Below, one piece after another: positions 1 to 64,000 of a stretch of DNA of 64,000 nucleotides (position 1 is its first letter; the number at the start of each line of letters is the position of its first letter). The notes under the pieces are model-generated. The model was given only the letters and a program-made list of their open reading frames with translations, did not search any database and was not told the origin of the DNA. The stretch comes from a virus. The stretch is from positions 62,001 to 126,000 of IMG/VR virus record IMGVR_UViG_3300042731_009106; one strand, given 5' to 3'. Position numbers and translations under genes: made by a program.

Positions 1-53
1 TCAACAAAGTGGCTCACTTGAAGATGATTTCTGATATGTAGCCCCTTATATTG

Positions 54-62
54 GTGTATATA
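54..62 (+). promoter_or_regulatory. Class 2 (GTGTATATA) promoter element
   Basis: GTG followed by TATATA, then 6 nt to the ATG at 69. This is one of twelve near-identical elements in the window, each placed 5-9 nt upstream of a start codon. No -35 box is visible. It is inferred to be a phage late-type promoter because it leads into a block of virion-like genes. Confidence 0.6.
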
Positions 63-68
63 TTATGT

Positions 69-287
69 ATGCCACATGACGGATCACATATATCAAAATC
101 AATTCCTCAGCAGAATTGCAGTAAAAAACAAAAAGACTTACAAGGTATCCCATATAACCTCATTGGCGATACTAGTCTTAATGACCTTTTAGTTAAAGAG
201 CTTCAGGATATAGATTTCCCAAAATCCTCCAATATTTCATCAACTCAATTCTCTAAACCCAAACACGGTATAGGAAAAAAAGTATAG
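69..287 (+). CDS. Hypothetical protein (72 aa)
   Basis: Small polar protein, unrecognised. The frame stays open further upstream, but the ATG at 69 is preferred because it lies 6 nt after the GTGTATATA element. It is rich in Lys, Ser and Asn with no membrane segment. It ends 1 nt before the next gene and looks like the first gene of a late operon that runs to about 3240. Function unknown; a small virion or assembly protein is possible from context only. Confidence 0.55.
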   Translation: MPHDGSHISKSIPQQNCSKKQKDLQGIPYNLIGDTSLNDLLVKELQDIDFPKSSNISSTQFSKPKHGIGKKV

Positions 288-288
288 G

Positions 289-1266
289 ATGGCAATTAAA
301 ACTTTAACCGAAGTATTGAATTCAATATCCGTTGATGATATTGACAAAAGCACTATGTCCGATTCTGAGTTTGATAACAGAGTCAATTCATTGTTGGGCG
401 AGGGTTATAGCTACATCGCTCTTCAATCCAACGGTAGCGACACTTGCGGAAATCTTCTAAGTTTTAAAAGAATACAAAATTTTTCCGTTGACACTCTTTT
501 AGTTAAGAGTGATGAGGTTGATAATAATAATTACAGTAGAGTTGACGGTGAGGTTGTTAAAAATCACCCTAATTATAAAGATAAAGGTACATTTTTTGGC
601 TTAAAATACGACGATACAGACAAAGGTTTTTATACGAATGACATTAATTTTTTTGGTAGAGGTTTATCTAAGGATGTTTGGTTTGACAGAATGGGCATTA
701 ATGCAAAACCAATTCCCAAACATGTTTATGTAAAAGCTAAACCTCACAAGGAAAACAAATTTCACATACCCGGCTCTTTTTATGTAGCTAGTGGTAGCCA
801 CCCAATGGTTTATGTTGGAAATAATGCCATCATAAGCGCTTACCCAGTTTATGTTTTTGGTAAATCCTCAGATTGGCATATCGAAGGTGGAACTGCTGGA
901 GGCGCGTTAAATCAGGCTGACAATGGCATACATAAAAGATCGACATGTCGAGGCTGTACACATCTTTACTACGACCCCACTGACGATGATCAAGAAAGTC
1001 GATATTTTAATAGGTCTGGCTGGAATACAGAGTTTTATAAATCCAATAATGAAATTGATGTTGATGGTCCTATTTATACACCCAACGCTCAATCTATTGA
1101 CATTCAAGATTTCATGGAAACTTCCGAAAGTTTCTCTTCGCCCGCTTTTAATCCATCAAATTATACTTTAAATTATTTAACTGGATATGCTTCGGATAAT
1201 GATTTCCAATCAGGTTATAGCCACAGTGGTTATGATTTTTTAAACTCTTCAAATTATAATTTTTAA
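289..1266 (+). CDS. Hypothetical protein, probable virion-associated (325 aa)
   Basis: No family recognised. The protein is Asn/Ser/Tyr/Gly-rich, with many aromatic residues and no signal peptide, membrane segment or catalytic motif. The central part (about residues 130-240) is Gly/His-rich and carries a Cys-x-x-Cys pair; the C-terminal 60 residues are Ser/Asn/Tyr-rich low complexity. This composition and the position in a run of three similar-sized genes behind a class 2 promoter fit a tail or decoration protein. That role is inferred only. It starts 1 nt after the previous stop. Confidence 0.55.
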   Translation: MAIKTLTEVLNSISVDDIDKSTMSDSEFDNRVNSLLGEGYSYIALQSNGSDTCGNLLSFKRIQNFSVDTLLVKSDEVDNNNYSRVDGEVVKNHPNYKDKGTFFGLKYDDTDKGFYTNDINFFGRGLSKDVWFDRMGINAKPIPKHVYVKAKPHKENKFHIPGSFYVASGSHPMVYVGNNAIISAYPVYVFGKSSDWHIEGGTAGGALNQADNGIHKRSTCRGCTHLYYDPTDDDQESRYFNRSGWNTEFYKSNNEIDVDGPIYTPNAQSIDIQDFMETSESFSSPAFNPSNYTLNYLTGYASDNDFQSGYSHSGYDFLNSSNYNF

Positions 1267-1270
1267 TTAA

Positions 1271-2290
1271 ATGAGAAAAGGTTTTACGAATTTAAGAGAT
1301 TATGCCGGAGAGGTTGATAGATTCTATCTTTTTAAAGATGGCAAAACTATTACTGTTTCTGATTTGCCAAGTGAAGGCTACCACCCATCAAACTTTTTAA
1401 GAAACGACGAAGGGGATGAAGGCTTTAATCCTCCAGTGAAGCATATTGAACCCTTAGGCTCAGCCTCCTTACAAACTGATTCTTTCACAATTGGCGCAAA
1501 ATCCAAGCATAAACTATATGGAGTAAATGGCTTGTTTGTTGATGATACAGATCTAGAAATTAATAATTCTTATATACATAAAAATCTTATTCATGAAGGA
1601 GATAATTCTTTAGTTGAACTTGGTGATTGTCCAGAGCCAATAGCTGATGAGCATGGAACTGTTAACTGTTTAAGAATATATGGCTTTGGTGCTCCTGTGT
1701 TTATACCTGAATGGGATTTACATTTCCCAATTGACCCACTAGTTGATGGTAAATTTACTAGTAGATTTAAATCGTCAGATGGTAATGGAAATGAAATTGG
1801 TGTATTAAGGGGGCAAACTCACCAAGTTTGCTACAGTAGGGCCTCAAAGGCTTATGCAGCTACATTTAAATCTACAAAAGATCAGGAAAAAGCTCAGGAG
1901 GCTAGAGATAGTTGTTATAGCTATTGCAGAAACTCAAGCAATTCAGAAAGCACTGACGCCTTGAACGCTGAATTCCCTAATTCTTGCATAGACGAGTATT
2001 CTAGAAATACAAGCAGCAGTCCAACCGTTTTTCAAAGAGATTGCGGCTGCCAAATTAGCTGGCAGACAAGTGACATGGTCTTCGTGCAAGATGTTTGCGG
2101 GTTTGATTTACTCATGAATGAGTCAGATTTCAGAGACTTTTCTCGTCTTAGACTACCTTATGTTTATACTGACAAAAGTTTATACAGTGACAGCAATTGG
2201 GAAAAATCATTAGACGAAGATTTGATGCTGAATGTTCTTAGTGAGAATATACAGACTGATATTTACGGTGAAGACTTTTTAGTATTTTAA
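1271..2290 (+). CDS. Hypothetical protein, probable virion-associated (339 aa)
   Basis: Unrecognised. It is unusually rich in cysteine for a cytoplasmic phage protein: about nine Cys, clustered around residues 215-280, some spaced like paired C-x3-C and C-x-C. It is also rich in Asp/Ser/Tyr. There is no hydrophobic segment. It sits 4 nt downstream of the preceding structural candidate and 2 nt upstream of the next, so the three are one transcription unit. The Cys cluster could bind a metal or form virion disulfides; this is speculation. Confidence 0.55.
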   Translation: MRKGFTNLRDYAGEVDRFYLFKDGKTITVSDLPSEGYHPSNFLRNDEGDEGFNPPVKHIEPLGSASLQTDSFTIGAKSKHKLYGVNGLFVDDTDLEINNSYIHKNLIHEGDNSLVELGDCPEPIADEHGTVNCLRIYGFGAPVFIPEWDLHFPIDPLVDGKFTSRFKSSDGNGNEIGVLRGQTHQVCYSRASKAYAATFKSTKDQEKAQEARDSCYSYCRNSSNSESTDALNAEFPNSCIDEYSRNTSSSPTVFQRDCGCQISWQTSDMVFVQDVCGFDLLMNESDFRDFSRLRLPYVYTDKSLYSDSNWEKSLDEDLMLNVLSENIQTDIYGEDFLVF

Positions 2291-2292
2291 TT

Positions 2293-3240
2293 ATGTCAAG
2301 ACTTAAAGAAATTTTATCTAATTCAAAATATACCAGTTATGCTGTAGGTATAGGCGACCCAGATTTTAGTGACCTGAGATCTTTAATATCTTCATCTAAT
2401 ATAGAAAACGCTTACTCCCATTTAGGGAACCATTTTGTAGGAAGAAGCAAATCCAATCCAAACAACCTTAGAACTCAGAAATCTCAATATAAATCTAAAT
2501 CAAATTTGCGAAATGTATTCCACGGTTTTCTTGGTGGGATAGGAGAAGGGGGAACGTTCCCCTTCGTTTTCGATATCCCACAATTCAATCTTTTGTCTAA
2601 TTCGGAAAGGGTAGAAATCTTAGGCTCAAAAGCTCAATATGTAGATAACACAAAACCAAATGATACTACCTTTATAGCTATTGGTGAGCAATTTAGAAAC
2701 TCTACATTTGATGAAAATTTCTTAAATGAACATTCTTTTAGAATTTTTATATCGAATATCGTATCTAAAGATAAATATATACAGTTCCCTAGATTAAAAG
2801 TTTTTGATGCGGACACTATAGTTACTCACAATCAGTCAGATCATAAAGTTATTGAAATCAAAAATGAAGCAGTCTATGTTTATCCGGGAAAATACAAAAG
2901 ATGCTTGAAGGTAAATACTTGTTCTGCTGGAATCAAAAATATGGATAAAAATTTTTCAATGAGTGGAGAGGTTAAAGCTGTTGACGATAACTCTAGGGGT
3001 AGGTGCATCCGAATGGCTTCCACATTCTTACAAAGCTTTGGTAAATTTCGTGGCTCTGGCTTTACTAATTTAGTTAGAAATCATGGTTATGGGTTAGGGG
3101 ATGGAGGTTACCCTCAGTTAGCTGTATATATGGAAGATAGCGTAGGAAAACTTGGCTTAGATAATGTGGATCACACTTTTTTTAAAAAATTCACTGAAGA
3201 TCCAGACGACTATACATGGAATAACAAAACTCCTAATTAA
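2293..3240 (+). CDS. Hypothetical protein, probable virion-associated (315 aa)
   Basis: Unrecognised protein with Gly-rich patches at about residues 78-88 and 250-275. No membrane span, signal or nucleotide-binding motif. It is the last gene of the first operon. It is followed by a new sigma70-type promoter, which separates this presumed late unit from the recombination/replication genes. A virion role is inferred from context and composition. Confidence 0.55.
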   Translation: MSRLKEILSNSKYTSYAVGIGDPDFSDLRSLISSSNIENAYSHLGNHFVGRSKSNPNNLRTQKSQYKSKSNLRNVFHGFLGGIGEGGTFPFVFDIPQFNLLSNSERVEILGSKAQYVDNTKPNDTTFIAIGEQFRNSTFDENFLNEHSFRIFISNIVSKDKYIQFPRLKVFDADTIVTHNQSDHKVIEIKNEAVYVYPGKYKRCLKVNTCSAGIKNMDKNFSMSGEVKAVDDNSRGRCIRMASTFLQSFGKFRGSGFTNLVRNHGYGLGDGGYPQLAVYMEDSVGKLGLDNVDHTFFKKFTEDPDDYTWNNKTPN

Positions 3241-3252
3241 ACAAATTTATTG

Positions 3253-3281
3253 TTGACTTTTTAATATAATTGCCATAGAAT
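3253..3281 (+). promoter_or_regulatory. Class 1 sigma70-type promoter for recA unit
   Basis: TTGACT at 3253-3258, 17-bp spacer, TAGAAT at 3276-3281. The predicted transcript start is near 3288, about 6 nt before the ATG at 3294, so the mRNA would be almost leaderless. Confidence 0.7.
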
Positions 3282-3293
3282 AGTCTGATATTT

Positions 3294-3626
3294 ATGGCCC
3301 ACTTAAACAAAAAGCAAATTGTACTTAGGCTAATCACGCCACCAAAATCACCTAAAGGTCCATATTGGTCAAGAGAGTATAAAATTCTTAATTCATTAAT
3401 GGAAAAGTATCCTGATAAGAAATTTTGGGACTTACTTAAATTCAATGAAGGCTGGGATTCTTTAGTTATTTTTCAATCTGATTTCGGTAAGGAACTATTA
3501 GAACGAAAGTACAAGGAGTGGAACTATAAAATTAAAGAAAGTAAAAAATTTGAGTTGACAAAAAAGATAGGACCTGATATCATTATAGATCGTAAGCCAA
3601 AAAACCTTAGACAATTTTTATCATGA
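3294..3626 (+). CDS. Hypothetical protein upstream of recA (110 aa)
   Basis: Basic, Lys-rich protein of unknown family. It overlaps the recA start by 4 nt (ATGA), so the two are translationally coupled. The N-terminal part is Pro/Lys-rich and the rest is predicted mostly helical. Being the first gene of the promoter that drives recA suggests an early DNA-metabolism role, but nothing in the sequence shows which. Confidence 0.6.
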   Translation: MAHLNKKQIVLRLITPPKSPKGPYWSREYKILNSLMEKYPDKKFWDLLKFNEGWDSLVIFQSDFGKELLERKYKEWNYKIKESKKFELTKKIGPDIIIDRKPKNLRQFLS

Positions 3627-4720
3627 GCAAAACATTAGATCAAATTAATAAATTCCTTTCCGACAAAGATAATAAAAAATACCACTTCAATGATTTCAAT
3701 GAAGATGAATATAAAATATCAAGTGGTAGTTTAAATCTGGATTTAGCCTTGGGTGGTGGACTTCCAGCTGGAGCCCATAGATTTACAGGAATTAACGAAG
3801 GCGGCAAAACTAGCTGTGCATTGACTGTAGCCAAAAACTTTCAAAGTCATTTCGGCAAAGATGGCATGGTTGTGATAGTAAAATCAGAAGGAAGGTTAAG
3901 TCCTGAAATGCTAAAGAGAACAGGAGTAGATCTTGATCCAGAAAAGTTTTTTATTCTTGATTGCAATATTTTTGAAAAAGTTTTTGAGTTTATTAGAGAC
4001 TTGGTTTTTAATAACGAAGATAACAAAAAATATATGTTCATTATTGATAGTGTTGATGCTCTTTGCAGAATGAATGATATTGACAAACCATTTAGTGAAA
4101 GCGAACAAGTGGCTGGTGGAGCATTAGTCACATCTGTTTTTCTTAAAAAGATGGTTTTACCTATCACTAAAATGGGGCACATGATGATACTAACTTCTCA
4201 AGTTAGAGTAGAAGTTGCCGCAAATCCTTATGCAGCAAGAGGTGGTCCAAAGGTTAAGCAAGCTGGTGGTAATGCAATTAAGCATTATGCTAATTTCATT
4301 TTAGAGTTTGAAGAAAGGTATACTAATGACATTATGTGGGAAAATGCATCTGCCTCTAAGATCGAAGATAAAGGTAATCCCATAGGTCATTATTGCAAGA
4401 TTCGTTTTCGCAAAAGTGTCAACGAAAAGACTGGAGCTCAAGTTCGCTATCCTATTCGCTACGGTAGAACAGATGGTAATTCTGTATGGCTAGAGAAAGA
4501 AATTATAGACATGATGTATTTATGGGGTTATATCGAAAAGAAAGGTGCATGGATATCTTTCGATGAAGATATTCTAAAAGATTTATCTGATAAAAAAATT
4601 GAGTGTCCAGAAAAAATACAAGGTGATAATAAATTACTTGAATTAATAGAAACTAATGGAAGTTTAAAAGACTATTTTTACAATACTATACATGACATCT
4701 TCCAAAATGAAAAAGAATAA
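3623..4720 (+). CDS. recA: RecA/UvsX-type recombinase
   Basis: ATP-dependent strand-exchange protein, 365 aa. Walker A is GINEGGKT at about residues 56-63, preceded by the RecA-type lead-in with SLNLDLALGGGLP. Walker B is MFIIDSVDA at about 138-146. A region like RecA loops L1/L2 follows (Ala/Gly-rich, ending GGNAIKHYAN). It is somewhat longer than bacterial RecA, with a charged C-terminal tail. It presumably supports recombination-dependent replication and repair with the helicase and polymerase downstream. The Walker A has Asn-Glu-Gly where Pro-Glu-Ser-Ser is usual in RecA, as is common in phage homologues. Confidence 0.93.
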   Translation: MSKTLDQINKFLSDKDNKKYHFNDFNEDEYKISSGSLNLDLALGGGLPAGAHRFTGINEGGKTSCALTVAKNFQSHFGKDGMVVIVKSEGRLSPEMLKRTGVDLDPEKFFILDCNIFEKVFEFIRDLVFNNEDNKKYMFIIDSVDALCRMNDIDKPFSESEQVAGGALVTSVFLKKMVLPITKMGHMMILTSQVRVEVAANPYAARGGPKVKQAGGNAIKHYANFILEFEERYTNDIMWENASASKIEDKGNPIGHYCKIRFRKSVNEKTGAQVRYPIRYGRTDGNSVWLEKEIIDMMYLWGYIEKKGAWISFDEDILKDLSDKKIECPEKIQGDNKLLELIETNGSLKDYFYNTIHDIFQNEKE

Positions 4721-5966
4721 AATCTTTATTTCGATAGCTAGTTATCGAGATCCCCAGCTCATACCAACTATAGAAAATTGTATAAAGAATGCTAAAAATC
4801 CTAAAAATTTAGTGTTTGGAATCTTAAGGCAATACAATAAAAAAGATGGCTTTGATGATCTTTCTGACTATAAGAGTAAAACAAACTTCAGGATTAAAGA
4901 AATGCTCTCTCACAAGAGCAAAGGGGTATGCCATTCCAGATACCAAATACAAACTATGTATGATGGAGAAGAATTTTATTTACAGTTAGACTCACATCAC
5001 AGATTCATTAAAGATTGGGATACTAAACTAAAACAAACATTATCTTCCCTTAAGAAGTCGGGCAGCAAAAAACCTATACTAACAGGTTACTTGCCTTCTT
5101 TCGATCCAGATGTAGAAGGAGAAGCTAGATTAAACGATGTATGGCGTCAATACATTGATCGCTTTCAACCCGAAGGTCCAATCTTTATTTTTCCCGAAAC
5201 TATACCTAATTGGCAAAGAAAAAAGCCTGAAAAAGCTAGGTTCCTTAGTGGTCATTTTATTTTTAGCTATGGAGACTTTGTGACTAATGTTCCATATGAT
5301 CCAAAACTTTATTTCCATGGAGAAGAAAGCTCTTTAGCTGTCAGGGCATATACTCATGGCTATGATTTGTATCATTTGCATAGACCTTGGGTTTGGCATC
5401 ATTATGGCAGAGATAATTATGCTAGACACTGGGATGATGAATCAGTTTGGGGCGACTTAAACAAACAAAGCTTTCTTCGCTATAAAACTTTACTTGGAAT
5501 GGATGGTATTCGCAGAAAGCATATACCAAAATACGGTCTGGGTAAAGTTAGGTCACTTAGTGATTATGAATCTTATGCTGGTATTAGATTTAAAGATCGT
5601 CAAATCCATCAAGCTGCATTCGACAGAACCCCACCCCCAGTTAAACTAAAAAAGGGTGAAAAAATAGAAGATAAATTTGTTTCTCAATTTAAGTATTGCA
5701 TAGATCTACATAAACCAAATTTCCCAGAAAATGATTATGATGTTTGGGCAATTGCATTCAAAGATAAGAATGGTAATGAAATGATTAGGTTGGATGCTGG
5801 GGAAGAAGAAATAGCCAGACTTCAAAACGAAAATCCTAAAGATGATTTTATAAGGCTATGGAGACAGTTTGAAACTTCAGAGCTTCCATCTAGTTGGTTG
5901 ATCTGGCCTCACAGTAAAAGTAAGGACTGGATGAATATTGTAGAAGGGACTGTGCCAGTATTATGA
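4707..5966 (+). CDS. GT60-like (Skp1 GlcNAc-transferase type) glycosyltransferase
   Basis: About 419 aa. The N-terminus (ISIASYRDPQLIPTI) and the stretch LQLDSHHRF with the DSHH metal-site-like motif at about 95-98 match the GlcNAc family (PF11397), known from UDP-GlcNAc:hydroxyproline transferases. Later motifs SGHFIF and FHGEE fit as well. The start is uncertain: the ATG at 4707 begins just before the family's first strand, while an ATG at 4692 would add five residues. Either way it overlaps the recA end, so glycan cluster A is coupled to recA. A paralogue follows directly. Confidence 0.85.
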   Translation: MKKNKIFISIASYRDPQLIPTIENCIKNAKNPKNLVFGILRQYNKKDGFDDLSDYKSKTNFRIKEMLSHKSKGVCHSRYQIQTMYDGEEFYLQLDSHHRFIKDWDTKLKQTLSSLKKSGSKKPILTGYLPSFDPDVEGEARLNDVWRQYIDRFQPEGPIFIFPETIPNWQRKKPEKARFLSGHFIFSYGDFVTNVPYDPKLYFHGEESSLAVRAYTHGYDLYHLHRPWVWHHYGRDNYARHWDDESVWGDLNKQSFLRYKTLLGMDGIRRKHIPKYGLGKVRSLSDYESYAGIRFKDRQIHQAAFDRTPPPVKLKKGEKIEDKFVSQFKYCIDLHKPNFPENDYDVWAIAFKDKNGNEMIRLDAGEEEIARLQNENPKDDFIRLWRQFETSELPSSWLIWPHSKSKDWMNIVEGTVPVL

Positions 5967-7225
5967 GCTCTATATATGTACAAATAGCTGCCTACAGAGA
6001 TCCTGATGTAGTTAATACATTAAAAGATATAGTTAAGCAGTCAAGCAAAAAACATAAAATTGTAATCAATATAATTGATCAATATTCTCCAGATGATAAT
6101 TTTTACGATATTGAAAAAACATTTAAACATTTAAAGTGCAATGCCTTTGCTAGCTTAAAATATAAAAAAATTCTTTATACAGAAACTAAAGGGGTTTGCT
6201 GGGTTAGGCATTTATTAAACGAGGATTATTCTGGGGAAGACTTCACCCTCCAATTAGACTCTCATCATAGGTTTGAAAAAAATTGGGATACGACTTTAAT
6301 ATCTATGCTGGATTCACTTTGTGATGCTGGTTACAAAAAACCTTTACTTACAACATACTGCCCCGGATATCTAACTAGCGACGAAACAAAATATCCATTT
6401 GCAACACAAATGGATTTTGACAGATTCACCCCAGAAGGCGCAGTATTTTTTAGCTCTGGGATCATCCCAAACTGGGAAAACAAAAAGCTTCCAGTACCAT
6501 CTAGATTCATTAGTGGTCATATGATTTTCGTGCAAGGATCTTTCTGCAAAGAAGTTCCATATGATCCTTATTATTTATTCCACGGAGAAGAAATTAATCT
6601 CACGGTACGAGCTTATACTCATGGTTATGATTTATTCCATCCACATAAGCCTGTAGTTTATCACGAATATTCTCGAAGTCATCGCCCTAAAAAGTGCTGG
6701 GATGACGACCCACAATGGGGTCTTAAAAATGATAAATCTCACTTACGTAACAGAAAATTCTTTCAAATGGATGGAGAGAAAAAAGATATAGACTTCGGAA
6801 AATATGATCTCGGAACAGTTAGAACGATAGAGCAGTACGAAGAATATAGCGGCGTTAGAATGAGAAGTCGCTCAGTACAACAATATACTATTGACTTGCA
6901 TCACGCACCTAACCCAGTTCATATGTCTGATGATGATTATGAATCTTCTTTTTTACCTATCTTTAAACACTGTATTGATTTGTCTTATGAGATCGTACCC
7001 TTAAATGATTATACTTTTTGGTGCGTAGCCTTCAAAGATAAAGACGGTAATGATATTTACAGGCAAGATGCTAACAAAGAAGAAATTCATAAAATGAAAA
7101 ATGACCCTGATGGTTATTGTAAATTATGGAGATCTTTTCCCTCTCCACAGAAACCTCATAGCTGGCTAGTATGGCCTCACAGCGAAAGCGAAGGTTGGCT
7201 TGAACCAATTACAGGCTACCTTTAA
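5963..7225 (+). CDS. GT60-like glycosyltransferase (paralogue)
   Basis: 420 aa, clearly paralogous to the preceding gene. It has the same opening (IAAYRDPDVVNTLKDIV), LQLDSHHRF, SGHMIFVQGSF, FHGEE and a conserved C-terminal tail ending SWLVWPHSES. It is a predicted GT-A enzyme that transfers a sugar, probably GlcNAc-like, from a nucleotide donor. It overlaps its neighbours by 4 nt and 1 nt. Tandem duplication followed by divergence suggests two related linkages or acceptors. Confidence 0.85.
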   Translation: MSSIYVQIAAYRDPDVVNTLKDIVKQSSKKHKIVINIIDQYSPDDNFYDIEKTFKHLKCNAFASLKYKKILYTETKGVCWVRHLLNEDYSGEDFTLQLDSHHRFEKNWDTTLISMLDSLCDAGYKKPLLTTYCPGYLTSDETKYPFATQMDFDRFTPEGAVFFSSGIIPNWENKKLPVPSRFISGHMIFVQGSFCKEVPYDPYYLFHGEEINLTVRAYTHGYDLFHPHKPVVYHEYSRSHRPKKCWDDDPQWGLKNDKSHLRNRKFFQMDGEKKDIDFGKYDLGTVRTIEQYEEYSGVRMRSRSVQQYTIDLHHAPNPVHMSDDDYESSFLPIFKHCIDLSYEIVPLNDYTFWCVAFKDKDGNDIYRQDANKEEIHKMKNDPDGYCKLWRSFPSPQKPHSWLVWPHSESEGWLEPITGYL

Positions 7226-7875
7226 TGGTTTCTTTTAAACATAATTATATATTTGTACATATTCCAAAGTGCGCTGGTACTTCTATAGAGCAAGCTTTAA
7301 TTAAAAATGAAGATAAGCCCTTAGATTTCGACAAGTTATTGCTGCCAAACAATAAAGGCATACCTTCTTCGCATAAAGCTTTTAAAGAATACTATGAAGT
7401 CCCCCAACACTATACATTACAAACTATACATGATATACTTTGCGATCAAGGTCATTTAGATTTTTTTAATCAAGCTTTTATTTTTGCTGTTGTCAGAAAT
7501 CCATTAGATAGAATAAGATCCTCTTCCTCATATCTTACTAAAACTTTTAAAACACAATACAACATAGCCTCTTTACTTCATCACAAAAATATAGGAAACC
7601 ATAGGTTTGATTTAAATCAATATGACTGGTTGACAGTTAATAATAAATTTAAAGTTAATAAAATTATTCATTTTGAAAACTTGTCAGAAGGCCTTAACTT
7701 TGTTTCAAATAAACTATCTCTGTCTATAGATTTACCAAAACATAAATTTGAATCAAGTGGCGGCAACTTTTCGGTAAATGACTCTCCAAGAGTTCGGACT
7801 TTAGTGTATAATAAATACATCAAAGATTACAAAGAATTTAATTATGAACATCCAGTTAAAGTCTCAAGCCTTTAA
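7225..7875 (+). CDS. Sulfotransferase (Sulfotransfer_2-like)
   Basis: 216 aa. The 5'-phosphosulfate-binding loop IPKCAGTSI lies at about residues 12-20 after the strand YIFVH. The 3'-phosphate-binding segment FAVVRNPLDRIRSS is at about residues 88-101. These are the two PAPS-binding signatures of carbohydrate sulfotransferases. No PAPS synthesis genes are in the window, so the host would supply the donor. It is the first of six such genes here and lies inside a coupled glycan operon. Confidence 0.88.
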   Translation: MVSFKHNYIFVHIPKCAGTSIEQALIKNEDKPLDFDKLLLPNNKGIPSSHKAFKEYYEVPQHYTLQTIHDILCDQGHLDFFNQAFIFAVVRNPLDRIRSSSSYLTKTFKTQYNIASLLHHKNIGNHRFDLNQYDWLTVNNKFKVNKIIHFENLSEGLNFVSNKLSLSIDLPKHKFESSGGNFSVNDSPRVRTLVYNKYIKDYKEFNYEHPVKVSSL

Positions 7876-8665
7876 AAATATAAACAGCCCTCTTTCCTTA
7901 AATTTAAACGCAGAAAATCATTGGGCTCCACCTGAAAATAAAAATGATTACTGCATCTTAACTGATAACAATTGTTTTAATAATAATTTAATCAATAGTA
8001 TCTCTTGTAAAAAAATTGCATGGCTGGTTGAGCCCCCAATTATAAATGGAGAAAACTATGTTAAAATGAAAAACTTTCAGCATAAAAAATTTGATTATGT
8101 TTTCGGAAGCATCACACACCATCACTATACCAACATTCCTAATTATAAATATTTTGCTCATGGAGGAACAGTTCACAGGGAAGAAGATATAAAGATTTGG
8201 GAAAAAAGTAAATTGCTTAGCATGATTTTCTCAAAAAAGAAATGGAATAATGGGCATAGACATAGACACCACATCTACAATACCATAAAAAAGTCGCATG
8301 ACTTTGATGCGTTTGGTTGTGGAGTTGGTAATAGAATTAAATACAAGATAGGAGGACTCAAAGATTATATGTTTTCAATAGCTATGGAAAACTGTATGGA
8401 AGGAGATTATTTTACGGAGAAAATTATTGACTGTTTTTTAACTGGAACTATTCCCATTTATTATGGTACTCGAAATATAAAAAATTATTTTAACATGAAA
8501 GGCATTCTTTGGTTTAGGGGTACTGATGACATAAATAAAATTTTAAATAGAATCAACAAAGAATTATATCTAGAAAAATTAGATGCCATTAAAGAAAATT
8601 TTCAAATAGCACAAGATTACATACGGACAGGAGAAAGGCTTAAAAAATTAATTAATGATTTATGA
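7844..8665 (+). CDS. GT10-like fucosyltransferase
   Basis: 273 aa. The C-terminal half carries the alpha-1,3-fucosyltransferase signature: YMFSIAMENC followed by DYFTEKIIDCFLTGTIPIYYG, at about residues 176-207. This is the GDP-fucose-binding motif region of GT10. The N-terminal half has WLVEPP and a FDYVFG strand as in other phage and bacterial GT10 proteins. The ATG overlaps the sulfotransferase end by 32 nt; a later start is possible but would cut into the first strand. Confidence 0.85.
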   Translation: MNIQLKSQAFKNINSPLSLNLNAENHWAPPENKNDYCILTDNNCFNNNLINSISCKKIAWLVEPPIINGENYVKMKNFQHKKFDYVFGSITHHHYTNIPNYKYFAHGGTVHREEDIKIWEKSKLLSMIFSKKKWNNGHRHRHHIYNTIKKSHDFDAFGCGVGNRIKYKIGGLKDYMFSIAMENCMEGDYFTEKIIDCFLTGTIPIYYGTRNIKNYFNMKGILWFRGTDDINKILNRINKELYLEKLDAIKENFQIAQDYIRTGERLKKLINDL

Positions 8666-9645
8666 TTTACAATGCTTGTGTTCCTCAACTAAAAATAGCA
8701 GATATTTTTAGGTCAAATAATTTATTGGTGATCTGCTTTTACTGTGGTGAACCTAAAGATATATTAGTTAATAAAACATCAAGCTGCAAAAAAATTATAT
8801 GCCCAGAAGGTTTCAGTAGTTTATTGTTTTTTGACATAAAAGAATCCACTAAATATTATATATCACACAAAAATACTGAGTACTGCGTTGGCGCAAATGT
8901 CTACAAGGATCATAAAAGAAAATTCACCCTTTCAACAATGGTTAAAAATGAAGATGATTACATTATTCCTTGGATAAAATTTCACCAATCAATTGGCTTT
9001 GAACATTTTGTAATATATGATAATAGTCAGGTGTCGGACAAAACTTCTTGGACATCCTCAAGTGACAAAAGTGATTTAAAACTTGTTCTTAAAGATTATG
9101 TAGATAACGGTCTAGTTACTTTAATTAACTGGGATGTACCAAAAAGAATAAATGGCAGACTTTATGGTCAAGCTAGTCAACAAACTCATTCGTTGCATGC
9201 ATTTTCAAAATCAAATTACATTTGTTATATTGACATAGATGAATATATAAATTTAAAAAAAGACAAAAATATAAATGAATTTATACAATCTATCAATACA
9301 GACAAAAAAATTAATTGCTTTTGTTTTCGCAGCCGTTTATTCCATAACTCTAAAAATAAAAGTGAAGACCCTTCTGACTTCTTGCTTATTGATACGTGTG
9401 ACGCTGTACTCGATGGGGCTAGAAGAAAGTCCATCGTAAAAACTAAATCGATTAACACCTTTGCCATTCATTCCCCAACCTCTGCATCCACAAGGTATAT
9501 TATCCCAAAGGGCTTAGCCTACATTAATCACTATTTTTTTCTGAATAAAAATTATAGAGGGAGAGATTCTGCTAAATATGTAGACAAAAGCATTCTAAGA
9601 CATATTATAAATAATGAAAATATTAATAGTTGTACTGGCTTGTAA
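8662..9645 (+). CDS. GT92/GT2-like glycosyltransferase
   Basis: 327 aa. The segment LSTMVKNEDDYIIPWIKFHQSIGFEHFVIYDN and a DxD-type motif YIDIDEYI (about residues 190-197) are typical of the DUF23/GT92 and related GT2_4 families (GT-A fold). The first 90 residues form a separate Cys-containing N-terminal domain, as in several eukaryote-like GT92 proteins. Coupled to the previous gene by an ATGA overlap. Confidence 0.8.
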   Translation: MIYNACVPQLKIADIFRSNNLLVICFYCGEPKDILVNKTSSCKKIICPEGFSSLLFFDIKESTKYYISHKNTEYCVGANVYKDHKRKFTLSTMVKNEDDYIIPWIKFHQSIGFEHFVIYDNSQVSDKTSWTSSSDKSDLKLVLKDYVDNGLVTLINWDVPKRINGRLYGQASQQTHSLHAFSKSNYICYIDIDEYINLKKDKNINEFIQSINTDKKINCFCFRSRLFHNSKNKSEDPSDFLLIDTCDAVLDGARRKSIVKTKSINTFAIHSPTSASTRYIIPKGLAYINHYFFLNKNYRGRDSAKYVDKSILRHIINNENINSCTGL

Positions 9646-10321
9646 ATCCTCACAAGATTACAGAGATCTTGATGACTGTGGTAGAAGCACTTGGGGGAAT
9701 ATCGCTAACTCCAACCCTAACATAGTTGATGTTCTTCATACTTATGCCGTTCCATCTCCATCCGCACGTGATCCTTTGGTTAGGCGTGAAGGTAACGACA
9801 TCATCGTAAACATAAAAGAAGAATATGACAACACTTCCAGAAAAAACATTGATACTTTAATTTACATTAACAAACATTACCCTGATATAGATTATGTTTA
9901 TAGGACTAATTTATCTTCATATATAAACATTGATAACTTAGTTAAATATTTATCAACTGCACCCAGAACAGGATTTTACTCTGGCCAAAGGCGAAGTGCT
10001 CCTTATCAAAATTTTAAATTCGCTTCTGGTAGTGGATTTACTATGTCTCGTGATGTTGTTGACTTAGTTGCTCAGAATAAAGATAATATTAACTTAAGAG
10101 CTCCAGATGATCTACCTTTAGGTAGGTTCCTGCACCAGTCTAACATTGAATTTACTCATTTAGATTGGCATAGGATGAATAACACATTCAGCAATACAGA
10201 CTTTAATAATTTTCCCAAAGATAGGCCTCAATACCGGTTAAGAACTTACCCTAAGTTTGGTGGAGACAGGAGAGAAGATGTCAAAAAAATGAAACACCTG
10301 CATAATATATTTTATGAATGA
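9614..10321 (+). CDS. GT31-like (galactosyltransferase-type) glycosyltransferase
   Basis: 235 aa. It begins KILIVVLACKSS and contains RSTWG, as in beta-1,3-galactosyltransferase-like proteins, then DYVYRTNLSSYINIDNL where GT31 proteins carry the metal-binding D-x-D-x-x-x strand. The late motif FASGSGFTMSRDVVDLV and APDDLPLGRFL match the acceptor/base region with its conserved acidic-Asp-x-x-x-Gly element. In the middle motif Arg-Thr-Asn replaces the canonical acidic triad, so activity is less certain. Confidence 0.65.
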   Translation: MKILIVVLACKSSQDYRDLDDCGRSTWGNIANSNPNIVDVLHTYAVPSPSARDPLVRREGNDIIVNIKEEYDNTSRKNIDTLIYINKHYPDIDYVYRTNLSSYINIDNLVKYLSTAPRTGFYSGQRRSAPYQNFKFASGSGFTMSRDVVDLVAQNKDNINLRAPDDLPLGRFLHQSNIEFTHLDWHRMNNTFSNTDFNNFPKDRPQYRLRTYPKFGGDRREDVKKMKHLHNIFYE

Positions 10322-11057
10322 TAATATTGTAATTACTGCTGCAAATTCACCATATTTTAATAGCTTAAAAACATTAATTGCAAGTCTTCACAGAACTTCA
10401 TACGAAGTAGTTGATAAAATTTATGTATTCGATCTTGGGCTTACCAAGAAACAAAGAGAAGCTATCTCTAAATGCTTAAAGACAGAAGTCGTTGACCTAC
10501 CAACTAATATAGATTCTGAACCAAAACAACATGTCTATAAACCGTTCTGTGTCCATTGGGGCACCAACTTGGCCAAGAATGTACTTTGGTTAGATGCTGG
10601 AGTTATGGCTCTTCAATCAATTCAAGAAATTTATAACATCATTGAATCCGAAGGTATATTTTTAGTTGGAGATAAACATTTAAATAAAAAATTCACTCAT
10701 GATAAATGCATTGAAATCATGAATGCGACCAAGCAAGAATTAAATGACAAACAACTTTCGTCAGGCATTCTGGGATTTAAATCGAATGGGAACTATCAAC
10801 AACTCATTAACGAAGCATTCCATTTCTCTACTATTAATGGATGTGTTTCCGGCAACCAACAAAGACACCGACATGATCAAAGCGTTTATTCCATCTTAGC
10901 TTCTAGGTACAACTGTAAACGTTATAACATTTTGCGTTATGGATACTTTACCAATCAAGATAGAAATTTATCAACCGCTAGACAAGCCGATGCAGTTATC
11001 TTTGTACATAGAGCTGGGCACAATGATTTTAAAGGTTTAAACAGAATCCCCTCATGA
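10314..11057 (+). CDS. GT-A nucleotide-sugar transferase-like protein (DUF1647/GT8-like)
   Basis: 247 aa. The opening IVITAANSPYFNSLKTLIASLHR and VDKIYVFDLGLTKKQREAI resemble DUF1647/GT8-type proteins. The central NVLWLDAGVMAL replaces the usual D-x-D with D-A-G, a variant also seen in HtrL-like proteins. A late HRHDQSVYSILA segment resembles the acceptor-side D-Q motif. The exact family is uncertain. Coupled on both sides within cluster A. Confidence 0.7.
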   Translation: MNDNIVITAANSPYFNSLKTLIASLHRTSYEVVDKIYVFDLGLTKKQREAISKCLKTEVVDLPTNIDSEPKQHVYKPFCVHWGTNLAKNVLWLDAGVMALQSIQEIYNIIESEGIFLVGDKHLNKKFTHDKCIEIMNATKQELNDKQLSSGILGFKSNGNYQQLINEAFHFSTINGCVSGNQQRHRHDQSVYSILASRYNCKRYNILRYGYFTNQDRNLSTARQADAVIFVHRAGHNDFKGLNRIPS

Positions 11058-11767
11058 ATTTAAATAAAATTAAAAAATTTGTCATTAATTTAGATGACAG
11101 AACAGACAGAATGGTTAATGTTAAAAAAGAATTTGATTTCATCGGTTGGGACTTTGAAAGATTTTCTGCAGTCAACACTAATTCCTTTAAAGGTTGCGGC
11201 TTAAGTCACCAAGAAATCGCCCAAAAAGCCATTGATGAAGATTTGGATTATTACATGGTGTTTGAAGATGATGTATTTTTCATGCCCTATTTCCACGAAA
11301 AATTAAACCTATACATGGAAGAGTTAAGTAAGGTTGATTGGGATATGTTTCACTTTGGTCCAGCATTTCACATCAAAACAAAGTTCCCTGATTCAAACTT
11401 AATACATCTCAGTAAAGATATCGAAGCAAAAACACCAAAAGATCGTGGAATCTTTTGCACACAAGCCATGTTTATTAAGAAGAGTTTGTTTCATGAACTA
11501 TTTAAATGGGATAAAGTTACAGACAAATGGAAAAATCCCGGCTGTCAGCAACCAGTTGACATGTTCTTTTCGGAATATATATACAAAAATTTTAATTGTT
11601 ACTGCGGAAATTTTCCATTAGCCACTCAATTAGCTGATTACTCCACAATTAATAAGGGGGTCTACAATGTACATTACATTATTACATACAATTGGCAAGG
11701 CTGTGTAAACAAAAACTTCCCCAAAAGATACATGAATATTCAAAATTGTTTAAATGAAAGAAAATAA
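11054..11767 (+). CDS. GT25 family glycosyltransferase
   Basis: 237 aa. IKKFVINLDDRTDRMVNV at the N-terminus, GCGLSHQEIAQKAI at about 55-68 and the metal-binding EDDVFF at about 77-82 are the classical motifs of LPS-type GT25 glycosyltransferases (PF01755). These transfer hexoses to LPS core or glycoprotein acceptors. Overlaps of 4 and 14 nt with neighbours indicate the same operon. Confidence 0.9.
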   Translation: MNLNKIKKFVINLDDRTDRMVNVKKEFDFIGWDFERFSAVNTNSFKGCGLSHQEIAQKAIDEDLDYYMVFEDDVFFMPYFHEKLNLYMEELSKVDWDMFHFGPAFHIKTKFPDSNLIHLSKDIEAKTPKDRGIFCTQAMFIKKSLFHELFKWDKVTDKWKNPGCQQPVDMFFSEYIYKNFNCYCGNFPLATQLADYSTINKGVYNVHYIITYNWQGCVNKNFPKRYMNIQNCLNERK

Positions 11768-12680
11768 AGCCACACTAGTTACATCTTTATATAATCATGG
11801 CCCTAACGAAATCATGGGTGGCAGGGGCTGGGCTTTCCCTTTTTATGCGCCACCCTTTAGAAATATTTTAAATCTTGGCTTACCTATTATTATATATACA
11901 GATACTAAAATGTTCGGCCCAGTTACATCATTCATGAAAGAATACTGCAAGACTCCTTATAAAATCATAGAAGAGCCCTTGACAGATTTTAAGTTCTCTA
12001 AAAAAATATTAAAAATAAAAGAAGCTAGTGGTCACTTTAAAGATGGAAAATTAATAAAAGGCTCTGGAATAGTCAACGATAGAAATACTCATTTATGTTT
12101 ATCTAAAATTTATTGGCTCACAAGATCTGCTTCTAAAAATTATTTTAACTCAAAAAAGTTTTACTGGATTGATGCAGGGTTATTTCATCATGGGATTTTT
12201 CCAGAAAAATATGGAGGAATGGAAAGGTTGACTAAAAAATTCAAAGACTCATCTTATTATTATCCTGAATATGAGAACACTATTTTTAATCCTTCTATGG
12301 GGCAATTTTTAACAAACAAGATAAATAAGTTCTTAGCTCTTGTACACACAGGCATGCCAACCGCACCGAGTATCGACGCTTTACTGGATATTGGCAAGCC
12401 TAAAGTTGGCTACATTGTTGGTGGACTGTTTGGTGGAACCTATAATTACATAAAGAAAGTTTGCACTGATTTTGACAAAGGCTTGGAAATTGTTTTGGGC
12501 AACGATCAATTAGTTCTTGAAGAAAATTTATTATCTTCTGTTTCTGCTTATAACAAAGATTATTATGAAGTATTTAAATTTGATCAATGGCATCATGATG
12601 TTGAAGGAGAGCCTTGTTATTATGGTGCGAGCTCTAAAATTAAATCTTTTTACAAAGTATTCAAAGATGACTTCCAATAA
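11754..12680 (+). CDS. HtrL/YibB-like putative glycosyltransferase
   Basis: 308 aa. ATLVTSLYNHG at the start, HLCLSKIYWLTRSA in the middle, FYWIDAGLFHHGIFP and VGGLFGGTYN fit the HtrL/YibB family (PF09612), whose members sit in LPS and surface-glycan loci and are probable GT-A enzymes. The biochemical role of the family is poorly defined. The following gene begins with the same kind of domain. Confidence 0.75.
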   Translation: MKENKATLVTSLYNHGPNEIMGGRGWAFPFYAPPFRNILNLGLPIIIYTDTKMFGPVTSFMKEYCKTPYKIIEEPLTDFKFSKKILKIKEASGHFKDGKLIKGSGIVNDRNTHLCLSKIYWLTRSASKNYFNSKKFYWIDAGLFHHGIFPEKYGGMERLTKKFKDSSYYYPEYENTIFNPSMGQFLTNKINKFLALVHTGMPTAPSIDALLDIGKPKVGYIVGGLFGGTYNYIKKVCTDFDKGLEIVLGNDQLVLEENLLSSVSAYNKDYYEVFKFDQWHHDVEGEPCYYGASSKIKSFYKVFKDDFQ

Positions 12681-14346
12681 AAAATTAACTGTTGTTACAG
12701 GTATCTGGGACCTAAAGCGTGAAGATGCTGGCGAAGGTTTTCAGAGGGTATTTTCTCATTACATAAAGCATTTTCAAAAGCTTCTGGCTAGTGATTATAA
12801 TTTAGTTATTTTCATTGATCCCAAACATGAACACGTGGTATGGGATTCGGGCAGATCTAAAGAAAATACTTTTATAATTCATAAGCCAAGCGAATCCTTT
12901 CGAACTGACTTTCCTTTTTATGATTTAGTTAACGAGATAAGGCACAAGCCTGAATGGTTAGATCAAGTTGGCTGGCTAAAAGATAGCACTCAAGCCACTT
13001 TAGATCTATACAACCCAATGGTAATGTCTAAAATGTTCATGCTGAATGATGCATGCCTACATAATCCTTTTGGTAGTGAATATTTTATTTGGATTGATGG
13101 CGGTATAACTAATACTGTTCATGAAGGTTATTTTACTCATGATAAAGTGTTGGATAAAATTGATCAGTTTATAAATAAATTTCTATTTGTTTCTTTTCCA
13201 TATCCCGATGGCCCTGAAATTCATGGTTTTTCTCGTTCAGGAATGCAGTCTTACTGTGACGAAGATCCTCAGTATGTCTGCAGGGGAGGTATCTTCGGTG
13301 GGCATAAAGACTTTATAGCGGAAGCTAATGCTACTTATTATTATTTATTATTTAATTCTTTGACTGCTGGCTACATGGGCACGGAAGAAAGTATATTTAC
13401 TATAATGTCTCACAAAGAGCCTAGTAAATACTCTCGCTTTGAACTTAAAACTGAAGACGCTGGACTACTGTCTCCTTTTTTTGAAGTTCTTAAAAATCAC
13501 AATACCCTAGAGGTCCCAAAATTATCTAAACCTGTATCCAATAAGTGTTCTTTATATGTTTTAACGTTTAACTCTCCAGATCAATTTTCAAAACTTATAC
13601 AATCTTTTAAACAGGTTCCAAACTTCTTTGATTTAGTAGACAAGTATGTCTTAGATAACTCTACAGATAGTTCAGTTTTTGAGATCAACCAAAAAATAGC
13701 TGATGACAACGGGTTTACTTTAATTAAAAAAGATAACATAGGTATTTGCGGGGGTAGACAATTTATTGCTGAGCATTTCGCTGAAACAGATTCTGAGTAT
13801 ATGTTATTTTTTGAGGATGATATGTTCTTAAACCCACCTAGTGCTTCTGGCTTTTGCAAAAATGGCTTTCGTCAATACGTTGAAGATTTGCTACCCAAAA
13901 GCTTAAGGATAATGAATAAGCATAAATTTGACTTCCTCAAGCTGTGTTTTACGGAATTTTTTGGAGACAATAGAACTCAATGGTCTTGGTATAATGTACC
14001 TCAAGATGTTAGAGAAAAATACTGGCCTAATTACAACCAACTACCAGAGCATGGCTTGGACCCAAATGCTCCACTATTATCTTTTGGCGAAATGGGGTTT
14101 GAAGACGGCTTGACATTTCTTACTGGAGAGATTTACTATGCTAATTGGCCTCAAATAGTAAGCCAAGAAGGTAGTCGAAAAATGTTTCTCGACACCACTT
14201 GGGCCCATCCTTATGAGCAGACATGGATGTCTCACATATATCAAGAAACTAAGAGTGGTAACATCAAGCCAGCTATTCTATTAGCCACGCCAATTACTCA
14301 TGACAGGTTTGTTCATTACGATCAATCACAAAGGGTAGAAAGTTGA
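12667..14346 (+). CDS. Bifunctional HtrL-like plus GT2-like glycosyltransferase
   Basis: 559 aa from the ATG at 12667, which overlaps the preceding stop by 14 nt; the longer open frame upstream lies inside the previous gene in another phase and is not used. Domain 1 (about 1-285) is HtrL/YibB-like: LTVVTGIWDL, NPMVMSKMFML, YFIWIDGGITN, CRGGIFGG. Domain 2 (about 290-559) is GT2-like: CSLYVLTFNSPDQFSKLIQSF, DNIGICGGRQFI and FFEDDMFLNP with its acidic metal site. This looks like a fusion of two transferases that may act in succession on one chain. Confidence 0.8.
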   Translation: MTSNKKLTVVTGIWDLKREDAGEGFQRVFSHYIKHFQKLLASDYNLVIFIDPKHEHVVWDSGRSKENTFIIHKPSESFRTDFPFYDLVNEIRHKPEWLDQVGWLKDSTQATLDLYNPMVMSKMFMLNDACLHNPFGSEYFIWIDGGITNTVHEGYFTHDKVLDKIDQFINKFLFVSFPYPDGPEIHGFSRSGMQSYCDEDPQYVCRGGIFGGHKDFIAEANATYYYLLFNSLTAGYMGTEESIFTIMSHKEPSKYSRFELKTEDAGLLSPFFEVLKNHNTLEVPKLSKPVSNKCSLYVLTFNSPDQFSKLIQSFKQVPNFFDLVDKYVLDNSTDSSVFEINQKIADDNGFTLIKKDNIGICGGRQFIAEHFAETDSEYMLFFEDDMFLNPPSASGFCKNGFRQYVEDLLPKSLRIMNKHKFDFLKLCFTEFFGDNRTQWSWYNVPQDVREKYWPNYNQLPEHGLDPNAPLLSFGEMGFEDGLTFLTGEIYYANWPQIVSQEGSRKMFLDTTWAHPYEQTWMSHIYQETKSGNIKPAILLATPITHDRFVHYDQSQRVES

Positions 14347-14753
14347 AATTTAAAACCTTAACTGGTTCTGTGCGCAAGGTTATTGGCGTACAAAAATACA
14401 GAATTGACTGGGAAGGCAAAAGTAAAAGCAAGTTTCAGCAGTCGGTGAAAATATTTCTTCAAGAATACTGGGAAAGGCATGTTGTATTTGAGGAGTTTCC
14501 TGTCGCAGGTACTCGCATGACTTTTGATTTTTATAATGCCAATGAAAAGGTAGCCATTGAAGTACAAGGCGGTCAACACACAAAGTATGTACCTTTCTTT
14601 CATGGTGGCTACAAGAATAATTACTTAATGCAATTAAAAAGAGATCACCAAAAGCATGACTTCTGTGAATTGAATGATATAAAGCTAGTAGAAATATACG
14701 AAAAAGATAAATTATCAAAAGATCTTTTTAAAAAGCTAGACATTTTGTTGTGA
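14343..14753 (+). CDS. PD-(D/E)XK/VSR-like endonuclease
   Basis: 136 aa, TTG start overlapping the previous stop. TFDFYNANEKVAIEVQGGQH at about 58-77 gives the D...E-x-Q-x-x-x-H pattern of DUF559/VSR-type nucleases, followed by a Lys/Arg-rich helix with DHQKHDFC and the strand IKLVEIYE. Such small nucleases in phages act as recombination or homing-type endonucleases. It is the last gene of the recA-glycan transcription unit. Confidence 0.7.
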   Translation: MKFKTLTGSVRKVIGVQKYRIDWEGKSKSKFQQSVKIFLQEYWERHVVFEEFPVAGTRMTFDFYNANEKVAIEVQGGQHTKYVPFFHGGYKNNYLMQLKRDHQKHDFCELNDIKLVEIYEKDKLSKDLFKKLDILL

Positions 14754-14756
14754 GTA

Positions 14757-14765
14757 GTGTAATAT
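14757..14765 (+). promoter_or_regulatory. Class 2 promoter element
   Basis: GTG-TAATAT, then 6 nt to the ATG at 14772. No matching -35 box lies 17 bp upstream. Confidence 0.6.
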
Positions 14766-14771
14766 ATATAA

Positions 14772-15032
14772 ATGCAAGAAATTGACCCAGACAACTTAGG
14801 TAGCTTTCAAATCCCAGCGGATGTCCTAGATAAACTTTATGAGTTTACTGGCGGACCTTCAGATCAATCTAAAGGTTTCATCCTAGCATATACAGATCAA
14901 AAAGGCGACCCAATGGTCTATTGCAGGGCTGGAACTCAAATCATAGATATGGGAATCCGCAAAGCTTTAGAGAAGTATCTAATAGAAATTGAAAGCGTTG
15001 ATAGTCCATACGATATGGGCGAAGATCAATAA
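14772..15032 (+). CDS. Hypothetical protein (86 aa)
   Basis: Small acidic protein, mixed alpha/beta by inspection, with no recognised family. It is transcribed from its own class 2 element and followed by the sigma70-type promoter of dnaB. It lies between a recombination nuclease and the helicase, so a role near replication is possible but unproven. Confidence 0.6.
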   Translation: MQEIDPDNLGSFQIPADVLDKLYEFTGGPSDQSKGFILAYTDQKGDPMVYCRAGTQIIDMGIRKALEKYLIEIESVDSPYDMGEDQ

Positions 15033-15038
15033 TTTCTC

Positions 15039-15067
15039 TTGACTTAAGGCTATCTTTGTAGTAAGAT
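15039..15067 (+). promoter_or_regulatory. Class 1 sigma70-type promoter for dnaB unit
   Basis: TTGACT 15039-15044, 17-bp spacer, TAAGAT 15062-15067. The predicted start near 15074 leaves a leader of about 8 nt before the ATG at 15082. Confidence 0.7.
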
Positions 15068-15081
15068 AGTCAAAATAAATT

Positions 15082-16599
15082 ATGAGTAAGACTAAATCAT
15101 TTGAAGTAGAGCGTCAGTTTTTGGCAACATTAATCAACCATCCAGATAGCTACGCTGACATCGCACAATTTATTAACGAGAAAGATTTTTGCGCAGAAAA
15201 TACAAAGGTAAATCGCACAATTTTTTCTATTCTCAAAAGGTCTCTTGATACAGGTCAAGCTCTAGATCATGTACTTCTAACAGAGAGAGTGCTATCTTTG
15301 GGTGGCTCTTTTAAAGATAACATTAATGTAAGTGATTATATTCAAGCTCTCTCAATGAGAAAGACTAAACCTTCTTCTTTAGTTGGCTTAGCGCAAGAGT
15401 TAAAGAATTTTACCTTCAGAAGGTCTAGCATACAAGCTTTTAGCGAGGCTATTCAATATCTACAAACAGAATCTATGGAAACTCCATTCACTGGTGTAGT
15501 TGATCATGTAGATAAAAAATTCCACGAGACAGTTAATGTTTATGACAATGGAGTTTCTAGTCCAGAAGATTTATTTGCCGACATGGAAGAATGGGTTGTG
15601 GAAAGAGGTAACAATCCTGTAGACGAGTTTGGTTTAAAAGGTCCCCACAAAAGAATGCATGAATTATATGGTTCGGTCCTTAGGCCCGGAAACATAACTT
15701 GTATTACAGCTAGATCAGGAGTTGGTAAGACTCAATTTTGCTTAGACTTTGTTCTTAAAGCTTCCATTTTAAATGGTGGTACTCCAGTCTTGCATTTCGA
15801 CAACGGAGAAATGAGCAAGGAAGAGCTTCAAGGTAGATTATGTTCTGCATTATCTGGAGTTCCTTTGCATTTAATTGAGACAGGTAAATGGAAAACCGAT
15901 CAAGATGCTATAAATAAAATTTCTGCGGTTTGGCCTAAAGTCAAAAATTATAATTTACATTATTTTAATGTCGCTGGAATGAATGTTGATATGATGGTCA
16001 GCATAGTGAAACGTTTTTATTATGCCAAGGTGGGTAGAGGTAAAGAGATGATATTAAATTTTGATTACATTAAAACTACTTCCGAAAAAATGGGCAATAA
16101 AAACGAATGGCAAGTTGTTGGAGAGATGGTAGACAAGTTTAAGCAATTAATTTCTCATGGAATTACATTTGACGGAAAGCCCATGGTTACAATGATGACT
16201 AGTGTTCAAACGAATCGACAAGGAATATCCACAAATCGTACTACCGAAAATATTGTAGAGGACGAAAGTATAATATCTTTGTCTGATAGAATTATTCAAT
16301 TTGTTTCACACTTATTTTTCTTGCGCCCTAAAAACGCTCAAGAGATGTCCGACTTTCCAGATTTCGGCACACATAAATTAACTTGCTTAAAATCTAGATT
16401 CCTTGGCTCCAATCCAATTAGGGCAACAGAATATGTCAGGGTTCCAGATAGCACCAACATGGTTAAGAATGCTTTATTTTTTACTCTATCAAATTTTTGT
16501 GCTACGGAAATAGGAGATCTTGTTGACTGTTATGCAGACATGGAAGCAAGGGCTGACTTAAATCCTGATCACAGAGACAATCAGCTACCTAATATATGA
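15082..16599 (+). CDS. dnaB: Replicative DNA helicase (DnaB-like)
   Basis: 505 aa, about the usual DnaB length. The N-terminal domain (about 1-110) contains the DnaB-type helical segments EVERQFLATLINHP and ERVLSLGG. The RecA-like motor has Walker A ARSGVGKTQF at about 210-219, a DnaB-type Walker B-like strand ILNFDYIK and a sensor strand MTSVQTNR. It should form the hexameric helicase at the phage fork. It overlaps the primase gene by 4 nt, as expected for partners. Confidence 0.92.
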   Translation: MSKTKSFEVERQFLATLINHPDSYADIAQFINEKDFCAENTKVNRTIFSILKRSLDTGQALDHVLLTERVLSLGGSFKDNINVSDYIQALSMRKTKPSSLVGLAQELKNFTFRRSSIQAFSEAIQYLQTESMETPFTGVVDHVDKKFHETVNVYDNGVSSPEDLFADMEEWVVERGNNPVDEFGLKGPHKRMHELYGSVLRPGNITCITARSGVGKTQFCLDFVLKASILNGGTPVLHFDNGEMSKEELQGRLCSALSGVPLHLIETGKWKTDQDAINKISAVWPKVKNYNLHYFNVAGMNVDMMVSIVKRFYYAKVGRGKEMILNFDYIKTTSEKMGNKNEWQVVGEMVDKFKQLISHGITFDGKPMVTMMTSVQTNRQGISTNRTTENIVEDESIISLSDRIIQFVSHLFFLRPKNAQEMSDFPDFGTHKLTCLKSRFLGSNPIRATEYVRVPDSTNMVKNALFFTLSNFCATEIGDLVDCYADMEARADLNPDHRDNQLPNI

Positions 16600-17654
16600 T
16601 AAACTCAGACAGAATCAAAGAAATATTAGAAGAGTTAGGTTACAAGCTATCCGATAAAGGTTCTTATTGGCAGTGTGCGGCTTTGTACAGAAATGGCGAC
16701 AACCAAACTGCACTACAAATCTATAAAGACACAGGAGCTTGGAAAGACTATGTTAAAGGCACTAACTTCATGTCCTTCAAACAGTTATTAGTATTAACTC
16801 TTAATAGCAATGACCCAGATGTTTTAAAAAAATACCTTGATCCTTCAGCAATTACTTTTCTTCAAACAAAATCTAAAGCAAAAGAAGAGAAAATTGAATC
16901 CGAAGACATATACCCACCATCATTATTAGACAACCTATTCCCTCATTACAAATTTTATAATGATAGAGGGATCGATGATGAAGTTCTTGAGCTTCTTAAA
17001 GGTGGGCTAGCTACTAAAGGTCAAATGTATCAAAGGTTTGTTTTCCCTATCTTCAATGAGTACGGTCAAATTCATGGATTTTCAGGCAGGGACATGTCAG
17101 GCAAAGAAGGCAAGCCCAAATGGAAGCACATGGGGAGAAAAACTAACTGGGTTTACCCAGCATTCATTCCTGAAGCTAATGGAAAATCTTTATTTGAAAA
17201 TATAGATACTACTTCTATTATCATAGTGGAAAGTATTGGTGACTGTCTCTCTTTATTGCAAAGAGGGTATAAAAATGTTCTAGTTTCTTTTGGCTTAGAC
17301 TTATCCTCTAAAGTCATGTGTTCTTTAATTAGGTTTAATGTGGATAAAGTTTATCTATCATTTAATAATGATTCTGGTAAAGATGACAATAGGGGAATGA
17401 ATGCCTGTGTTAAAAGTTATTTAAAACTTTTAAATTTCTTTGATAAAGATTCTATCAAAATATGTCTACCAATAAAAAATGACTTTGGAGATATGAATGA
17501 TAGCGACTTCTCGAAATGGAAAGATAAAATGAATTTTATCGACGAAAACGATCAAGTTCCAAAAATTATTAGTTTCGCAAAAAAATTAAAAAAACAAAAC
17601 GGCTTATCCAAGACATTAATAAAACAACTCCAATCTATCGATGAAGAAACATGA
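16596..17654 (+). CDS. dnaG: DNA primase (DnaG/Toprim type)
   Basis: 352 aa, shorter than bacterial DnaG. The N-terminal region has the primase-like strand pattern WQCAALYRNGDN...GAWKDYV, but without the four zinc ligands, so it is a degenerate zinc-binding-like domain. The Toprim domain follows: the conserved Glu in IIIVESIGDCLSLL at about 206-219 and the acidic motif VYLSFNNDSGKDDNRG. In that motif the first Asp of canonical DxD is Asn, a variant of phage primases. No C-terminal helicase-binding domain of DnaG size is present. It sits between dnaB and a nuclease gene with overlaps on both sides. Confidence 0.85.
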   Translation: MINSDRIKEILEELGYKLSDKGSYWQCAALYRNGDNQTALQIYKDTGAWKDYVKGTNFMSFKQLLVLTLNSNDPDVLKKYLDPSAITFLQTKSKAKEEKIESEDIYPPSLLDNLFPHYKFYNDRGIDDEVLELLKGGLATKGQMYQRFVFPIFNEYGQIHGFSGRDMSGKEGKPKWKHMGRKTNWVYPAFIPEANGKSLFENIDTTSIIIVESIGDCLSLLQRGYKNVLVSFGLDLSSKVMCSLIRFNVDKVYLSFNNDSGKDDNRGMNACVKSYLKLLNFFDKDSIKICLPIKNDFGDMNDSDFSKWKDKMNFIDENDQVPKIISFAKKLKKQNGLSKTLIKQLQSIDEET

Positions 17655-18732
17655 ATCAGCCTTATCTGCAAGTAGGATAAAGACCCTACAAATGTGCTCT
17701 TGGAAATATTGGGGCAATTACAAATTAAAACTTCCTGATAAATCTAACGATGGTGCTAGTCGAGGTTGGATATGTCACTTAATATTTGAATTACTTGGTG
17801 AAGAAAGACATAGACATCATTACGACAAGATCATAACCAAAGGCTCAATTTTTGCTAGTAAAGCCATATCTAAATTAGTTTTGTACCATGCTAGAAAACT
17901 CAATGTCGATGATGATGAAAATTTACAACTGATAGACGACATGACAGTCAACGGGTTGCATTATGATTTTTTTGGCGGAGATGACTACAATCCTACTGAG
18001 GCTATATCTGAAGAAGCTTTTGACATTGAAGTTGAAACAGAAGACTTTTCTTATCGGATTAAAGGTTTTATTGATAAGTTATTTTTATATGAAGATCAAT
18101 CCTATGCTTTAATTAGGGACTTTAAAAGTAGCAAGCAAGTTTTTAAAGGTAAAGAAATTACCGACAATCTACAAGACTTAATGTATTCTTTGGCCGTTAA
18201 ACACCTATACCCAAAGTATAAAAAAAGAGAAAGTGAATTTTTATTTTTAAAATTTAATTTAAATAAAGATCTACTGGGTCAATCTGGTAACGGTGTATTA
18301 AAAATGGAACCGCTAACTGATGCGGAACTGGTTGGCTTTCAATACGAATTAACTGAAATACAAAACATTATAGATAATTTTGATGAAGAGCAAGCTCATT
18401 CGAATTTCGCTGGTGCTCAACCCTACCCTTCTGATGGTACGTTTGGAGGGCCCTTGGCATGCGGTAAGGATGGTTATAAAATGAGCAGAGGTCAACCCGT
18501 ACTTGACAAAAATGGCGAACCGATACCCGCTTTTATATGCTCTTTCCGAAAGCCATTTAAATATTACGCACTCAAAAGCGAATCAGGTAAAATTATTAAA
18601 ACAGTCTTTGAAGAAGACTTAAAAACCTTAGAAGATTTAAAATCCGGAGACCAAACTATTGAACTACTTGAATACAAGGGCTGTCCTTATTGGACGCCCT
18701 CAGAATCAGAACATGTAGACTTATTCGATTAA
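17641..18732 (+). CDS. RecB/Cas4-like PD-(D/E)XK exonuclease
   Basis: 363 aa. SASRIKTLQMCSWKYWGNY at the N-terminus and the core KGFIDKLFLYED...ALIRDFKSSK (about 142-166) give the PDDEXK_1 pattern seen in RecB, AddB and Cas4 nucleases. One Cys lies in the N-terminal motif and three more follow about residues 275, 301 and 347. This resembles Fe-S nucleases but the spacing is not canonical. It probably processes DNA ends for recombination. Overlaps the primase stop by 14 nt. Confidence 0.8.
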   Translation: MKKHESALSASRIKTLQMCSWKYWGNYKLKLPDKSNDGASRGWICHLIFELLGEERHRHHYDKIITKGSIFASKAISKLVLYHARKLNVDDDENLQLIDDMTVNGLHYDFFGGDDYNPTEAISEEAFDIEVETEDFSYRIKGFIDKLFLYEDQSYALIRDFKSSKQVFKGKEITDNLQDLMYSLAVKHLYPKYKKRESEFLFLKFNLNKDLLGQSGNGVLKMEPLTDAELVGFQYELTEIQNIIDNFDEEQAHSNFAGAQPYPSDGTFGGPLACGKDGYKMSRGQPVLDKNGEPIPAFICSFRKPFKYYALKSESGKIIKTVFEEDLKTLEDLKSGDQTIELLEYKGCPYWTPSESEHVDLFD

Positions 18733-18735
18733 AAA

Positions 18736-18744
18736 GTGTAATAC
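18736..18744 (+). promoter_or_regulatory. Class 2 promoter element
   Basis: GTG-TAATAC, then 6 nt to the ATG at 18751. Same geometry as the elements at 54 and 14757. Confidence 0.6.
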
Positions 18745-18750
18745 ATTATT

Positions 18751-19746
18751 ATGGTATTCCCTTTTTTAATAATGTTCTCAGCCATTACTTTGGCTGTAGT
18801 TGCTGCATATTTCAGCATAATTGGATTAACTACGATATTTCCCGGTGTTTTCTGGGCTATTGTAATCATGGGAGGCGCTCTAGAAATAGGTAAATTGATT
18901 ACAGCCGTATGGCTACATCGTAACTGGAAAGATGCTAAAAGGTTTCTCAAGTTTTACTTAACTTCCGCTGTATTAATATTGTCAGGTATTACTAGCATGG
19001 GTATCTTTGGTTTCTTGAGTAAGTCTCACATTGAGCAAGAGTCAGGTTCTTATCAGATCACTTCTCAAATAACTCTTCTGGATAAAAAAATGGAATCTAT
19101 AGATTCAAAGAAATCATCTTTAGATTTACAGAAAAAAACTAACGAGCAACTAAAAGCGGATGATTATAAATCTATAGAAAGACTTAATGCTAGATTGTCT
19201 GACCTTGATAACATCATCTCTCAAATTAGGGATCGAGGAGGGTTTTCTGTGAGTAGTAAAATTGAAAAAGAACAACAAAATCAATCTGCCGAACGCTCAA
19301 AGATAGAATCGCAGAAAGAATCAATACAAACACGTCTCGAAGAGTATAGAGTTAAGCTTGAAGAAAAAATATTCCCTTCTCTAGAAGAGCTTGAAGAACA
19401 ATCCCTATCTATTAACTTAGAGAAAGGTAAACTAGAATCCCAATTAAAGACTTTAGAGGCTGAAATTGGTCCAGTAAAATATATAGCTGAACTCGTTTCT
19501 GACTTTGGCGGGCCAGAGGTAGATGCTCAATCAGCCGTGAGGATGGTTATTCTTATTCTGATCTTTGTCTTTGACCCTCTAGCAATTCTGTTAGTTGTAG
19601 CTGCAGCTGCTAGTTTTAAGGATGCTCGTGGAGATGCTTTACCAAAGGATATGTTGGCTTTGAGAGAAAAGCTTATTATCGAACTCGAAATGCATATCGC
19701 TGACGGTAAACCTGTAGATACTTTTATAGAAAAATATAAATTCTAA
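18751..19746 (+). CDS. Membrane protein with long coiled coil
   Basis: 331 aa. Hydrophobic segments at about residues 1-25, 28-52 and 66-90, a charged heptad-like coiled coil at about 95-235, and a fourth hydrophobic segment at about 263-290 (LILIFVFDPLAILLVVAAA). Function unknown. Proteins with this topology occur in other large phages, and an inner-membrane anchoring or lysis-timing role is conceivable. It lies in the replication region but has its own class 2 element, so timing may differ from dnaB and dnaE. Confidence 0.75.
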   Translation: MVFPFLIMFSAITLAVVAAYFSIIGLTTIFPGVFWAIVIMGGALEIGKLITAVWLHRNWKDAKRFLKFYLTSAVLILSGITSMGIFGFLSKSHIEQESGSYQITSQITLLDKKMESIDSKKSSLDLQKKTNEQLKADDYKSIERLNARLSDLDNIISQIRDRGGFSVSSKIEKEQQNQSAERSKIESQKESIQTRLEEYRVKLEEKIFPSLEELEEQSLSINLEKGKLESQLKTLEAEIGPVKYIAELVSDFGGPEVDAQSAVRMVILILIFVFDPLAILLVVAAAASFKDARGDALPKDMLALREKLIIELEMHIADGKPVDTFIEKYKF

Positions 19747-19747
19747 C

Positions 19748-19776
19748 TTGACTTATTCCTATTATAATGCTATCAT
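19748..19776 (+). promoter_or_regulatory. Class 1 sigma70-type promoter for polymerase unit
   Basis: TTGACT 19748-19753, 17-bp spacer, TATCAT 19771-19776. The seventh base after the box is the A of the ATG at 19783, predicting a fully leaderless mRNA. Confidence 0.7.
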
Positions 19777-19782
19777 GTAAAG

Positions 19783-20532
19783 ATGATCGCATTATTCAAG
19801 AGTCACTACTCTATAGGTAAATCAATTCTGACCCTAGACCACCCAGATAAAGTTAAGGAAGGTGGTTCAGATAGTATATTTAATATAACCCAAGGAGCCA
19901 ACCAAGTTGTTTTAGTAGAAGATAGCTTGGTTGGTTTTTTGCAAGCCCAAAAAACTGCTGAGTCGTTGGGTGTTCAATTGATCTTTGGTTTAAAAATGAA
20001 CTGCTCCCATGAAGCCGTTGATGATGATGGTCAATATTGCTCGCATAAGATCATCATCTTCGCTAAGAATGATAAAGGTTGCAAGCTATTAAATTCCATA
20101 TACTCAGATGCATTTTGCAACAACGAAGGGACATTAATTCTCTCAAAACTAAAAAACATGTGGGACGAAGATGCTCTTTCTATGGCTGTGCCTTTTTACG
20201 ATTCATTCATATTTATGAATAGTATGCATTTTTGTAACTGCATACCAGATTTTAGTTATTGCAAACCAACTTTTTTCATTGAAAGCAATGATTTACCTTT
20301 TGATGATTTCATTAAAAACAAAGTTATCGACTACTGTAAAACATTTAATTATGACCATGAAATGACCAAGTCTATTTATTACAAGAACCGCTCTGACTTT
20401 GAGGCTTACCAAACCTACAAATGTATTTGTAGTAAAAAATTCAAACAAAGAACTTTAGCAGTTCCAAATTTCGATCACTTAGGTAGTCCAGAATTTTGCT
20501 ACGAAAGTTTTCTAGAACATCAAAATAATTAA
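19783..20532 (+). CDS. Stand-alone PHP domain of DNA polymerase III alpha
   Basis: 249 aa. It follows the order of the DnaE N-terminal PHP domain: FKSHYSIGKSIL for the normal HxH strand, VVLVEDSLVGFLQAQKTAESLGVQLIFGLKM for the LTDHG...G-x-E region, and IIIFAKNDKGCKLLNSIYSDAF for the AkNexGyxNLxxLxS helix. Only one His of the HxH metal site remains, and other ligands are not obvious, so PHP metal hydrolysis is probably lost. It likely binds the polymerase encoded 0.8 kb downstream as a structural module. The leaderless start is set by the promoter. Confidence 0.78.
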   Translation: MIALFKSHYSIGKSILTLDHPDKVKEGGSDSIFNITQGANQVVLVEDSLVGFLQAQKTAESLGVQLIFGLKMNCSHEAVDDDGQYCSHKIIIFAKNDKGCKLLNSIYSDAFCNNEGTLILSKLKNMWDEDALSMAVPFYDSFIFMNSMHFCNCIPDFSYCKPTFFIESNDLPFDDFIKNKVIDYCKTFNYDHEMTKSIYYKNRSDFEAYQTYKCICSKKFKQRTLAVPNFDHLGSPEFCYESFLEHQNN

Positions 20533-20534
20533 TC

Positions 20535-20711
20535 ATGAATAAAAAAACAGCCATCAAAATAAAAAGAGCAATGAACTATTCTGATACTGCAGAACAAAAA
20601 AGAGTTTACAATGCCATCAAAAAACAGTATAATGGTCTCTCTGCTAAAGAAAAGAATCAATTAATTATAGACTTAGAAAAAACTTTTAATAATGAACGAG
20701 AATCTTCTTAG
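20535..20711 (+). CDS. Hypothetical small basic protein (58 aa)
   Basis: Open frame from ATG at 20535, 2 nt after the PHP gene stop, to TAG at 20709-20711, overlapping the exonuclease start by 20 nt. The product is Lys-rich and predicted helical, with YSDTAEQKRVYNAIKKQYN in the middle. It is not recognised, but the tight spacing inside the polymerase operon and the phage-like codon use support a real gene. Confidence 0.6.
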   Translation: MNKKTAIKIKRAMNYSDTAEQKRVYNAIKKQYNGLSAKEKNQLIIDLEKTFNNERESS

Positions 20712-21333
20712 ATTTAACAAAAAACAAAAATATATATTTTTCGATTTTGAAACTTGCTGCCTAAACCTAGGTTCTCTCGACAATAAGCCTTGGCAATTAG
20801 GTTTTATTGTAATTGAGAATGGTAGAGTTGTTAAGAAAAAAGACTATTGGATACAATGGCCTGACTTAAAAATGACAGCAGCAGCAGCTAAAATGACAGG
20901 GTGGACAAAAGCAAAATACGACAAGAAAGCTACAGATGCAAAATCTATCCTTGCCGAATTTGAACATTACCTATACAATAAAGATTATATAAATGTTGGC
21001 CACAACATTCTTGGTTTTGATATTTATGTTCATGGTATATACAGAAGGTGCTTGGGCCTTAAACCTGATTATTCTTATGTTTATAGATCTATTGATACCT
21101 TGTGTTTAGCTAAAGCTATTAAAAATGACATAAAATTTGATAGAGATGATAATCTTTTTAGCTGGCAATACAGACTCAACAACATGATTGACAGAAAGTC
21201 TAAGAAAAAATTAATAGATTTATGCAAAGATTATGATATTAAAATTGATGAAAACAAATTGCATGATGCAATGTACGACATCGAACAAAATTACGAAGTA
21301 TTTAAAAAAATGTTATGGGAGGTAAATATATAA
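20692..21333 (+). CDS. DnaQ-like DEDDh 3'-5' exonuclease
   Basis: 213 aa. Exo I FFDFETCC supplies Asp18 and Glu20. Exo II is VGHNILGFD at about 102-110. Exo III KLHDAMYDIEQN supplies the His and Asp of the DEDDh class. It is the likely proofreading subunit for the DnaE-like polymerase encoded immediately downstream, an arrangement equivalent to the bacterial epsilon-alpha pair. The end overlaps the polymerase start. Confidence 0.88.
   Translation: MNENLLRFNKKQKYIFFDFETCCLNLGSLDNKPWQLGFIVIENGRVVKKKDYWIQWPDLKMTAAAAKMTGWTKAKYDKKATDAKSILAEFEHYLYNKDYINVGHNILGFDIYVHGIYRRCLGLKPDYSYVYRSIDTLCLAKAIKNDIKFDRDDNLFSWQYRLNNMIDRKSKKKLIDLCKDYDIKIDENKLHDAMYDIEQNYEVFKKMLWEVNI
21317..21322 (+). promoter_or_regulatory. 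Shine-Dalgarno site of dnaE
   Basis: GGGAGG, with 10 nt to the ATG at 21333. This is one of very few purine-rich SD-like sites in the window. It favours the ATG at 21333, which overlaps the exonuclease stop as TAATG, over the in-frame ATG at 21315. Confidence 0.55.
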
Positions 21334-23897
21334 TGAAATCATCTTTCCTTGACAGTTTTACTAAGTATGATGACTATGCTCCAGCTGGAGTTTTACTTCC
21401 AGAAATTGAAGTAGAAAACAAATATTACAGTCAACTTTCTATTGATTCCAATAGCTCTAATTACGATTTCCTCAGAGCTTTATGCATGCAAGGAGTCAAA
21501 GCTAAAGGTATAGATAAGCTACCAAACAAAAAAGAATATTATTCTCGCACCAAAATGGAGCTAGAAATATTTAAAGATTTAGGATTTGTTGATTATATTT
21601 TATTGAATTGGGATATATTAAAATATTGCCATGAAAATGATATACCTACAGGCCCCGGTCGTGGTTCGGCTGCAGGTTCTTTAGTTTTGTTTTTAATTGA
21701 TGTCACAAAAGTAGACCCAATCAAATATGATTTATTCTTTGAGAGATTTGTTTCTAAGAGTCGAGCCAGAAAAATTGAAAAAAATGGCACCACATATTTA
21801 GACGGAAGTTTATTGGCTGACGTAGATAATGATATAGCTTATGAGCACAGGCAAAAAGTTATCGACTATATCGAACAAAAACACCCCGGTCGTACCGCCA
21901 ACATTCTCACTCTTAACACTTTAAGTGGTAAGCTATGCATTAAAGAATGCGGTAAAATCGTTGGGGAGTATTCTGAGCAAGACGTGAATTTAGTCAGCTC
22001 CTACATACCTAAAAAATTCGGCAAAGTAGCGCCGCTAGATACAGCTATCGAGGAAAGTCAAAAGTTTGCCGATTGGGTAAATGATAATGAGCGAGTTTTT
22101 AAAATTGCTAGGCAATTAGAAAGCTTAAACAAAAACACAGGTGTTCACCCATCAGGTATAGCAATCTCTCACTCAAAAATTTCAGACATTTGCCCAATCC
22201 AAAAAACAAATGATGGATCTTTTGTTACAGGTTATGACATGAATTGGGTTTCAGAATTGATGGTTAAGTTTGATATTTTAGGCTTAAGAACATTGAGTGT
22301 TATTTATGATGTATGCAATTCTATAAATATGGATGTGTATGATATTGATCTAGATGATCCATCTTTATATTCTGCTTTTGAAAATCTAGATAACCCTCAT
22401 GGATTATTTCAAATTGAAGCGGATACTAATTTTAGAGTATGCAAGAAAATTAAGCCACGCAGCTTAGAGGAGTTAAGTGCTGTTGTCGCAATAGCTAGAC
22501 CCGGAGCTCTTGAGTTTGCGGATCGCTATGCAGATTATGTATCTACAGGAGAATCTCAAAGTGTTCATGAATTCTTTGACGATGTTCTTTCTTATACAGG
22601 TGGTATACCATTATATCAAGAGCAACTTATGAAGATGGCTGTAAAAGTTGGATTCACTCTAGATGAATCAGAACAACTTCGCAGAATTGTAGGCAAGAAG
22701 AAGGTTGATCAAATGCCAGCATGGCAAAAAAAGATAGAAGACACAATTGAAAAAAACGAATTACCAACTGAAGTTGGAGACATCTTATGGAGTGTTGCAG
22801 AAGATAGTGCCAACTATTCTTTCAACAAGTCTCACTCTATATCATATGCAACCTTAGCTGCATGGACTACTTATTTAAAGTTCAAACATCCCAAACAATT
22901 CTTCTTAAGCTTGCTTAAGATGTCTCAATTTGAACCAAATCCACAAGATGAAATATCAAAAATAAGCAGAGAACTACCCTTCTTTGATATAACTCTCTTG
23001 CCCCCTAACTTAATTAAATCTAAATTTGATTTTGTTATTGATAAAAATAACATTCGCTTTGGTTTAAATAGCATCAAAGGAGTAAGCGAAAAAAGTTTAA
23101 AGTCTTTAGAGGAATTCAGAGATACAGAAAACTCAAACAAATACGATGTATTTCTATCAGCGAAGCAAGCAGGCTTAAACATAGGAGTCTTATCGGCCCT
23201 CATACAAGCTGGGGCATTGAGTGAAGACGAAGAACTTAGCAGGCCAAGACTAGTCCTAGAAGCTCAAGCCTTCAATCTTCTAACTGACAGAGAAAAACGA
23301 AACTTTATTGCCCTTGGTTCTAAATACAACTATGACATATTGAATTCTATTCATGCTGCTAAGACTGAGTCTCTAGTTGCTGATGACAACAAGCCAGTAA
23401 TGAAAGAGTCTCGATTCACTACCTTTAAAAAGAAGTATGATAAGTACAAAGAAATATATGAGCAAAATGTTAAATACGAAAACTTTGCTAATTGGTATTT
23501 TGAAAAAAAATTACTTGGGTATAGCTACTCTCACAAGCTAAAAGAAGTATTTAAGAACGAGAGAAATTCATTAAAAGATTCTTTATATTACCGCTCAATG
23601 GAGAACAATGATAAAGCTAAGTTCATTGGCGTGGTAGAGGACTCATTCAAAAGCACTAGCGCTAATGGCAACAAGTATATTAAAATTCTTTTAAGTGACG
23701 AATTAGGCAACATACCAGCAATCATGGTAGATTCACGCAGGCAAGCTACATGCACTCAATATTTAGAAAAAAGCAAAGCTCCAGACAAAGACAATATCGT
23801 TGTCCTTACAGGAAGAAAAGGTGATGATATTTTGTTTATTGATGATCTTTCTATTGTTGACGAAAAAATATGCATGAAGTTAGCAGACTTAAAATAA
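21333..23897 (+). CDS. dnaE: DNA polymerase III alpha (DnaE-type), PHP-less
   Basis: 854 aa C-family polymerase core. It starts just before the palm, with TGPGRGSAAGSLVLFLIDVTKVDP at about 106-129. The first two catalytic Asp are in ADVDND (about 162-167). The third is Asp314 in KFDILGLRTL. The fingers include SHSISYATLAAWTTYLKFKHP, and a C-terminal OB-like domain begins AKFIGVVEDSF. The PHP domain found at the start of bacterial DnaE is missing and instead lies in the separate gene at 19783. About 18 extra residues sit between the FERF motif and the DxD motif. Confidence 0.92.
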   Translation: MKSSFLDSFTKYDDYAPAGVLLPEIEVENKYYSQLSIDSNSSNYDFLRALCMQGVKAKGIDKLPNKKEYYSRTKMELEIFKDLGFVDYILLNWDILKYCHENDIPTGPGRGSAAGSLVLFLIDVTKVDPIKYDLFFERFVSKSRARKIEKNGTTYLDGSLLADVDNDIAYEHRQKVIDYIEQKHPGRTANILTLNTLSGKLCIKECGKIVGEYSEQDVNLVSSYIPKKFGKVAPLDTAIEESQKFADWVNDNERVFKIARQLESLNKNTGVHPSGIAISHSKISDICPIQKTNDGSFVTGYDMNWVSELMVKFDILGLRTLSVIYDVCNSINMDVYDIDLDDPSLYSAFENLDNPHGLFQIEADTNFRVCKKIKPRSLEELSAVVAIARPGALEFADRYADYVSTGESQSVHEFFDDVLSYTGGIPLYQEQLMKMAVKVGFTLDESEQLRRIVGKKKVDQMPAWQKKIEDTIEKNELPTEVGDILWSVAEDSANYSFNKSHSISYATLAAWTTYLKFKHPKQFFLSLLKMSQFEPNPQDEISKISRELPFFDITLLPPNLIKSKFDFVIDKNNIRFGLNSIKGVSEKSLKSLEEFRDTENSNKYDVFLSAKQAGLNIGVLSALIQAGALSEDEELSRPRLVLEAQAFNLLTDREKRNFIALGSKYNYDILNSIHAAKTESLVADDNKPVMKESRFTTFKKKYDKYKEIYEQNVKYENFANWYFEKKLLGYSYSHKLKEVFKNERNSLKDSLYYRSMENNDKAKFIGVVEDSFKSTSANGNKYIKILLSDELGNIPAIMVDSRRQATCTQYLEKSKAPDKDNIVVLTGRKGDDILFIDDLSIVDEKICMKLADLK

Positions 23898-23906
23898 GTG
23901 TATATA
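23898..23906 (+). promoter_or_regulatory. Class 2 promoter element
   Basis: GTG-TATATA, 9 nt upstream of the clpC-like ATG at 23916. It overlaps the end of dnaE. Confidence 0.55.
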
Positions 23907-23915
23907 TTTTTGTAG

Positions 23916-26309
23916 ATGCAAGCCAACTTCACTCCTAGATGTCAAGAAATTTTAGCTTTAGCTAAAAAGCTAGCCGAAAAGTTCAACAACCCAGAAGTTA
24001 CCGTTGAGCATGTCTTTCTTTCTTTTTTAAAGATTGACTCTTTTTTATTTCCACGTATAGAGCAAGAGATACAAATTGATCTTGAAGCTTTAGTTCAGTC
24101 CGTCGTCGAATCTCTCGCCAACAAATCCCAAGAAAATATAGAAAAAGTTAGCTTCGGTGAAGATGTAAAGCAATGCCTAGACTTAGCCTACCAAACATCT
24201 AACTCCAAAAGCCATACTTACATTAGTGTCGAGCACTTGTTTTTTGCATTACTAAATGAGCCAAACTCTAATATTATAGATTATTTCATTGCGCATGACA
24301 TAGATATTTTAAAGGTAGATGATTTCTTACAAGATTACTTAGAGAACAGTCAGTCAAGAGACAATATAACATTTACTTATAGTAATGAAAATCCTATGTC
24401 AGCTTTTGGATCGCAGTCTCAAGGTATAGAGGCTTATAGTGTTGACTTAAATAAGTTAGCTAAAGAAGGTGAATTCAACTTTATATCCGCAAACATGGAT
24501 TATGTCCATGCTTTAGAAGAAACCTTATGCCGTAAAACAAAATCATGCGCCTTACTTATTGGTGATCCGGGTATTGGTAAAACTGCCATTGTGGAATACT
24601 TGGCAAAAAGAATTACAAGTATGACCACCAATGACTATTTATCTAATAAAAAAATTCTAGCGGTAGACCTTCCCTCTATGGTTGCTGGAACAAAATATAG
24701 AGGTCAATTTGAAGAAAGATTAAAAACTTTTATAGATGCAGTAAAACAAGAAAAAAACATTATTCTTTTTATAGATGAAATACATACTATAGTTGGTGCT
24801 GGTAATTCTGAGGGAGCTTTAGATGCGGCTAACATCCTAAAACCTTATATTGCACGTGGAGAATTAACTTGCATCGGGGCAACAACTTATGAAGAATACA
24901 AAAAGTCTTTTGCCAAAGACCCTGCTCTTAGACGTAGGTTTAATAATATAAAAATTTCAGAACCTTCAGAAGGAGAAGCTTTAGTTATCTTAAAAAACTT
25001 AGCGCCAAGTTATGAAGCTTTTCATGGTGTCACCTATTCTGAAGATAGCTTAAATCAAGCCATTGTTTTATCTAAAAAATTTATTATAGATAGAAAGTTG
25101 CCTGATAAAGCTATTGATTTATTAGATCAAGCTGGCTCAAAATTAAAGATCAGTCATTTTCAAAAGCCTAAAATGGCAAAGCAAATGGAAAAAGTTTTAA
25201 TTGCTGAAGATGTAGAAACTTCAATAAAAGAGAACGTATTCAAAACATACAAAGAAACTTTAGATAAATGGCAAAAAAGAAAACTATCTAAAATGCCGAC
25301 AGTTCAATCAAATCATATTAATGAAATTATATCTGATATGTTTGACATCCCTATTGAATCCCTAAAAGAGACTAAGTCTCAAAAATTAATACAGCTTGAA
25401 CCCAGAATTCAAAAAGATGTTATTGGTCAAGATAGAGCCATCTCTAGATTAGTTAACAGTTTATTTAAAACTCATGCAGGCCTACAAGATCCTAATAGAC
25501 CTATTGGTAGTTTTTTGTTTTTAGGTAAAACTGGCACAGGTAAAACTCTTACTTCTAAATCTTTAGCTAAACATTATTTCGGTTCAGATAAAAAATTAAT
25601 TTATTTTGACATGAGTGAGTTTAGTGAATCTACATCTGTTAGTAAATTTTCTGGTTCTTCACCCGGTTACGTTGGCTACGAAAAAGGCGGCATACTAACC
25701 GAGAAAGTTAAAAGAGATCCACATTGTGTTCTACTTTTTGATGAGATTGAAAAAGCTCACCCAATAGTACTACAGTCCTTACTTCAAATATTAGAAGAAG
25801 GCAGAATGACAGACAATTCTGGAGAAGAAACATCTTTTAAAAATACTATTATTATTTTAACAAGTAATCTTGGAGCAGAACTAGTAGACAAAAATCCATC
25901 TGTAGGATTCATGAGGCAACAAGAGTCTAATTATGACAAGATTTTTGACGAGGCTAAACGTAGATTAAGTCCTGAACTAGTTAATAGATTTGATGGTATT
26001 ATATTATTCAATAACTTTAGTGATGAAAGTCTATCTCAAATCATTAATATTGAATTAAATAAAGTTAAAAATAAATTAAAATCAAAAGGAATTAAAATAA
26101 CTTTCAAACCGAAAGTTAAGAAACGTATTCTAGATCAAACTATAGCTGAAAAACTTGGTGGCAGACCTATTCGCAGAATTATTCAAAATGATATTGAAGT
26201 TGAGCTTGCTAAATTTATTATAATGAATAACCCAGAAAGTGTAAATATTGATTACATAGACGATCAATTTACCTGCCATGTACCACGCAAGACATCCAAG
26301 AAGACCTAG
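23916..26309 (+). CDS. clpC: ClpC/ClpA-like AAA+ unfoldase
   Basis: 797 aa. Two Clp-N repeats occupy about residues 1-145. AAA1 has Walker A GDPGIGKT at about 216-223 and Walker B IILFIDEIH. A short linker replaces the long ClpB middle domain. AAA2 has GKTGTGKT and VLLFDEIEKAHP. In AAA2 the tripeptide Val-Gly-Phe at 663-665 sits where ClpA/ClpC carry their [LIV]-G-[FL] ClpP-docking loop, so this is a protease-type unfoldase rather than a ClpB disaggregase. No ClpP is in the window, so host ClpP would be the partner. The phage tmRNA lies 1.4 kb downstream. Confidence 0.88.
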   Translation: MQANFTPRCQEILALAKKLAEKFNNPEVTVEHVFLSFLKIDSFLFPRIEQEIQIDLEALVQSVVESLANKSQENIEKVSFGEDVKQCLDLAYQTSNSKSHTYISVEHLFFALLNEPNSNIIDYFIAHDIDILKVDDFLQDYLENSQSRDNITFTYSNENPMSAFGSQSQGIEAYSVDLNKLAKEGEFNFISANMDYVHALEETLCRKTKSCALLIGDPGIGKTAIVEYLAKRITSMTTNDYLSNKKILAVDLPSMVAGTKYRGQFEERLKTFIDAVKQEKNIILFIDEIHTIVGAGNSEGALDAANILKPYIARGELTCIGATTYEEYKKSFAKDPALRRRFNNIKISEPSEGEALVILKNLAPSYEAFHGVTYSEDSLNQAIVLSKKFIIDRKLPDKAIDLLDQAGSKLKISHFQKPKMAKQMEKVLIAEDVETSIKENVFKTYKETLDKWQKRKLSKMPTVQSNHINEIISDMFDIPIESLKETKSQKLIQLEPRIQKDVIGQDRAISRLVNSLFKTHAGLQDPNRPIGSFLFLGKTGTGKTLTSKSLAKHYFGSDKKLIYFDMSEFSESTSVSKFSGSSPGYVGYEKGGILTEKVKRDPHCVLLFDEIEKAHPIVLQSLLQILEEGRMTDNSGEETSFKNTIIILTSNLGAELVDKNPSVGFMRQQESNYDKIFDEAKRRLSPELVNRFDGIILFNNFSDESLSQIINIELNKVKNKLKSKGIKITFKPKVKKRILDQTIAEKLGGRPIRRIIQNDIEVELAKFIIMNNPESVNIDYIDDQFTCHVPRKTSKKT

Positions 26310-27612
26310 TGTAAAATACGGAAACGAATTTCTGTATTCTAGTTTTGATGCAACAGGTTACCACTTTAATAATGAAGTGGCAATAGATAGTGGTTGCGCT
26401 CTAAGGAACATCCCTTGGACAGATTGTTCTGGCAACTTAGTTCGGCAAATACATAGAATTCAATCTGCTACATACGGTTTTACTGTCAGCAAAAAAGATG
26501 TAAACCAATTTGGTAAAATGGCTAGAGTAGATTCTGTAGCTATTGATACACCTACTGTAACAATGGATTTTGAATATTTTCTAGCTGATGGATTCAATGA
26601 GCAAGTAATGGGTTTCATTGTTGATGGAGAACATCAAGCTTTATACAACCATATAGCTATGAACAATAGAGTTGGTTGTAATATTTTTGTTGCAACTATG
26701 CCAGAAGGCCATGAAGTTGTCGGCGCGAACCTTAAGAACACATCTCAAGTCAAACAGATTAGATCTTCATATGAAGGAGCCAAGGATACTGCTAGAGTAG
26801 TAGGCATAGGTAATGCCTTCTTAAATCAATATGCAGTAACTGTAGAAGTGGGTAATATCCCAAAGGCTAGAATGAGCTTTGACGCATATAATATGCGATC
26901 TTATGAAGGTTTTTGCGATCTCCCTATACCAGCAATCAACCCTAAAGCTGCTTGCATTAAAGACAACGTTCACTTTAGTTTGCCAGACACTTATGAATCA
27001 TTTGTATATGAACAATTGGCGGGTCAAGACGAAATTGTATATCAAGATGGAGCTGGAGCATTGAAGCCGGGAAATATACGTTTAACTCTAGGTGATGCAG
27101 CTATTATGAGCCAATTAGGTAGTGACCTAGCCTCCTTCCACAGAGGGGCGGCACATATACAAGGTTTTACAATAAATGTTCCTTTAGGTAATACCCGCTT
27201 AAATAGAATAGGTAGTTATTATGAATTTGCTAGATCTATAGATTTTCCAAGTCTCATTGAAGTTGAAGTTCAAGCCATCATTAGCGAACTCAAAGATGAT
27301 AGTTCAGTAAAGGAGTTGTTTTATTGTCCAACAGAAAGACATGACCTCGTTCTATTACTTGAAGACTGTCAAGGTATACAAGAATGCGACTATAGATTGC
27401 TTCCAGTTAGTACCAACATGGCTTTTTATATTAAAGGAGCGATGATTCAAGAAGAGTCAATAACTTCTAATATTACCGATAATAAAGTAGTGAGCCTTAA
27501 ATTTACAGCTCCTTTAGGAGGTTTGGACGACAAAGGTAATGGCTTATTTATTTTTGGCAAAAGTTATTTCCCTGATAAACCTAAAATTCTAGCTTGGGGT
27601 CAACCTTTGTAA
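26278..27612 (+). CDS. Probable virion structural protein (444 aa)
   Basis: Family not recognised with confidence. The protein is beta-rich by inspection with many Gly, Asn and aromatic residues, and no membrane segments. TVTMDFEYFLADGFNEQ and later repeated-looking ISQLGSDLASF and ALGG-type turns suggest a tail-tube or head-tail protein. The ATG overlaps clpC by 32 nt and is the only good start near the frame's opening. It is co-transcribed with clpC from a class 2 element, in keeping with late expression. The function is inferred. Confidence 0.6.
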   Translation: MYHARHPRRPSVKYGNEFLYSSFDATGYHFNNEVAIDSGCALRNIPWTDCSGNLVRQIHRIQSATYGFTVSKKDVNQFGKMARVDSVAIDTPTVTMDFEYFLADGFNEQVMGFIVDGEHQALYNHIAMNNRVGCNIFVATMPEGHEVVGANLKNTSQVKQIRSSYEGAKDTARVVGIGNAFLNQYAVTVEVGNIPKARMSFDAYNMRSYEGFCDLPIPAINPKAACIKDNVHFSLPDTYESFVYEQLAGQDEIVYQDGAGALKPGNIRLTLGDAAIMSQLGSDLASFHRGAAHIQGFTINVPLGNTRLNRIGSYYEFARSIDFPSLIEVEVQAIISELKDDSSVKELFYCPTERHDLVLLLEDCQGIQECDYRLLPVSTNMAFYIKGAMIQEESITSNITDNKVVSLKFTAPLGGLDDKGNGLFIFGKSYFPDKPKILAWGQPL

Positions 27613-27620
27613 TTTTTTTC

Positions 27621-27649
27621 TTTACATCCATTCACTTTTGTTGTAATAT
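27621..27649 (+). promoter_or_regulatory. Class 1 sigma70-type promoter for tmRNA
   Basis: TTTACA 27621-27626, 17-bp spacer, TAATAT 27644-27649. The predicted start near 27656 leaves about 19 nt of 5' leader to be removed before the mature tmRNA end. Confidence 0.65.
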
Positions 27650-27674
27650 ATATAAGTTCTTTGATAAATTTTAT

Positions 27675-28038
27675 GGGCGTGTACTGGATTCGATTTAAAT
27701 TGAATGGGTATACTGCAAGTAGGAGTTGCATCTGGCTCCTAAAAAAGGTGCAAAAATCTACATGGCAATAAGTCACGTGTTAAAGCTTTCGCCTTCAAAA
27801 AGCGCGAGCTTGCTTTAGCAGCATAAGTCTGCTACCTCATAACCTTTGACGCAGATAAAGGGATTATGGGGTCATTAATCTGCAAAACAGATAAAAGTTT
27901 ATCCATATCATAAACTGTAAATAATTGAAATGGTTAGTTGGATGTTTATATCATAACTATAAAAAAAATAAACTAAACTTGTAGATGTATATTACGGAAG
28001 ATTTAAAGACGCGGGTTCAACTCCCGCCACGTCCACCA
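27675..28038 (+). ncRNA. ssrA: tmRNA (ssrA)
   Basis: The 5' end GGGCGTG pairs with CACGTCC at the 3' end, followed by ACCA; CCA is encoded. The 3' part has the tRNA T-arm GCGGGTTCAACTCCCGC. After the 5' acceptor comes the tmRNA-typical CTGGATTCGA. A clear pseudoknot PK1 is formed by TGCAA/TTGCA (27714-27718 with 27726-27730) and AGGAG/CTCCT (27721-27725 with 27736-27740). The tag frame ends with KKRELALAA and TAA at 27824-27826; counted from CGT at 27776 it would be RVKAFAFKKRELALAA, but the resume codon is not certain. The terminal LAA is a typical Clp degron. Confidence 0.95.
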
Positions 28039-28053
28039 TTTTTAAAATAAAAC

Positions 28054-28082
28054 TTGACTATATGCAAAATATATGTCATACT
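28054..28082 (+). promoter_or_regulatory. Class 1 sigma70-type promoter
   Basis: TTGACT 28054-28059, 17-bp spacer, CATACT 28077-28082. The predicted start near 28089 falls 2 nt before the ATG at 28091, which excludes the upstream ATG at 28073. Confidence 0.6.
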
Positions 28083-28090
28083 TAACAATT

Positions 28091-28627
28091 ATGAATCTTT
28101 TATACAAAACAAAAACCTATCTAGTTGGCCACATGCAATATGTTAGTGGTAGAAATTGGCGTGAAGATGTCACTCAAAAGCTAGAACCTTTAAACATTAC
28201 ATGTTTTGATCCATATAAAAAACCATTTATGAAAGACGTAGAGGAAGATGAAGCGTCTCGACAAGAAATGGAAACTTGGATGAAAACAAAACAATATGAT
28301 CGAGTAACTGAGCGCATGAAAACTGTTCGCGCATATGATTTAAATTTAGTTGATCGCTCTGACTTCATCATAGCTCATCTTGTTCCTGATGTAGCATCTT
28401 GGGGTAGTGCAGAAGAAATTGTTACAGCCGTACGTGAAAAGAAACCTGTGTTTGTTAGCATGGAAGGCGGAAAAGCTAAAACTCCTCTATGGATGCTTGG
28501 CATGTTTCCTCATAAATATATTTATAATTCTCTTGACGAAATTATTGAGATGTTGTATGCTATAGATAGTGGCGACAAACCAATAGATTCTGATCGCTGG
28601 AGATTGTTACAAAAAAAATTCAGATAA
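28091..28627 (+). CDS. Nucleoside 2-deoxyribosyltransferase-like protein
   Basis: 178 aa. The opening KTYLVGHMQYVSGRNWREDVTQKLEPLNITCFDPYKKP is the hallmark of phage and bacterial NDT-like proteins. A second motif is DLNLVDRSDFIIAHLVPDVASWGSAEEIVTA, with the Asp and Ser-x-Gly-x-x-x-Glu element. It probably exchanges bases between deoxynucleosides or hydrolyses (deoxy)nucleotides in salvage. The start at 28091 is chosen from the promoter; 28073 lies within the promoter spacer. Confidence 0.78.
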   Translation: MNLLYKTKTYLVGHMQYVSGRNWREDVTQKLEPLNITCFDPYKKPFMKDVEEDEASRQEMETWMKTKQYDRVTERMKTVRAYDLNLVDRSDFIIAHLVPDVASWGSAEEIVTAVREKKPVFVSMEGGKAKTPLWMLGMFPHKYIYNSLDEIIEMLYAIDSGDKPIDSDRWRLLQKKFR

Positions 28628-28655
28628 ACTAGAAAAACTAAAATTAAAAATTATT

Positions 28656-28727
28656 ATGATTACATTTACATTATATTCAATCGGAGCATTCTGCGTATAC
28701 TTATATTTAGGAACTAAACAAAAATAA
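28656..28727 (+). CDS. Single-span membrane micro-protein (23 aa)
   Basis: ATG at 28656 to TAA at 28725-28727, immediately before the next gene's ATG at 28729. The product is almost wholly one hydrophobic segment (TLYSIGAFCVYLYLG) with a Lys-rich tail. Gene-tight spacing supports it, but its size makes it uncertain. Similar micro-proteins occur at 31170 and 39591. Confidence 0.4.
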   Translation: MITFTLYSIGAFCVYLYLGTKQK

Positions 28728-28728
28728 A

Positions 28729-29022
28729 ATGACAACTCAATCTAATATTCCACCTCACATATCTGGTTTATTTTACCAACTTCTTGGAGAACGTAATACC
28801 AAAGTCGCAGACTTTAAGCTTTTAACCTTAAAAGGTTGTGATGATGTCATGTCAACTTCAATTCGACTAAAGGAAACCTTGCAAGACATTGCAAACATAG
28901 AAATTCAATTAGAAGCTTTGGTGGAATTCTATCCAGATCTTAATGAAAAAGGGGATCAATCAACTCCAAGCTCAGTAAATCCGGATGACAATCCAATTGG
29001 AGCTGACTCACAAATGCTTTAA
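28729..29022 (+). CDS. Hypothetical protein (97 aa)
   Basis: Unrecognised. Predicted helical in the first 70 residues with an acidic, Ser/Pro/Asn-rich tail. Its 3' end overlaps the convergent gene on the other strand by 15 nt. No terminator hairpin is seen between them. Confidence 0.6.
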   Translation: MTTQSNIPPHISGLFYQLLGERNTKVADFKLLTLKGCDDVMSTSIRLKETLQDIANIEIQLEALVEFYPDLNEKGDQSTPSSVNPDDNPIGADSQML

Positions 29023-29310
29023 TTTATTAATTAAATCTCCGTAATTATATTCGTTTATATATTGAAAACCAATTCTCTTTTTTGGTCCAACACTGACTCC
29101 TTCTTGCCTTTCTCCCTCTAGGATTAATTCTTGAACAAAGTCGTGAGCGCCATAATTTTTAATCCACTGCCAATATAAACTACGAGTTCCCTGTTTACAT
29201 CTTATTATATTTTCTGCTTCAAGAAAAACTTGAGCATACAAAGTTACATCTCTAAAACAATGTACTGAGCTAGGTGGTTCAGTCAACACCGAATCATAAA
29301 TTATAACCAT
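29008..29310 (-). CDS. Hypothetical protein (100 aa)
   Basis: Unrecognised single-gene minus-strand unit with its own class 2 element 5 nt upstream. Mixed charge, Tyr/Trp-containing middle (RSLYWQWIKNYGAHDFV), no membrane segment. It is convergent with the 28729 gene and divergent from the 29328 gene. Confidence 0.55.
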   Translation of the reverse strand: MVIIYDSVLTEPPSSVHCFRDVTLYAQVFLEAENIIRCKQGTRSLYWQWIKNYGAHDFVQELILEGERQEGVSVGPKKRIGFQYINEYNYGDLINKLKHL

Positions 29311-29315
29311 AAATT

Positions 29316-29324
29316 ATTATACAC
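29316..29324 (-). promoter_or_regulatory. Class 2 promoter element (minus strand)
   Basis: Read on the minus strand: GTG-TATAAT, then 5 nt to the ATG ending at 29310. On the plus strand the same 17-bp gap contains TATTAT 7-8 nt before the ATG at 29328, so this short intergenic region may serve both directions. Confidence 0.55.
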
Positions 29325-29327
29325 ATT

Positions 29328-29606
29328 ATGTTAGAAGACAATCAAAAAGAAAAAGTTAACTCTTGGAAAGAACGTGAATTAGGAGCCTTCTGGACTCAGG
29401 ATAGCAAAAAAGGTAAGTATTTATCTGGCTCGGTTGACTTGGCCAAGCTTACAGGTGATGGCAAAATGCGCGTGGTCATGTTTCCAAATAGCAACAAAGA
29501 AAATGACAATCAGCCTGACTATATTTTATATGTTTCAAAGGATGCTCAGCCTCAAGCTAGCAATGGTGAAACAAAAAAAGCAGAAATTCCAGAAACTTTA
29601 GTGTAA
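29328..29606 (+). CDS. Hypothetical protein, DUF736-like appearance (92 aa)
   Basis: The segment LGAFWTQDSKKGKYLSGSV followed by a strand-turn-strand and PDYILYVSKD resembles small phage/plasmid proteins of the DUF736 kind, whose role is unknown. The tail is Ala/Lys/Glu-rich. It ends GTG TAA, which reads as a class 2-like element 9 nt before the next ATG; this could be coincidence. Confidence 0.55.
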   Translation: MLEDNQKEKVNSWKERELGAFWTQDSKKGKYLSGSVDLAKLTGDGKMRVVMFPNSNKENDNQPDYILYVSKDAQPQASNGETKKAEIPETLV

Positions 29607-29618
29607 TTTAATGCACAA

Positions 29619-30731
29619 ATGAATGTTCAATACGGATTAATTAGTACCTCAGAACTCCTTAAAGAGAGGGATCCAGATAGTTCTTATACCTTTTCAGGTA
29701 TAACTGTCAGAAATTTTAACGCCGCCAAAGAAAGCTCAGGAATCGAAGGAGCTTTATCTGAACTCTCTAATCGTATTCATCATAATTTGCGATTAACCGA
29801 AAATATCATTGAGTTCTTACCGAAAGTTAAAATCACTCATTACCGTATTAGTAATTCTTTGTTCAGTATACTTTCAGATTTCTCGGATGGTGTTGCTGTT
29901 ACAATTCAGGATCTCCCTGACTCTCAAGAAATTATTGCTAAAATACGAGAAATAGGATTTCTTGCTAGACAAAACAATATCACATTATCTGTCTATCCAG
30001 ATTCAACTACTAGTTTGACAAGCACTGACGAGCAAGCTATCGACAGAGCTGTTAAAGAACTTAATTTTCATAGCTGGTTTCTTGATACTGCTGGATTTCC
30101 CTCAAATCCATCTAGCCCAATTATCATAAAGCCTTTTGCGCAACCTAGCTCTAGTAGTCATGAAGCAGCAGTTGAGTTTGTAAAAAGTTTTTACGAAAGC
30201 TATAAAAAACTTGATAGAGAAACTCAAAGTAGAATAGTAATACAGAATGAAGATGAAGGTTTTTGGAATGCGATTAATTTATTTAAATATTTTCATGTTT
30301 ATTTAAACGAAAAATTCAAAGAAGGCATGGTATTAAGTTACCACAACTATGCCGATCAAATGAATCCGGGCATGTTGGGTTCTGATGCCGTTTCGATTGA
30401 TGTTAATGTTGGAGCTTTTCATGAAACTTGGAAAGGTGTTGTGCCGATTTTCTTATGGTCAGAAAAAGATCGTGGGAATCCACAAGTTTCATCAGAATAT
30501 CTATCTGAACCAATTCCAGATTTTAATTATCAAATTAAATGGGAATGCGATGTGAGAAAAAGGGATAAGGCTATTGTTAAATTTACAATGCCTGAGGACG
30601 AAGATAAAGTTACTGAAGAAGTCATAATGACTATAACTAAAAATAAATACAAAAGGTCTAGCGACGCATCAAAAGCCTTTAATGCACTATATGACAAATC
30701 CTCCAATGCCCAATCGCCAAACCAAATATAA
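29619..30731 (+). CDS. uvdE: UV-damage endonuclease (UvdE-like)
   Basis: 370 aa, TIM-barrel UVDE family (PF03851) by order of motifs. N-terminal QYGLIS; HHNLRLTENIIEFLPK; then VKITHYRISNSLF; a metal-site strand VIQNEDEGFWNAINLF in place of the family's lviENDD; and VLSYHNYADQMNPG for the His-containing strand. It nicks DNA 5' of UV photoproducts, a light-damage repair step suited to sunlit waters. Several family residues are changed, so divergence is substantial. The C-terminal 70 residues are Lys/Glu-rich. Confidence 0.75.
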   Translation: MNVQYGLISTSELLKERDPDSSYTFSGITVRNFNAAKESSGIEGALSELSNRIHHNLRLTENIIEFLPKVKITHYRISNSLFSILSDFSDGVAVTIQDLPDSQEIIAKIREIGFLARQNNITLSVYPDSTTSLTSTDEQAIDRAVKELNFHSWFLDTAGFPSNPSSPIIIKPFAQPSSSSHEAAVEFVKSFYESYKKLDRETQSRIVIQNEDEGFWNAINLFKYFHVYLNEKFKEGMVLSYHNYADQMNPGMLGSDAVSIDVNVGAFHETWKGVVPIFLWSEKDRGNPQVSSEYLSEPIPDFNYQIKWECDVRKRDKAIVKFTMPEDEDKVTEEVIMTITKNKYKRSSDASKAFNALYDKSSNAQSPNQI

Positions 30732-31185
30732 AACTCTATTTTCAGAATTAGCTGAATCCAAAGGTTACAAGATTCTTGAGCCTAGTTTTTCTGAAAAGAA
30801 GGCTAATATAGATTTAAAACTCGAAGGTCATATTGGTGGCAAAAAAACAATTGTTTCCATCGACATTAAAAAAAGTAACCAACACTCAAATCAATGGGTC
30901 TACATAGAATTTGACAATTCCAAAGGCGGTAAAGGATGGATTTATGGAAAATGTCAATTTGTTGTTTTTGAAACAAAGAAAAGCTTTATTTTTGTTCCAC
31001 GAAAAAAACTTCTCACTTGGTTAACTTCCTCTCAAACTATTCGTTTTGACTTGCCTTATGTTGATAAGCCTTGGAATTCTAAATATAGATTATTTCGCAG
31101 AAAAAATACACTTGAAACTATCACGCAAATTAAAGTAAGTGACTTACTAAGCATCGAGGGTCATCAAGTATGGCAGAAGCTTTAA
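30691..31185 (+). CDS. PD-(D/E)XK-like nuclease
   Basis: About 164 aa. TKYKTLFSELAESKGYKI at the start, then DLKLEG...VSIDIKKSN, WVYIEFDN, GKCQFVVFETKKSFIFVPRKKLLTWL. This matches small phage nucleases with an acidic-Asp-x-Lys core. The start is ambiguous: ATGs at 30682, 30691 and 30706 all lie inside the uvdE end. The middle one is given. Confidence 0.62.
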   Translation: MTNPPMPNRQTKYKTLFSELAESKGYKILEPSFSEKKANIDLKLEGHIGGKKTIVSIDIKKSNQHSNQWVYIEFDNSKGGKGWIYGKCQFVVFETKKSFIFVPRKKLLTWLTSSQTIRFDLPYVDKPWNSKYRLFRRKNTLETITQIKVSDLLSIEGHQVWQKL

Positions 31186-31328
31186 AAATAATATTTGAAA
31201 ATTTTTGGACTTTTTCTGGTACTCTAGTTATAATATTAGTAATTGGACATTCATTAGCTTTACCTTTTTATTGGTACTATAAAATTAAACAAAATAAATT
31301 AAATAAATCTATCTGGAATCATCAATGA
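31170..31328 (+). CDS. Small membrane protein (52 aa)
   Basis: ATG at 31170 to TGA at 31326-31328. One long hydrophobic helix (residues about 12-35: FWTFSGTLVIILVIGHSLAL) with a basic C-terminal tail. It overlaps the previous gene by 16 nt and the next by 4 nt (ATGA), the packing typical of real genes here. Function unknown. Confidence 0.55.
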   Translation: MAEALKIIFENFWTFSGTLVIILVIGHSLALPFYWYYKIKQNKLNKSIWNHQ

Positions 31329-31474
31329 AACCTAATAATTCTTGCAGTAAAGGCAAATGCCCAGCTCCAAAAATTCAAAACAAACATCGCAATGGAAAAG
31401 GTGACAAGCCTCGCCCATTCGAAAAAAAACAGTATGATAAAAACTATGAATCAATTAATTGGAAAAAAAGATAA
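31325..31474 (+). CDS. Small basic Cys-containing protein (49 aa)
   Basis: ATG at 31325, TAA at 31472-31474. Very Lys/Asn/Pro-rich, with Cys at residues 7 and 12 (C-x4-C) and no hydrophobic stretch. Overlaps both neighbours. Could bind nucleic acid; no family recognised. Confidence 0.45.
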   Translation: MKPNNSCSKGKCPAPKIQNKHRNGKGDKPRPFEKKQYDKNYESINWKKR

Positions 31475-31652
31475 GCAAACATTTTATGTAGTCACTCGCA
31501 ACGGTCGTAGAGCTTGGCCTAAAGACTACTGGACTATTCAAGAAGCTCAAAATCATGCCCAAAAACTTATTCAAAGTTTAAAAAATTATAAAGATCCAGA
31601 TTACAAAAAAGTAGTAATCATGGAAACAGAAGATCCAGAATCTATTACTTAA
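31446..31652 (+). CDS. Hypothetical protein (68 aa)
   Basis: Start chosen at ATG 31446 (MNQLIGKKDKQTFYVVTRN); the frame is open further upstream, but that part overlaps two other genes. YVVTRNGRRAWPKDYWTIQEAQNHAQKL reads as a short beta-beta-alpha module like small phage proteins that display a modified TIGR-type fold. Function unknown. It ends 3 nt before the next promoter. Confidence 0.5.
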   Translation: MNQLIGKKDKQTFYVVTRNGRRAWPKDYWTIQEAQNHAQKLIQSLKNYKDPDYKKVVIMETEDPESIT

Positions 31653-31655
31653 TAC

Positions 31656-31684
31656 TTGACAATATAATTTCTATATAGTATAAT
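31656..31684 (+). promoter_or_regulatory. Perfect sigma70 consensus promoter overlapping a start codon
   Basis: TTGACA 31656-31661, 17-bp spacer, TATAAT 31679-31684: an exact consensus. The annotated ATG of the deaminase (31683) lies within the TATAAT box, so the transcript would begin inside the gene. Confidence 0.65.
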
Positions 31685-32111
31685 GGCTTCACAATCTAAA
31701 TTAGATGAAGCTTATCTTAAAATCTGTAATACATGGTCTCAACTTTCCCATGCTAGACGTAAGAAAGTTGGATGTATAATAGTAAAAGATGGAGCAATTA
31801 TATCTGATGGATACAATGGCACACCGAAAGGGTTTGACAATGATTGTGAAATAACATATAATGGAAAACTTAAAACAAAAGATGAAGTCTTACATGCTGA
31901 AAGTAATGCTATTACAAAACTCGCCAAGTCTACGCAGACTAGCATTGGGGCGACAATGTATATTACAATTTCACCTTGTGTAGAATGCTCAAAACTAATT
32001 ATTCAATCAGGAATATCTAGAGTGGTATACAAAGACTTTTATCGTGACGATAGAGGAATCCAATTATTAAAACAAGCTAATATAGAAGTACAAAAATATG
32101 AATACAGATAA
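31683..32111 (+). CDS. dCMP deaminase
   Basis: 142 aa. Zinc-dependent deaminase motifs: HAESNAI (catalytic Glu, zinc His) at about 76-82 and SPCVECSKLII with two zinc Cys at about 100-110. The N-terminus KKVGCIIVKDG and DGYNGTPKGFDN are typical of deoxycytidylate deaminase. It makes dUMP for dTMP synthesis. The ATG sits in the -10 box of a strong promoter; no convincing in-frame start lies downstream before the first conserved strand, so the start is kept with that caveat. Confidence 0.9.
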   Translation: MASQSKLDEAYLKICNTWSQLSHARRKKVGCIIVKDGAIISDGYNGTPKGFDNDCEITYNGKLKTKDEVLHAESNAITKLAKSTQTSIGATMYITISPCVECSKLIIQSGISRVVYKDFYRDDRGIQLLKQANIEVQKYEYR

Positions 32112-32313
32112 ACTAACATCAGTTATTAATTATACATTAAATAAATTTTGCCCAATAGTGGTAATTACATTTCTTGCCTTCCTCAAGATGGGTTTTGAAA
32201 CTTGGGAGCCATATGTAATAGTAGGACTTGTTCTTTTTGCTATGAATTTTCACTACAAAGTAGGATACAGTGTTGCAATTTGTGAAGAAAGGGGGCTACT
32301 AGATGATGAGTAA
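32098..32313 (+). CDS. Small membrane protein (71 aa)
   Basis: Two hydrophobic helices at about residues 18-32 and 38-55, and an acidic C-terminus. It overlaps the deaminase by 14 nt and the next gene by 11 nt. No family recognised. Confidence 0.6.
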   Translation: MNTDKLTSVINYTLNKFCPIVVITFLAFLKMGFETWEPYVIVGLVLFAMNFHYKVGYSVAICEERGLLDDE

Positions 32314-32557
32314 TTTATCATTTGCGAAGAAGATAAAATCAAAGCTTAGTTGTTTATTTTGTAAAAGATATTATATTGTTTACAAAAATTCGAATGGCAA
32401 AATAAAAACATACCAAGTTGGAAACATAAATCTTTTCAATTCTTTTGGTAATAAATCATCCAACAGAGATAATGTTGGATTCAAAGCTTATTGTTTTGGT
32501 AGGCAAGAGGTTAGATCATTTAGGCATGATCGTATTATCTCAATTACAAAAAAATAA
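32303..32557 (+). CDS. WYL-like small protein (84 aa)
   Basis: YYIVYKNSNGKIKTYQV and then FKAYCFGRQEVRSFRHDRIISI closely resemble the beta-strand core of WYL domains, which normally end in an AYC...R-x-F-R-x-D-R-I segment. Here the domain stands alone, without the usual N-terminal helix-turn-helix. WYL domains sense ligands or nucleic acid in defence and DNA-repair regulators. Similarity is judged by eye. Confidence 0.5.
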   Translation: MMSNLSFAKKIKSKLSCLFCKRYYIVYKNSNGKIKTYQVGNINLFNSFGNKSSNRDNVGFKAYCFGRQEVRSFRHDRIISITKK

Positions 32558-32560
32558 ATT

Positions 32561-33097
32561 TTGTATTTTTTATTTGAAATTGCCCTCATTGGGTGTATAA
32601 TATATCTCAGTTATACAATATTTTTATTAAAGAAAAACCAACTTAACGCCGATTCATTAGAAAAAGAAAACGAATTCCTAAAGAATCAATTTAACCAATC
32701 TCAAGAATATCTCAGTAAACAGCAAAAATCTATAGAAGATTATCGCCAAGAATTAGAATATAAAGAAAAACTCCTAATTGAAACTAATCAAACTTTAGAA
32801 CAAAAACTTGCTGAAGAGACTGACAAACTTAAAAAACTAACACATCAAAAAAAGAGTAGCGAAGTCCGCCTTGGTCATATTGCGGAAACCTTAGCTCCCT
32901 TTTTAGATCAGTTTGATTTTGAACCCGAACAGTGTAGCTTCCTTGGTCAACCAATTGACTATATTTCATTTGGAGACGATGTCGTTACCTTTATCGAAGT
33001 AAAGAGCGGTAAGAGTCAATTAAACTCAAAACAACGACATATTAGAGATTTAGTCAAGAACAACTGTGTGGAATGGAAAGAAATTAGAATACAGTAA
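32561..33097 (+). CDS. Membrane-anchored Holliday-junction-resolvase-related nuclease
   Basis: 178 aa, TTG start. One N-terminal hydrophobic segment (about 3-23), a coiled coil (about 28-100), then a nuclease-like domain: SSEVRLGHIAETLAPFL, FLGQPIDYISFG, TFIEVKSGKSQLNSKQRHIRDLV (PF10107 type, E-V-K core). The combination of TM, coiled coil and resolvase-like domain is the normal architecture of that family. Role in DNA end or junction processing is presumed. Confidence 0.75.
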   Translation: MYFLFEIALIGCIIYLSYTIFLLKKNQLNADSLEKENEFLKNQFNQSQEYLSKQQKSIEDYRQELEYKEKLLIETNQTLEQKLAEETDKLKKLTHQKKSSEVRLGHIAETLAPFLDQFDFEPEQCSFLGQPIDYISFGDDVVTFIEVKSGKSQLNSKQRHIRDLVKNNCVEWKEIRIQ

Positions 33098-33117
33098 ATT
33101 TTAACCCATAAATTATT

Positions 33118-33762
33118 ATGAAACTAAAACTAACATCATTATTAGTAGCCCTTGGGCTCCTTACTAACGCCGCATTTGCGGGAAATTCAGCTAAAATCGG
33201 ATACGCTTCTGACTTCTTTTATAGAGGAGCTCAAAAGTCTCTAGAGTCTGTTCAAGCAGCGCTTGATTTAGAGTCTTCAGTTCTTGGTCTTAATGGCAGC
33301 CTACATGCATGCACTAATCAATCAGTTGATGAAGGTGTTGACAGCTATCGTTTTGCTGCTGGCTTAGGTGCTTCTTTGGGAGATTTGCTTGCCGTTTATG
33401 GCGGATTTAATCATTTTGAAGATGTTGCTGGTGAAGCTTTATCTGAAATTGAGTTGAGAGCATCTGTTGATATGCTTGGTAATCCAAGTGTTTCAGCGTA
33501 TCGTGATTTAGATGATGATCTATACACATTTGAAGGCTCTTTGTCTCATTCAATTAATGTGTCAATTGCTGATCTTGAAGTTCGTGGTTCTTTAGGCAAT
33601 ACAGATGTTACTGCTTCCAATAATCGCACTTACTACTCTGTTGGTGCTGGTTTAAGTAGAGCTCTTGGCGGAGCTACTGTTGGAGCTTCTGTAGATCTTG
33701 TGGATTCTGACGACATCGAGCGTGAGTTTGTGTTTGGCACAGCTCTTACTTTTAATTTCTAA
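33118..33762 (+). CDS. Outer-membrane beta-barrel protein
   Basis: 214 aa. Sec signal peptide with cleavage predicted after AAFA (residue about 21). The mature part is a series of alternating amphipathic strands with Gly and aromatic girdles (YASDFFYRGA, YRFAAGLGASLG, YYSVGAGLSRALG) and ends in Phe (TALTFNF), the BAM-recognition signature. It should insert in the host outer membrane, so the host is Gram-negative. Lambda Lom is a precedent for phage barrels. It may alter surface receptors or permeability. Confidence 0.78.
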   Translation: MKLKLTSLLVALGLLTNAAFAGNSAKIGYASDFFYRGAQKSLESVQAALDLESSVLGLNGSLHACTNQSVDEGVDSYRFAAGLGASLGDLLAVYGGFNHFEDVAGEALSEIELRASVDMLGNPSVSAYRDLDDDLYTFEGSLSHSINVSIADLEVRGSLGNTDVTASNNRTYYSVGAGLSRALGGATVGASVDLVDSDDIEREFVFGTALTFNF

Positions 33763-33785
33763 TTTTAATCTAAAATAGATATAAT

Positions 33786-34025
33786 ATGAAAGAAACACTA
33801 AAAACAATCAGTGGAGCAGTAAAAGGTATTGCTGCTACATTACTTAGCGTTCTTGGCCTACTAGTAGTAGTTCAAGCTGTATTCGGAGCTTCTGCTCCTG
33901 TCAATGTCATCGGCAACCTCCAAGGTCTTCTTGGTGGATTTGTCGGAGCGGGTGCTAATTTCACTTCTTTTGTGACTTTAGTATTGGTGGTTGCTCTTGT
34001 AGTTAAGCTTACTGACAAAGATTAA
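33786..34025 (+). CDS. Small two-span membrane protein (79 aa)
   Basis: Hydrophobic segments at about 12-33 and 60-75, separated by a Gly/Ala/Asn-rich loop (NVIGNLQGLLGGFVGAGANF). No signal peptide cleavage site. It could be a virion-inserted membrane protein or a holin-like protein; neither is proven. It is followed by a strong terminator hairpin. Confidence 0.6.
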   Translation: MKETLKTISGAVKGIAATLLSVLGLLVVVQAVFGASAPVNVIGNLQGLLGGFVGAGANFTSFVTLVLVVALVVKLTDKD

Positions 34026-34052
34026 TTACATTATGCTCGGTCAAGATTTTTC

Positions 34053-34081
34053 TTGACTTTATTAAGGGGAGCGGCTATAAT
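34053..34081 (+). promoter_or_regulatory. Class 1 sigma70-type promoter for the methyltransferase
   Basis: TTGACT 34053-34058, 17-bp spacer, TATAAT 34076-34081. The predicted start near 34088 gives a leader of about 13 nt to the ATG at 34101. The -10 box forms the loop and upper stem of the terminator hairpin. Confidence 0.75.
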
Positions 34082-34100
34082 AGCCGTTCCTCTTTTTTTT
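34064..34100 (+). terminator. Intrinsic terminator containing a promoter -10 box
   Basis: A stem of about 13-14 bp (one arm ending GCGGCTA, the other starting TAGCCG; two G-U pairs) with a 3-nt TAA loop at 34078-34080, followed by eight T. It should end the transcript of the small membrane protein. Confidence 0.82.
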
Positions 34101-35159
34101 ATGAAAGTATTATCTTTATTTGCTAATGTTGGGCTTGGAGAATTTTATTTCAAGTCTGCTGGTTTTAATGTGGTTGTAGCTAACGAACTACTTAGTGATC
34201 GTGTAGAGTTTTACAAAAAACTATACCCAGACACTAATAAAGTCATTGGTGGAGATATAGCCAAAGATTCAATCAGAGATCAAATTGTAGACGCTTGCAA
34301 TGAATTTGGTCCAATAGATTTAGTTATCGCTACCCCACCTTGTCAGGGTATGAGTGTAGCCAATGCTCTCAAAAAGCCTGACGATGACAGGAATAAGCTG
34401 GTAGTCTATGCTCTTGATATTTTTGATAGGATAGGAGCGAAGTATATGTTGATTGAAAATGTGCCACAGATGGCCAAAACTTTTATCAATCACAAAGGCT
34501 CAGCAGTAAACATTATTGATTACATTAATCAATCCATACCATCAAATTATAAATGCATATGCAAAACATTGAATGCTAAACATTTAGGCTCACCTCAATC
34601 CAGAAGACGCTCGATATCATTAATTTCACCTAATGGTTCTTGGTCTCACCCCGAAGAAAATCAAAAAATTAAATCCTTGAGAGATGCGATTGGACATTTA
34701 CCATCACTATCGAATGGAGAGCATTCTAATTTACCTTGGCATTTTGCATCTAACCACAACCCCAATCATGTGAAATGGATGTCTGCCACACCAGAAGGTG
34801 AAACTGCATTCAATAACAAGATAGATTATCCACAAAAAGATGGCCGCAAAATCAAAGGTTTCATGACAACATATAAGCGGATGTTCTGGGATCAGCCAGC
34901 ACCAACAGTAACAATGGCTAATGGCTCTATTTCTAGTCAAAATAATGTTCACCCGAAAGATCCCAGAGTCTTAACTATTCGAGAATTGCTCTGTGTTTGT
35001 GGGTTGCCAGAAAATGCATTTGATAAATTCGCAAACTTACAAACTGATGGAACATACAAGTATGACTATAGTCCCAACTTCATCCGCAAAGTAATTGGTG
35101 AATTATTTCTACCAAGAATGTCGCTATCTATACTAAATAATTTAAATGAAACAAACTAA
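34101..35159 (+). CDS. dcm: DNA (cytosine-5) methyltransferase
   Basis: 352 aa. Motif I VLSLFANVGLGEF, motif IV TPPCQGMS with the catalytic Cys at about residue 78, motif VI IENVP, motif VIII QSRRRSIS, motif IX LTIRELLC and motif X near the end. This is a full m5C methyltransferase. No cognate restriction endonuclease is adjacent, so it likely protects phage DNA or alters expression. The frame opens upstream at 34053, but that part is the promoter; the ATG at 34101 begins right at motif I. Confidence 0.92.
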   Translation: MKVLSLFANVGLGEFYFKSAGFNVVVANELLSDRVEFYKKLYPDTNKVIGGDIAKDSIRDQIVDACNEFGPIDLVIATPPCQGMSVANALKKPDDDRNKLVVYALDIFDRIGAKYMLIENVPQMAKTFINHKGSAVNIIDYINQSIPSNYKCICKTLNAKHLGSPQSRRRSISLISPNGSWSHPEENQKIKSLRDAIGHLPSLSNGEHSNLPWHFASNHNPNHVKWMSATPEGETAFNNKIDYPQKDGRKIKGFMTTYKRMFWDQPAPTVTMANGSISSQNNVHPKDPRVLTIRELLCVCGLPENAFDKFANLQTDGTYKYDYSPNFIRKVIGELFLPRMSLSILNNLNETN

Positions 35160-35805
35160 TTTCAGGGAAGCTCAACTTTTTGTTGAAGAATCTAGAAAAC
35201 TAGATCAAGAATCTCTTAGTGGTCCGGGTAGTTCGGTCGTTAATGCTAGTGAGGTTACTAATTTAATCAAAGAAACAATCAAACAATACAATATTAAATC
35301 TATTTTAGATTTAGGTTGTGGTGACTGGAATTGGTTTCAACATATTGAATTAAAAGACATAGAGTATCAAGGATGGGATGCTGACATGGATATGATTATA
35401 CAAAATCAATTCAATCATGGGGAAAGTAATATAAATTTCTATGTTAACGATATAGTGCAAGATAATTACCCAGATGTTGATTTGATTATTTGCAGGGATG
35501 TTTTATTTCATATGCCAATGTCTCTAGCTAATCACATCATTTCAAAAGCTAAATCAGCTTGTAAATACTTTATATCTACTAGTTTTCGTGATGTCGATGT
35601 TAATACAGGTATACCTAATGGATTAAACTGGGGATATTATTCTATTAATTTAAATAAAAATCCTTTTAATTTATTTGACAACGAAATTAAATTCCAAAGA
35701 GAAATGCTTGGAGCTTCTCGTGACGGAATTACTCTATCCCCTAAAAGATATATCTGTCTTTATGATTTTTTTAATTTTCAAAAAAAATTTTCGGAGCAAA
35801 ATTGA
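35146..35805 (+). CDS. SAM-dependent methyltransferase (class I)
   Basis: 219 aa. SILDLGCGDWNWFQ at about 46-59 is the SAM-binding motif I, followed by an acidic strand end (EYQGWDADMD), DLIICRDVLFHM (motif IV-like) and YFISTSF. Substrate unknown; phage enzymes of this shape occur in glycan and nucleotide loci. It overlaps dcm by 14 nt. Its 3' end coincides with the first copy of a 43-nt direct repeat. Confidence 0.82.
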   Translation: MKQTNFREAQLFVEESRKLDQESLSGPGSSVVNASEVTNLIKETIKQYNIKSILDLGCGDWNWFQHIELKDIEYQGWDADMDMIIQNQFNHGESNINFYVNDIVQDNYPDVDLIICRDVLFHMPMSLANHIISKAKSACKYFISTSFRDVDVNTGIPNGLNWGYYSINLNKNPFNLFDNEIKFQREMLGASRDGITLSPKRYICLYDFFNFQKKFSEQN

Positions 35806-35821
35806 ATCATAGTGGACGATA
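35779..35821 (+). repeat. 43-nt imperfect direct repeat, copy 1
   Basis: Matches 36684-36726 with five mismatches, starting CAAAAAAAATTTTCGGAG and ending TAGTGGACGATA. It covers the last codons of the methyltransferase and 16 nt beyond. Both copies hold a short A/T-rich inverted repeat around CGGAG. Confidence 0.85.
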
Positions 35822-35861
35822 TACATTCTAGAAAAAATAATTTTTAAGCATATAATAATAT

Positions 35862-36080
35862 ATGTCAGAAGAAGATGATTTATATATTAGTGGCCCAAAG
35901 GACTACGATGAACAAACCGATTCCTTTAGAATGGATTTAGAAAATCTTATATATAGATATATAGATGAATATGATATAAACACCATTACAATGATAGGCG
36001 CTCTCCAAGAAAAGATAATTGAACTATCTAATGAAGGTAATATAGAATTTGAAGATGATATAGAATTTGAAGAAGAATAA
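35862..36080 (+). CDS. Hypothetical acidic protein (72 aa)
   Basis: Strongly acidic at both ends, with a helical middle. A TATAAT box at 35851-35856 lies 5 nt before the ATG, fitting the leaderless pattern. It could be a DNA-mimic or protein inhibitor by charge alone; no family recognised. It lies in the segment bracketed by the 43-nt repeats. Confidence 0.55.
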   Translation: MSEEDDLYISGPKDYDEQTDSFRMDLENLIYRYIDEYDINTITMIGALQEKIIELSNEGNIEFEDDIEFEEE

Positions 36081-36092
36081 AATATAATAACT

Positions 36093-36680
36093 ATGGCTCA
36101 ATTAATAGGAATATCAGGCTTTGCTCGTTCAGGCAAAGATACATTTTATCAACGCAGTGCAACACTTCTTGAAAAAGAGGGAAAAAAATGCAGAAGATTT
36201 GCTTTTGCAGATGCCTTGAAAGAAGAGGTTGACGAATTACTCCTCAAATACACGGGTATTTCTGCTTTCACAGAAGAAAACAAAAATAAAGAAATTATCA
36301 GGCCTTTGCTGGTTACATATGGTACTGAAATTCGTAGAAAATTAAATGAAAACTGCTGGATAGAGAAAATTCAAGATAGAGTAGTCGAAAGTTTAAATAA
36401 TAACGAATATGTTTTTATCACAGATGTTAGATTCAAAAATGAAGCTGAATGGATTAGAATTAATGGCGGTCTTCTAGTTAATGTTGCTCGCGCAGGAATT
36501 TCACCAGCCAATCATGAAGAACATAAACAATTACACCTCATGAAGCGCTTCATTACTCATAATGCTTTTTGGGAAACTTACGGAGACGATCATCTAGATA
36601 AATGTGATGATCATGTTCTTCCAATTTTAGCTCACATTTTACAAATGGCTCCTCGCCCACAAATTGAGCAAGTTTTGTAA
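36093..36680 (+). CDS. Deoxynucleoside monophosphate kinase
   Basis: 195 aa. P-loop LIGISGFARSGKDTF at about 4-18. The body RRFAFADALKEEV, a lid-like region with RPLLVTYGTEIRR, and the strand VFITDVRFKNEAEWI match T4 gp1-like dNMP kinases. It phosphorylates dNMPs to dNDPs for phage DNA synthesis. The ATG follows a TATAAT box by 4 nt. It is bracketed by the 43-nt repeats. Confidence 0.82.
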   Translation: MAQLIGISGFARSGKDTFYQRSATLLEKEGKKCRRFAFADALKEEVDELLLKYTGISAFTEENKNKEIIRPLLVTYGTEIRRKLNENCWIEKIQDRVVESLNNNEYVFITDVRFKNEAEWIRINGGLLVNVARAGISPANHEEHKQLHLMKRFITHNAFWETYGDDHLDKCDDHVLPILAHILQMAPRPQIEQVL

Positions 36681-36683
36681 TTG

Positions 36684-36726
36684 CAAAAAAAATTTTCGGA
36701 GAAAAATTTAACTCTAGTGGACGATA
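36684..36726 (+). repeat. 43-nt imperfect direct repeat, copy 2
   Basis: Second copy of 35779-35821. In both copies the same frame encodes QKKFSE followed by Gln/Lys and Asn. The copies bracket a 0.86-kb segment with two genes. Confidence 0.85.
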
Positions 36727-36884
36727 GACAAAAGAAATACGCCTCCAGCTCAAAGGGTAAAGAATCCCTAAAAAAAGCTAGAGACAAATATGACGAAGAG
36801 AATAAAGAAAAGCGTCGTCAACAAAAAAGAGATTATATGAGAAGAAAGAGGTCAGAAGACCCAAACTACTGTAAATGGAAATAA
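36717..36884 (+). CDS. Hypothetical basic protein (55 aa)
   Basis: Lys/Arg-rich helical protein (RRQQKRDYMRRKRS), probably nucleic-acid binding. Two starts are possible: GTG at 36717, or TTG at 36681. The TTG version would add a peptide that copies the C-terminus of the 35146 methyltransferase through the 43-nt repeat, so GTG is preferred. Confidence 0.45.
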   Translation: MDDRQKKYASSSKGKESLKKARDKYDEENKEKRRQQKRDYMRRKRSEDPNYCKWK

Positions 36885-36888
36885 TCTC

Positions 36889-36917
36889 TTGACTTTATAC
36901 AGTATATAGGGTATACT
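36889..36917 (+). promoter_or_regulatory. Class 1 sigma70-type promoter
   Basis: TTGACT 36889-36894, 17-bp spacer, TATACT 36912-36917. Six nt separate the box from the ATG at 36924, predicting a leaderless mRNA. Confidence 0.75.
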
Positions 36918-36923
36918 GTATTC

Positions 36924-37790
36924 ATGAAAAAGTCACGTAGCATACAAGCCAAATTAAGAAAAGAAAAATTTTCATTCGATCAATACTGGAGTGTTCAATT
37001 TACTGAGGTTTTTGCAAATCGCTCTGAAAAAGACTACAAAACCATCATTAAAGCTAGGTCTGCTGATTTAGCTAAAGAAATCTTACAATGTAAAATTAAA
37101 AAAGACAACCCAAAGCATAGAACTAAGGCTATTCAATTGTTCATGCTTAGACCTGACGGTCAAGTCAATGGTTATTCCTTAACTACAAAAGACTGGAATC
37201 ATATACATAGAGCAAGTTTTCCAAATGCTGCAAATGTACTTTTTAAATGTTATAAACCTCGCCCAGAAGGTTATACGAATAGATTTAACAAGAAAGATGC
37301 AGCTCACTGCAATCGTTTTAAGAAAGGTGAAAAATACCGTTTCTATGTTCCACCTGATGAAGAAAAACCATATTGGAAATGGGATGGCAAATGGAAACCT
37401 TGGCCAAAAAAAGAAAGAGAAAACCTAAAAGAGCAAATGATTTTAGCTCTATCTTTAAACAATAACTCTCGCACTCTTGCTGCAAAATCGATGGGTTTAG
37501 GGCGAAGACATTTCTATAAACTTATGAATAAAAAGTTCGTAGAGATTGATTGGAGTAAGGAATATCCACCTCCTAAGCCAAAAATTAAAGAAGCTCGCAT
37601 TGATCACGAGAAAAGAGTTAAAAACATGAAGGCAGCTCAACAACGTAGGAGTGAAGAGTATATTAAAAGCATATACCCCAAATATAAAGAGCTACAAAAA
37701 CAAGGCTTATTAAAAAGCCACATTAGACGAGCATTAGGTTGCAACCTTAACGTAATTAACAAATGCATTGAATATGATAAGCAAAGATGA
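36924..37790 (+). CDS. Putative DNA-binding protein with Fis-type HTH (288 aa)
   Basis: Very basic throughout. Residues about 174-200 (LALSLNNNSRTLAAKSMGLGRRHFYKLMNK) look like a Fis/NtrC-type helix-turn-helix, and a second HTH-like stretch lies near the C-terminus (LLKSHIRRALGCNLNVINKCI). The N-terminal 130 residues are a separate domain, unrecognised. Leaderless start set by the promoter. Overlap with the sigma-like gene suggests a regulatory pair. Confidence 0.6.
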   Translation: MKKSRSIQAKLRKEKFSFDQYWSVQFTEVFANRSEKDYKTIIKARSADLAKEILQCKIKKDNPKHRTKAIQLFMLRPDGQVNGYSLTTKDWNHIHRASFPNAANVLFKCYKPRPEGYTNRFNKKDAAHCNRFKKGEKYRFYVPPDEEKPYWKWDGKWKPWPKKERENLKEQMILALSLNNNSRTLAAKSMGLGRRHFYKLMNKKFVEIDWSKEYPPPKPKIKEARIDHEKRVKNMKAAQQRRSEEYIKSIYPKYKELQKQGLLKSHIRRALGCNLNVINKCIEYDKQR

Positions 37791-38460
37791 AATTATACAG
37801 TATCTTGGTGAATATCAAGATGATTTATTAAAAATTGTAGGAAAACACAGAAAACCTACTCATGCTCTTTCTGTAGAGGAGATTGTTTCTGAAGTTAATA
37901 ACCATATTATTAGTAATCCAGAGATTTTTCTTAAAAGAGAAATTGATTCTCATACAGACTTCAAGAAGTTATCTTATAGTATTGCTAGAAACTTCATCGT
38001 ATGGACAGCTGATGGCGCTAAGGCTAAGGACAAAAAATACAAGAACAAAAAGGTTGATTATGTAGTGAATGATGACGAAGATGGTGAAATGACAGCCTTT
38101 GAGTATATTTGCTCTACAATGGGTGAGGAAGATCCAGAGTTCGCAAAACTTAACGAGTCTCAAAAATACAATAATATTCTTGACTGGGTTTTAAATTATA
38201 GCCATTTTCTTTCTTACAGACAAAAGAATGTTATACCTTATATGCTAAAGGGCAACACTCTTGATGAAATTGCTCAAGCTCTCAATGTAACGCATCAAGC
38301 TGTTTCCCACATTATGAGGGATGCTTTTGAGAAAATCAAGCAATATGTAAAAACAGATATAAATGTTGACTCTGAACAAAGAGTAATTAGGCAAGGCAGA
38401 TCTTCTATCAATTATTTATTTGGAGAAAAGCGAAAAAAAGAAAGATCTATCAACAAGTAA
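37768..38460 (+). CDS. Sigma-70-like RNA polymerase sigma factor
   Basis: 230 aa. Residues about 35-85 resemble region 2 (LSVEEIVSEVNNHII...KKLSYSIARNFIVW). Region 4 is clear at about 150-192: LSYRQKNVIPYMLKGNTLDEIAQALNVTHQAVSHIMRDAFEKI, with the HTH. The tail is basic. It is a candidate to read the class 2 GTGTAATAT promoters, the first of which on this strand lies right after it. The start could be 37768 or 37774, both overlapping the preceding gene. Confidence 0.7.
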   Translation: MNMISKDEIIQYLGEYQDDLLKIVGKHRKPTHALSVEEIVSEVNNHIISNPEIFLKREIDSHTDFKKLSYSIARNFIVWTADGAKAKDKKYKNKKVDYVVNDDEDGEMTAFEYICSTMGEEDPEFAKLNESQKYNNILDWVLNYSHFLSYRQKNVIPYMLKGNTLDEIAQALNVTHQAVSHIMRDAFEKIKQYVKTDINVDSEQRVIRQGRSSINYLFGEKRKKERSINK

Positions 38461-38461
38461 T

Positions 38462-38470
38462 GTGTAACAT
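38462..38470 (+). promoter_or_regulatory. Class 2 promoter element
   Basis: GTG-TAACAT, 5 nt before the GTG start at 38476. It overlaps the end region of the sigma-like gene and leads into the pyrophosphatase and glycan cluster B unit. Confidence 0.55.
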
Positions 38471-38475
38471 ATTAT

Positions 38476-38691
38476 GTGAAAGTTTTTTCTATTGAATTTG
38501 GACTATTAGCTTGTGCATTATATCTTTGCTGGTTTATGTACAAACAATCTGAAGAAATCAACTATTTAGAAGAAACAATTCATATACAAAATGAAGCTAT
38601 ATACCAACAAAACTTTTTAATTAACTTGCAAAATTCTGTAATTCAAAATTCTCAATACGAAGACCCCCTGAGTCCAATTATATACCAATGA
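38476..38691 (+). CDS. Membrane-anchored small protein (71 aa)
   Basis: GTG start; the ATG 2 nt upstream is followed at once by TGA. One hydrophobic segment (about 5-20), then a coiled-coil-like acidic stretch. It has the shape of a phage spanin or anchor, but lacks a matching outer-membrane partner next to it. Overlaps the following gene by 4 nt. Confidence 0.55.
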   Translation: MKVFSIEFGLLACALYLCWFMYKQSEEINYLEETIHIQNEAIYQQNFLINLQNSVIQNSQYEDPLSPIIYQ

Positions 38692-39062
38692 AAACTTTTC
38701 GTGAATATTTAGTATCAACGCCCTATAAAACTATTTTTAATGAGATTTACAAGCTTTATTTAAAAGATAAATTTGATGATAAATTTATTACTGAACATGA
38801 CCTCTCTGTCTCTTCTTATGTTGAATACTTGAAAGGTTTACCGCCCAAGTTAGATATTTCTCATGAAATTCATATAGTAGAACAAGATGGACAGCCCTCA
38901 GTACATTGTGATCATGAATGTGAATGCGTGGGAGATCGAGATGGTTGCTCTGTTCTAGAAGATCCAGCAAAAGATCACATGGACTTAAATATTAAAACTG
39001 ATCTTGATATTTCTGATGCAAAAATTTGTGCATTAATAATAGAATATTTATCTGATAAATAA
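38688..39062 (+). CDS. Hypothetical protein (124 aa)
   Basis: Acidic, with a Cys/His-rich cluster at about residues 70-88 (VHCDHECECVGDRDGC) that could bind zinc. First 45 residues helical. Unrecognised. Confidence 0.55.
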   Translation: MKTFREYLVSTPYKTIFNEIYKLYLKDKFDDKFITEHDLSVSSYVEYLKGLPPKLDISHEIHIVEQDGQPSVHCDHECECVGDRDGCSVLEDPAKDHMDLNIKTDLDISDAKICALIIEYLSDK

Positions 39063-39096
39063 TTAGATATTTAAGCTATAAATTTTAGTATTTATA

Positions 39097-39606
39097 GTGA
39101 ACTTATATTCTTTATCTACACACCCAAACTCGCCAGAATGTGTCAATGCTGTGGTGGAAATTCCTAAAGGCACCTCTGCAAAATATGAATACCATCCCGA
39201 TGGCTATTTCTTTTATGATAGAAGCCTAAGCAGCTCTATGGTTTATCCAGCTAGCTATGGCTTTATTCCTCAAACATTAGGTGATGATGGAGATGCTTTA
39301 GATATATTGGTTTATAATGCTACACCCATTGAAAGGGGTACAGTTGTAGAATGTAATGTGATAGGCATTCTTGACATGGATGACGAAGGTGATAAGGACT
39401 ACAAAATACTAGGGGTACCTACTTCTCATGTGAGAGACTACCAATCCTTGGGTGATGTAGACTCTCTATTTTTAGACATAACTAAAAATTTCTTTTTACA
39501 CTACAAAGATTTAAATGAAAAAAAAGTAACAGTTCATAATTGGCATGAAAAAAACGAAGCTCACTCTATAATAAAGGAAGGAAACGAAAAATGGAAACTC
39601 TCATAG
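39097..39606 (+). CDS. ppa: Inorganic pyrophosphatase (family I)
   Basis: 169 aa, GTG start. VVEIPKGTSAKYEY gives the conserved Lys and Tyr; YPASYGFIPQTLGDDGDALDILV includes the D-x-D-x-x-D metal signature, with Ala in place of Pro/Glu. Further family motifs are VIGILDMDDEGDKDYKIL and a late KxWxK-type end (EKWKLS). It hydrolyses PPi from DNA synthesis and from sugar-nucleotide formation. The neighbouring glycan operon would release PPi in activation reactions, so the placement makes sense. Phage pyrophosphatases are uncommon. Confidence 0.88.
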   Translation: MNLYSLSTHPNSPECVNAVVEIPKGTSAKYEYHPDGYFFYDRSLSSSMVYPASYGFIPQTLGDDGDALDILVYNATPIERGTVVECNVIGILDMDDEGDKDYKILGVPTSHVRDYQSLGDVDSLFLDITKNFFLHYKDLNEKKVTVHNWHEKNEAHSIIKEGNEKWKLS

Positions 39607-39665
39607 TTATTGGCTTATTAGCTATTCTCTATACATTTTGTGTTTGGGAAAAATATAAGTGGTAA
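39591..39665 (+). CDS. Single-span membrane micro-protein (24 aa)
   Basis: ATG at 39591, TAA at 39663-39665, ending exactly where the next gene's ATG begins (39666). The product is one hydrophobic helix followed by WEKYKW. Overlap with ppa by 16 nt and zero spacing to the next gene suggest a real gene, but its size leaves doubt. Confidence 0.42.
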   Translation: METLIVIGLLAILYTFCVWEKYKW

Positions 39666-41042
39666 ATGAATTTTCTAGATTTATCCAACATAGCTTTATG
39701 TTGCATCGATGATGTTGATACAGATCGAGCAATCAAGGTTTTAAACCATTGTTCTAACCTATGTTTTTTTGAATCTATTAACTTATTTACAAGTAAAAAA
39801 GTTAGTCTTCCTTTTGGAGTTTCAGTTCATCAAACTCAACCACTTGAATCCGTAGAAGATGTTGATAATTTTATAGCTCAAAGTTTGTTTAAATTTATTG
39901 AACATTCGAAGTGTTCACATGTATTACTAGTTCAACATGATGGGTTTATATTGAATCCTCATGCTTGGACCAATGAATTTTTGTGTTATGACGTTATAGG
40001 AGCTCCAGCTGAAGAAGCTGGCGCTCCCCCAACTACAGAAGGGGTTGTGAGATTTTTTAATTCTGGCTTTGCTCTTTTTAGTAAAAAATTACTTCAAGCA
40101 TTCTCGGAAATCGTTGAATCAGAAAATATTAAATCAGTCTCGCCATTAGATGGAACTACTTCTGGCCTCGTTCAACCAAATGGAATAAACTTTAGAGAAA
40201 AGTTTACTGAATTAGGTTTTCATTATCCTTCTGGCGAACTTGCTAGCCAGTTTTCCGTAGAATATAGTGAACATAAAGGTAGCTTTGGCTATCATTCAAG
40301 AGCTTTTCAACACCTTAATCAATTTAAATTAGGGCAATCCTTTGATAGGTTCTTAGATGAGCACGCATACAAAAAACAGACACACAAGTTTTACCAAATA
40401 GGCTATAAAGAGGAACATATTGAACAAGTTTTGCCTAATTTTGAGTTTGTACTAAATTATCCAAATTCCATATTTTTGGAGCACGCGGCCATATCTAGAA
40501 TTATCAACCCCCACATCACCTTCGACTGGATTGGATTCTTCCCTTATCGAGTTCGTGAAAAACTAAATGAAGATTTCTCTTATGAAAAATGCGTAGATAT
40601 GTGTGAAAGATTTCCAAAAGCTGACATATTAAGTCATGGCACATTAAAGTATGGCAATCATATCACTTCCAACCCAAGAGAAATACACCCTGATATGTGG
40701 CCAGTTTTTGATAAAATCATGCATAAGTTAGGATTTCTTAAATTCAATGAACAAGCTTTCTCGGAGCCTTTAAAAATGATTTACACCAGCAGTTTTATAG
40801 GCAAAAAAGACATTCTTCTAAATTACAGAGATGAACTTTTAGTGCCCATGATGGACTTAATGCAGTTTGATGATGAAATTTACCACCTTTCTCGTGAACG
40901 GTCTGACTACGGATTTATGCCACCTAAAGAACTCACTGACATTAGCGGCCTACCCTACTGGACCCACGTACCCTTTTTATTAGAAAGGGCTATAAGCTTT
41001 TATTGTGAAATAAAAAACCTCGAAATACGTTTTTGTCTATGA
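39666..41042 (+). CDS. DUF5672-like putative glycosyltransferase, two-domain
   Basis: 458 aa. The N-terminal half has HVLLVQHDGFILNPHAW, a DUF5672 signature, with CYDVIGAPAEEAG and FNSGFALFSKKLL. The C-terminal 240 residues form a second, poorly defined domain ending WTHVPFLLERAISFYCEIKN, similar to the end of phage DUF4422-like proteins. First gene of cluster B. Confidence 0.72.
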   Translation: MNFLDLSNIALCCIDDVDTDRAIKVLNHCSNLCFFESINLFTSKKVSLPFGVSVHQTQPLESVEDVDNFIAQSLFKFIEHSKCSHVLLVQHDGFILNPHAWTNEFLCYDVIGAPAEEAGAPPTTEGVVRFFNSGFALFSKKLLQAFSEIVESENIKSVSPLDGTTSGLVQPNGINFREKFTELGFHYPSGELASQFSVEYSEHKGSFGYHSRAFQHLNQFKLGQSFDRFLDEHAYKKQTHKFYQIGYKEEHIEQVLPNFEFVLNYPNSIFLEHAAISRIINPHITFDWIGFFPYRVREKLNEDFSYEKCVDMCERFPKADILSHGTLKYGNHITSNPREIHPDMWPVFDKIMHKLGFLKFNEQAFSEPLKMIYTSSFIGKKDILLNYRDELLVPMMDLMQFDDEIYHLSRERSDYGFMPPKELTDISGLPYWTHVPFLLERAISFYCEIKNLEIRFCL

Positions 41043-41749
41043 ATATACCAATTAAACAAATTAATTATATCAGCACCCCCACTTTATTTTCTAACATACT
41101 AAAAGGATCTATTGCACTTTCATTTTTTAAAGAATCAATTGATGAAGCGGATTGGGTCGAGTATTATAATTCTCACGAAGATTTATATGGTTCTTTTTCC
41201 CCAGAAGATTCTGAAGCTCTTAAATACCACTACGTACATAATGGTATTTTTGAGGGTAGGATGATCAATACTTTTCCTGATCATTTTCTTTGGCTTGGTA
41301 AACCGAAAGAGTTCAGTAATCAAACTTTTGTAATCGGATCACTATTAAATCCTTATGAATACTCAATAGAATGTTTTATAAACTTAAACTCTAAGTTTAC
41401 ATCAATTAGAGATCACACACCTGAACTTTTCTTGGAGTTTCTTCGTAAGAGTGGTCCTTACGAAACTTTATTGCAAGATTCAAATATATACGATCAAGTA
41501 AAATTTTTCTTTAAGCCTCAATCTTATTTTTTCTTTGATGAAAACAACAATAATGTTACTAACTTTTTAATAAGATCTGATAGATTTGAAAAAGATAATT
41601 CTTTTTTGCAAGATTTAATACAATTAGAAAGCCATCCTTATACGAGAGATTTAATTGATATATCTAAATATATAACATCAGACGATCATTGGAATTTAAT
41701 TAAAGATATTTATCGTTCAGATTTTGATAATTTTGGCTATGAGCGATAG
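41039..41749 (+). CDS. Glycan-cluster protein with DWxxYxxxHxxL module (236 aa)
   Basis: ATG at 41039 preferred to an upstream TTG. Residues about 34-70 (EADWVEYYNSHEDLYG...YHYVHNGIFEGRMI) match the short module found attached to glycosyltransferases in large viruses and bacteria, in the form W-x-x-Y-x-x-x-N-x-D-L ... H-Y-x-x-x-G-x-x-E-G-R. The remainder is unrecognised. It is coupled to transferases on both sides, so it may be an accessory or transferase-docking protein. Confidence 0.55.
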   Translation: MNIPIKQINYISTPTLFSNILKGSIALSFFKESIDEADWVEYYNSHEDLYGSFSPEDSEALKYHYVHNGIFEGRMINTFPDHFLWLGKPKEFSNQTFVIGSLLNPYEYSIECFINLNSKFTSIRDHTPELFLEFLRKSGPYETLLQDSNIYDQVKFFFKPQSYFFFDENNNNVTNFLIRSDRFEKDNSFLQDLIQLESHPYTRDLIDISKYITSDDHWNLIKDIYRSDFDNFGYER

Positions 41750-42500
41750 TCATACATTAAATATCGTTACTCCATGCAGCCGAACAACTTATTTAAGATC
41801 TATTTATTACTCTATAGGAGCCTCCTTTTTTAACCTTCCTCACAAAATTAACTGGCATATAGTTTTAGATAAACATGTAAAATACGATAAATGCCCAATA
41901 AAAAAATGCCCTGAGTTCCGTTCTATTTCAATTATTTTGCATCAATCTTTAACTAAGAGTTATTACGGTAATTGTTGTCGAAATATAGCCCTTGATTTAA
42001 TTGATTCCGGTTTTATTTATTTTTTAGATGATGACACTTTAATGCATTTAAATTTTGGCAAATATTTTCAATTTTTTCAACCAAATAACGCTTATACTTT
42101 CTTAAGTGAAGGTTTACCTTTTAATGTGTTAAGAATAATACAATCGAAAGCTAATAACTTTCAAATTATTGATTGCAATCATTCTCAAATTGGACCAAAT
42201 TACCAATCTTACGCTACAGCTTTAGAAAATTATCAATTACTTTTAAATCAACCAACCTTCTTATCTTTCCTTGCCCCAAATTACCCATTGCCATCAAGGA
42301 TAGACTCAAGCATGTTTTGTGTTTGCAGTAGTTTAGTTAAGGAAACGCGCTGGGATGACTCAAATTACAGGTCTGATGGAGTTTTCATCAGTAGAATAGT
42401 CGAGAGTGTAGGTTTTGAAAATCTTAAATATGTTAATAAAATTTTAGGTCATTATAATTTTTTAGATCCAGATCCAAAACCTACAATTTATCGTGAATAA
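41739..42500 (+). CDS. GT-A glycosyltransferase-like protein
   Basis: 253 aa. LNIVTPCSRTTYLRSIYYSI at the start and RNIALDLIDSGFIYFLDDDTLM with the DDD metal site near residue 95 are typical of GT2-type GT-A enzymes. The ATG at 41739 is chosen over 41724 because it begins immediately before the first strand. It overlaps both neighbours. Confidence 0.75.
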   Translation: MSDSHTLNIVTPCSRTTYLRSIYYSIGASFFNLPHKINWHIVLDKHVKYDKCPIKKCPEFRSISIILHQSLTKSYYGNCCRNIALDLIDSGFIYFLDDDTLMHLNFGKYFQFFQPNNAYTFLSEGLPFNVLRIIQSKANNFQIIDCNHSQIGPNYQSYATALENYQLLLNQPTFLSFLAPNYPLPSRIDSSMFCVCSSLVKETRWDDSNYRSDGVFISRIVESVGFENLKYVNKILGHYNFLDPDPKPTIYRE

Positions 42501-43065
42501 TTTTGTTTTTCAAATTGGTTTCAATAAGTGTGGGACTCGCTCCCTGTATCATTTGTTCTCTGAAAGTAAAATTCCATCCCTACATTGGCACAATGATCAC
42601 GGAAAACTGCCAAAACTCATGCTTCATAATTTTTTTGCGGGTAGACCCTTAATACCCTCAAGTTATGAAAAGTATGTTTTCTTTTCTGACTTAGAGGACA
42701 TCTATCACAATAAATATTTAGCCAATCACTCATATTATTTTTATCAATATTTATATAATCAATACCCCAACTCTAAATTTATTTTAAACATTCGACCTCT
42801 GGATGATTGGCTAAACTCTAGGCTAAGGCATGATGATGGAAAATATTTAAAACAATATATGCAAACTTTAAGCCTCAATAAGAGTGAAATTATAGACTAC
42901 TGGGTAGACCATTTTAACAATCATATTCAATCGGTTAAAGATTTTTTTCTAGATAAACCAAATAAATTAATTATATTTAATATTGCTACAGATAAAGTTG
43001 ACAAACTCATTAACTTCTTTCCAGACCTTAATTTAAAATTTGAAAACTGGAAACAAATTCGATGA
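42493..43065 (+). CDS. Sulfotransferase-like protein
   Basis: 190 aa, GTG start. FQIGFNKCGTRSLYHLF (residues about 5-21) is the PAPS-binding loop in the Sulfotransfer_4-like form, followed by PSLHW. The second motif is KFILNIRPLDDWLNSRL at about 95-111. A different subfamily from the IPK-x-GGTS proteins of cluster C. Coupled to both neighbours. Confidence 0.78.
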   Translation: MNNFVFQIGFNKCGTRSLYHLFSESKIPSLHWHNDHGKLPKLMLHNFFAGRPLIPSSYEKYVFFSDLEDIYHNKYLANHSYYFYQYLYNQYPNSKFILNIRPLDDWLNSRLRHDDGKYLKQYMQTLSLNKSEIIDYWVDHFNNHIQSVKDFFLDKPNKLIIFNIATDKVDKLINFFPDLNLKFENWKQIR

Positions 43066-43691
43066 AAAAATTTTTAGTATATCAATACTTCTGCAAAAGT
43101 GACGGAATGTATTGTGATATTGACTCTAGTAATTACTATGAACTCAGCCATCAGTCCATTCAAAAATATTGCCTACAACACAATATAGATTATGAATTGC
43201 TTGACAATGGTCACAAAATCACTCCTTTTTATGGAATCTTTGTTCCTTTTTGTTTAAATCACATATATAACTATGATGCAATTTGCTTTATTGACTCTGA
43301 TGTTTTAGCTACTAAAAACTCAATAAATGTTTTTGACTATTATCATGAATCAAAAATCACGGCCAATATTATGGACTTAGGTCACGCTAATACTGGTGTG
43401 GTCATTTTTCCAAAATCATTTTTCACAGAGATTAAAACTAATATACTGGATAAGCTAGAAGATATGCATGATAAAATCCTTCCCATCATGGATAAGTATG
43501 GCCCATTTGATCAATATTTAATAAATAAGTTTTATCTACCAGACAAAATAAATAATTTACCAAAACATATGAATTGGGTTATTCACAGATATGGCTTAAA
43601 CAATAGATTTGAAAAAAGCTTAATTCACTATAACATGGCTTATAAGTCTCACATTCACAAAGATTTCGTGAGTGATCTAATTTTAAAATGA
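43062..43691 (+). CDS. GT-A nucleotide-sugar transferase (GT8-like)
   Basis: 209 aa. KFLVYQYFCKSDGMY at the start, AICFIDSDVLATKN with a D-S-D metal motif at about 73-80, and NTGVVIFPKSFF for the acceptor/donor loop. This is the pattern of GT8/GT77-like GT-A enzymes. Confidence 0.75.
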   Translation: MKKFLVYQYFCKSDGMYCDIDSSNYYELSHQSIQKYCLQHNIDYELLDNGHKITPFYGIFVPFCLNHIYNYDAICFIDSDVLATKNSINVFDYYHESKITANIMDLGHANTGVVIFPKSFFTEIKTNILDKLEDMHDKILPIMDKYGPFDQYLINKFYLPDKINNLPKHMNWVIHRYGLNNRFEKSLIHYNMAYKSHIHKDFVSDLILK

Positions 43692-44650
43692 AACTCGCAC
43701 ATATTTCATGCAAACCATCATCTGGTTTAAGTAAGTTAGTTTCATCTTTAGAGATGTTGTTAATCAAGTCCAACTTCGTTGTTAGTTTAGTTGATCCTGA
43801 AATTCCTTCTGGTAGCTGTGATTTATGTATTCATATGGAGAAAGTTTCCCCTGTTAATACTAAGCTAGCTTCACATAATGCATTAGTCCCGATGCCTGAA
43901 CATGTTCTTTCGTTTGACTATTATGACAAATTAGATTCAGTATTATGTGTTAATAAATACGGCTTTGATCTCTTTCGAGAGATAGAGCATAAATTTAATT
44001 ATCAAACTCTCCTTATTGGATGCACTACCCTCATAGACAAACCATTTAAACTTTATGCCAAAGACTATGAGCAAGCCATACACTTCGCTGGAACATCACC
44101 TTGGAAAAATACAAATTTAGTTTTACAAACTTGGAAAAACAATCCAAACCTACCAAAGCTAAATGTTACATGCTTAGATCGCTCAGAATACAGAAGCTGT
44201 TTTCGTGAGCACTCAAAACTCATAAGCGAATGTGTATCTTGCAAAAATATTGAAATCCACACCAAACCTTTAGCTCGTGATGAAATTTCAGAATTGCAGT
44301 CTCTAGCTGGCTTATCTATATGCCCAAGCGAAGCTGAAGGTTATAGTAATTATATAAATGAATCTTTATATTTTGGTAGCATTGTTTTAACTTTAGATTA
44401 TCCACCCATGAATGAGTTAGTGGATTCGGATTGTGGTATTGTCATAAAATCAAAACACACTCGCCATCATAATAAGCTCAATGTTAGCTGTAGAAGTTTT
44501 AGTCAATCTGAATTAGTTAATGGTGTCAACGAATACCTAAATCTTTCTTATGAGAAAAAATTAGAAAGAAGCGTAAAATCTCATACTATATACCAAAGAA
44601 ATCAATCATTTTTTCTTAATTCATTTAAACATTTTTTAAATAATGTATAA
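43688..44650 (+). CDS. GT4-like (GT-B) glycosyltransferase
   Basis: 320 aa. The C-terminal domain shows IHFAGTSPWKNTNLVLQTWKN and the donor-site motif LSICPSEAEGYSNYINESLYFGSIVLT (about 208-234) with the E-x7-E pattern of GT4 enzymes. The N-terminal acceptor domain is shorter than usual. Confidence 0.78.
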   Translation: MKLAHISCKPSSGLSKLVSSLEMLLIKSNFVVSLVDPEIPSGSCDLCIHMEKVSPVNTKLASHNALVPMPEHVLSFDYYDKLDSVLCVNKYGFDLFREIEHKFNYQTLLIGCTTLIDKPFKLYAKDYEQAIHFAGTSPWKNTNLVLQTWKNNPNLPKLNVTCLDRSEYRSCFREHSKLISECVSCKNIEIHTKPLARDEISELQSLAGLSICPSEAEGYSNYINESLYFGSIVLTLDYPPMNELVDSDCGIVIKSKHTRHHNKLNVSCRSFSQSELVNGVNEYLNLSYEKKLERSVKSHTIYQRNQSFFLNSFKHFLNNV

Positions 44651-45557
44651 CCACAATGGAATAAAATATTTATCACACCAATGCTTATCAGAGTCCAATC
44701 AAGAGCAAAAACAATCTTTATTACTGCAGAAACATACAGTTAATTTAAAAGAAGGCTTGTTCTGGCATTTAAGAGGTGACCCTGAATGGGAGTGTGGTAA
44801 ACTTTTTTATAAACTTTATGATAATACACATGAGTTAAAGTTCGATAGGTTCAATTATGTTCGTCAAGGAGGAACTCATGATCCTCGATACTTTTACTTT
44901 AATAGCGACTTGTATTTGCTTTTTAATGGCTTACTACATAGTAACGAGAGAGGAATGTTCTTGTATAACTTTAGCAAAAATATTTTAACAAAACTTTGGG
45001 CTTTGAATACGAGCCACTTATCTAACTTTCCTCAAAAAAACTGGATGCCTTATATTTATTCGGGTGAATTATTTTTTGTATTTTCTTTTCAGCCAAACTG
45101 TGTTTTAAAACTTTCTTCTTTAAATACAGGAGAATGTGAAATCATCAAAGGCGACCCATTAGAATTTGAGTACTGGATAGATTATGCTGGATCAACTTGC
45201 TTTTCTCAAATCTCTAAAACTAAATTTTTTGGCTTTGCTCGGAGTAGAGTGAGGGAGCCGGGATTTGATAAAATCATGAAACCCGTTCCAGTTATTTGGG
45301 ATGCCGAAAAGCTGGAAGTGATCAAGGATAGTTCTTACATGAAATTTGATGATGAGTTTTTTGATACTGGATTAGATAAAGGTCCAAGCTTTTACAGAAA
45401 TAGACCAAACAATACTCCTCCGAACGATATGCATTTTCCATATCATTATGATTTTTTGAATAGTGATAAATCACAAATTAATTTATATGTTAATTTTCAC
45501 GAGTATAAAGATATAGTTATTCAGCTTGATGTAGAAAACTTTTTGTATGATTCCTAA
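44643..45557 (+). CDS. Beta-propeller glycan-related protein
   Basis: 304 aa. GTHDPRYFYFNSDLYLLFNGL and QKNWMPYIYSGELFFVFSFQPNCVLKL are repeated blade-like motifs as in five-bladed GH43/GH130-type propellers. The catalytic acid of GH130 is not identified, so it may be a phosphorylase/hydrolase or a non-catalytic glycan-binding protein. It is the only putative glycan-cleaving type protein among the transferases. Confidence 0.6.
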   Translation: MYNHNGIKYLSHQCLSESNQEQKQSLLLQKHTVNLKEGLFWHLRGDPEWECGKLFYKLYDNTHELKFDRFNYVRQGGTHDPRYFYFNSDLYLLFNGLLHSNERGMFLYNFSKNILTKLWALNTSHLSNFPQKNWMPYIYSGELFFVFSFQPNCVLKLSSLNTGECEIIKGDPLEFEYWIDYAGSTCFSQISKTKFFGFARSRVREPGFDKIMKPVPVIWDAEKLEVIKDSSYMKFDDEFFDTGLDKGPSFYRNRPNNTPPNDMHFPYHYDFLNSDKSQINLYVNFHEYKDIVIQLDVENFLYDS

Positions 45558-46926
45558 AATTCTTCACTATTATTGGTCATCAGGCAAGCCAACTAACTTC
45601 CATCAGTATTGCCTTGACAGTTGGAGAAAGTCAAACCCTGAATATACAATTCAATGCTTCAACAAAGAAGATCTAAAAACTTTATCCCAATTTAATTCCT
45701 CAGTATTAAATTCTTGTAGAAACTCTTCTGAAGAAAGCGATGTCGCTAGATTTTGGATTCTATATGATCATGGAGGAATTTATTTAGATACAGATATTGA
45801 ATTATTTAGTTCAATAGATTCTATTTTTCAAAATAATGATTTTAGTATTGGTTGTAGTAAAGATCATTGTCTGCAGGGAAGTGTTATCGCCTCTATACCA
45901 AAAGGTAAAGAAATTAAATTGTTATGTAAAAACTTACAGAGAAGATTAAAAACTCACCCAAATGCGAGTTCCGAATATAAGTTTGGACCTCATTATTGCA
46001 TGGATAACTTAAATTTTACTGAAGTCAATAAAGTATATGACTTTTTCCCTTTTTCTTATTCAGATAGATTATGTTATAATAAAGATAATATTTTAGATCA
46101 TTTTCCTAACCTTGTTGGGGTTCATTATTTTGATCATAGCTGGTCAGGTAAATCTATTGACTGTTACATGATTACTGATAGAAGTAATGACTTATCTGAA
46201 TCTAATTATTTATTTTCAAATAAAAAATTCAATAACACACTTAAATCTTTTGACGCAATAATGACTCAAAAGAGTCAATCTGAAGAAGTTTTGTTTCGTA
46301 ATTTATCTGAAAACCTTCCTGAAAACTGGATTAACTTTGATGACTCTTGGATTAGGAATAAATATATATTAGGATGCTCTGCATCTTATGTGTCTTTATT
46401 TTATCAGATTTATACTGAAAAAATTCCAAGTGCAAACTGGTATCTAGTTATGGAAGATGATGTAACACTTAATGTTGAATTTTCATATTTAGCGAGTCAA
46501 TTAAATACCATAACTGCGCAGTTACCAGATGACATAGATTTAGTTAATTTATGTCCGTTAAATAGTATTATTTCTCACAAACAGTTTGATTTAAAGCATC
46601 ATATTTTTGCCAACTTTTATCGCAAAAGAAATAGGGCGGCTTTTGGCTCTCAAGTAATTTTGTACAAGCATTCATTTATTGAAAAGATGATGAAAAGCTT
46701 ACCTCTGCGTAATGAAATCGACATACATTATATGCTTGAAATGAATGACGGTAAATTTAAATATTGGGCTCATAAAAATAACTGGTTTAATCATTTTGGT
46801 GAAGATCATTTAGATAGTGTCAGACAACTATATGCAGATAAATTCAATGAACACTTCCCTGATGAAATATGCATCAGAAACTCACGAGAGCTACCCTCTC
46901 GCAGGTCTTCTCAGTTAGATCAATGA
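45547..46926 (+). CDS. Bifunctional GT32 plus GT25-like glycosyltransferase
   Basis: 459 aa. Domain 1 (about 1-215): IPKILHYYWSSGKP, ESDVARFWILYDHGGIYLDTDIEL with the DXD sugar-binding motif (GT32). Domain 2 (about 220-459): YMITDRSND, GCSASYVSLF and WYLVMEDDVTL, matching GT25-like enzymes. The two metal sites indicate two active transferases in one chain. Confidence 0.82.
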   Translation: MIPKILHYYWSSGKPTNFHQYCLDSWRKSNPEYTIQCFNKEDLKTLSQFNSSVLNSCRNSSEESDVARFWILYDHGGIYLDTDIELFSSIDSIFQNNDFSIGCSKDHCLQGSVIASIPKGKEIKLLCKNLQRRLKTHPNASSEYKFGPHYCMDNLNFTEVNKVYDFFPFSYSDRLCYNKDNILDHFPNLVGVHYFDHSWSGKSIDCYMITDRSNDLSESNYLFSNKKFNNTLKSFDAIMTQKSQSEEVLFRNLSENLPENWINFDDSWIRNKYILGCSASYVSLFYQIYTEKIPSANWYLVMEDDVTLNVEFSYLASQLNTITAQLPDDIDLVNLCPLNSIISHKQFDLKHHIFANFYRKRNRAAFGSQVILYKHSFIEKMMKSLPLRNEIDIHYMLEMNDGKFKYWAHKNNWFNHFGEDHLDSVRQLYADKFNEHFPDEICIRNSRELPSRRSSQLDQ

Positions 46927-47843
46927 AGTTCTTGTTTATAGCTCCAGAAGGCACTTGTATACCCCCTCAAGGTCACGGAGCAGTAGAATCTATAGTTTAC
47001 GATTATTACAGCGGTCTTTCTCGACTAGGTCATGTTGTAAAAATCTACCAAGGTAGCAATTTCGATGAATTTAAATTATTTACTGATGAATTTAAACCAG
47101 ACATTTGCTACAGCCATTGTTATTATGGCGTATATAGACAGTTTCTACATTACTGTAAAGCTAAACTTAAGTTTGCAACCAATCATTTTGGCGAATATTA
47201 TAATGACATAAACACTAACAAAAAGCAAAGCTTATCTGGTATATCTGGACATTTCAATGTAGACTCAATGCCTATTCCAGATAATATTAATTTTATTTGT
47301 TTATCTCAAGAAATACTTCGCTATCATCATGACATTTTAGGAGTTGATTTTAAAAATTTATTTTTTATCCCAAATAGGGTTTATCCAGATAATTTTACAT
47401 TTAATGAGCTCCCTACCTTCAATAAATCGATTTATTTAGGAGCAATTTCCGAAAGGAAAAGGCAATTTCTTGTTAAGGGTATTGACATCATTGAAGTAGT
47501 GCATGATAAATCAAAAACTTGGTTACATAATAACCTTACAAATTATAAGAACAGCGTTCTTTTAAGTAGTAGTGAAGCCGCCTCTCTAAGCGTTGTAGAA
47601 TCTTTAATGTCGGGCTTAGGCATTGTAATATCAAATGCTTGCTCTTATAATTTAGATACCAATTTAGAGTTTATCAATGTCATTAGTGAAGATAACTTAA
47701 ATATGTCAAACATTCAAAACTTGGTTATGGAGAATGTGGAAGTGTGCCACAAGTTACGAAAACGTATTAGAGATTATGCTATGGATAAATTTGATTTTAA
47801 TAAAAGTATTAAAGAGCTTGTTGACATAATTGATAATATTTAA
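46923..47843 (+). CDS. GT-B (GT4-like) glycosyltransferase
   Basis: 306 aa from the ATG at 46923, which overlaps the previous TGA. MKFLFIAPEG...GHGAVESIVYDYYSGLSRLGHVVKI is the N-terminal Rossmann start of GT4 enzymes. The donor site is SSSEAASLSVVESLMSGLGIVISN, with Glu residues spaced for nucleotide-sugar contact. Last gene of cluster B; its 3' end overlaps the opposite-strand gene by 35 nt. Confidence 0.8.
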   Translation: MKFLFIAPEGTCIPPQGHGAVESIVYDYYSGLSRLGHVVKIYQGSNFDEFKLFTDEFKPDICYSHCYYGVYRQFLHYCKAKLKFATNHFGEYYNDINTNKKQSLSGISGHFNVDSMPIPDNINFICLSQEILRYHHDILGVDFKNLFFIPNRVYPDNFTFNELPTFNKSIYLGAISERKRQFLVKGIDIIEVVHDKSKTWLHNNLTNYKNSVLLSSSEAASLSVVESLMSGLGIVISNACSYNLDTNLEFINVISEDNLNMSNIQNLVMENVEVCHKLRKRIRDYAMDKFDFNKSIKELVDIIDNI

Positions 47844-48543
47844 AACCATCAATCAATTGCTTTTGCAATAAAAAATTTAGATTATCTGGTTCATTTTTAT
47901 TAACTTTTTTAGTTTCAGACCATTTAAATTTTGGTGGACTTTGAGCATCCCAAAACACTTTCCCTCTGCACATGCAACCAGCCAACCAACTAAAACCTCT
48001 ATGTGACAATATTAAATCTTCAGAGTTTATTAAAGTTAAAAAATCTTCGTCTACATTTGTACTGGTATGATTAATTTTTGGAAATAGTTTTTTTAATTCT
48101 ACTTCAAGCTCAAAAATCCATTTATTTGATTCCGCTTTATTTTTTGTATTATGAAATCCGTAAATTAAATTACATTCTTTATGTTTTACATTTAGTTCGT
48201 TCTCAACAATTATATCAACAATCTTCTTCTGAGTTAGGCTTTCTTTTAAAGTGTCTCCTAGTCTTAAATGTATATTTAGAAGATTTTTATAATTACTCTT
48301 TTGTTTGATTAAACAAATGCTTTTTAAGAGCTCCCAATCAACATTCTTGATATCTCCCAACCTCCATGATGCGCACCCTAATTTTGGATCCCAATCATGA
48401 AGACTATCTTCAAGGTTAGAAATGTATTCGTAACCTATACTATCTTTAAAGTTCTTACCTTTTGCGAATCTAAATCTTATTATATCTGCTAGTGTATATC
48501 TATTCTTCCATTGCTTAACCCACTCTGGTATCTCAAAACTCAT
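47809..48543 (-). CDS. GT11/O-fucosyltransferase-like protein
   Basis: 244 aa. LLNIHLRLGDTLKESL carries the H-x-R-x-G-D motif that binds GDP-fucose in GT11/GT23/O-FucT enzymes. DEDFLTLINSEDLILSHRGFSWLAG matches their C-terminal motif. Last gene of the minus-strand cluster C; coupled to the preceding sulfotransferase by an 11-nt overlap. Confidence 0.7.
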   Translation of the reverse strand: MSFEIPEWVKQWKNRYTLADIIRFRFAKGKNFKDSIGYEYISNLEDSLHDWDPKLGCASWRLGDIKNVDWELLKSICLIKQKSNYKNLLNIHLRLGDTLKESLTQKKIVDIIVENELNVKHKECNLIYGFHNTKNKAESNKWIFELEVELKKLFPKINHTSTNVDEDFLTLINSEDLILSHRGFSWLAGCMCRGKVFWDAQSPPKFKWSETKKVNKNEPDNLNFLLQKQLIDGFKYYQLCQQAL

Positions 48544-49111
48544 ATTTAAATAACTTAATTTCCTCTTTATAGTCTTTATAGATAATGTCTCTCATTTTTG
48601 GAGAGTAATAATCCTGATAAGAATTATGCTCTGATTTATTTATGTGAGGTAATTCAATTTTAATATTTAATTTATCGCATATTTTAAGCCAATCATTTTT
48701 CAAACTTTCAAATCTACCAATAAAGTCTACATGGATATTTTGATTTATCTTCATAAAATTAGTTTGAGCTAACTTGTGCCTATCGTGATCTAATCTTTTT
48801 AATGGTCTACTTTTAGTTCTGAAATAAAATTCCTCTAAATCCATTTGCCTCCATCTCGCTGCAGACACAATTCTGTCCCAAGGATTTCTTACCACAGAAA
48901 ACACGAAGTATTCATCTATTGGTTTTTTGATTTGTTTATACTTTATCATTTCTTGAAGGGTAAAATGAACACTCCAATGCTTAGATTCTTCGTGCCAAAA
49001 GTCATAGTCAAATCTATAAATATCGTAATGAGAGGCTAACGCTCTCTCAATACTCGTTCCTCCTGTTTTGGGTACATGAAGGAATATAAAATTATGTTCT
49101 TCTGATATCAT
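48533..49111 (-). CDS. Sulfotransferase (Sulfotransfer_2-like)
   Basis: 192 aa. FIFLHVPKTGGTSIERAL (residues about 8-25) and FVFSVVRNPWDRIVSAARW (about 70-88) are the PAPS-binding motifs. The C-terminus ends KLFKYEF like the other cluster C sulfotransferases. ATGA overlap with the upstream gene. Confidence 0.9.
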   Translation of the reverse strand: MISEEHNFIFLHVPKTGGTSIERALASHYDIYRFDYDFWHEESKHWSVHFTLQEMIKYKQIKKPIDEYFVFSVVRNPWDRIVSAARWRQMDLEEFYFRTKSRPLKRLDHDRHKLAQTNFMKINQNIHVDFIGRFESLKNDWLKICDKLNIKIELPHINKSEHNSYQDYYSPKMRDIIYKDYKEEIKLFKYEF

Positions 49112-49824
49112 TGTTTATCGTAGGGGTTTATAAAAGATGGTCTCTTGTACATAAAGTGACTAGCTCTATCTTTCCATTTTCTACCTAAATCCCAATTTGC
49201 GGAATTAGGAAGCTCGACATTTACTTTTACCATATTGTCTACAATGTTTTTGATTTTGTTGTTTTTATCGTACAATCTAGATAAGGCTTTATGTGAGAAA
49301 AAATAATTACTTGGATCAAAATTTCCATTTTTATCTTTGCCTGAATTAAAATCTTTAGGTCCAAAAATATAATCTTTTTTATATTCTTTCATCCACTCTT
49401 TAACAATATAGCATCCTTGCTTAGCTACCAAGAAAAAACTAGCCACATCTCTTCCGTTAGACCTCTGTGGAAATGAATAAGCAAAGAAATTTTTTTCATT
49501 TAAAATTTGATTTATAAATTCACGCAATGGCTTATCGGGATATAAACTTGCATCACACCAAATACCGCCAAATTTATCCAGTAACATCAATCGAATTAGA
49601 TCCGTCTTTGCTTGATAATTTCTTTTAAATCTGCACATTTTATCTATTTCATAAAACTCAGGTAAATATTGATACAAACTTTTATCATCAAGCAATGTAA
49701 ATTTAAATTCTGGATTTAAAGTTCCCCATCTTTCTGTGCAAATTTTATTTAGCTTAGGTATTTCGGCGCCATCCCAAAACATCCATATATTTTGCTCAAT
49801 ATTCGTATTTAAACTTTTCAACAT
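49108..49824 (-). CDS. Capsular polysaccharide synthesis/GT32-type glycosyltransferase
   Basis: 238 aa. IWMFWDGAEIPKLNKICTERW, DLIRLMLLDKFGGIWCDASLYPDKPLREFI match the Caps_synth family (PF05704): W-x-x-W-x-G and D-x-x-R-x-x-x-L-x-x-x-G-G-x-W-x-D. The second acidic position of the D-A-S motif is Ala-Ser, as is normal for this subgroup. Confidence 0.85.
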   Translation of the reverse strand: MLKSLNTNIEQNIWMFWDGAEIPKLNKICTERWGTLNPEFKFTLLDDKSLYQYLPEFYEIDKMCRFKRNYQAKTDLIRLMLLDKFGGIWCDASLYPDKPLREFINQILNEKNFFAYSFPQRSNGRDVASFFLVAKQGCYIVKEWMKEYKKDYIFGPKDFNSGKDKNGNFDPSNYFFSHKALSRLYDKNNKIKNIVDNMVKVNVELPNSANWDLGRKWKDRASHFMYKRPSFINPYDKQ

Positions 49825-50362
49825 CCTCCTTATATATATCTCTTACTATTTGAATCATTTCTTGATCATAATACTGCTTGTAGTGTTTATGGTTAGATTG
49901 ATTAATTTTACATAAAGGTTTCACCTTTAAGTTGTTTTCACTAACAAATTCACCATAAGATACACTCAAATGCTCATAACTTATTGTGTAGTCTAAAGGT
50001 TCATCTATAAACCAAGATTGACTAACAAAATGGGTATCATTTTTTACTTTTAATATACCTCTACCTTTAATGAAACTCTTGAATGTTAAATACTCTTTAA
50101 TTTTTTCTTGGCATTTCAAGTCCCAGACATTTCCAGATCCACCTTTCTTGATGTAGTGAAATGAGCTTACTAGTCTGTCCCATGGATTTCTGATTACCGC
50201 AAATGTCATTGCATTTGAATTAATCTCTTGTTTTAATTTAGTAATTCGAGCATGAGCCGTCAACTGTATGCATTCATTATATGTTTCTATAGACTGCCTA
50301 ATTGAGTTGCCAGCATTTTTTGGGATATGAATAAATAAGATATTTTTATTTTTAATAAACAT
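49796..50362 (-). CDS. Sulfotransferase (Sulfotransfer_2-like)
   Basis: 188 aa. ILFIHIPKNAGNSIRQSI (about 9-26) and FAVIRNPWDRLVSSFHYI (about 54-71) are the PAPS-binding motifs; Asn replaces Thr in the first loop, as in many chondroitin-type sulfotransferases. It overlaps the following transferase gene by 29 nt. Confidence 0.88.
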   Translation of the reverse strand: MFIKNKNILFIHIPKNAGNSIRQSIETYNECIQLTAHARITKLKQEINSNAMTFAVIRNPWDRLVSSFHYIKKGGSGNVWDLKCQEKIKEYLTFKSFIKGRGILKVKNDTHFVSQSWFIDEPLDYTISYEHLSVSYGEFVSENNLKVKPLCKINQSNHKHYKQYYDQEMIQIVRDIYKEDVEKFKYEY

Positions 50363-51121
50363 TTATAATCTGTGGTAATCAACAAGCTCAAAAAAAGAAT
50401 TATCTTCTATTCTATTGTCTTTAATCAAATGTATCGCTAGCTCTGTTTCAATTTTTTCTTTCCTCTTTCTTGATACTACATCGATTGGTATAACTTGTAT
50501 TGATCCTAGGATTGTATCAAATATATTTTTCTGGACTTTTCTAATATTATCTTTAATTAATTGATTTAATGCTTTTTGATCATCCAGCGATTTATAACAA
50601 GATGTACCAATCAATCTATCCCAAAGTTCCTTGTTTGTCTCAGAATACCATTCGTTGACAAAATTTTTTAAAAAGTTAATGCTTTTTTTGTCGCAAATAA
50701 AAAAACCAGTACAAAAACTAAATCCAAATTTTTTTCTAAAGTTTTGCGGTATGGCTCCTTTCTGTTCTGATATTGATATAGCTATCTCAGCATTATCTTC
50801 TACTGATAACTGGCTTATTGCGTTAGATAATGGAATACAATCAATGTCTGAATATATTAATTTGTAATCGGCATATTGGTTTTGTAAAAGTTTAATTAAC
50901 AACTCATATCTATACAAATAGCTGTATTCTTTGTCGAAAAACCCTCTCTCTACATCTATTGAGTGCTTTGTTAAGAATTGGAATGTTTCTTCGTCTAAAC
51001 AATATATTTTATATTTTAATTTTAACTTTATACATTGTTTGGCAAAATATAAAGCTATATTTTTTTGATCGTTATTTGAATGCGCAACGACTAAATATTT
51101 ATCATAATATTTCATCTTCAT
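50363..51121 (-). CDS. GT77-like nucleotide-sugar transferase
   Basis: 252 aa. YKLIYSDIDCIPLSNAI carries a D-I-D metal motif near residue 93, and FGFSFCTGFFICDKKSINFL matches the acceptor loop of PF03407-like enzymes. It ends flush against the sulfotransferase start (no gap). Either the ATG at 51121 or that at 51115 could be used. Confidence 0.72.
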   Translation of the reverse strand: MKMKYYDKYLVVAHSNNDQKNIALYFAKQCIKLKLKYKIYCLDEETFQFLTKHSIDVERGFFDKEYSYLYRYELLIKLLQNQYADYKLIYSDIDCIPLSNAISQLSVEDNAEIAISISEQKGAIPQNFRKKFGFSFCTGFFICDKKSINFLKNFVNEWYSETNKELWDRLIGTSCYKSLDDQKALNQLIKDNIRKVQKNIFDTILGSIQVIPIDVVSRKRKEKIETELAIHLIKDNRIEDNSFFELVDYHRL

Positions 51122-52109
51122 ATTTTATATTCTTTAAAAATATTTTCAGAGTTACTAATTCTTCTTTTTTAACAATGCCTTCTTTTTCTAATGCCTCGTA
51201 AACTCGTATTATATCTTCAACTTCGCCTTTCAATTTTACAGAAGGCAAAGTATTAGTAAGCAACTTATAAAGGGATTTGTACATACTTATTTCTGAATCA
51301 AAATCTTTCATGTAATCGTGGGCATTTCTAGTTTGATGAAAAAACGGTGAAGTGACCGCAAATAAAGAATCGTACTCCCACATACATCTTTGAGCCACAT
51401 ACATTTTCAATATATCACAAAACCTAAACGATACTGTGACAGGAATGTATAAAAGATGAAATAGTTGCGGATTTACCCATAAAGTAGCTTGTGTATTACC
51501 TTGGGAGTATACCCCTTTATTAAATGTACAACTTTTCCCTGACAGAAATTTAAAATTGCTTGTATATTCGTTAGAGGTTAAACGGAAAATTGCATCTACA
51601 TCAGGGTCGCCATCTACAAGGCTTTGAATAATACCAACTTTATTTATATCTGTTTCATTAATTTTCTTAAAAGCAATTTCACTTTGTTTATTAATTAATT
51701 CCAAAGGGTAACCCCTTGACCATATATTTGCTTCTGAAAAATAATTAAGTATATTTGGTATACTTGGCTCGACTACTAAAGTGTTTTTTAATTTTTTCCA
51801 ATTATAAATATCAGATTTTAGAAAATTGTCGTCATCTGTGTCAAGGATTAACTTTATTCCTTGCCTTATTGCATGCAAGTATCCTAAATTTTTTCTACAA
51901 TAATGGTTGCAAGGTAAAGCTTTAGATACCTCTGGAAACAATTTACATACCGAGGGAATATAATGAATGTTTTTCTTGTTCTTATAACTTAGTTCATTAG
52001 TTTTTGTGTCGCCAACAATAATACATTTATAGCCTTCATCTATAAAATCTTGAATAAATGTATTCTCAATATCATTGATGGTTGTGATTATAGAGGTTTT
52101 TTCTTCCAT
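51102..52109 (-). CDS. STELLO/DUF288-like glycosyltransferase
   Basis: 335 aa. KNLGYLHAIRQGIKLILDTDDDNFL (about 73-97) and the pattern ANIWSRGYPLELI match DUF288/STELLO proteins, GT-A enzymes otherwise known mostly from eukaryotes and giant viruses. The metal-binding DTDDDN is intact. It overlaps the next gene by 20 nt. Confidence 0.8.
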   Translation of the reverse strand: MEEKTSIITTINDIENTFIQDFIDEGYKCIIVGDTKTNELSYKNKKNIHYIPSVCKLFPEVSKALPCNHYCRKNLGYLHAIRQGIKLILDTDDDNFLKSDIYNWKKLKNTLVVEPSIPNILNYFSEANIWSRGYPLELINKQSEIAFKKINETDINKVGIIQSLVDGDPDVDAIFRLTSNEYTSNFKFLSGKSCTFNKGVYSQGNTQATLWVNPQLFHLLYIPVTVSFRFCDILKMYVAQRCMWEYDSLFAVTSPFFHQTRNAHDYMKDFDSEISMYKSLYKLLTNTLPSVKLKGEVEDIIRVYEALEKEGIVKKEELVTLKIFLKNIKYEDEIL

Positions 52110-52114
52110 TTACT

Positions 52115-52897
52115 TTATAATGCCTTGGTTACATATTTCTGAACATCTTTGGCCGTTACATGTAAATAATCATTATGTGGCACACTAGCCTCATGCCTAA
52201 AACCCTTTGTATGGTCATGTTTTTCAAATTCTTCCTTATGCTGTTCCGAAATTAAAATTTTCTTAAAATAAGATTTACATAGTTCAGTTGTATTGGCATC
52301 TTGATGCGGTACATGTCTCGTGTTTCTCGCTCGCACTAAATTTAAAAATAATGATCTTTCTGGACAAATTTTACGAGCCAAAAATTGTGCATACCACATA
52401 CTGGCGTTTGATCCGTGATACCATGTCGGAAACATCAAATTTGCAAAACTCTCAGAAAAAAACTGAGTACATAAGTCTCCTCCTATCATTGTAAATGCAT
52501 CCATTTTCTTAACCCTATCTGTTCTTATGTCGTGCCAGTTTGGCCAATTATCATTATTTATAGATCCATGAATCGGTTTGTATTTTTCTAGTTGATTCTT
52601 AATTTGCTGTGCGGCCTTAACCTTTGTACTAGTATGGATGGAGATGTCGTCATCTATAAAAAAATAATAATCATATTTCCCTTTAACTTGTTCATATAAA
52701 TAGCTTCGACCTTCGCTCCAACATAAATTATTTTTAAAAAAATCAGCTTGCGTGTCTCTTTTGTCGCCTTTCCAGTTCAATCGAAAACAATCACTAAACT
52801 CAGTATTGAATTGCTCTTTGTGTGTTTTAGTTAATTTGTAATTAATTTGGCAACCTTGTTCCAGTACTACAAATGTTTTTTTCATAATTTTATTCAA
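52115..52897 (-). CDS. GT-A glycosyltransferase-like protein
   Basis: 260 aa. WSEGRSYLYEQVKGKYDYYFFIDDDISI, with DDD at about residue 80, is a standard GT-A donor site. The rest, including MIGGDLCTQFFSESF and RHVPHQDANT, is shared with phage-type transferases of unassigned CAZy family. The start could be 52897 or, five codons in, 52885. Confidence 0.7.
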   Translation of the reverse strand: MNKIMKKTFVVLEQGCQINYKLTKTHKEQFNTEFSDCFRLNWKGDKRDTQADFFKNNLCWSEGRSYLYEQVKGKYDYYFFIDDDISIHTSTKVKAAQQIKNQLEKYKPIHGSINNDNWPNWHDIRTDRVKKMDAFTMIGGDLCTQFFSESFANLMFPTWYHGSNASMWYAQFLARKICPERSLFLNLVRARNTRHVPHQDANTTELCKSYFKKILISEQHKEEFEKHDHTKGFRHEASVPHNDYLHVTAKDVQKYVTKAL

Positions 52898-53502
52898 ACA
52901 GCCTCACTAAAATTATAATTCAAAAACTCTATATCCTTTTGCCTCAATTCAGCTACAAGTTTTATGGATTCTTGATCATAATATTGCATAATTGATTTCT
53001 TTTTTGCTTTCCTGAGGTGAACTAAAGGCTCAAAAGGCTTTTTAATATTTTTACATATTTGAGGCCAAGCTTGATTCAGGTTTTCGTATCTTATAATCTT
53101 GTCTACATGTATTGCTCCTTCATGCATTAAGTAGTCCACCTGATTCCTGAATACTATATTTCTGAATTTAGGATGTTCGAATTCTAAATTTTTTTTAATC
53201 ACTCTTTGCAAAAATTGCTTAAAATTCAAATGTCTGTACTTAACTTGCCCTTTCATCATATTATATAAAGACAAGTCCCTCTCCCATGGATTTCTAACTA
53301 CTGTAAATTTAAAATAGTCCTTGTAAAAGTTCTCCCAATACTGATAGTATTCTTTTGCACCCCAATGTTTACCTTTTCCAACTTTATCTTTTGTTAGTAA
53401 TCCAAATTTATCGTATTCAGCAAAACCAAACATAGCTTCTATTGATGTGCCTCCAGTTTTAGGTATGTGTACAAATATAGTTTTAAAATCGTGAGATATC
53501 AT
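52894..53502 (-). CDS. Sulfotransferase (Sulfotransfer_2-like)
   Basis: 202 aa. TIFVHIPKTGGTSIEAMFG (about 9-27) and KFTVVRNPWERDLSLYNMM (about 65-83) are the PAPS motifs. First gene of cluster C, 7 nt downstream of a class 2 element. Like the other three sulfotransferases it ends in a short F-x-N/K-Y-x-F type tail. Confidence 0.9.
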   Translation of the reverse strand: MISHDFKTIFVHIPKTGGTSIEAMFGFAEYDKFGLLTKDKVGKGKHWGAKEYYQYWENFYKDYFKFTVVRNPWERDLSLYNMMKGQVKYRHLNFKQFLQRVIKKNLEFEHPKFRNIVFRNQVDYLMHEGAIHVDKIIRYENLNQAWPQICKNIKKPFEPLVHLRKAKKKSIMQYYDQESIKLVAELRQKDIEFLNYNFSEAV

Positions 53503-53509
53503 ATCTTAT

Positions 53510-53518
53510 ATATTACAC
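53510..53518 (-). promoter_or_regulatory. Class 2 promoter element for glycan cluster C
   Basis: Minus-strand GTG-TAATAT, then 7 nt to the ATG ending at 53502. It lies only 8 bp from the divergent class 1 promoter at 53526. Confidence 0.62.
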
Positions 53519-53525
53519 TTAAGAG

Positions 53526-53553
53526 TTGACAATTCGATTTTTAATGCTATTAT
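53526..53553 (+). promoter_or_regulatory. Class 1 sigma70-type promoter
   Basis: TTGACA 53526-53531, 16-bp spacer, TATTAT 53548-53553. Six nt separate the box from the ATG at 53560, again predicting a leaderless mRNA. Confidence 0.72.
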
Positions 53554-53559
53554 GTATGC

Positions 53560-53808
53560 ATGAAAATTACCAAAGAACTAAAGCATGCTAGCTTCGATTA
53601 CGATGAGTCTTCAAAAACTTTTGGTATTACCACAGAAAATGGTAGAATTACTTTAAACAAAGTTTATGCTTTTGCTTTCATGAGATTTGTGGTTCGAATT
53701 GCCCAAAGAAATTGGTTCCGCAAAAAAAGTGTTGACGAAGTTGCCGAAGATGTGCTATACTCAGATCAAGATGAACCAGAAAACCCAAACCAACTACAAA
53801 TGTTCTAA
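53560..53808 (+). CDS. Hypothetical protein (82 aa)
   Basis: Unrecognised. Two strand-like segments, a helix with RFVVRIAQRNWFRKKS, and an acidic tail. First gene of an operon of small proteins that ends with the ECF sigma factor and an HNH gene. Leaderless start. Confidence 0.6.
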   Translation: MKITKELKHASFDYDESSKTFGITTENGRITLNKVYAFAFMRFVVRIAQRNWFRKKSVDEVAEDVLYSDQDEPENPNQLQMF

Positions 53809-53809
53809 T

Positions 53810-53977
53810 ATGAAATGTCAAATAATATACGCAACCGAATACGAAGAATTCTTTTATGAAGAAGACGATATGCCTGTGCCAGAAGGTCAACCTATTGGCG
53901 TTGAAGTTGACTTAGGTGACTCCGTAGAGTTATTGCTCCTAGAAGGTTTATATCATTTAATCAATGAAGAAGGTTAA
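53810..53977 (+). CDS. Hypothetical protein, paralogue of the 54217 gene (55 aa)
   Basis: The ATG at 53810 follows the previous stop by 1 nt; the longer upstream extension overlaps that gene and is not used. IIYATEYEEFFYEE...VPEGQPIGVEVD resembles IIYSEHGYDECFEY...VPEGEAVGYQAD in the 54217 gene, so the two are paralogues. Confidence 0.55.
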   Translation: MKCQIIYATEYEEFFYEEDDMPVPEGQPIGVEVDLGDSVELLLLEGLYHLINEEG

Positions 53978-54227
53978 TAAAGTTCCACTATTTGAGTATA
54001 GAATTAAATACAATGTAGGCATGAATCATTCGGCTCTTGATAGTTATCATTTTTATTTAGCTGAAAATGCCGATCAAGCTTTCGAATTCCATCTATCATC
54101 CATGAAACATAATCACGCATCAGCACAAAACTTGAGTATCGAAAAATGGAATCCTTATTCTGAGAAATGGGAAGATGAATCAGATCACATTAACATTAAA
54201 GAGGTAGATTTTTCACATGGAGATTAA
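53964..54227 (+). CDS. Hypothetical protein (87 aa)
   Basis: Unrecognised. The pattern FEYRIKYN...YHFYLAENADQAFEFHLSSM...EKWNPYSEKWED is a compact alpha/beta sequence as in small phage proteins. Overlaps neighbours by 14 and 11 nt. Confidence 0.55.
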   Translation: MKKVNKVPLFEYRIKYNVGMNHSALDSYHFYLAENADQAFEFHLSSMKHNHASAQNLSIEKWNPYSEKWEDESDHINIKEVDFSHGD

Positions 54228-54441
54228 CTCACATCAAATAATCTACTCAGAGCATGGTTACGATGAATGTTTTGAGTATATAGACGGCAGGGGCAGAGTC
54301 CCAGAAGGTGAAGCTGTTGGTTATCAAGCTGACACAAAAACTCTAATTTTATTTAAAGACATAAAGTATAGTGAATACGATCATGACTATTGGGACAATT
54401 ATGAACTTGAGCATGATGTTGATAGAATTGTAATTCCATGA
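54217..54441 (+). CDS. Hypothetical protein, paralogue of the 53810 gene (74 aa)
   Basis: Shares the I-I-Y-x-E...F-x-Y...V-P-E-G-x-x-x-G-x-x-x-D pattern with the 53810 product; the last 30 residues are acidic and aromatic (YSEYDHDYWDNYELEHD). Possible small DNA-mimic or inhibitor by composition only. Confidence 0.55.
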   Translation: MEINSHQIIYSEHGYDECFEYIDGRGRVPEGEAVGYQADTKTLILFKDIKYSEYDHDYWDNYELEHDVDRIVIP

Positions 54442-54716
54442 TTAGTATAAATCGAAATGACCCACCATTCTTTGATGAAGGCGAAGATGATTTAGTTCAA
54501 GACTTAGCCAAGAAATTAAAAAATGAAATTGATTTATTAGATTTGCTAAATTTAAATGGTGACCCAAGTCAAGTTATTATCAAGGAAGGAAACACTAAAG
54601 ATTTAATTGACATTGTATACAAAAAGTTATATGATGAAAAGAATCAAACTTTAAATATAATTGTAGGTAAAAATGACAACAATAGTTTAGGAATTATTTT
54701 AGATGTAATAGAATGA
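54438..54716 (+). CDS. Hypothetical acidic protein (92 aa)
   Basis: Unrecognised, acidic N-terminus then alternating helices and strands. ATGA overlaps on both sides couple it to the sigma factor gene. An anti-sigma or co-regulatory role is conceivable from position but nothing in the sequence shows it. Confidence 0.55.
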   Translation: MISINRNDPPFFDEGEDDLVQDLAKKLKNEIDLLDLLNLNGDPSQVIIKEGNTKDLIDIVYKKLYDEKNQTLNIIVGKNDNNSLGIILDVIE

Positions 54717-55252
54717 ATTCAAAGAATAAAATTAAATTTGATTTAGAAATCAAAAAAATACAACCATTTTTATATAGTTATATTTTTAGTTTATGTCCTC
54801 ACAAACAAGACGCTGAAGACATTCTTCAAAAGACTAATTTGATTTTATGCAAAAAACAAGAAGAGATAGATGATTTTAAAAGTTTTAAAGCTTGGGCATT
54901 TAAAATTGGTAAATTCCAAGTCATGGGACACAGAACACTTCGAGCTCGCAGTAAAATTTGCTTCAGTAACGAATTAACTGAACAATTGGCTGATGAAGGT
55001 GTAGACTGCCATGAGCTATCACTCAAAAAGCGAGCTCTCAATGAGTGCTACAAAAAATTACCCCCCCACATGTCCATTATAGCTGAACTTAGATACAAGA
55101 AAAATCTTTCGTTAAAAGAAATTTCTTTAGCTACTTCTAGACCCATCGGCTCAGTATCTGCAACAATGTTTAGAATAAGGGAATCCTTATCTAAATGCAT
55201 TCATCAAGAATACAAAAAAGTAAAAGAATCAGAATTTTTTAAAGTACTATGA
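54713..55252 (+). CDS. ECF sigma factor, Rhodopirellula/Verrucomicrobium-like
   Basis: 179 aa. Region 2: LYSYIFSLCPHKQDAEDILQKTNLILCKKQ...FKAWAFKIGKFQVMGHRTLRARSKICFSNELTEQLADE. Region 4: LPPHMSIIAELRYKKNLSLKEISLATSRPIGSVSATMFRIRESLSKCI. The pattern DAEDILQ-x-TN ... F-x-AWA-x-x-I-x-F-x-V ... FS-x-EL is characteristic of the PVC-type sigma-70 subfamily (TIGR02989). It may redirect host polymerase to phage promoters and points to the host group. Coupled to neighbours by 4-nt overlaps. Confidence 0.85.
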   Translation: MNSKNKIKFDLEIKKIQPFLYSYIFSLCPHKQDAEDILQKTNLILCKKQEEIDDFKSFKAWAFKIGKFQVMGHRTLRARSKICFSNELTEQLADEGVDCHELSLKKRALNECYKKLPPHMSIIAELRYKKNLSLKEISLATSRPIGSVSATMFRIRESLSKCIHQEYKKVKESEFFKVL

Positions 55253-55443
55253 TATTAATAGAAGACGCAAACGAAGAAAAATATCACATCAACCCCAAGC
55301 AAGTGATATATGTAAAAGAACGCCAACACATGGGAAAAATTATGTGGAAGATAATGATGGCTAATGGAGAAGCCTTAATGACTGAAAATGAGCAAGGAGC
55401 AAAGTGCATTATAGCTTCAATCAAAAGCAAAAAGAATGCCTAG
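55249..55443 (+). CDS. Hypothetical protein (64 aa)
   Basis: Unrecognised, beta-rich with Lys/Met-rich middle (KERQHMGKIMWKIMMANGEAL). Overlaps the sigma gene by 4 nt and the HNH gene by 8 nt. Confidence 0.55.
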   Translation: MILIEDANEEKYHINPKQVIYVKERQHMGKIMWKIMMANGEALMTENEQGAKCIIASIKSKKNA

Positions 55444-56014
55444 AAAATTAAATAACAGAAGGGTCAAAGAAGACATTCTTCGATTACATTCAGAAGGTAA
55501 AACTTATTCTCAAATACAAAAAGAATTAAAATGTTCTAAGTCGGTTATCAGCTATCACTGCGGTAGTGGTACAGAAAAGGCTAGAGTAAAAGCTTCCGTT
55601 AAAAATCGTCCAGCAATCTGCAAAAAGGTTTCTGGGTTTAAAACTAGATGCTCTAGAGCTAACTATAAACTTTTTCAAGCAAAGTTGAAAACTTTTAAAA
55701 GAAAAAATTCTTCAAGTGGAAATCACACAAATACTATAGTCAACAGCATAAGCAAGAACTATACATGCAAGGATGTGATTGATAAATTTGGAGATAAACC
55801 TACATGCTACCTAACAGGAAAGCCAATCGACTTAAATGATTCATCTTCTTATAATTTAGACCATATTGTACCCACCTCAAAAGGGGGCACAAATGATCTA
55901 AGTAACTTGCAAATTTGCTTAACTGAAGCGAATACCGCCAAAGGCAATCTTTTACTTCCTGAGCTTTTAAATTTATGCAAGGCTATATTGAAACATCATA
56001 ATGTTTCTATTTAG
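55436..56014 (+). CDS. HTH-HNH endonuclease
   Basis: 192 aa. N-terminal HTH at about 12-38 (ILRLHSEGKTYSQIQKELKCSKSVISYH). The HNH core is at about 118-165: CYLTGKPIDLND...YNLDHIVPTSKGGTNDLSNLQICLTEANTAKG, with the His, Asn and His-type residues. A homing-type nuclease or a phage packaging-related nickase is possible. Its last seven codons (K-H-H-N-V-S-I) lie in a 22-nt repeat shared with the epimerase gene at 61277. Confidence 0.8.
   Translation: MPRKLNNRRVKEDILRLHSEGKTYSQIQKELKCSKSVISYHCGSGTEKARVKASVKNRPAICKKVSGFKTRCSRANYKLFQAKLKTFKRKNSSSGNHTNTIVNSISKNYTCKDVIDKFGDKPTCYLTGKPIDLNDSSSYNLDHIVPTSKGGTNDLSNLQICLTEANTAKGNLLLPELLNLCKAILKHHNVSI
55989..56010 (+). repeat. 22-nt repeat with perfect inner palindrome, copy 1
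   Basis: Exact match to 61277-61298. The centre GAAACATCATAATGTTTC is an inverted repeat (GAAACAT/ATGTTTC). It spans the end of the HNH coding frame and is followed by a T-rich run, so it may act as a bidirectional terminator here. Confidence 0.85.
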
Positions 56015-56186
56015 ATTTTATTTTTTTTAATATTTTTCTTTTTTCTTGATCACTCATTTTTAAGTATTGGGACAAAGCTATACTTCTTATTAGGAAGTAG
56101 CGCTTCGTTGGGTTCCCATTAACTTCATATCCAACTAATGTATTAGTTAGTTGTGACGATAAGTATTGAATTATTTGATCTTTCAT
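56007..56186 (-). CDS. Hypothetical small protein (59 aa)
   Basis: Minus-strand frame, ATG ending at 56186, TAG at 56007-56009. Product begins MKDQIIQYLSSQL and ends in a Lys-rich helix. A TATAAT box lies 3 nt before the start. It fills the gap between the HNH gene and the tRNA, ending in an 8-nt convergent overlap with HNH. No family recognised. Confidence 0.5.
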   Translation of the reverse strand: MKDQIIQYLSSQLTNTLVGYEVNGNPTKRYFLIRSIALSQYLKMSDQEKRKILKKIKSK

Positions 56187-56208
56187 TGTATTATAAATTG
56201 ATTAATTT

Positions 56209-56284
56209 GCCACCTTAGCACAGTTGGTAGTGCGACGCACTTGTAATGCGTAGGTCGTCAGTTCGATCCTGACAGGTGGCTCCA
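56209..56284 (+). tRNA. tRNA-Thr (UGU), CCA encoded
   Basis: Acceptor GCCACCT pairs with AGGTGGC; anticodon stem ACGCA/TGCGT with loop CTTGTAA (anticodon TGT); T stem GTCAG/CTGAC with loop TTCGATC; discriminator T and encoded CCA. UGU reads ACA/ACG codons, which suit an A+T-rich phage. Confidence 0.95.
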
Positions 56285-56290
56285 TCTATT

Positions 56291-56722
56291 ATGCATAAAC
56301 ATCACATTATACCAAAACACATGGGCGGATCAGATGATCCCGACAACTTGACATATCTTTCTGTCAAAGAGCATGCTATCGCTCATGCAGAACTCTATAA
56401 AAAATATGGAAAACATGAAGATTATGTAGCTTTCAAAGCCCTTAAAAAACACATAGACAAAGAAGATTTATATAAAGAAACTTCAGCTATGGGTGGATTA
56501 AATAATACTGGAAAACCTAAATCTATTGATCATAGAAATAATATTGCAAAAGCTAACAAAGATAATCCCAAATTAAAAATACCACTAACAGAAGATCGTA
56601 AAAATAAAATTTCAAAATCAATGAAAGGTAACAGCAACTCATCCAATCATTCTTCTCCTGAATATAAGAAAAAACAAAGTGAGGCAATGAAAAAAGCTTG
56701 GGCAAAACGAAAGCTTAAATGA
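56291..56722 (+). CDS. HNH homing endonuclease adjacent to tRNA
   Basis: 143 aa. The ATG at 56291 is chosen; the frame is open into the tRNA but that cannot be coding. MHKHHIIPKHMGGSDDPDNLTYLSVKEHAIAHAELYKKYG is the HNH core. Later LNNTGKPKSIDHRNNIAKANK and SPEYKKKQSEAMKKAW are NUMOD3-like DNA-binding repeats. It begins 6 nt after the tRNA CCA, a typical place for a tRNA-linked homing gene. The last 8 nt overlap the convergent lipoprotein gene. Confidence 0.85.
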   Translation: MHKHHIIPKHMGGSDDPDNLTYLSVKEHAIAHAELYKKYGKHEDYVAFKALKKHIDKEDLYKETSAMGGLNNTGKPKSIDHRNNIAKANKDNPKLKIPLTEDRKNKISKSMKGNSNSSNHSSPEYKKKQSEAMKKAWAKRKLK

Positions 56723-57332
56723 TAATAGTCGTTATATACTCTTGATTAGGATATTCGTCAAGAGCTATATATTCTCCAGTTTGTGGCTCAAATATATACC
56801 AATCTTTGTTAGTAAAAACAATATTCAACATATGCAAAGCTCCCGATGGCACACCTCCAAATGGATTAATTTGTTTGACAATAACTAAACCTACTGCCGG
56901 CTCATGCCCTACTCCACTCTTATAGCTTGCTACGCTAAATAATGATTTGTAAAGCATTGCAAAGTTATCACAATCCAAAGTTTCATTTTGGTTAATGGGC
57001 ATAATGCCGTTATTGAATTGAAGTTTGTCAAACCAATTATTAAACTTAAGAAAAAAGAAATAATCCACATTTCTATACTTAGAGTCTAGTAATAAAAACC
57101 TTAAATCTTTTGATGTGCTAATTTTTTTTGAATTGTGTCCGATTTGATGATTAAATCTTAAACCTAAATCCTGAGGAGTCCACAGTGAATATTTTTGCTC
57201 GTCTCCCGTTATTAAAGGTATGCTTTTTATATCTTCCAACTTTGTATCTAAACAGGCTGTAGTTAAAAATAAGCCAACGAGAAGGGCAGGCACCCCCAAA
57301 AGGGATGTCCACACACATTTTCTGAACTTCAT
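56715..57332 (-). CDS. Transglutaminase-like lipoprotein
   Basis: 205 aa. N-terminal signal with basic residues, a hydrophobic core and lipobox LTTAC (Cys at about 27). The C-terminal half carries LDCDNFAMLYKSL, with the probable nucleophile Cys, then GALHMLNIVFTNKDWYIFEPQTGEYI, giving the His and acidic residue of a papain/transglutaminase-like triad. It should be lipidated and exported to the periplasm or outer membrane. A phage-encoded surface protease/crosslinker is plausible. It starts directly after the 57333 gene stop. Confidence 0.72.
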   Translation of the reverse strand: MKFRKCVWTSLLGVPALLVGLFLTTACLDTKLEDIKSIPLITGDEQKYSLWTPQDLGLRFNHQIGHNSKKISTSKDLRFLLLDSKYRNVDYFFFLKFNNWFDKLQFNNGIMPINQNETLDCDNFAMLYKSLFSVASYKSGVGHEPAVGLVIVKQINPFGGVPSGALHMLNIVFTNKDWYIFEPQTGEYIALDEYPNQEYITTIII

Positions 57333-57665
57333 TTAGTCCCAGTTGCCTTTAGCAACATTTCTGCCGTCTAAATTGCTCCAATCAACCGCAAATGGATCCT
57401 CATCCTCAATTTGCTCAATTTGCTCGCTTTTTACCGCTTGCATTTGGTTATCGTATAATTTACTATGCATTCTTTGTCCCATCCATAAAGATTCGAGTAA
57501 TAACGCTCTCACGGCTTCAAGATTGTAACTCTCTTCTTTACTGCAACGATATGCTAGTTTTAAAACATTGCATAAGGTTCTCTTCTCATCAAATGGAGCT
57601 TTCATTTCTTGCTTCATTTGTTCAGCGATGTCCTTTGTAAAAGGTTTTGGTTTATATTCGCTCAT
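57333..57665 (-). CDS. Hypothetical protein (110 aa)
   Basis: Unrecognised, mainly helical with an acidic Gln/Glu-rich segment near the C-terminus. Own class 2 element 5 nt upstream; co-transcribed with the lipoprotein gene. Confidence 0.55.
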   Translation of the reverse strand: MSEYKPKPFTKDIAEQMKQEMKAPFDEKRTLCNVLKLAYRCSKEESYNLEAVRALLLESLWMGQRMHSKLYDNQMQAVKSEQIEQIEDEDPFAVDWSNLDGRNVAKGNWD

Positions 57666-57670
57666 ATAGA

Positions 57671-57679
57671 TGTATACAC
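57671..57679 (-). promoter_or_regulatory. Class 2 promoter element (minus)
   Basis: Minus-strand GTG-TATACA, 5 nt before the ATG ending at 57665. It begins directly after the stop of the upstream WcbI-like gene. Confidence 0.58.
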
Positions 57680-58240
57680 TTAACCAAAAGGATATCCTTC
57701 TTCTAAATATTGATTGTATTGCTCTTCGGAATAATAATTCCAGCCTGTTTTAGCGCAAATTTCACGAACAAGTTCTAGAAAATAGTAAACTTTTGGATGG
57801 TTTATTTGTTGCATTGTAATTTTAGAACCATGTTTTTGGATAATTTTATGAGCGGGAATATCTATATTGTATTTTTCTGCCCTTTCTATCATTCCATTTA
57901 GGTGTTTTTGCTCTGGGTCATCAGGGTTATAAAACATAGAGCTAATTGATATTAATTTTGCATTTTTTGCATGTATTTTTATTTTTTCTAAGTTATAATT
58001 CTCAGAAGATTCGGATTGAAGATGTTGAAAAATGAGATGATCCGAAGATTGTAATCTGTTAGTGGCTTCTTGTATATCAGTAATTACATTAATTGGTTTA
58101 CCTTCAAACATTGAGTCTGGACCCCAATTTGACACGAACGATTCTATGGATATCCACTTTACATCAAAGTTTTGATCTAGTTGCTCAATATACCAACTTA
58201 AAGCTTTTGTTTGGCAATTGCCTAATAGAGTAATTCTCAT
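57680..58240 (-). CDS. WcbI-like polysaccharide biosynthesis protein
   Basis: 186 aa. MRITLLGNCQTKALSWYIEQL matches the N-terminal G-N-C-Q motif of WcbI proteins (PF18588), which bind CoA and act in capsule synthesis, probably as acyltransferases or sulfotransferase-like modifying enzymes. DHLIFQHLQSE and ISISSMFYNPDDP follow the family pattern. A paralogue lies at 63510. Own class 2 promoter. Confidence 0.75.
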   Translation of the reverse strand: MRITLLGNCQTKALSWYIEQLDQNFDVKWISIESFVSNWGPDSMFEGKPINVITDIQEATNRLQSSDHLIFQHLQSESSENYNLEKIKIHAKNAKLISISSMFYNPDDPEQKHLNGMIERAEKYNIDIPAHKIIQKHGSKITMQQINHPKVYYFLELVREICAKTGWNYYSEEQYNQYLEEGYPFG

Positions 58241-58245
58241 ATTAA

Positions 58246-58254
58246 TATATACAC
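58246..58254 (-). promoter_or_regulatory. Class 2 promoter element (minus)
   Basis: Minus-strand GTG-TATATA, 5 nt before the ATG ending at 58240. Only 6 bp separate it from the divergent class 1 promoter. Confidence 0.6.
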
Positions 58255-58260
58255 TTTGTC

Positions 58261-58289
58261 TTGACTTTTGTTTGTATTTATGAGATTAT
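58261..58289 (+). promoter_or_regulatory. Class 1 sigma70-type promoter
   Basis: TTGACT 58261-58266, 17-bp spacer, GATTAT 58284-58289, then 6 nt to ATG at 58296: leaderless geometry. Confidence 0.65.
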
Positions 58290-58295
58290 ATAATC

Positions 58296-58469
58296 ATGAA
58301 CACTAGTTTTATTACTTTAACAGATCTTTGGCATAATGGAAAATATGTCGAAGTTGGAGATATTATTAGAGCTGAACAATGGAACGCTGGTAAAGTTGCA
58401 GAATTCTGCTTATACTTTGTGAAATATGTAGGCTTAAAAGAATTTGAGGTTTTATATAAGTTTTTATGA
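58296..58469 (+). CDS. Hypothetical small protein (57 aa)
   Basis: ATG at 58296, TGA at 58467-58469. The sequence (MNTSFITLTDLWHNGKYVEVGD...) reads as a beta-hairpin plus an amphipathic helix. It follows a good promoter and overlaps the next gene by 4 nt, so it is well supported despite its size. Function unknown. Confidence 0.65.
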   Translation: MNTSFITLTDLWHNGKYVEVGDIIRAEQWNAGKVAEFCLYFVKYVGLKEFEVLYKFL

Positions 58470-58837
58470 ATGATCAATATTTACTCGATTGGGAAACTTT
58501 TGAATTTTATACTCAAGAACTCCATAAGCAAGAGGAGTATAACATAAATCTCATGCGAACAATTCAAACTTTTATAGAAAATAATCCTTCTCCTAAGCGC
58601 TACCAACGAAAACGCTTATTATCTAGAGCTGATCAATGCTATACAACATTAAGTCATTTATATAAAAAGCAAATTGACTCGGTTGATTCATTAATTGAGC
58701 ATCATAAAGATGACTCTACTGTTCCTGATGAATTTAAAATTGAGCCACATACTTTGTATGCTTTACGCAATTTAACATTTACTCTCATTGAGCAAATCAA
58801 AAAAGAAAACAAACAAATCAAAAAACTACTATCTTAA
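58466..58837 (+). CDS. Hypothetical helical protein (123 aa)
   Basis: Unrecognised, almost entirely alpha-helical with long amphipathic stretches. Coupled to both neighbours (4-nt overlap, 2-nt gap). Confidence 0.6.
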   Translation: MNDQYLLDWETFEFYTQELHKQEEYNINLMRTIQTFIENNPSPKRYQRKRLLSRADQCYTTLSHLYKKQIDSVDSLIEHHKDDSTVPDEFKIEPHTLYALRNLTFTLIEQIKKENKQIKKLLS

Positions 58838-58839
58838 TT

Positions 58840-59091
58840 ATGCCATATATACCATCATCAGAAAAAAACAAAGTTGATCAAGATAATTTAATTCAAAATG
58901 CAGGTCAATTTAATTATGCATTAAATCAAGTTATCTCGATTTACATTGAACAAAATGAATTGAATTATCAAACTTGCAACGATATCATAGGAGCAATGGA
59001 ATGCGCCAAAATGGAATTATATCGTAGATTGGTTGCTCCTTATGAAGATAAAAAAATATTACAAAACGGAGACGTAAAGCCTTACAAATAA
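58840..59091 (+). CDS. DUF6899-like conserved protein (83 aa)
   Basis: MPYIPSSEK...NAGQFNYALNQVI...LNYQTCNDIIGAMECAKMELYRRLVAPYEDKKILQNGDVKPYK matches the widely distributed phage DUF6899 pattern (NY, EYYRR, PYEDxKxxxNGDV). Function unknown; conserved in many unrelated phages. Followed by a terminator hairpin. Confidence 0.75.
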   Translation: MPYIPSSEKNKVDQDNLIQNAGQFNYALNQVISIYIEQNELNYQTCNDIIGAMECAKMELYRRLVAPYEDKKILQNGDVKPYK

Positions 59092-59114
59092 AAAAGCCCC
59101 CAATTTCGAGGGCT
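59089..59114 (-). terminator. Intrinsic terminator at a convergent junction
   Basis: Read on the minus strand: AGCCCTC, loop GAAATT, GGGGGCT, then TTTTTT. 7-bp stem (one G-T pair). It ends the minus-strand 59140 gene; the plus side has only a weak T run. Confidence 0.75.
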
Positions 59115-59139
59115 AGTTTATTTTAGCAAGGTATGGTTA

Positions 59140-59511
59140 CTAGCAATTCATTGTAACTTCGCCATTATCGTCATCCCAACTTCCATTAAGAAACTTTTCA
59201 GCAGTTTTGTATTCATCTGAATCTGAGTTTAAGCTATCTTTGTAATCTTGTATTTGACCTCTAATCCCGGCAGAATAAGGAGTTGGGCCTAAGTTATCAA
59301 AACAAGACCCTTTATCTAACTTTTCTACAGGAACAATTAGCGGGCAATTTGGGTCATTTAAAAAGTTTTCTAAATGTCTATGAAATGCATTAGCTGCATT
59401 AAAACCTTCAGCTTCTAAAGCTGCTCTGGTTGCACTACTAATTTGAGGCGGACATGAGGCAAAATCGTCCTTATACCTTTCACGTTGAGCATTGTTTTGT
59501 ATCGTTGTCAT
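59140..59511 (-). CDS. Hypothetical protein (123 aa)
   Basis: Unrecognised. Several Asp/Asn/Ser-rich turns and Cys residues. Single-gene minus-strand unit with its own class 2 promoter and terminator. A virion role is possible from late-class expression only. Confidence 0.6.
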   Translation of the reverse strand: MTTIQNNAQRERYKDDFASCPPQISSATRAALEAEGFNAANAFHRHLENFLNDPNCPLIVPVEKLDKGSCFDNLGPTPYSAGIRGQIQDYKDSLNSDSDEYKTAEKFLNGSWDDDNGEVTMNC

Positions 59512-59516
59512 ATTTA

Positions 59517-59525
59517 TTTATACAC
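59517..59525 (-). promoter_or_regulatory. Class 2 promoter element (minus)
   Basis: Minus-strand GTG-TATAAA, 5 nt before the ATG ending at 59511. It faces the plus element at 59540. Confidence 0.58.
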
Positions 59526-59539
59526 AAGTTTATTATATT

Positions 59540-59548
59540 GTGTAATTC
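59540..59548 (+). promoter_or_regulatory. Class 2 promoter element
   Basis: GTG-TAATTC, 6 nt before the ATG at 59555. Divergent with 59517-59525. Confidence 0.55.
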
Positions 59549-59554
59549 ATCTTC

Positions 59555-59749
59555 ATGAATGAAAAACAATTACAACTTGCATTAATTAAAAAAGATAGGC
59601 AAATTTCCGACTTATATGCATTAATTGACACCCTGCAAACCAACTTGAGAACGGCTACCAGCTATTTGTCTGAAAAAGATAAATCTGAAGTAGTTAATGT
59701 TCAAAGTTATAAATGGTGCATGAATTGGCGTCAAGGTGACGAAATTTAG
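59555..59749 (+). CDS. Hypothetical coiled-coil protein (64 aa)
   Basis: Short helical, heptad-like N-terminal part followed by KWCMNWRQGDE. Unrecognised. Followed by the promoter of the sulfotransferase gene. Confidence 0.55.
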   Translation: MNEKQLQLALIKKDRQISDLYALIDTLQTNLRTATSYLSEKDKSEVVNVQSYKWCMNWRQGDEI

Positions 59750-59751
59750 TC

Positions 59752-59780
59752 TTGAATAATTCATTTTTTTAAGTTATAAT
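59752..59780 (+). promoter_or_regulatory. Class 1 sigma70-type promoter for glycan cluster D
   Basis: TTGAAT 59752-59757, 17-bp spacer, TATAAT 59775-59780. The predicted start at 59787 is 1 nt before the ATG at 59788. Confidence 0.7.
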
Positions 59781-59787
59781 ATAGGTT

Positions 59788-60333
59788 ATGTACAATTACC
59801 TAATTGACCATAATAAAGAGTTCATTTATTACGTCACCCCAAAATGCGCTTCAAGGACATTTTTTGACATCCTTAATTTTAAAGGTGGTGAAGAAAGACC
59901 TCTTAGCCTCAAACATGAAGAGTATTTTTCTTGGACTTTTGTGCGCAATCCTTATGCTAGAGTTGTATCTGCATATCAAAATAAAGTTGTCGATAAATTT
60001 CAAAGTGGTTTAGATGAATTTAGGCACTTAACTTCTTTTGAAGATTTTGTTCAAGCGATAAGTAAAATTGATATAAATAAAGCTGATCGACACATTCGAC
60101 CAATGAACACTTTTTTTCCAGAGTCCATTAGTTATGTAGGTAAACTAGAAAACTTAAATTCTGACTTTGATTTTATTTGTGATAAAATTAATCTACCAAA
60201 AGTAAACTTACCTCATTTAAATAAAAGTTTAAGCAAAGACTACACAGAGTATTACAATACAGAAACTCAATCAATAGTCAACAAAATATATAGCAAAGAT
60301 TTAGATATTTTTAAATATTCTTACGGAGATTAG
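59788..60333 (+). CDS. Sulfotransferase (Sulfotransfer_2-like)
   Basis: 181 aa. FIYYVTPKCASRTFFDIL (about 12-29) is a variant PAPS loop with Pro-Lys-Cys-Ala-Ser-Arg-Thr. FSWTFVRNPYARVVSAYQNKV at about 49-69 is the 3'-phosphate motif. HLNKS and the C-terminal IFKYSYG resemble the cluster C enzymes. First gene of cluster D. Confidence 0.85.
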   Translation: MYNYLIDHNKEFIYYVTPKCASRTFFDILNFKGGEERPLSLKHEEYFSWTFVRNPYARVVSAYQNKVVDKFQSGLDEFRHLTSFEDFVQAISKIDINKADRHIRPMNTFFPESISYVGKLENLNSDFDFICDKINLPKVNLPHLNKSLSKDYTEYYNTETQSIVNKIYSKDLDIFKYSYGD

Positions 60334-60338
60334 ATTTT

Positions 60339-61094
60339 ATGGGTAAAGGTATCTCAATAGCTTTCATTACTTCAGTATTTGGATACAATGGCAATGACCC
60401 TAAAAAATTTGAAAAAATTAAAGGGGCTCAATATTTTTTATTTACAGATAGGCCTGAATCTAGCTTCGATACTGATTGGGAAATCATTAATGTTGCAGGT
60501 ATCCTAGATATTGCTAATTTAGATTGCAATGTAAAAAAATCTAGATATTGCAAATTTATGGGCTGGAGTGTGCTAGAGGCAATGGGTGGCGTTTTTGATT
60601 ATGTTTATTATTGCGATGTTCATTTAAGCCCAAATCATCATTTAAATTGGCCAGAGCTTTCCAAATACATATCTCATCATGATTTTCCCTTTACTCAAGA
60701 TGTCCATATTGATCCCGAAATAAGAAAAAAAGGAATCAAACAAGAACTTAAAGCAATAATCAAACATGAACGAGATACTGTAGAGCAAGTTGACAAAACA
60801 ACACGATATCTTGAAAAATGGTTTCCAGATGTAGACTTAGATTCTCCTAAGTTTTTTCAAAATACTGTTTTTGGCTACGAATATCAATCCAAATTAGTAA
60901 GGCTTATTTTTGCAACATTTTGGGGACATTACTCAAGAAATGACATTACCTTCAGAGATCAACCATTATGGAATGCTATTTTAAAGAAATATAAACTAAT
61001 ACCCTTTCACAAAGTCAAACTCCTAAATCGTTTTTTTGTTAAAACAGGCCTTTATGGTAAACATGGCTTAAGAGGTTTTGACGATGAAGATTAG
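60339..61094 (+). CDS. DUF616-like glycosyltransferase candidate
   Basis: 251 aa. IAFITSVFGY...AQYFLFTDRPESSFDTDWEII...KKSRYCKFMGWSVLEAMGGVFDYVYYCDVHLSP gives the order of a DUF616-type GT-A protein: a TD-x-P strand, the KSRYCKF helix and a C-D-V motif in place of the usual DxN. FRDQPLWNAIL near the end is the acceptor D-Q element. Family assignment by eye. Confidence 0.6.
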   Translation: MGKGISIAFITSVFGYNGNDPKKFEKIKGAQYFLFTDRPESSFDTDWEIINVAGILDIANLDCNVKKSRYCKFMGWSVLEAMGGVFDYVYYCDVHLSPNHHLNWPELSKYISHHDFPFTQDVHIDPEIRKKGIKQELKAIIKHERDTVEQVDKTTRYLEKWFPDVDLDSPKFFQNTVFGYEYQSKLVRLIFATFWGHYSRNDITFRDQPLWNAILKKYKLIPFHKVKLLNRFFVKTGLYGKHGLRGFDDED

Positions 61095-61113
61095 TAATTT
61101 AACATAAAAAGTA

Positions 61114-62019
61114 ATGTACATAATATTAGGAAAAAACGGATATATAGCAGAAGCTATAACAAAAGAATTAAAGTCACGCGATTTACCTCATATCGCGCTT
61201 AGTCGCACAGATGTAGATTATACAAATATGAAAATTTTTGATAATTGGCTATCAAATACTGTATACAAAAAAACAGTGAAACATCATAATGTTTCTATCA
61301 TTAATTGCGCGGGATATATCGGTAAACCAAATGTGGATGCTTGCGAGCTAAATAAAGCAGATACAGTTGAAGGTAATGTAATATTCCCTGCAATGCTTTC
61401 GCAACTTTGTGCAAATAAAGGATATTTATATACTCATATTTCTTCGGGATGTATTTATGGCGGGTATGAAAAAGATTTCACAGAAGAAGATGCGCCTAAT
61501 TTTGACTTTCAAAATGGTAGTTTTTATAGTGGGACAAAAGCTCTTGCAGAAAAAATTGTAAAACAAAATGTACCAAAGAGTTATATTTTTAGATTACGCA
61601 TACCATTTGATGAATTTGAGTCTCCACGTAATTACTTGACTAAATTATTATCTTATGACATGCTTCTAGATGCGCGTAACTCTCTTTCTCATCGTGCAGA
61701 TTTCGCAAAATACACAATTGACTTAATCGAGAAAAAAGTTCCATTTGGGATTTACAATGTGACAAATAAAGGTAGTGTTACTACCAAAGAAGTTGTAGAA
61801 CTCATGAAATGCCATTTGCGCGACAACTTAGCTTTCAAAATGCCAGATAAAGAGTTTAAATTCTTCAGTAAGTTAGATAATTTCATGCAAGAGGTTACTG
61901 CTCCTCGCTCGAATTGTGTTCTTGACACATCAAAAATTGAAAAATATATTCCCATCAGAACTGCACAAGATGCACTCAAAGATGCTCTATCTAAATATGT
62001 AATTCAAAAAGATTTATGA
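61114..62019 (+). CDS. Nucleotide-rhamnose epimerase/reductase (NRS/ER, RmlD-like)
   Basis: 301 aa. NAD(P)-binding GKNGYIAEAI near the N-terminus; NCAGYIGKPNVDACELNKADT; HISSGCIYGG; YSGTK catalytic Tyr/Lys; RLRIPFDEFESPRNYLTKLLSY; APRSNCVLDTSKI. This order is that of plant and viral UDP-4-keto-6-deoxyglucose 3,5-epimerase/4-reductases, which finish nucleotide-L-rhamnose. It would supply rhamnose to phage transferases. It contains the second copy of the 22-nt palindromic repeat. Confidence 0.85.
   Translation: MYIILGKNGYIAEAITKELKSRDLPHIALSRTDVDYTNMKIFDNWLSNTVYKKTVKHHNVSIINCAGYIGKPNVDACELNKADTVEGNVIFPAMLSQLCANKGYLYTHISSGCIYGGYEKDFTEEDAPNFDFQNGSFYSGTKALAEKIVKQNVPKSYIFRLRIPFDEFESPRNYLTKLLSYDMLLDARNSLSHRADFAKYTIDLIEKKVPFGIYNVTNKGSVTTKEVVELMKCHLRDNLAFKMPDKEFKFFSKLDNFMQEVTAPRSNCVLDTSKIEKYIPIRTAQDALKDALSKYVIQKDL
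61277..61298 (+). repeat. 22-nt repeat with perfect inner palindrome, copy 2
   Basis: Exact match to 55989-56010, in the same codon phase and encoding the same residues (K-H-H-N-V-S-I) in an unrelated protein. Confidence 0.85.
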
Positions 62020-62801
62020 ATCCTTTGGATTTGCATAATCAAAATACAGGTAAAACTATCAACGAGCGGATACAATGGTCTATGGCTCATGCTAGACTAC
62101 CTTTAAAAAAGTACTGCACAGATAAAATCAAATGCAAGCAATATATTAAAGATAAATTAGGAGAAGGTTTTACGGCTAAACTTTTAGCTTCTGCAGATAA
62201 TGTTGATACTCTTCGGTCAATTATATCAAAATCCGAAAATCATCCTAATAATTTTATATTAAAAGCCAATAATGATTCAGGCGGAACTACTTTCATTAAA
62301 GATAAAAAAATCTCAAAAGATCAACAATCATTAATTGAGAAATATAAAAATAACATATATGAGGGGTTTTTTCAAGGTGAGTGGTTTTATTCAGGCATAG
62401 AATATAAATGTTTTTCTGAAGAATTATTGGGTAATAATTTAACTGACTACAAATTTCATTGCGCTGGAGGTTCACCAAGGTTTGCAAATATTGTCAAAGA
62501 TAGAAATATTAACTCTATAAATCACATTCATGTTGATATGGAAGGTCAAGCTTTAAACTTTGAATTAGAATCTTCAATCCCACTTTCCAAAACATTTATA
62601 AAGCCATCTAACTGGGAGTTAATGAAATTAGTTGCCAAGGTATTATGTCAAGATTTTGATTACGTTAGGGTTGATTTATTTAATACAGATTTACATGATT
62701 GTTCTGACAAATCAATTTTTGTATCCGAATTAACCTTTGCTCCAATGAGAGGACATCATTGCGGTTCTGGTCAAACAGAGGCTGGCAGATTAATTTCTTG
62801 A
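62016..62801 (+). CDS. TupA-like ATP-grasp enzyme
   Basis: 261 aa. CTDKIKCKQYIKDKLGEGF, NFILKANNDSGGTTFI, WFYSGIEYKCFSEELLGNNLTDYKFHCAGG follow the TupA-like ATP-grasp family (PF14305), found in polysaccharide and teichuronopeptide loci, where it may ligate amino acids to uronic acids. YVRVDLFN and FVSELTFAPMRG supply the late metal and substrate residues. Coupled to the reductase by 4 nt. Confidence 0.82.
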   Translation: MNPLDLHNQNTGKTINERIQWSMAHARLPLKKYCTDKIKCKQYIKDKLGEGFTAKLLASADNVDTLRSIISKSENHPNNFILKANNDSGGTTFIKDKKISKDQQSLIEKYKNNIYEGFFQGEWFYSGIEYKCFSEELLGNNLTDYKFHCAGGSPRFANIVKDRNINSINHIHVDMEGQALNFELESSIPLSKTFIKPSNWELMKLVAKVLCQDFDYVRVDLFNTDLHDCSDKSIFVSELTFAPMRGHHCGSGQTEAGRLIS

Positions 62802-62944
62802 TGTGCAATATATATATTTTTTGCGAAGGAGGCTTGGGTAACAGAATTAATACCCTAATTAATGGCTTATTTTTATCTACAGAACTTAATAGAAAACTTA
62901 TTTTAATTTGGCCTCAAACTAATTGCAAAACTTTTAAAGTGTAA
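62801..62944 (+). pseudogene. Truncated GGLGNR-type glycosyltransferase
   Basis: 47 aa only. IYIFCEGGLGNRINTLINGLFLSTELNRKLILIWP is the N-terminal donor-loop motif of fucosyltransferase-like enzymes that are normally about 250-300 aa; nothing of the remainder follows in any frame. The stop is the TAA within the next gene's GTG-TAATAT element, so the 3' part was probably replaced. Overlaps the ATP-grasp stop (TGATG). Confidence 0.75.
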
Positions 62945-62947
62945 TAT
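62939..62947 (+). promoter_or_regulatory. Class 2 promoter element
   Basis: GTG-TAATAT, 5 nt before the GTG start at 62953. It contains the stop codon of the truncated upstream gene. Confidence 0.58.
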
Positions 62948-62952
62948 AATGC

Positions 62953-63492
62953 GTGGAACTTTGCAATAATACACCAGCAATCAAATGTTTTTTAAGGAGA
63001 GAATTCGTCTCCAACTCTGAAGATATACCCGATCATTTAAATTGTGTAATTTTCGGCGTTCATACAATCAAAAATCAAGCTATGACATTTGTAGCTATGA
63101 TTGAAAATGGCGCAGTATATACCAAGCTACCCTTACATGCCTTTTGTTGGCTCAAGGAAGCTCCACAAAGAGATTTGTCATTCTTAATGACTTATGACTC
63201 ATTTAGCTACTCAAACAGCGTTATTGAATACGATTATCTCAAATATATGAATTGTAAGTTTTTTGATGAAAATAAAGAATTTCATCATGGTCAATATATG
63301 TTTACCCTAGAGCCTTATGGTTCAGATCGTGCAGAAGACCCAAAGTTTTATAAACCATTTCATTTTATAAAATTAAACGAGGGCAATTTTGCCGCACAAC
63401 CAACAAATAAGATCATATGGGATGACCATATAGTAAATGATAGTGTAAAATTTATACCTAAACCCAACACGGAAATATATAACGTAGAATAG
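62953..63492 (+). CDS. Hypothetical protein (179 aa)
   Basis: GTG start. Mixed alpha/beta protein with AVYTKLPLHAFCWL and YSNSVIEYDYLKYM motifs. It has the look of a conserved virion-associated protein, but I cannot name a family. The class 2 element upstream points to later expression. Leaderless GTG start. Confidence 0.6.
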   Translation: MELCNNTPAIKCFLRREFVSNSEDIPDHLNCVIFGVHTIKNQAMTFVAMIENGAVYTKLPLHAFCWLKEAPQRDLSFLMTYDSFSYSNSVIEYDYLKYMNCKFFDENKEFHHGQYMFTLEPYGSDRAEDPKFYKPFHFIKLNEGNFAAQPTNKIIWDDHIVNDSVKFIPKPNTEIYNVE

Positions 63493-63509
63493 AAACTTAC
63501 AAATATTAA

Positions 63510-64000
63510 ATGAAAATTGCAACAATAGGCAGTTGTCAAGCAATGGCGCTAAATTGGTATGTACATAGATTGCTGCCAGATTCTGAATGTAAATGGGTAT
63601 CACCTGAATTATTTCAATTTTGGGGAAATAAGCCCCAATACACTTCAACAAAAAGTATGTGGCAATCTCAAGCAAATCATAATATTTTTAATACGGATGA
63701 AGGTATTGATTATATAAAATCAGCAGATTATATTGTTTATCAAAAAATAAAACCTTCAACATCTGCTTCATTCAACTATGAGAAAATTGAATCCTATACA
63801 AAACCTTCAGCTCAAGTAGTATCGTTAACATATATTCATTACGATAAAAGTGCAAGTGATCCACTACAAGGAATGGTCGAACGAGAAGAACTTCTTTCAC
63901 CTGATATTAGAATCAGTAAATTAATTTCAGAACACCCTGATCGTGAAAATTTTAAATTTAATGCGAAAGGCACACATTGCAATTCAGTTGTATTTCTTGA
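63510..64000 (+). CDS. WcbI-like polysaccharide biosynthesis protein (partial, runs off the end)
   Basis: ATG at 63510; open to the end of the window (about 163 codons). KIATIGSCQAMALNWYVHRLL matches the opening of the 57680 WcbI-like protein, and KWVSPELFQFWG, DYIVYQKI and DPLQGMVEREELL show shared segments. It appears to be a divergent paralogue, completing cluster D at least to the window edge. Confidence 0.75.
   Translation, partial: MKIATIGSCQAMALNWYVHRLLPDSECKWVSPELFQFWGNKPQYTSTKSMWQSQANHNIFNTDEGIDYIKSADYIVYQKIKPSTSASFNYEKIESYTKPSAQVVSLTYIHYDKSASDPLQGMVEREELLSPDIRISKLISEHPDRENFKFNAKGTHCNSVVFL

What the first reader, a model, noticed from the sequence alone, without database searches (positions are those of the whole stretch)
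19783..23897. Polymerase III alpha split into separate PHP and polymerase genes with a proofreading exonuclease between them
Seen: a 249-aa PHP-like protein, a 58-aa protein, a DEDDh exonuclease and an 854-aa DnaE core lacking its PHP domain, in one unit from a leaderless promoter. The PHP part has only one His of the HxH site. Known: in bacteria PHP is fused at the N-terminus of DnaE and binds epsilon. Inference: a three- or four-subunit phage replicase.
Basis: partly seen in the sequence, partly recalled or inferred. Interest (0 to 1): 0.8.

Follow-up and report, generated by a model that had tools for sequence, protein, structure and literature searches.

The report
Phage DNA polymerase split in three
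A large family of uncultivated viruses of microbes, much of it apparently marine, makes its bacterial-style DNA-copying enzyme as separate pieces (a burnt-out 'PHP' support domain, a proofreading enzyme and the polymerase itself) instead of carrying the support domain on the polymerase, which suggests that this supposedly built-in domain can work as a subunit of its own.

Summary
One DnaE-type Pol III alpha is encoded in two genes, cut exactly between PHP and palm, with a DEDDh exonuclease gene between them. The 249-aa protein is a DnaE PHP domain: its AlphaFold model (pLDDT 89) matches only bacterial DnaE PHP domains in the PDB. The 854-aa protein is a DnaE without PHP, with an intact catalytic triad. 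In 164 of 164 loci carrying all three genes (110 distinct PHP+pol pairs) the order is PHP-exo-pol on one strand, and none is fused. Correction: the PHP keeps none of the nine metal ligands, not one His of HxH; fixed residues such as Lys89 and Pro137 replace them, so it is almost certainly not a nuclease. A TTGAC-N16-18-TAnnAT promoter ends 5-9 nt before the PHP start codon in 48 of 58 relatives (about 2% by chance), which supports a leaderless transcript. The 58-aa protein is not a fixed partner. The split itself is not unique: Rhodococcus phage Trina and Microbacterium phage Pharpay also encode PHP and polymerase separately, by independent splits and with PHP sites intact (9/9). New are the dead PHP, the interposed exonuclease, the conserved leaderless promoter and the size of the lineage. 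Assembly of the parts into one enzyme is inferred.

The parts
19748..19776 (+). Conserved sigma70-type promoter TTGACT-N17-TATCAT; the -10 ends 6 nt before the PHP ATG, so the transcript should be leaderless
   Evidence: 10/12 match, TG before the -10; equivalent site in 48/58 relatives, against about 2% of random positions
19783..20532 (+). Stand-alone PHP domain of DnaE (249 aa), metal site fully degenerate
20535..20711 (+). 58-aa basic protein of unknown function; present in only part of the lineage and at different places, probably not a core part
20692..21333 (+). DEDDh 3'-5' exonuclease (213 aa; D18 E20 D110 H191 D196 invariant), catalytic domain only, no epsilon-type C-terminal tail
   Evidence: Pfam RNase_T 7.6e-13
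21317..21322 (+). GGGAGG, Shine-Dalgarno-like site 10 nt before the pol ATG, inside the end of exo
   Evidence: sequence
21333..23897 (+). PHP-less DnaE polymerase (854 aa): palm, fingers, HhH and OB; D163, D165, D314 invariant; ATG overlaps the exo stop (TAATG)

Best explanation
This is a naturally split DNA polymerase III alpha. The PHP domain of an ancestral DnaE became its own gene and protein. It lost all metal ligands and now acts only as a structural subunit that docks non-covalently on the palm side of the PHP-less polymerase. The 3'-5' proofreading is done by the DEDDh exonuclease encoded between the two. Shown by computation: the exact split between PHP and palm, the degenerate PHP site, the intact polymerase and exonuclease sites, the invariant gene order, the start-stop overlap of exo and pol, and the conserved promoter of leaderless type in front of PHP. 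Inferred: that PHP, exo and pol assemble into a three-subunit core that replicates the phage genome, that PHP is needed for polymerase stability, and that the exonuclease is held by the PHP or the polymerase through a contact unlike that of E. coli epsilon.
For: Two non-overlapping parts of one DnaE profile match the two genes, and the same two-part match is found in 9 of 11 large records of the lineage, with no other DnaE match in any of the 11. The PHP model (pLDDT 88.9, pTM 0.87) matches only DnaE PHP domains (2hnh E=6e-10; 4iqj TM 0.76). The pol model matches DnaE (2hpi 1.5e-36) and has an OB fold. 0 of 9 ligands of the HHDHEH[C/H]DH motif are kept, and the replacements are conserved: K89 and P137 in 58/58, K6 in 56/58. 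The DEDDh and polymerase triad residues are invariant. PHP is present in 76/76 pol loci whose contig reaches far enough upstream; 164/164 loci have the order PHP<exo<pol and none is fused. In bacteria, loss of PHP ligands goes with a separate exonuclease, and the dead PHP is a structural element that stabilises Pol III (PMC3666897). Phage phiKTN6 shows the same link in fused form: degenerate PHP (RRADEKEDP) with an adjacent exonuclease gene.
Against: The exonuclease profile matches E. coli epsilon only up to residue 178 of 243 and has 6 residues left, so the known PHP-binding tail of epsilon is missing. No sliding clamp (PF02768) was found in the record or in 10 large relatives, and no T4-type clamp (PF09116) in the record itself, so how the enzyme becomes processive is unknown. 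G000 is probably incomplete.
Confidence: 0.76

Rival explanations
1. The PHP protein no longer belongs to the replicase. It has been freed for another role, for example regulating the host or phage polymerase, and its place beside pol is a relic.
For: It has its own conserved promoter, other genes are often inserted between it and exo, and it diverges faster than pol (mean distance 0.51 against 0.37).
Against: It is retained in 76/76 checkable pol loci, always upstream of exo-pol on the same strand, and keeps the whole DnaE PHP fold. A PHP domain is stated to be strictly conserved in bacterial replicative polymerases (PMC3666897).
Confidence: 0.1
2. The PHP is still a nuclease that uses a rebuilt metal site.
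For: Conserved acidic and His residues remain (E46 58/58, D47 56/58, H8 43/58, H88 46/58).
Against: All nine known ligand positions are replaced, several by Lys (K6, K13, K/R71, K89); an intact DEDDh exonuclease is encoded next door; restoring metal binding to the E. coli PHP did not restore nuclease activity (section heading in PMC3666897).
Confidence: 0.05
3. The two halves are joined again after expression, by an intron or a split intein.
For: HNH interruptions of phage DnaE exist (Bacillus phage KLEB27-3), and split-intein DnaE is known in cyanobacteria (own knowledge).
Against: Neither protein carries intein-sized extra ends: PHP ends at profile position 291 and pol starts at 326. There is no intron in Rfam at this place, and a whole exonuclease gene, in some relatives also a GMP reductase, lies between.
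Confidence: 0.02
4. Sequencing or assembly error broke one gene.
For: None found.
Against: 110 distinct PHP+pol pairs from independent contigs show the same arrangement.
Confidence: 0.005

Closest known systems
Split DnaE of Rhodococcus phage Trina (gp101 303 aa + gp102 956 aa; also Peregrin, Weasels2, Grayson by annotation) and Microbacterium phage Pharpay (gp55 345 aa + gp56 767 aa)
   Same: PHP and polymerase are separate adjacent genes, cut at the PHP/palm boundary
   Different: No exonuclease gene between them; PHP sites intact (HHDHEHCDH 9/9); independent splits by the tree
Pbunavirus DnaE (Pseudomonas phage phiKTN6)
   Same: DEDDh-type exonuclease gene directly before the polymerase gene; degenerate PHP site
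   Different: PHP still fused to the polymerase (1035 aa)
E. coli Pol III core (alpha-epsilon-theta)
   Same: Dead PHP plus a separate DEDDh exonuclease; DnaE palm, fingers, HhH and OB
   Different: PHP fused in E. coli; E. coli PHP keeps part of the site (RHDFDHGDR) against 0/9 here; epsilon has a PHP-binding tail, exo here does not
DnaE split inside the polymerase part (Rossellomorea phage phiT1 gp20/gp18; Bacillus phage KLEB27-3 with HNH)
   Same: Phage DnaE on two genes
   Different: Cut within the polymerase, PHP stays attached to the N-terminal half
Marine jumbo phage cluster PGC_A (PMC9123017)
   Same: Marine large phages marked by PF07733
   Different: The split or PHP is not mentioned in the passages read; whether this lineage falls in that cluster was not tested

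Membership tests
DNA polymerase III alpha, DnaE type | C-family palm with three catalytic Asp, fingers, HhH | tested here: met
   PF07733 3.6e-60, PF17657 8.6e-31, HHH_6 4.5e-13; D163, D165, D314 invariant in 77 sequences
DNA polymerase III alpha, DnaE type | OB domain after the HhH | tested here: met
   Model matches DnaE over about 900 columns and OB-fold proteins; strands at 761-841
DNA polymerase III alpha, DnaE type | N-terminal PHP domain in the same polypeptide | tested here: not met
   pol starts at position 326 of PHROG_405; PHP is a separate gene in 164/164 loci
DNA polymerase III alpha, DnaE type | Internal clamp-binding motif (Q-x-x-L-F type) | tested here: inconclusive
   Looked for by eye only; an invariant E-A-Q-x-F-N-x-L-T stretch (643-651) lies in the right region but is not a canonical motif
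PHP domain of C-family polymerases | PHP fold | tested here: met
   All 18 PDB hits at E<=1e-5 are DnaE; PF02811 in 41/58 members, best 2.3e-8
Metal-dependent PHP nuclease | HHDHEH[C/H]DH ligand set | tested here: not met
   0 of 9, while Moorella, Circinus, Trina and Pharpay have 9/9
DEDDh proofreading exonuclease (epsilon/DnaQ) | DEDDh catalytic residues | tested here: met
   RNase_T 7.6e-13; D18, E20, D110, H191, D196 invariant
DEDDh proofreading exonuclease (epsilon/DnaQ) | C-terminal tail binding clamp and PHP as in E. coli epsilon | tested here: not met
   Profile positions 169-207 align to epsilon 140-178 of 243; only 6 residues follow
Three-subunit replicase core | Physical PHP-exo-pol complex | not testable with these tools
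   Complex prediction and biochemistry not available

The most novel reading that the evidence does not exclude
The dead PHP is an exchangeable, separately dosed subunit: made first from its own leaderless transcript, it binds and releases the polymerase and exonuclease and so switches the enzyme between synthesis and editing, a regulated replicase unlike any bacterial Pol III.
Probability: 0.1. Interest if true: 0.8.

Novelty: new variant of a known kind. Interest (0 to 1): 0.55.

Why it matters
The PHP domain is described as strictly conserved in bacterial replicative polymerases and as an internal stabiliser of Pol III (PMC3666897). At least three independent phage lineages have detached it, one of them with the site wholly dead and hundreds of members. 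This gives natural two-piece systems to ask what PHP does: add it back in trans, measure polymerase stability, exonuclease recruitment and fidelity. The contrast of live detached PHP (Trina, Pharpay, no exonuclease gene seen beside the pair) with dead detached PHP (here, exonuclease beside it) separates the nuclease role from the structural one. It also warns annotators that a 250-aa 'hypothetical protein' before a short DnaE may be half of the replicase.

Tried and rejected
Frameshift or assembly error: rejected by 110 distinct PHP+pol pairs. Second full-length DnaE elsewhere: none in G000 or 10 large relatives. Intron or intein: rejected. 58-aa protein as subunit: not supported. Clamp loader: a PHROG 'clamp loader' hit in six larger relatives turned out, in the three examined, to carry a RuvB-type C-terminal domain, so it is not counted. 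Isolate relatives: pol no better than about 33% identity among the best hits listed. Agathobaculum phage AB434P3 was first thought split but its PHP is in the 910-aa polymerase gene. Literature for a separate PHP gene: several searches, nothing found in the held library; the 2011 survey of viral replicases is not held. Host from MAG bins: Flavobacteriaceae, Halobacteriovorax, Verrucomicrobiales, Woesebacteria and Lokiarchaeota bins disagree, so no host is claimed.

Full report
What is there. The window is bases 62001-126000 of a 139,273-base IMG/VR virus record. Bases 19783-23897 hold four + strand genes: a 249-aa protein, a 58-aa protein, a 213-aa DEDDh exonuclease and an 854-aa polymerase. 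Junctions are a 2-base gap (PHP to 58-aa), a 20-base overlap (58-aa to exo) and a 1-base overlap TAATG (exo to pol), with GGGAGG ten bases before the pol ATG. So pol most likely starts at 21333 (854 aa) and is translationally coupled to exo. In relatives the exo-pol junction is mostly an overlap. Upstream lie a DnaB-type helicase, a primase and a PD-(D/E)XK nuclease; downstream a Clp-type ATPase.

The 249-aa protein is a DnaE PHP domain. Single-sequence Pfam evidence is weak (E=0.0019), but PHROG_405, a 1190-position DnaE family, matches the two genes at complementary places: 72-291 for the 249-aa protein and 326-1082 for pol. An alignment of 58 relatives (A1) gives PF02811 in 41 members, best 2.3e-8, and a colinear profile-profile match to DnaE PHP domains, E 9.5e-12. 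The AlphaFold model (pLDDT 88.9, pTM 0.87) has 18 PDB hits at E<=1e-5, all of them bacterial DnaE. The pol model (pLDDT 83) matches DnaE from the palm to the OB fold.

The PHP site is dead. The published active-site signature is HHDHEH[C/H]DH (PMC12926913). Phage DnaEs with PHP, both fused (Moorella MTATph1, Circinus, Yaboi) and split (Trina, Pharpay), have it 9/9, and E. coli has RHDFDHGDR. In the window family the positions read L/K/K/D/(R,K)/K/P/S/Y, with K89 and P137 in 58 of 58 and K6 in 56 of 58. The replacement is itself conserved, as expected of a structural part under selection rather than of decay.

The exonuclease and polymerase are alive. D18, E20, D110, H191 and D196 of exo and D163, D165 and D314 of pol are invariant. 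This fits the rule that degenerate PHP goes with a separate exonuclease (PMC3666897). Pseudomonas phage phiKTN6 shows it within phages: degenerate PHP (RRADEKEDP), exonuclease gene directly before dnaE. One thing does not fit E. coli: exo ends where the epsilon catalytic domain ends and lacks the tail that binds PHP. If exo is held in the complex, it is held some other way.

The arrangement is a property of a lineage. Scans of IMG/VR found at least 391 stretches encoding a relative of pol and 575 encoding a relative of PHP (lower bounds). Eight loci in bacterial or archaeal genome bins also carry it, probably phage contigs. In the loci fetched, all 164 with the three genes have PHP, exo, pol in that order on one strand; no fused gene was seen; these hold 110 distinct PHP+pol pairs. 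Of 80 pol-anchored loci, 76 have PHP and the other four end before it. Other genes are often inserted between PHP and exo: a GMP reductase/IMPDH-like gene, a SET-domain gene, an HNH-like gene. This rules out a frameshift.

The promoter. TTGACT-N17-TATCAT ends 6 bases before the PHP ATG. The number of promoter-like sites in the region is not above chance (20 found, 21.9 expected). But 48 of 58 relatives, as far as 39% identity, have a match of at least 9/12 with the -10 ending 5-9 bases before ATG (modes 6 and 7), against 4/36 for pol starts, 4/42 for exo starts and about 2% of random positions. With the usual spacing the transcript starts at the A of ATG. Leaderless translation of PHP is therefore well supported by conservation, though not measured.

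The 58-aa protein. Homologues (MNKK...KIKKIINYD...) lie just before exo in part of the lineage and about 1 kb downstream of the Clp gene in others; they were not detected in many. It is not a constant part of the replicase.

Independent splits. In cultivated phages, Trina (303+956 aa; Peregrin, Weasels2 and Grayson alike by annotation) and Pharpay (345+767 aa) have separate PHP and pol genes. A tree of 32 polymerases needs three changes of state, with the present lineage as one clade (SH-aLRT 99) and Trina and Pharpay nested among fused relatives (quick method, no bootstrap). So PHP has come off at least three times. I found no paper describing it, in a library that lacks most subscription journals. 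The key survey of viral replicases (NAR 2011) was not held, so prior description cannot be excluded.

Mechanism. Best reading (0.76): PHP, exo and pol form the core replicase, with PHP as a catalytically dead structural subunit in trans and exo as proofreader. Shown: split, dead and live sites, linkage, promoter. Inferred: assembly and dependence. Open: how exo is held, and processivity, as no bacterial-type sliding clamp was recognised in the record or ten large relatives and the apparent clamp loader is RuvB-like in the three cases examined. The pol model is least confident around catalytic residues 160-163 and 305-308, which might reflect the missing PHP support, but this is speculation.

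Verdict. The split as such has precedents in sequenced phages; the dead-PHP, interposed-exonuclease, leaderless form and its size are new to my search.

Noticed in passing
window 27675-28038 (+): A complete tmRNA (Rfam RF00023, 133 bits, CCA end) that ARAGORN missed; one frame gives a tag ending ...KRELALAA*. It lies shortly after the phage's own Clp-type ATPase gene (23916-26309).
   Followed up: partly
L003 4254-5189, L033 4400-5359 and others: A GMP reductase/IMPDH-family gene (PF00478 1e-56) sits between the PHP and exonuclease genes in several relatives; a SET-domain gene in others, e.g. L012.
   Followed up: partly
L044 5251-8583 (same contig L163) and L077 216-3263: pol has an extra N-terminal domain of about 250 or 160 aa of unknown kind, where other relatives have a separate inserted gene between exo and pol.
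   Followed up: no
L176 9614-11395 and 11417-12598: The polymerase itself is cut into 593 + 393 aa in a contig from a Verrucomicrobiales bin; a second split, an insertion or an error.
   Followed up: no
window 36924, 53560, 59788: Other gene starts with a TTGAnn-N16/17-TAnnnT site ending 6-7 nt before ATG; leaderless transcription may be general in this phage.
   Followed up: no
window 29619-30731 (+): UV-damage endonuclease UvdE-like gene (PF03851 3e-15).
   Followed up: no
window 4692-7225 (+): Two adjacent GlcNAc-type glycosyltransferases of the same PHROG family (phrog_24687), apparently a duplication.
   Followed up: no
L199 4285-5220 (-), L200 3507-4454 (-), L201 3533-4486 (+): RuvB-like AAA+ ATPase (AAA plus RuvB_C) in larger relatives, labelled 'clamp loader' by PHROGs.
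   Followed up: partly
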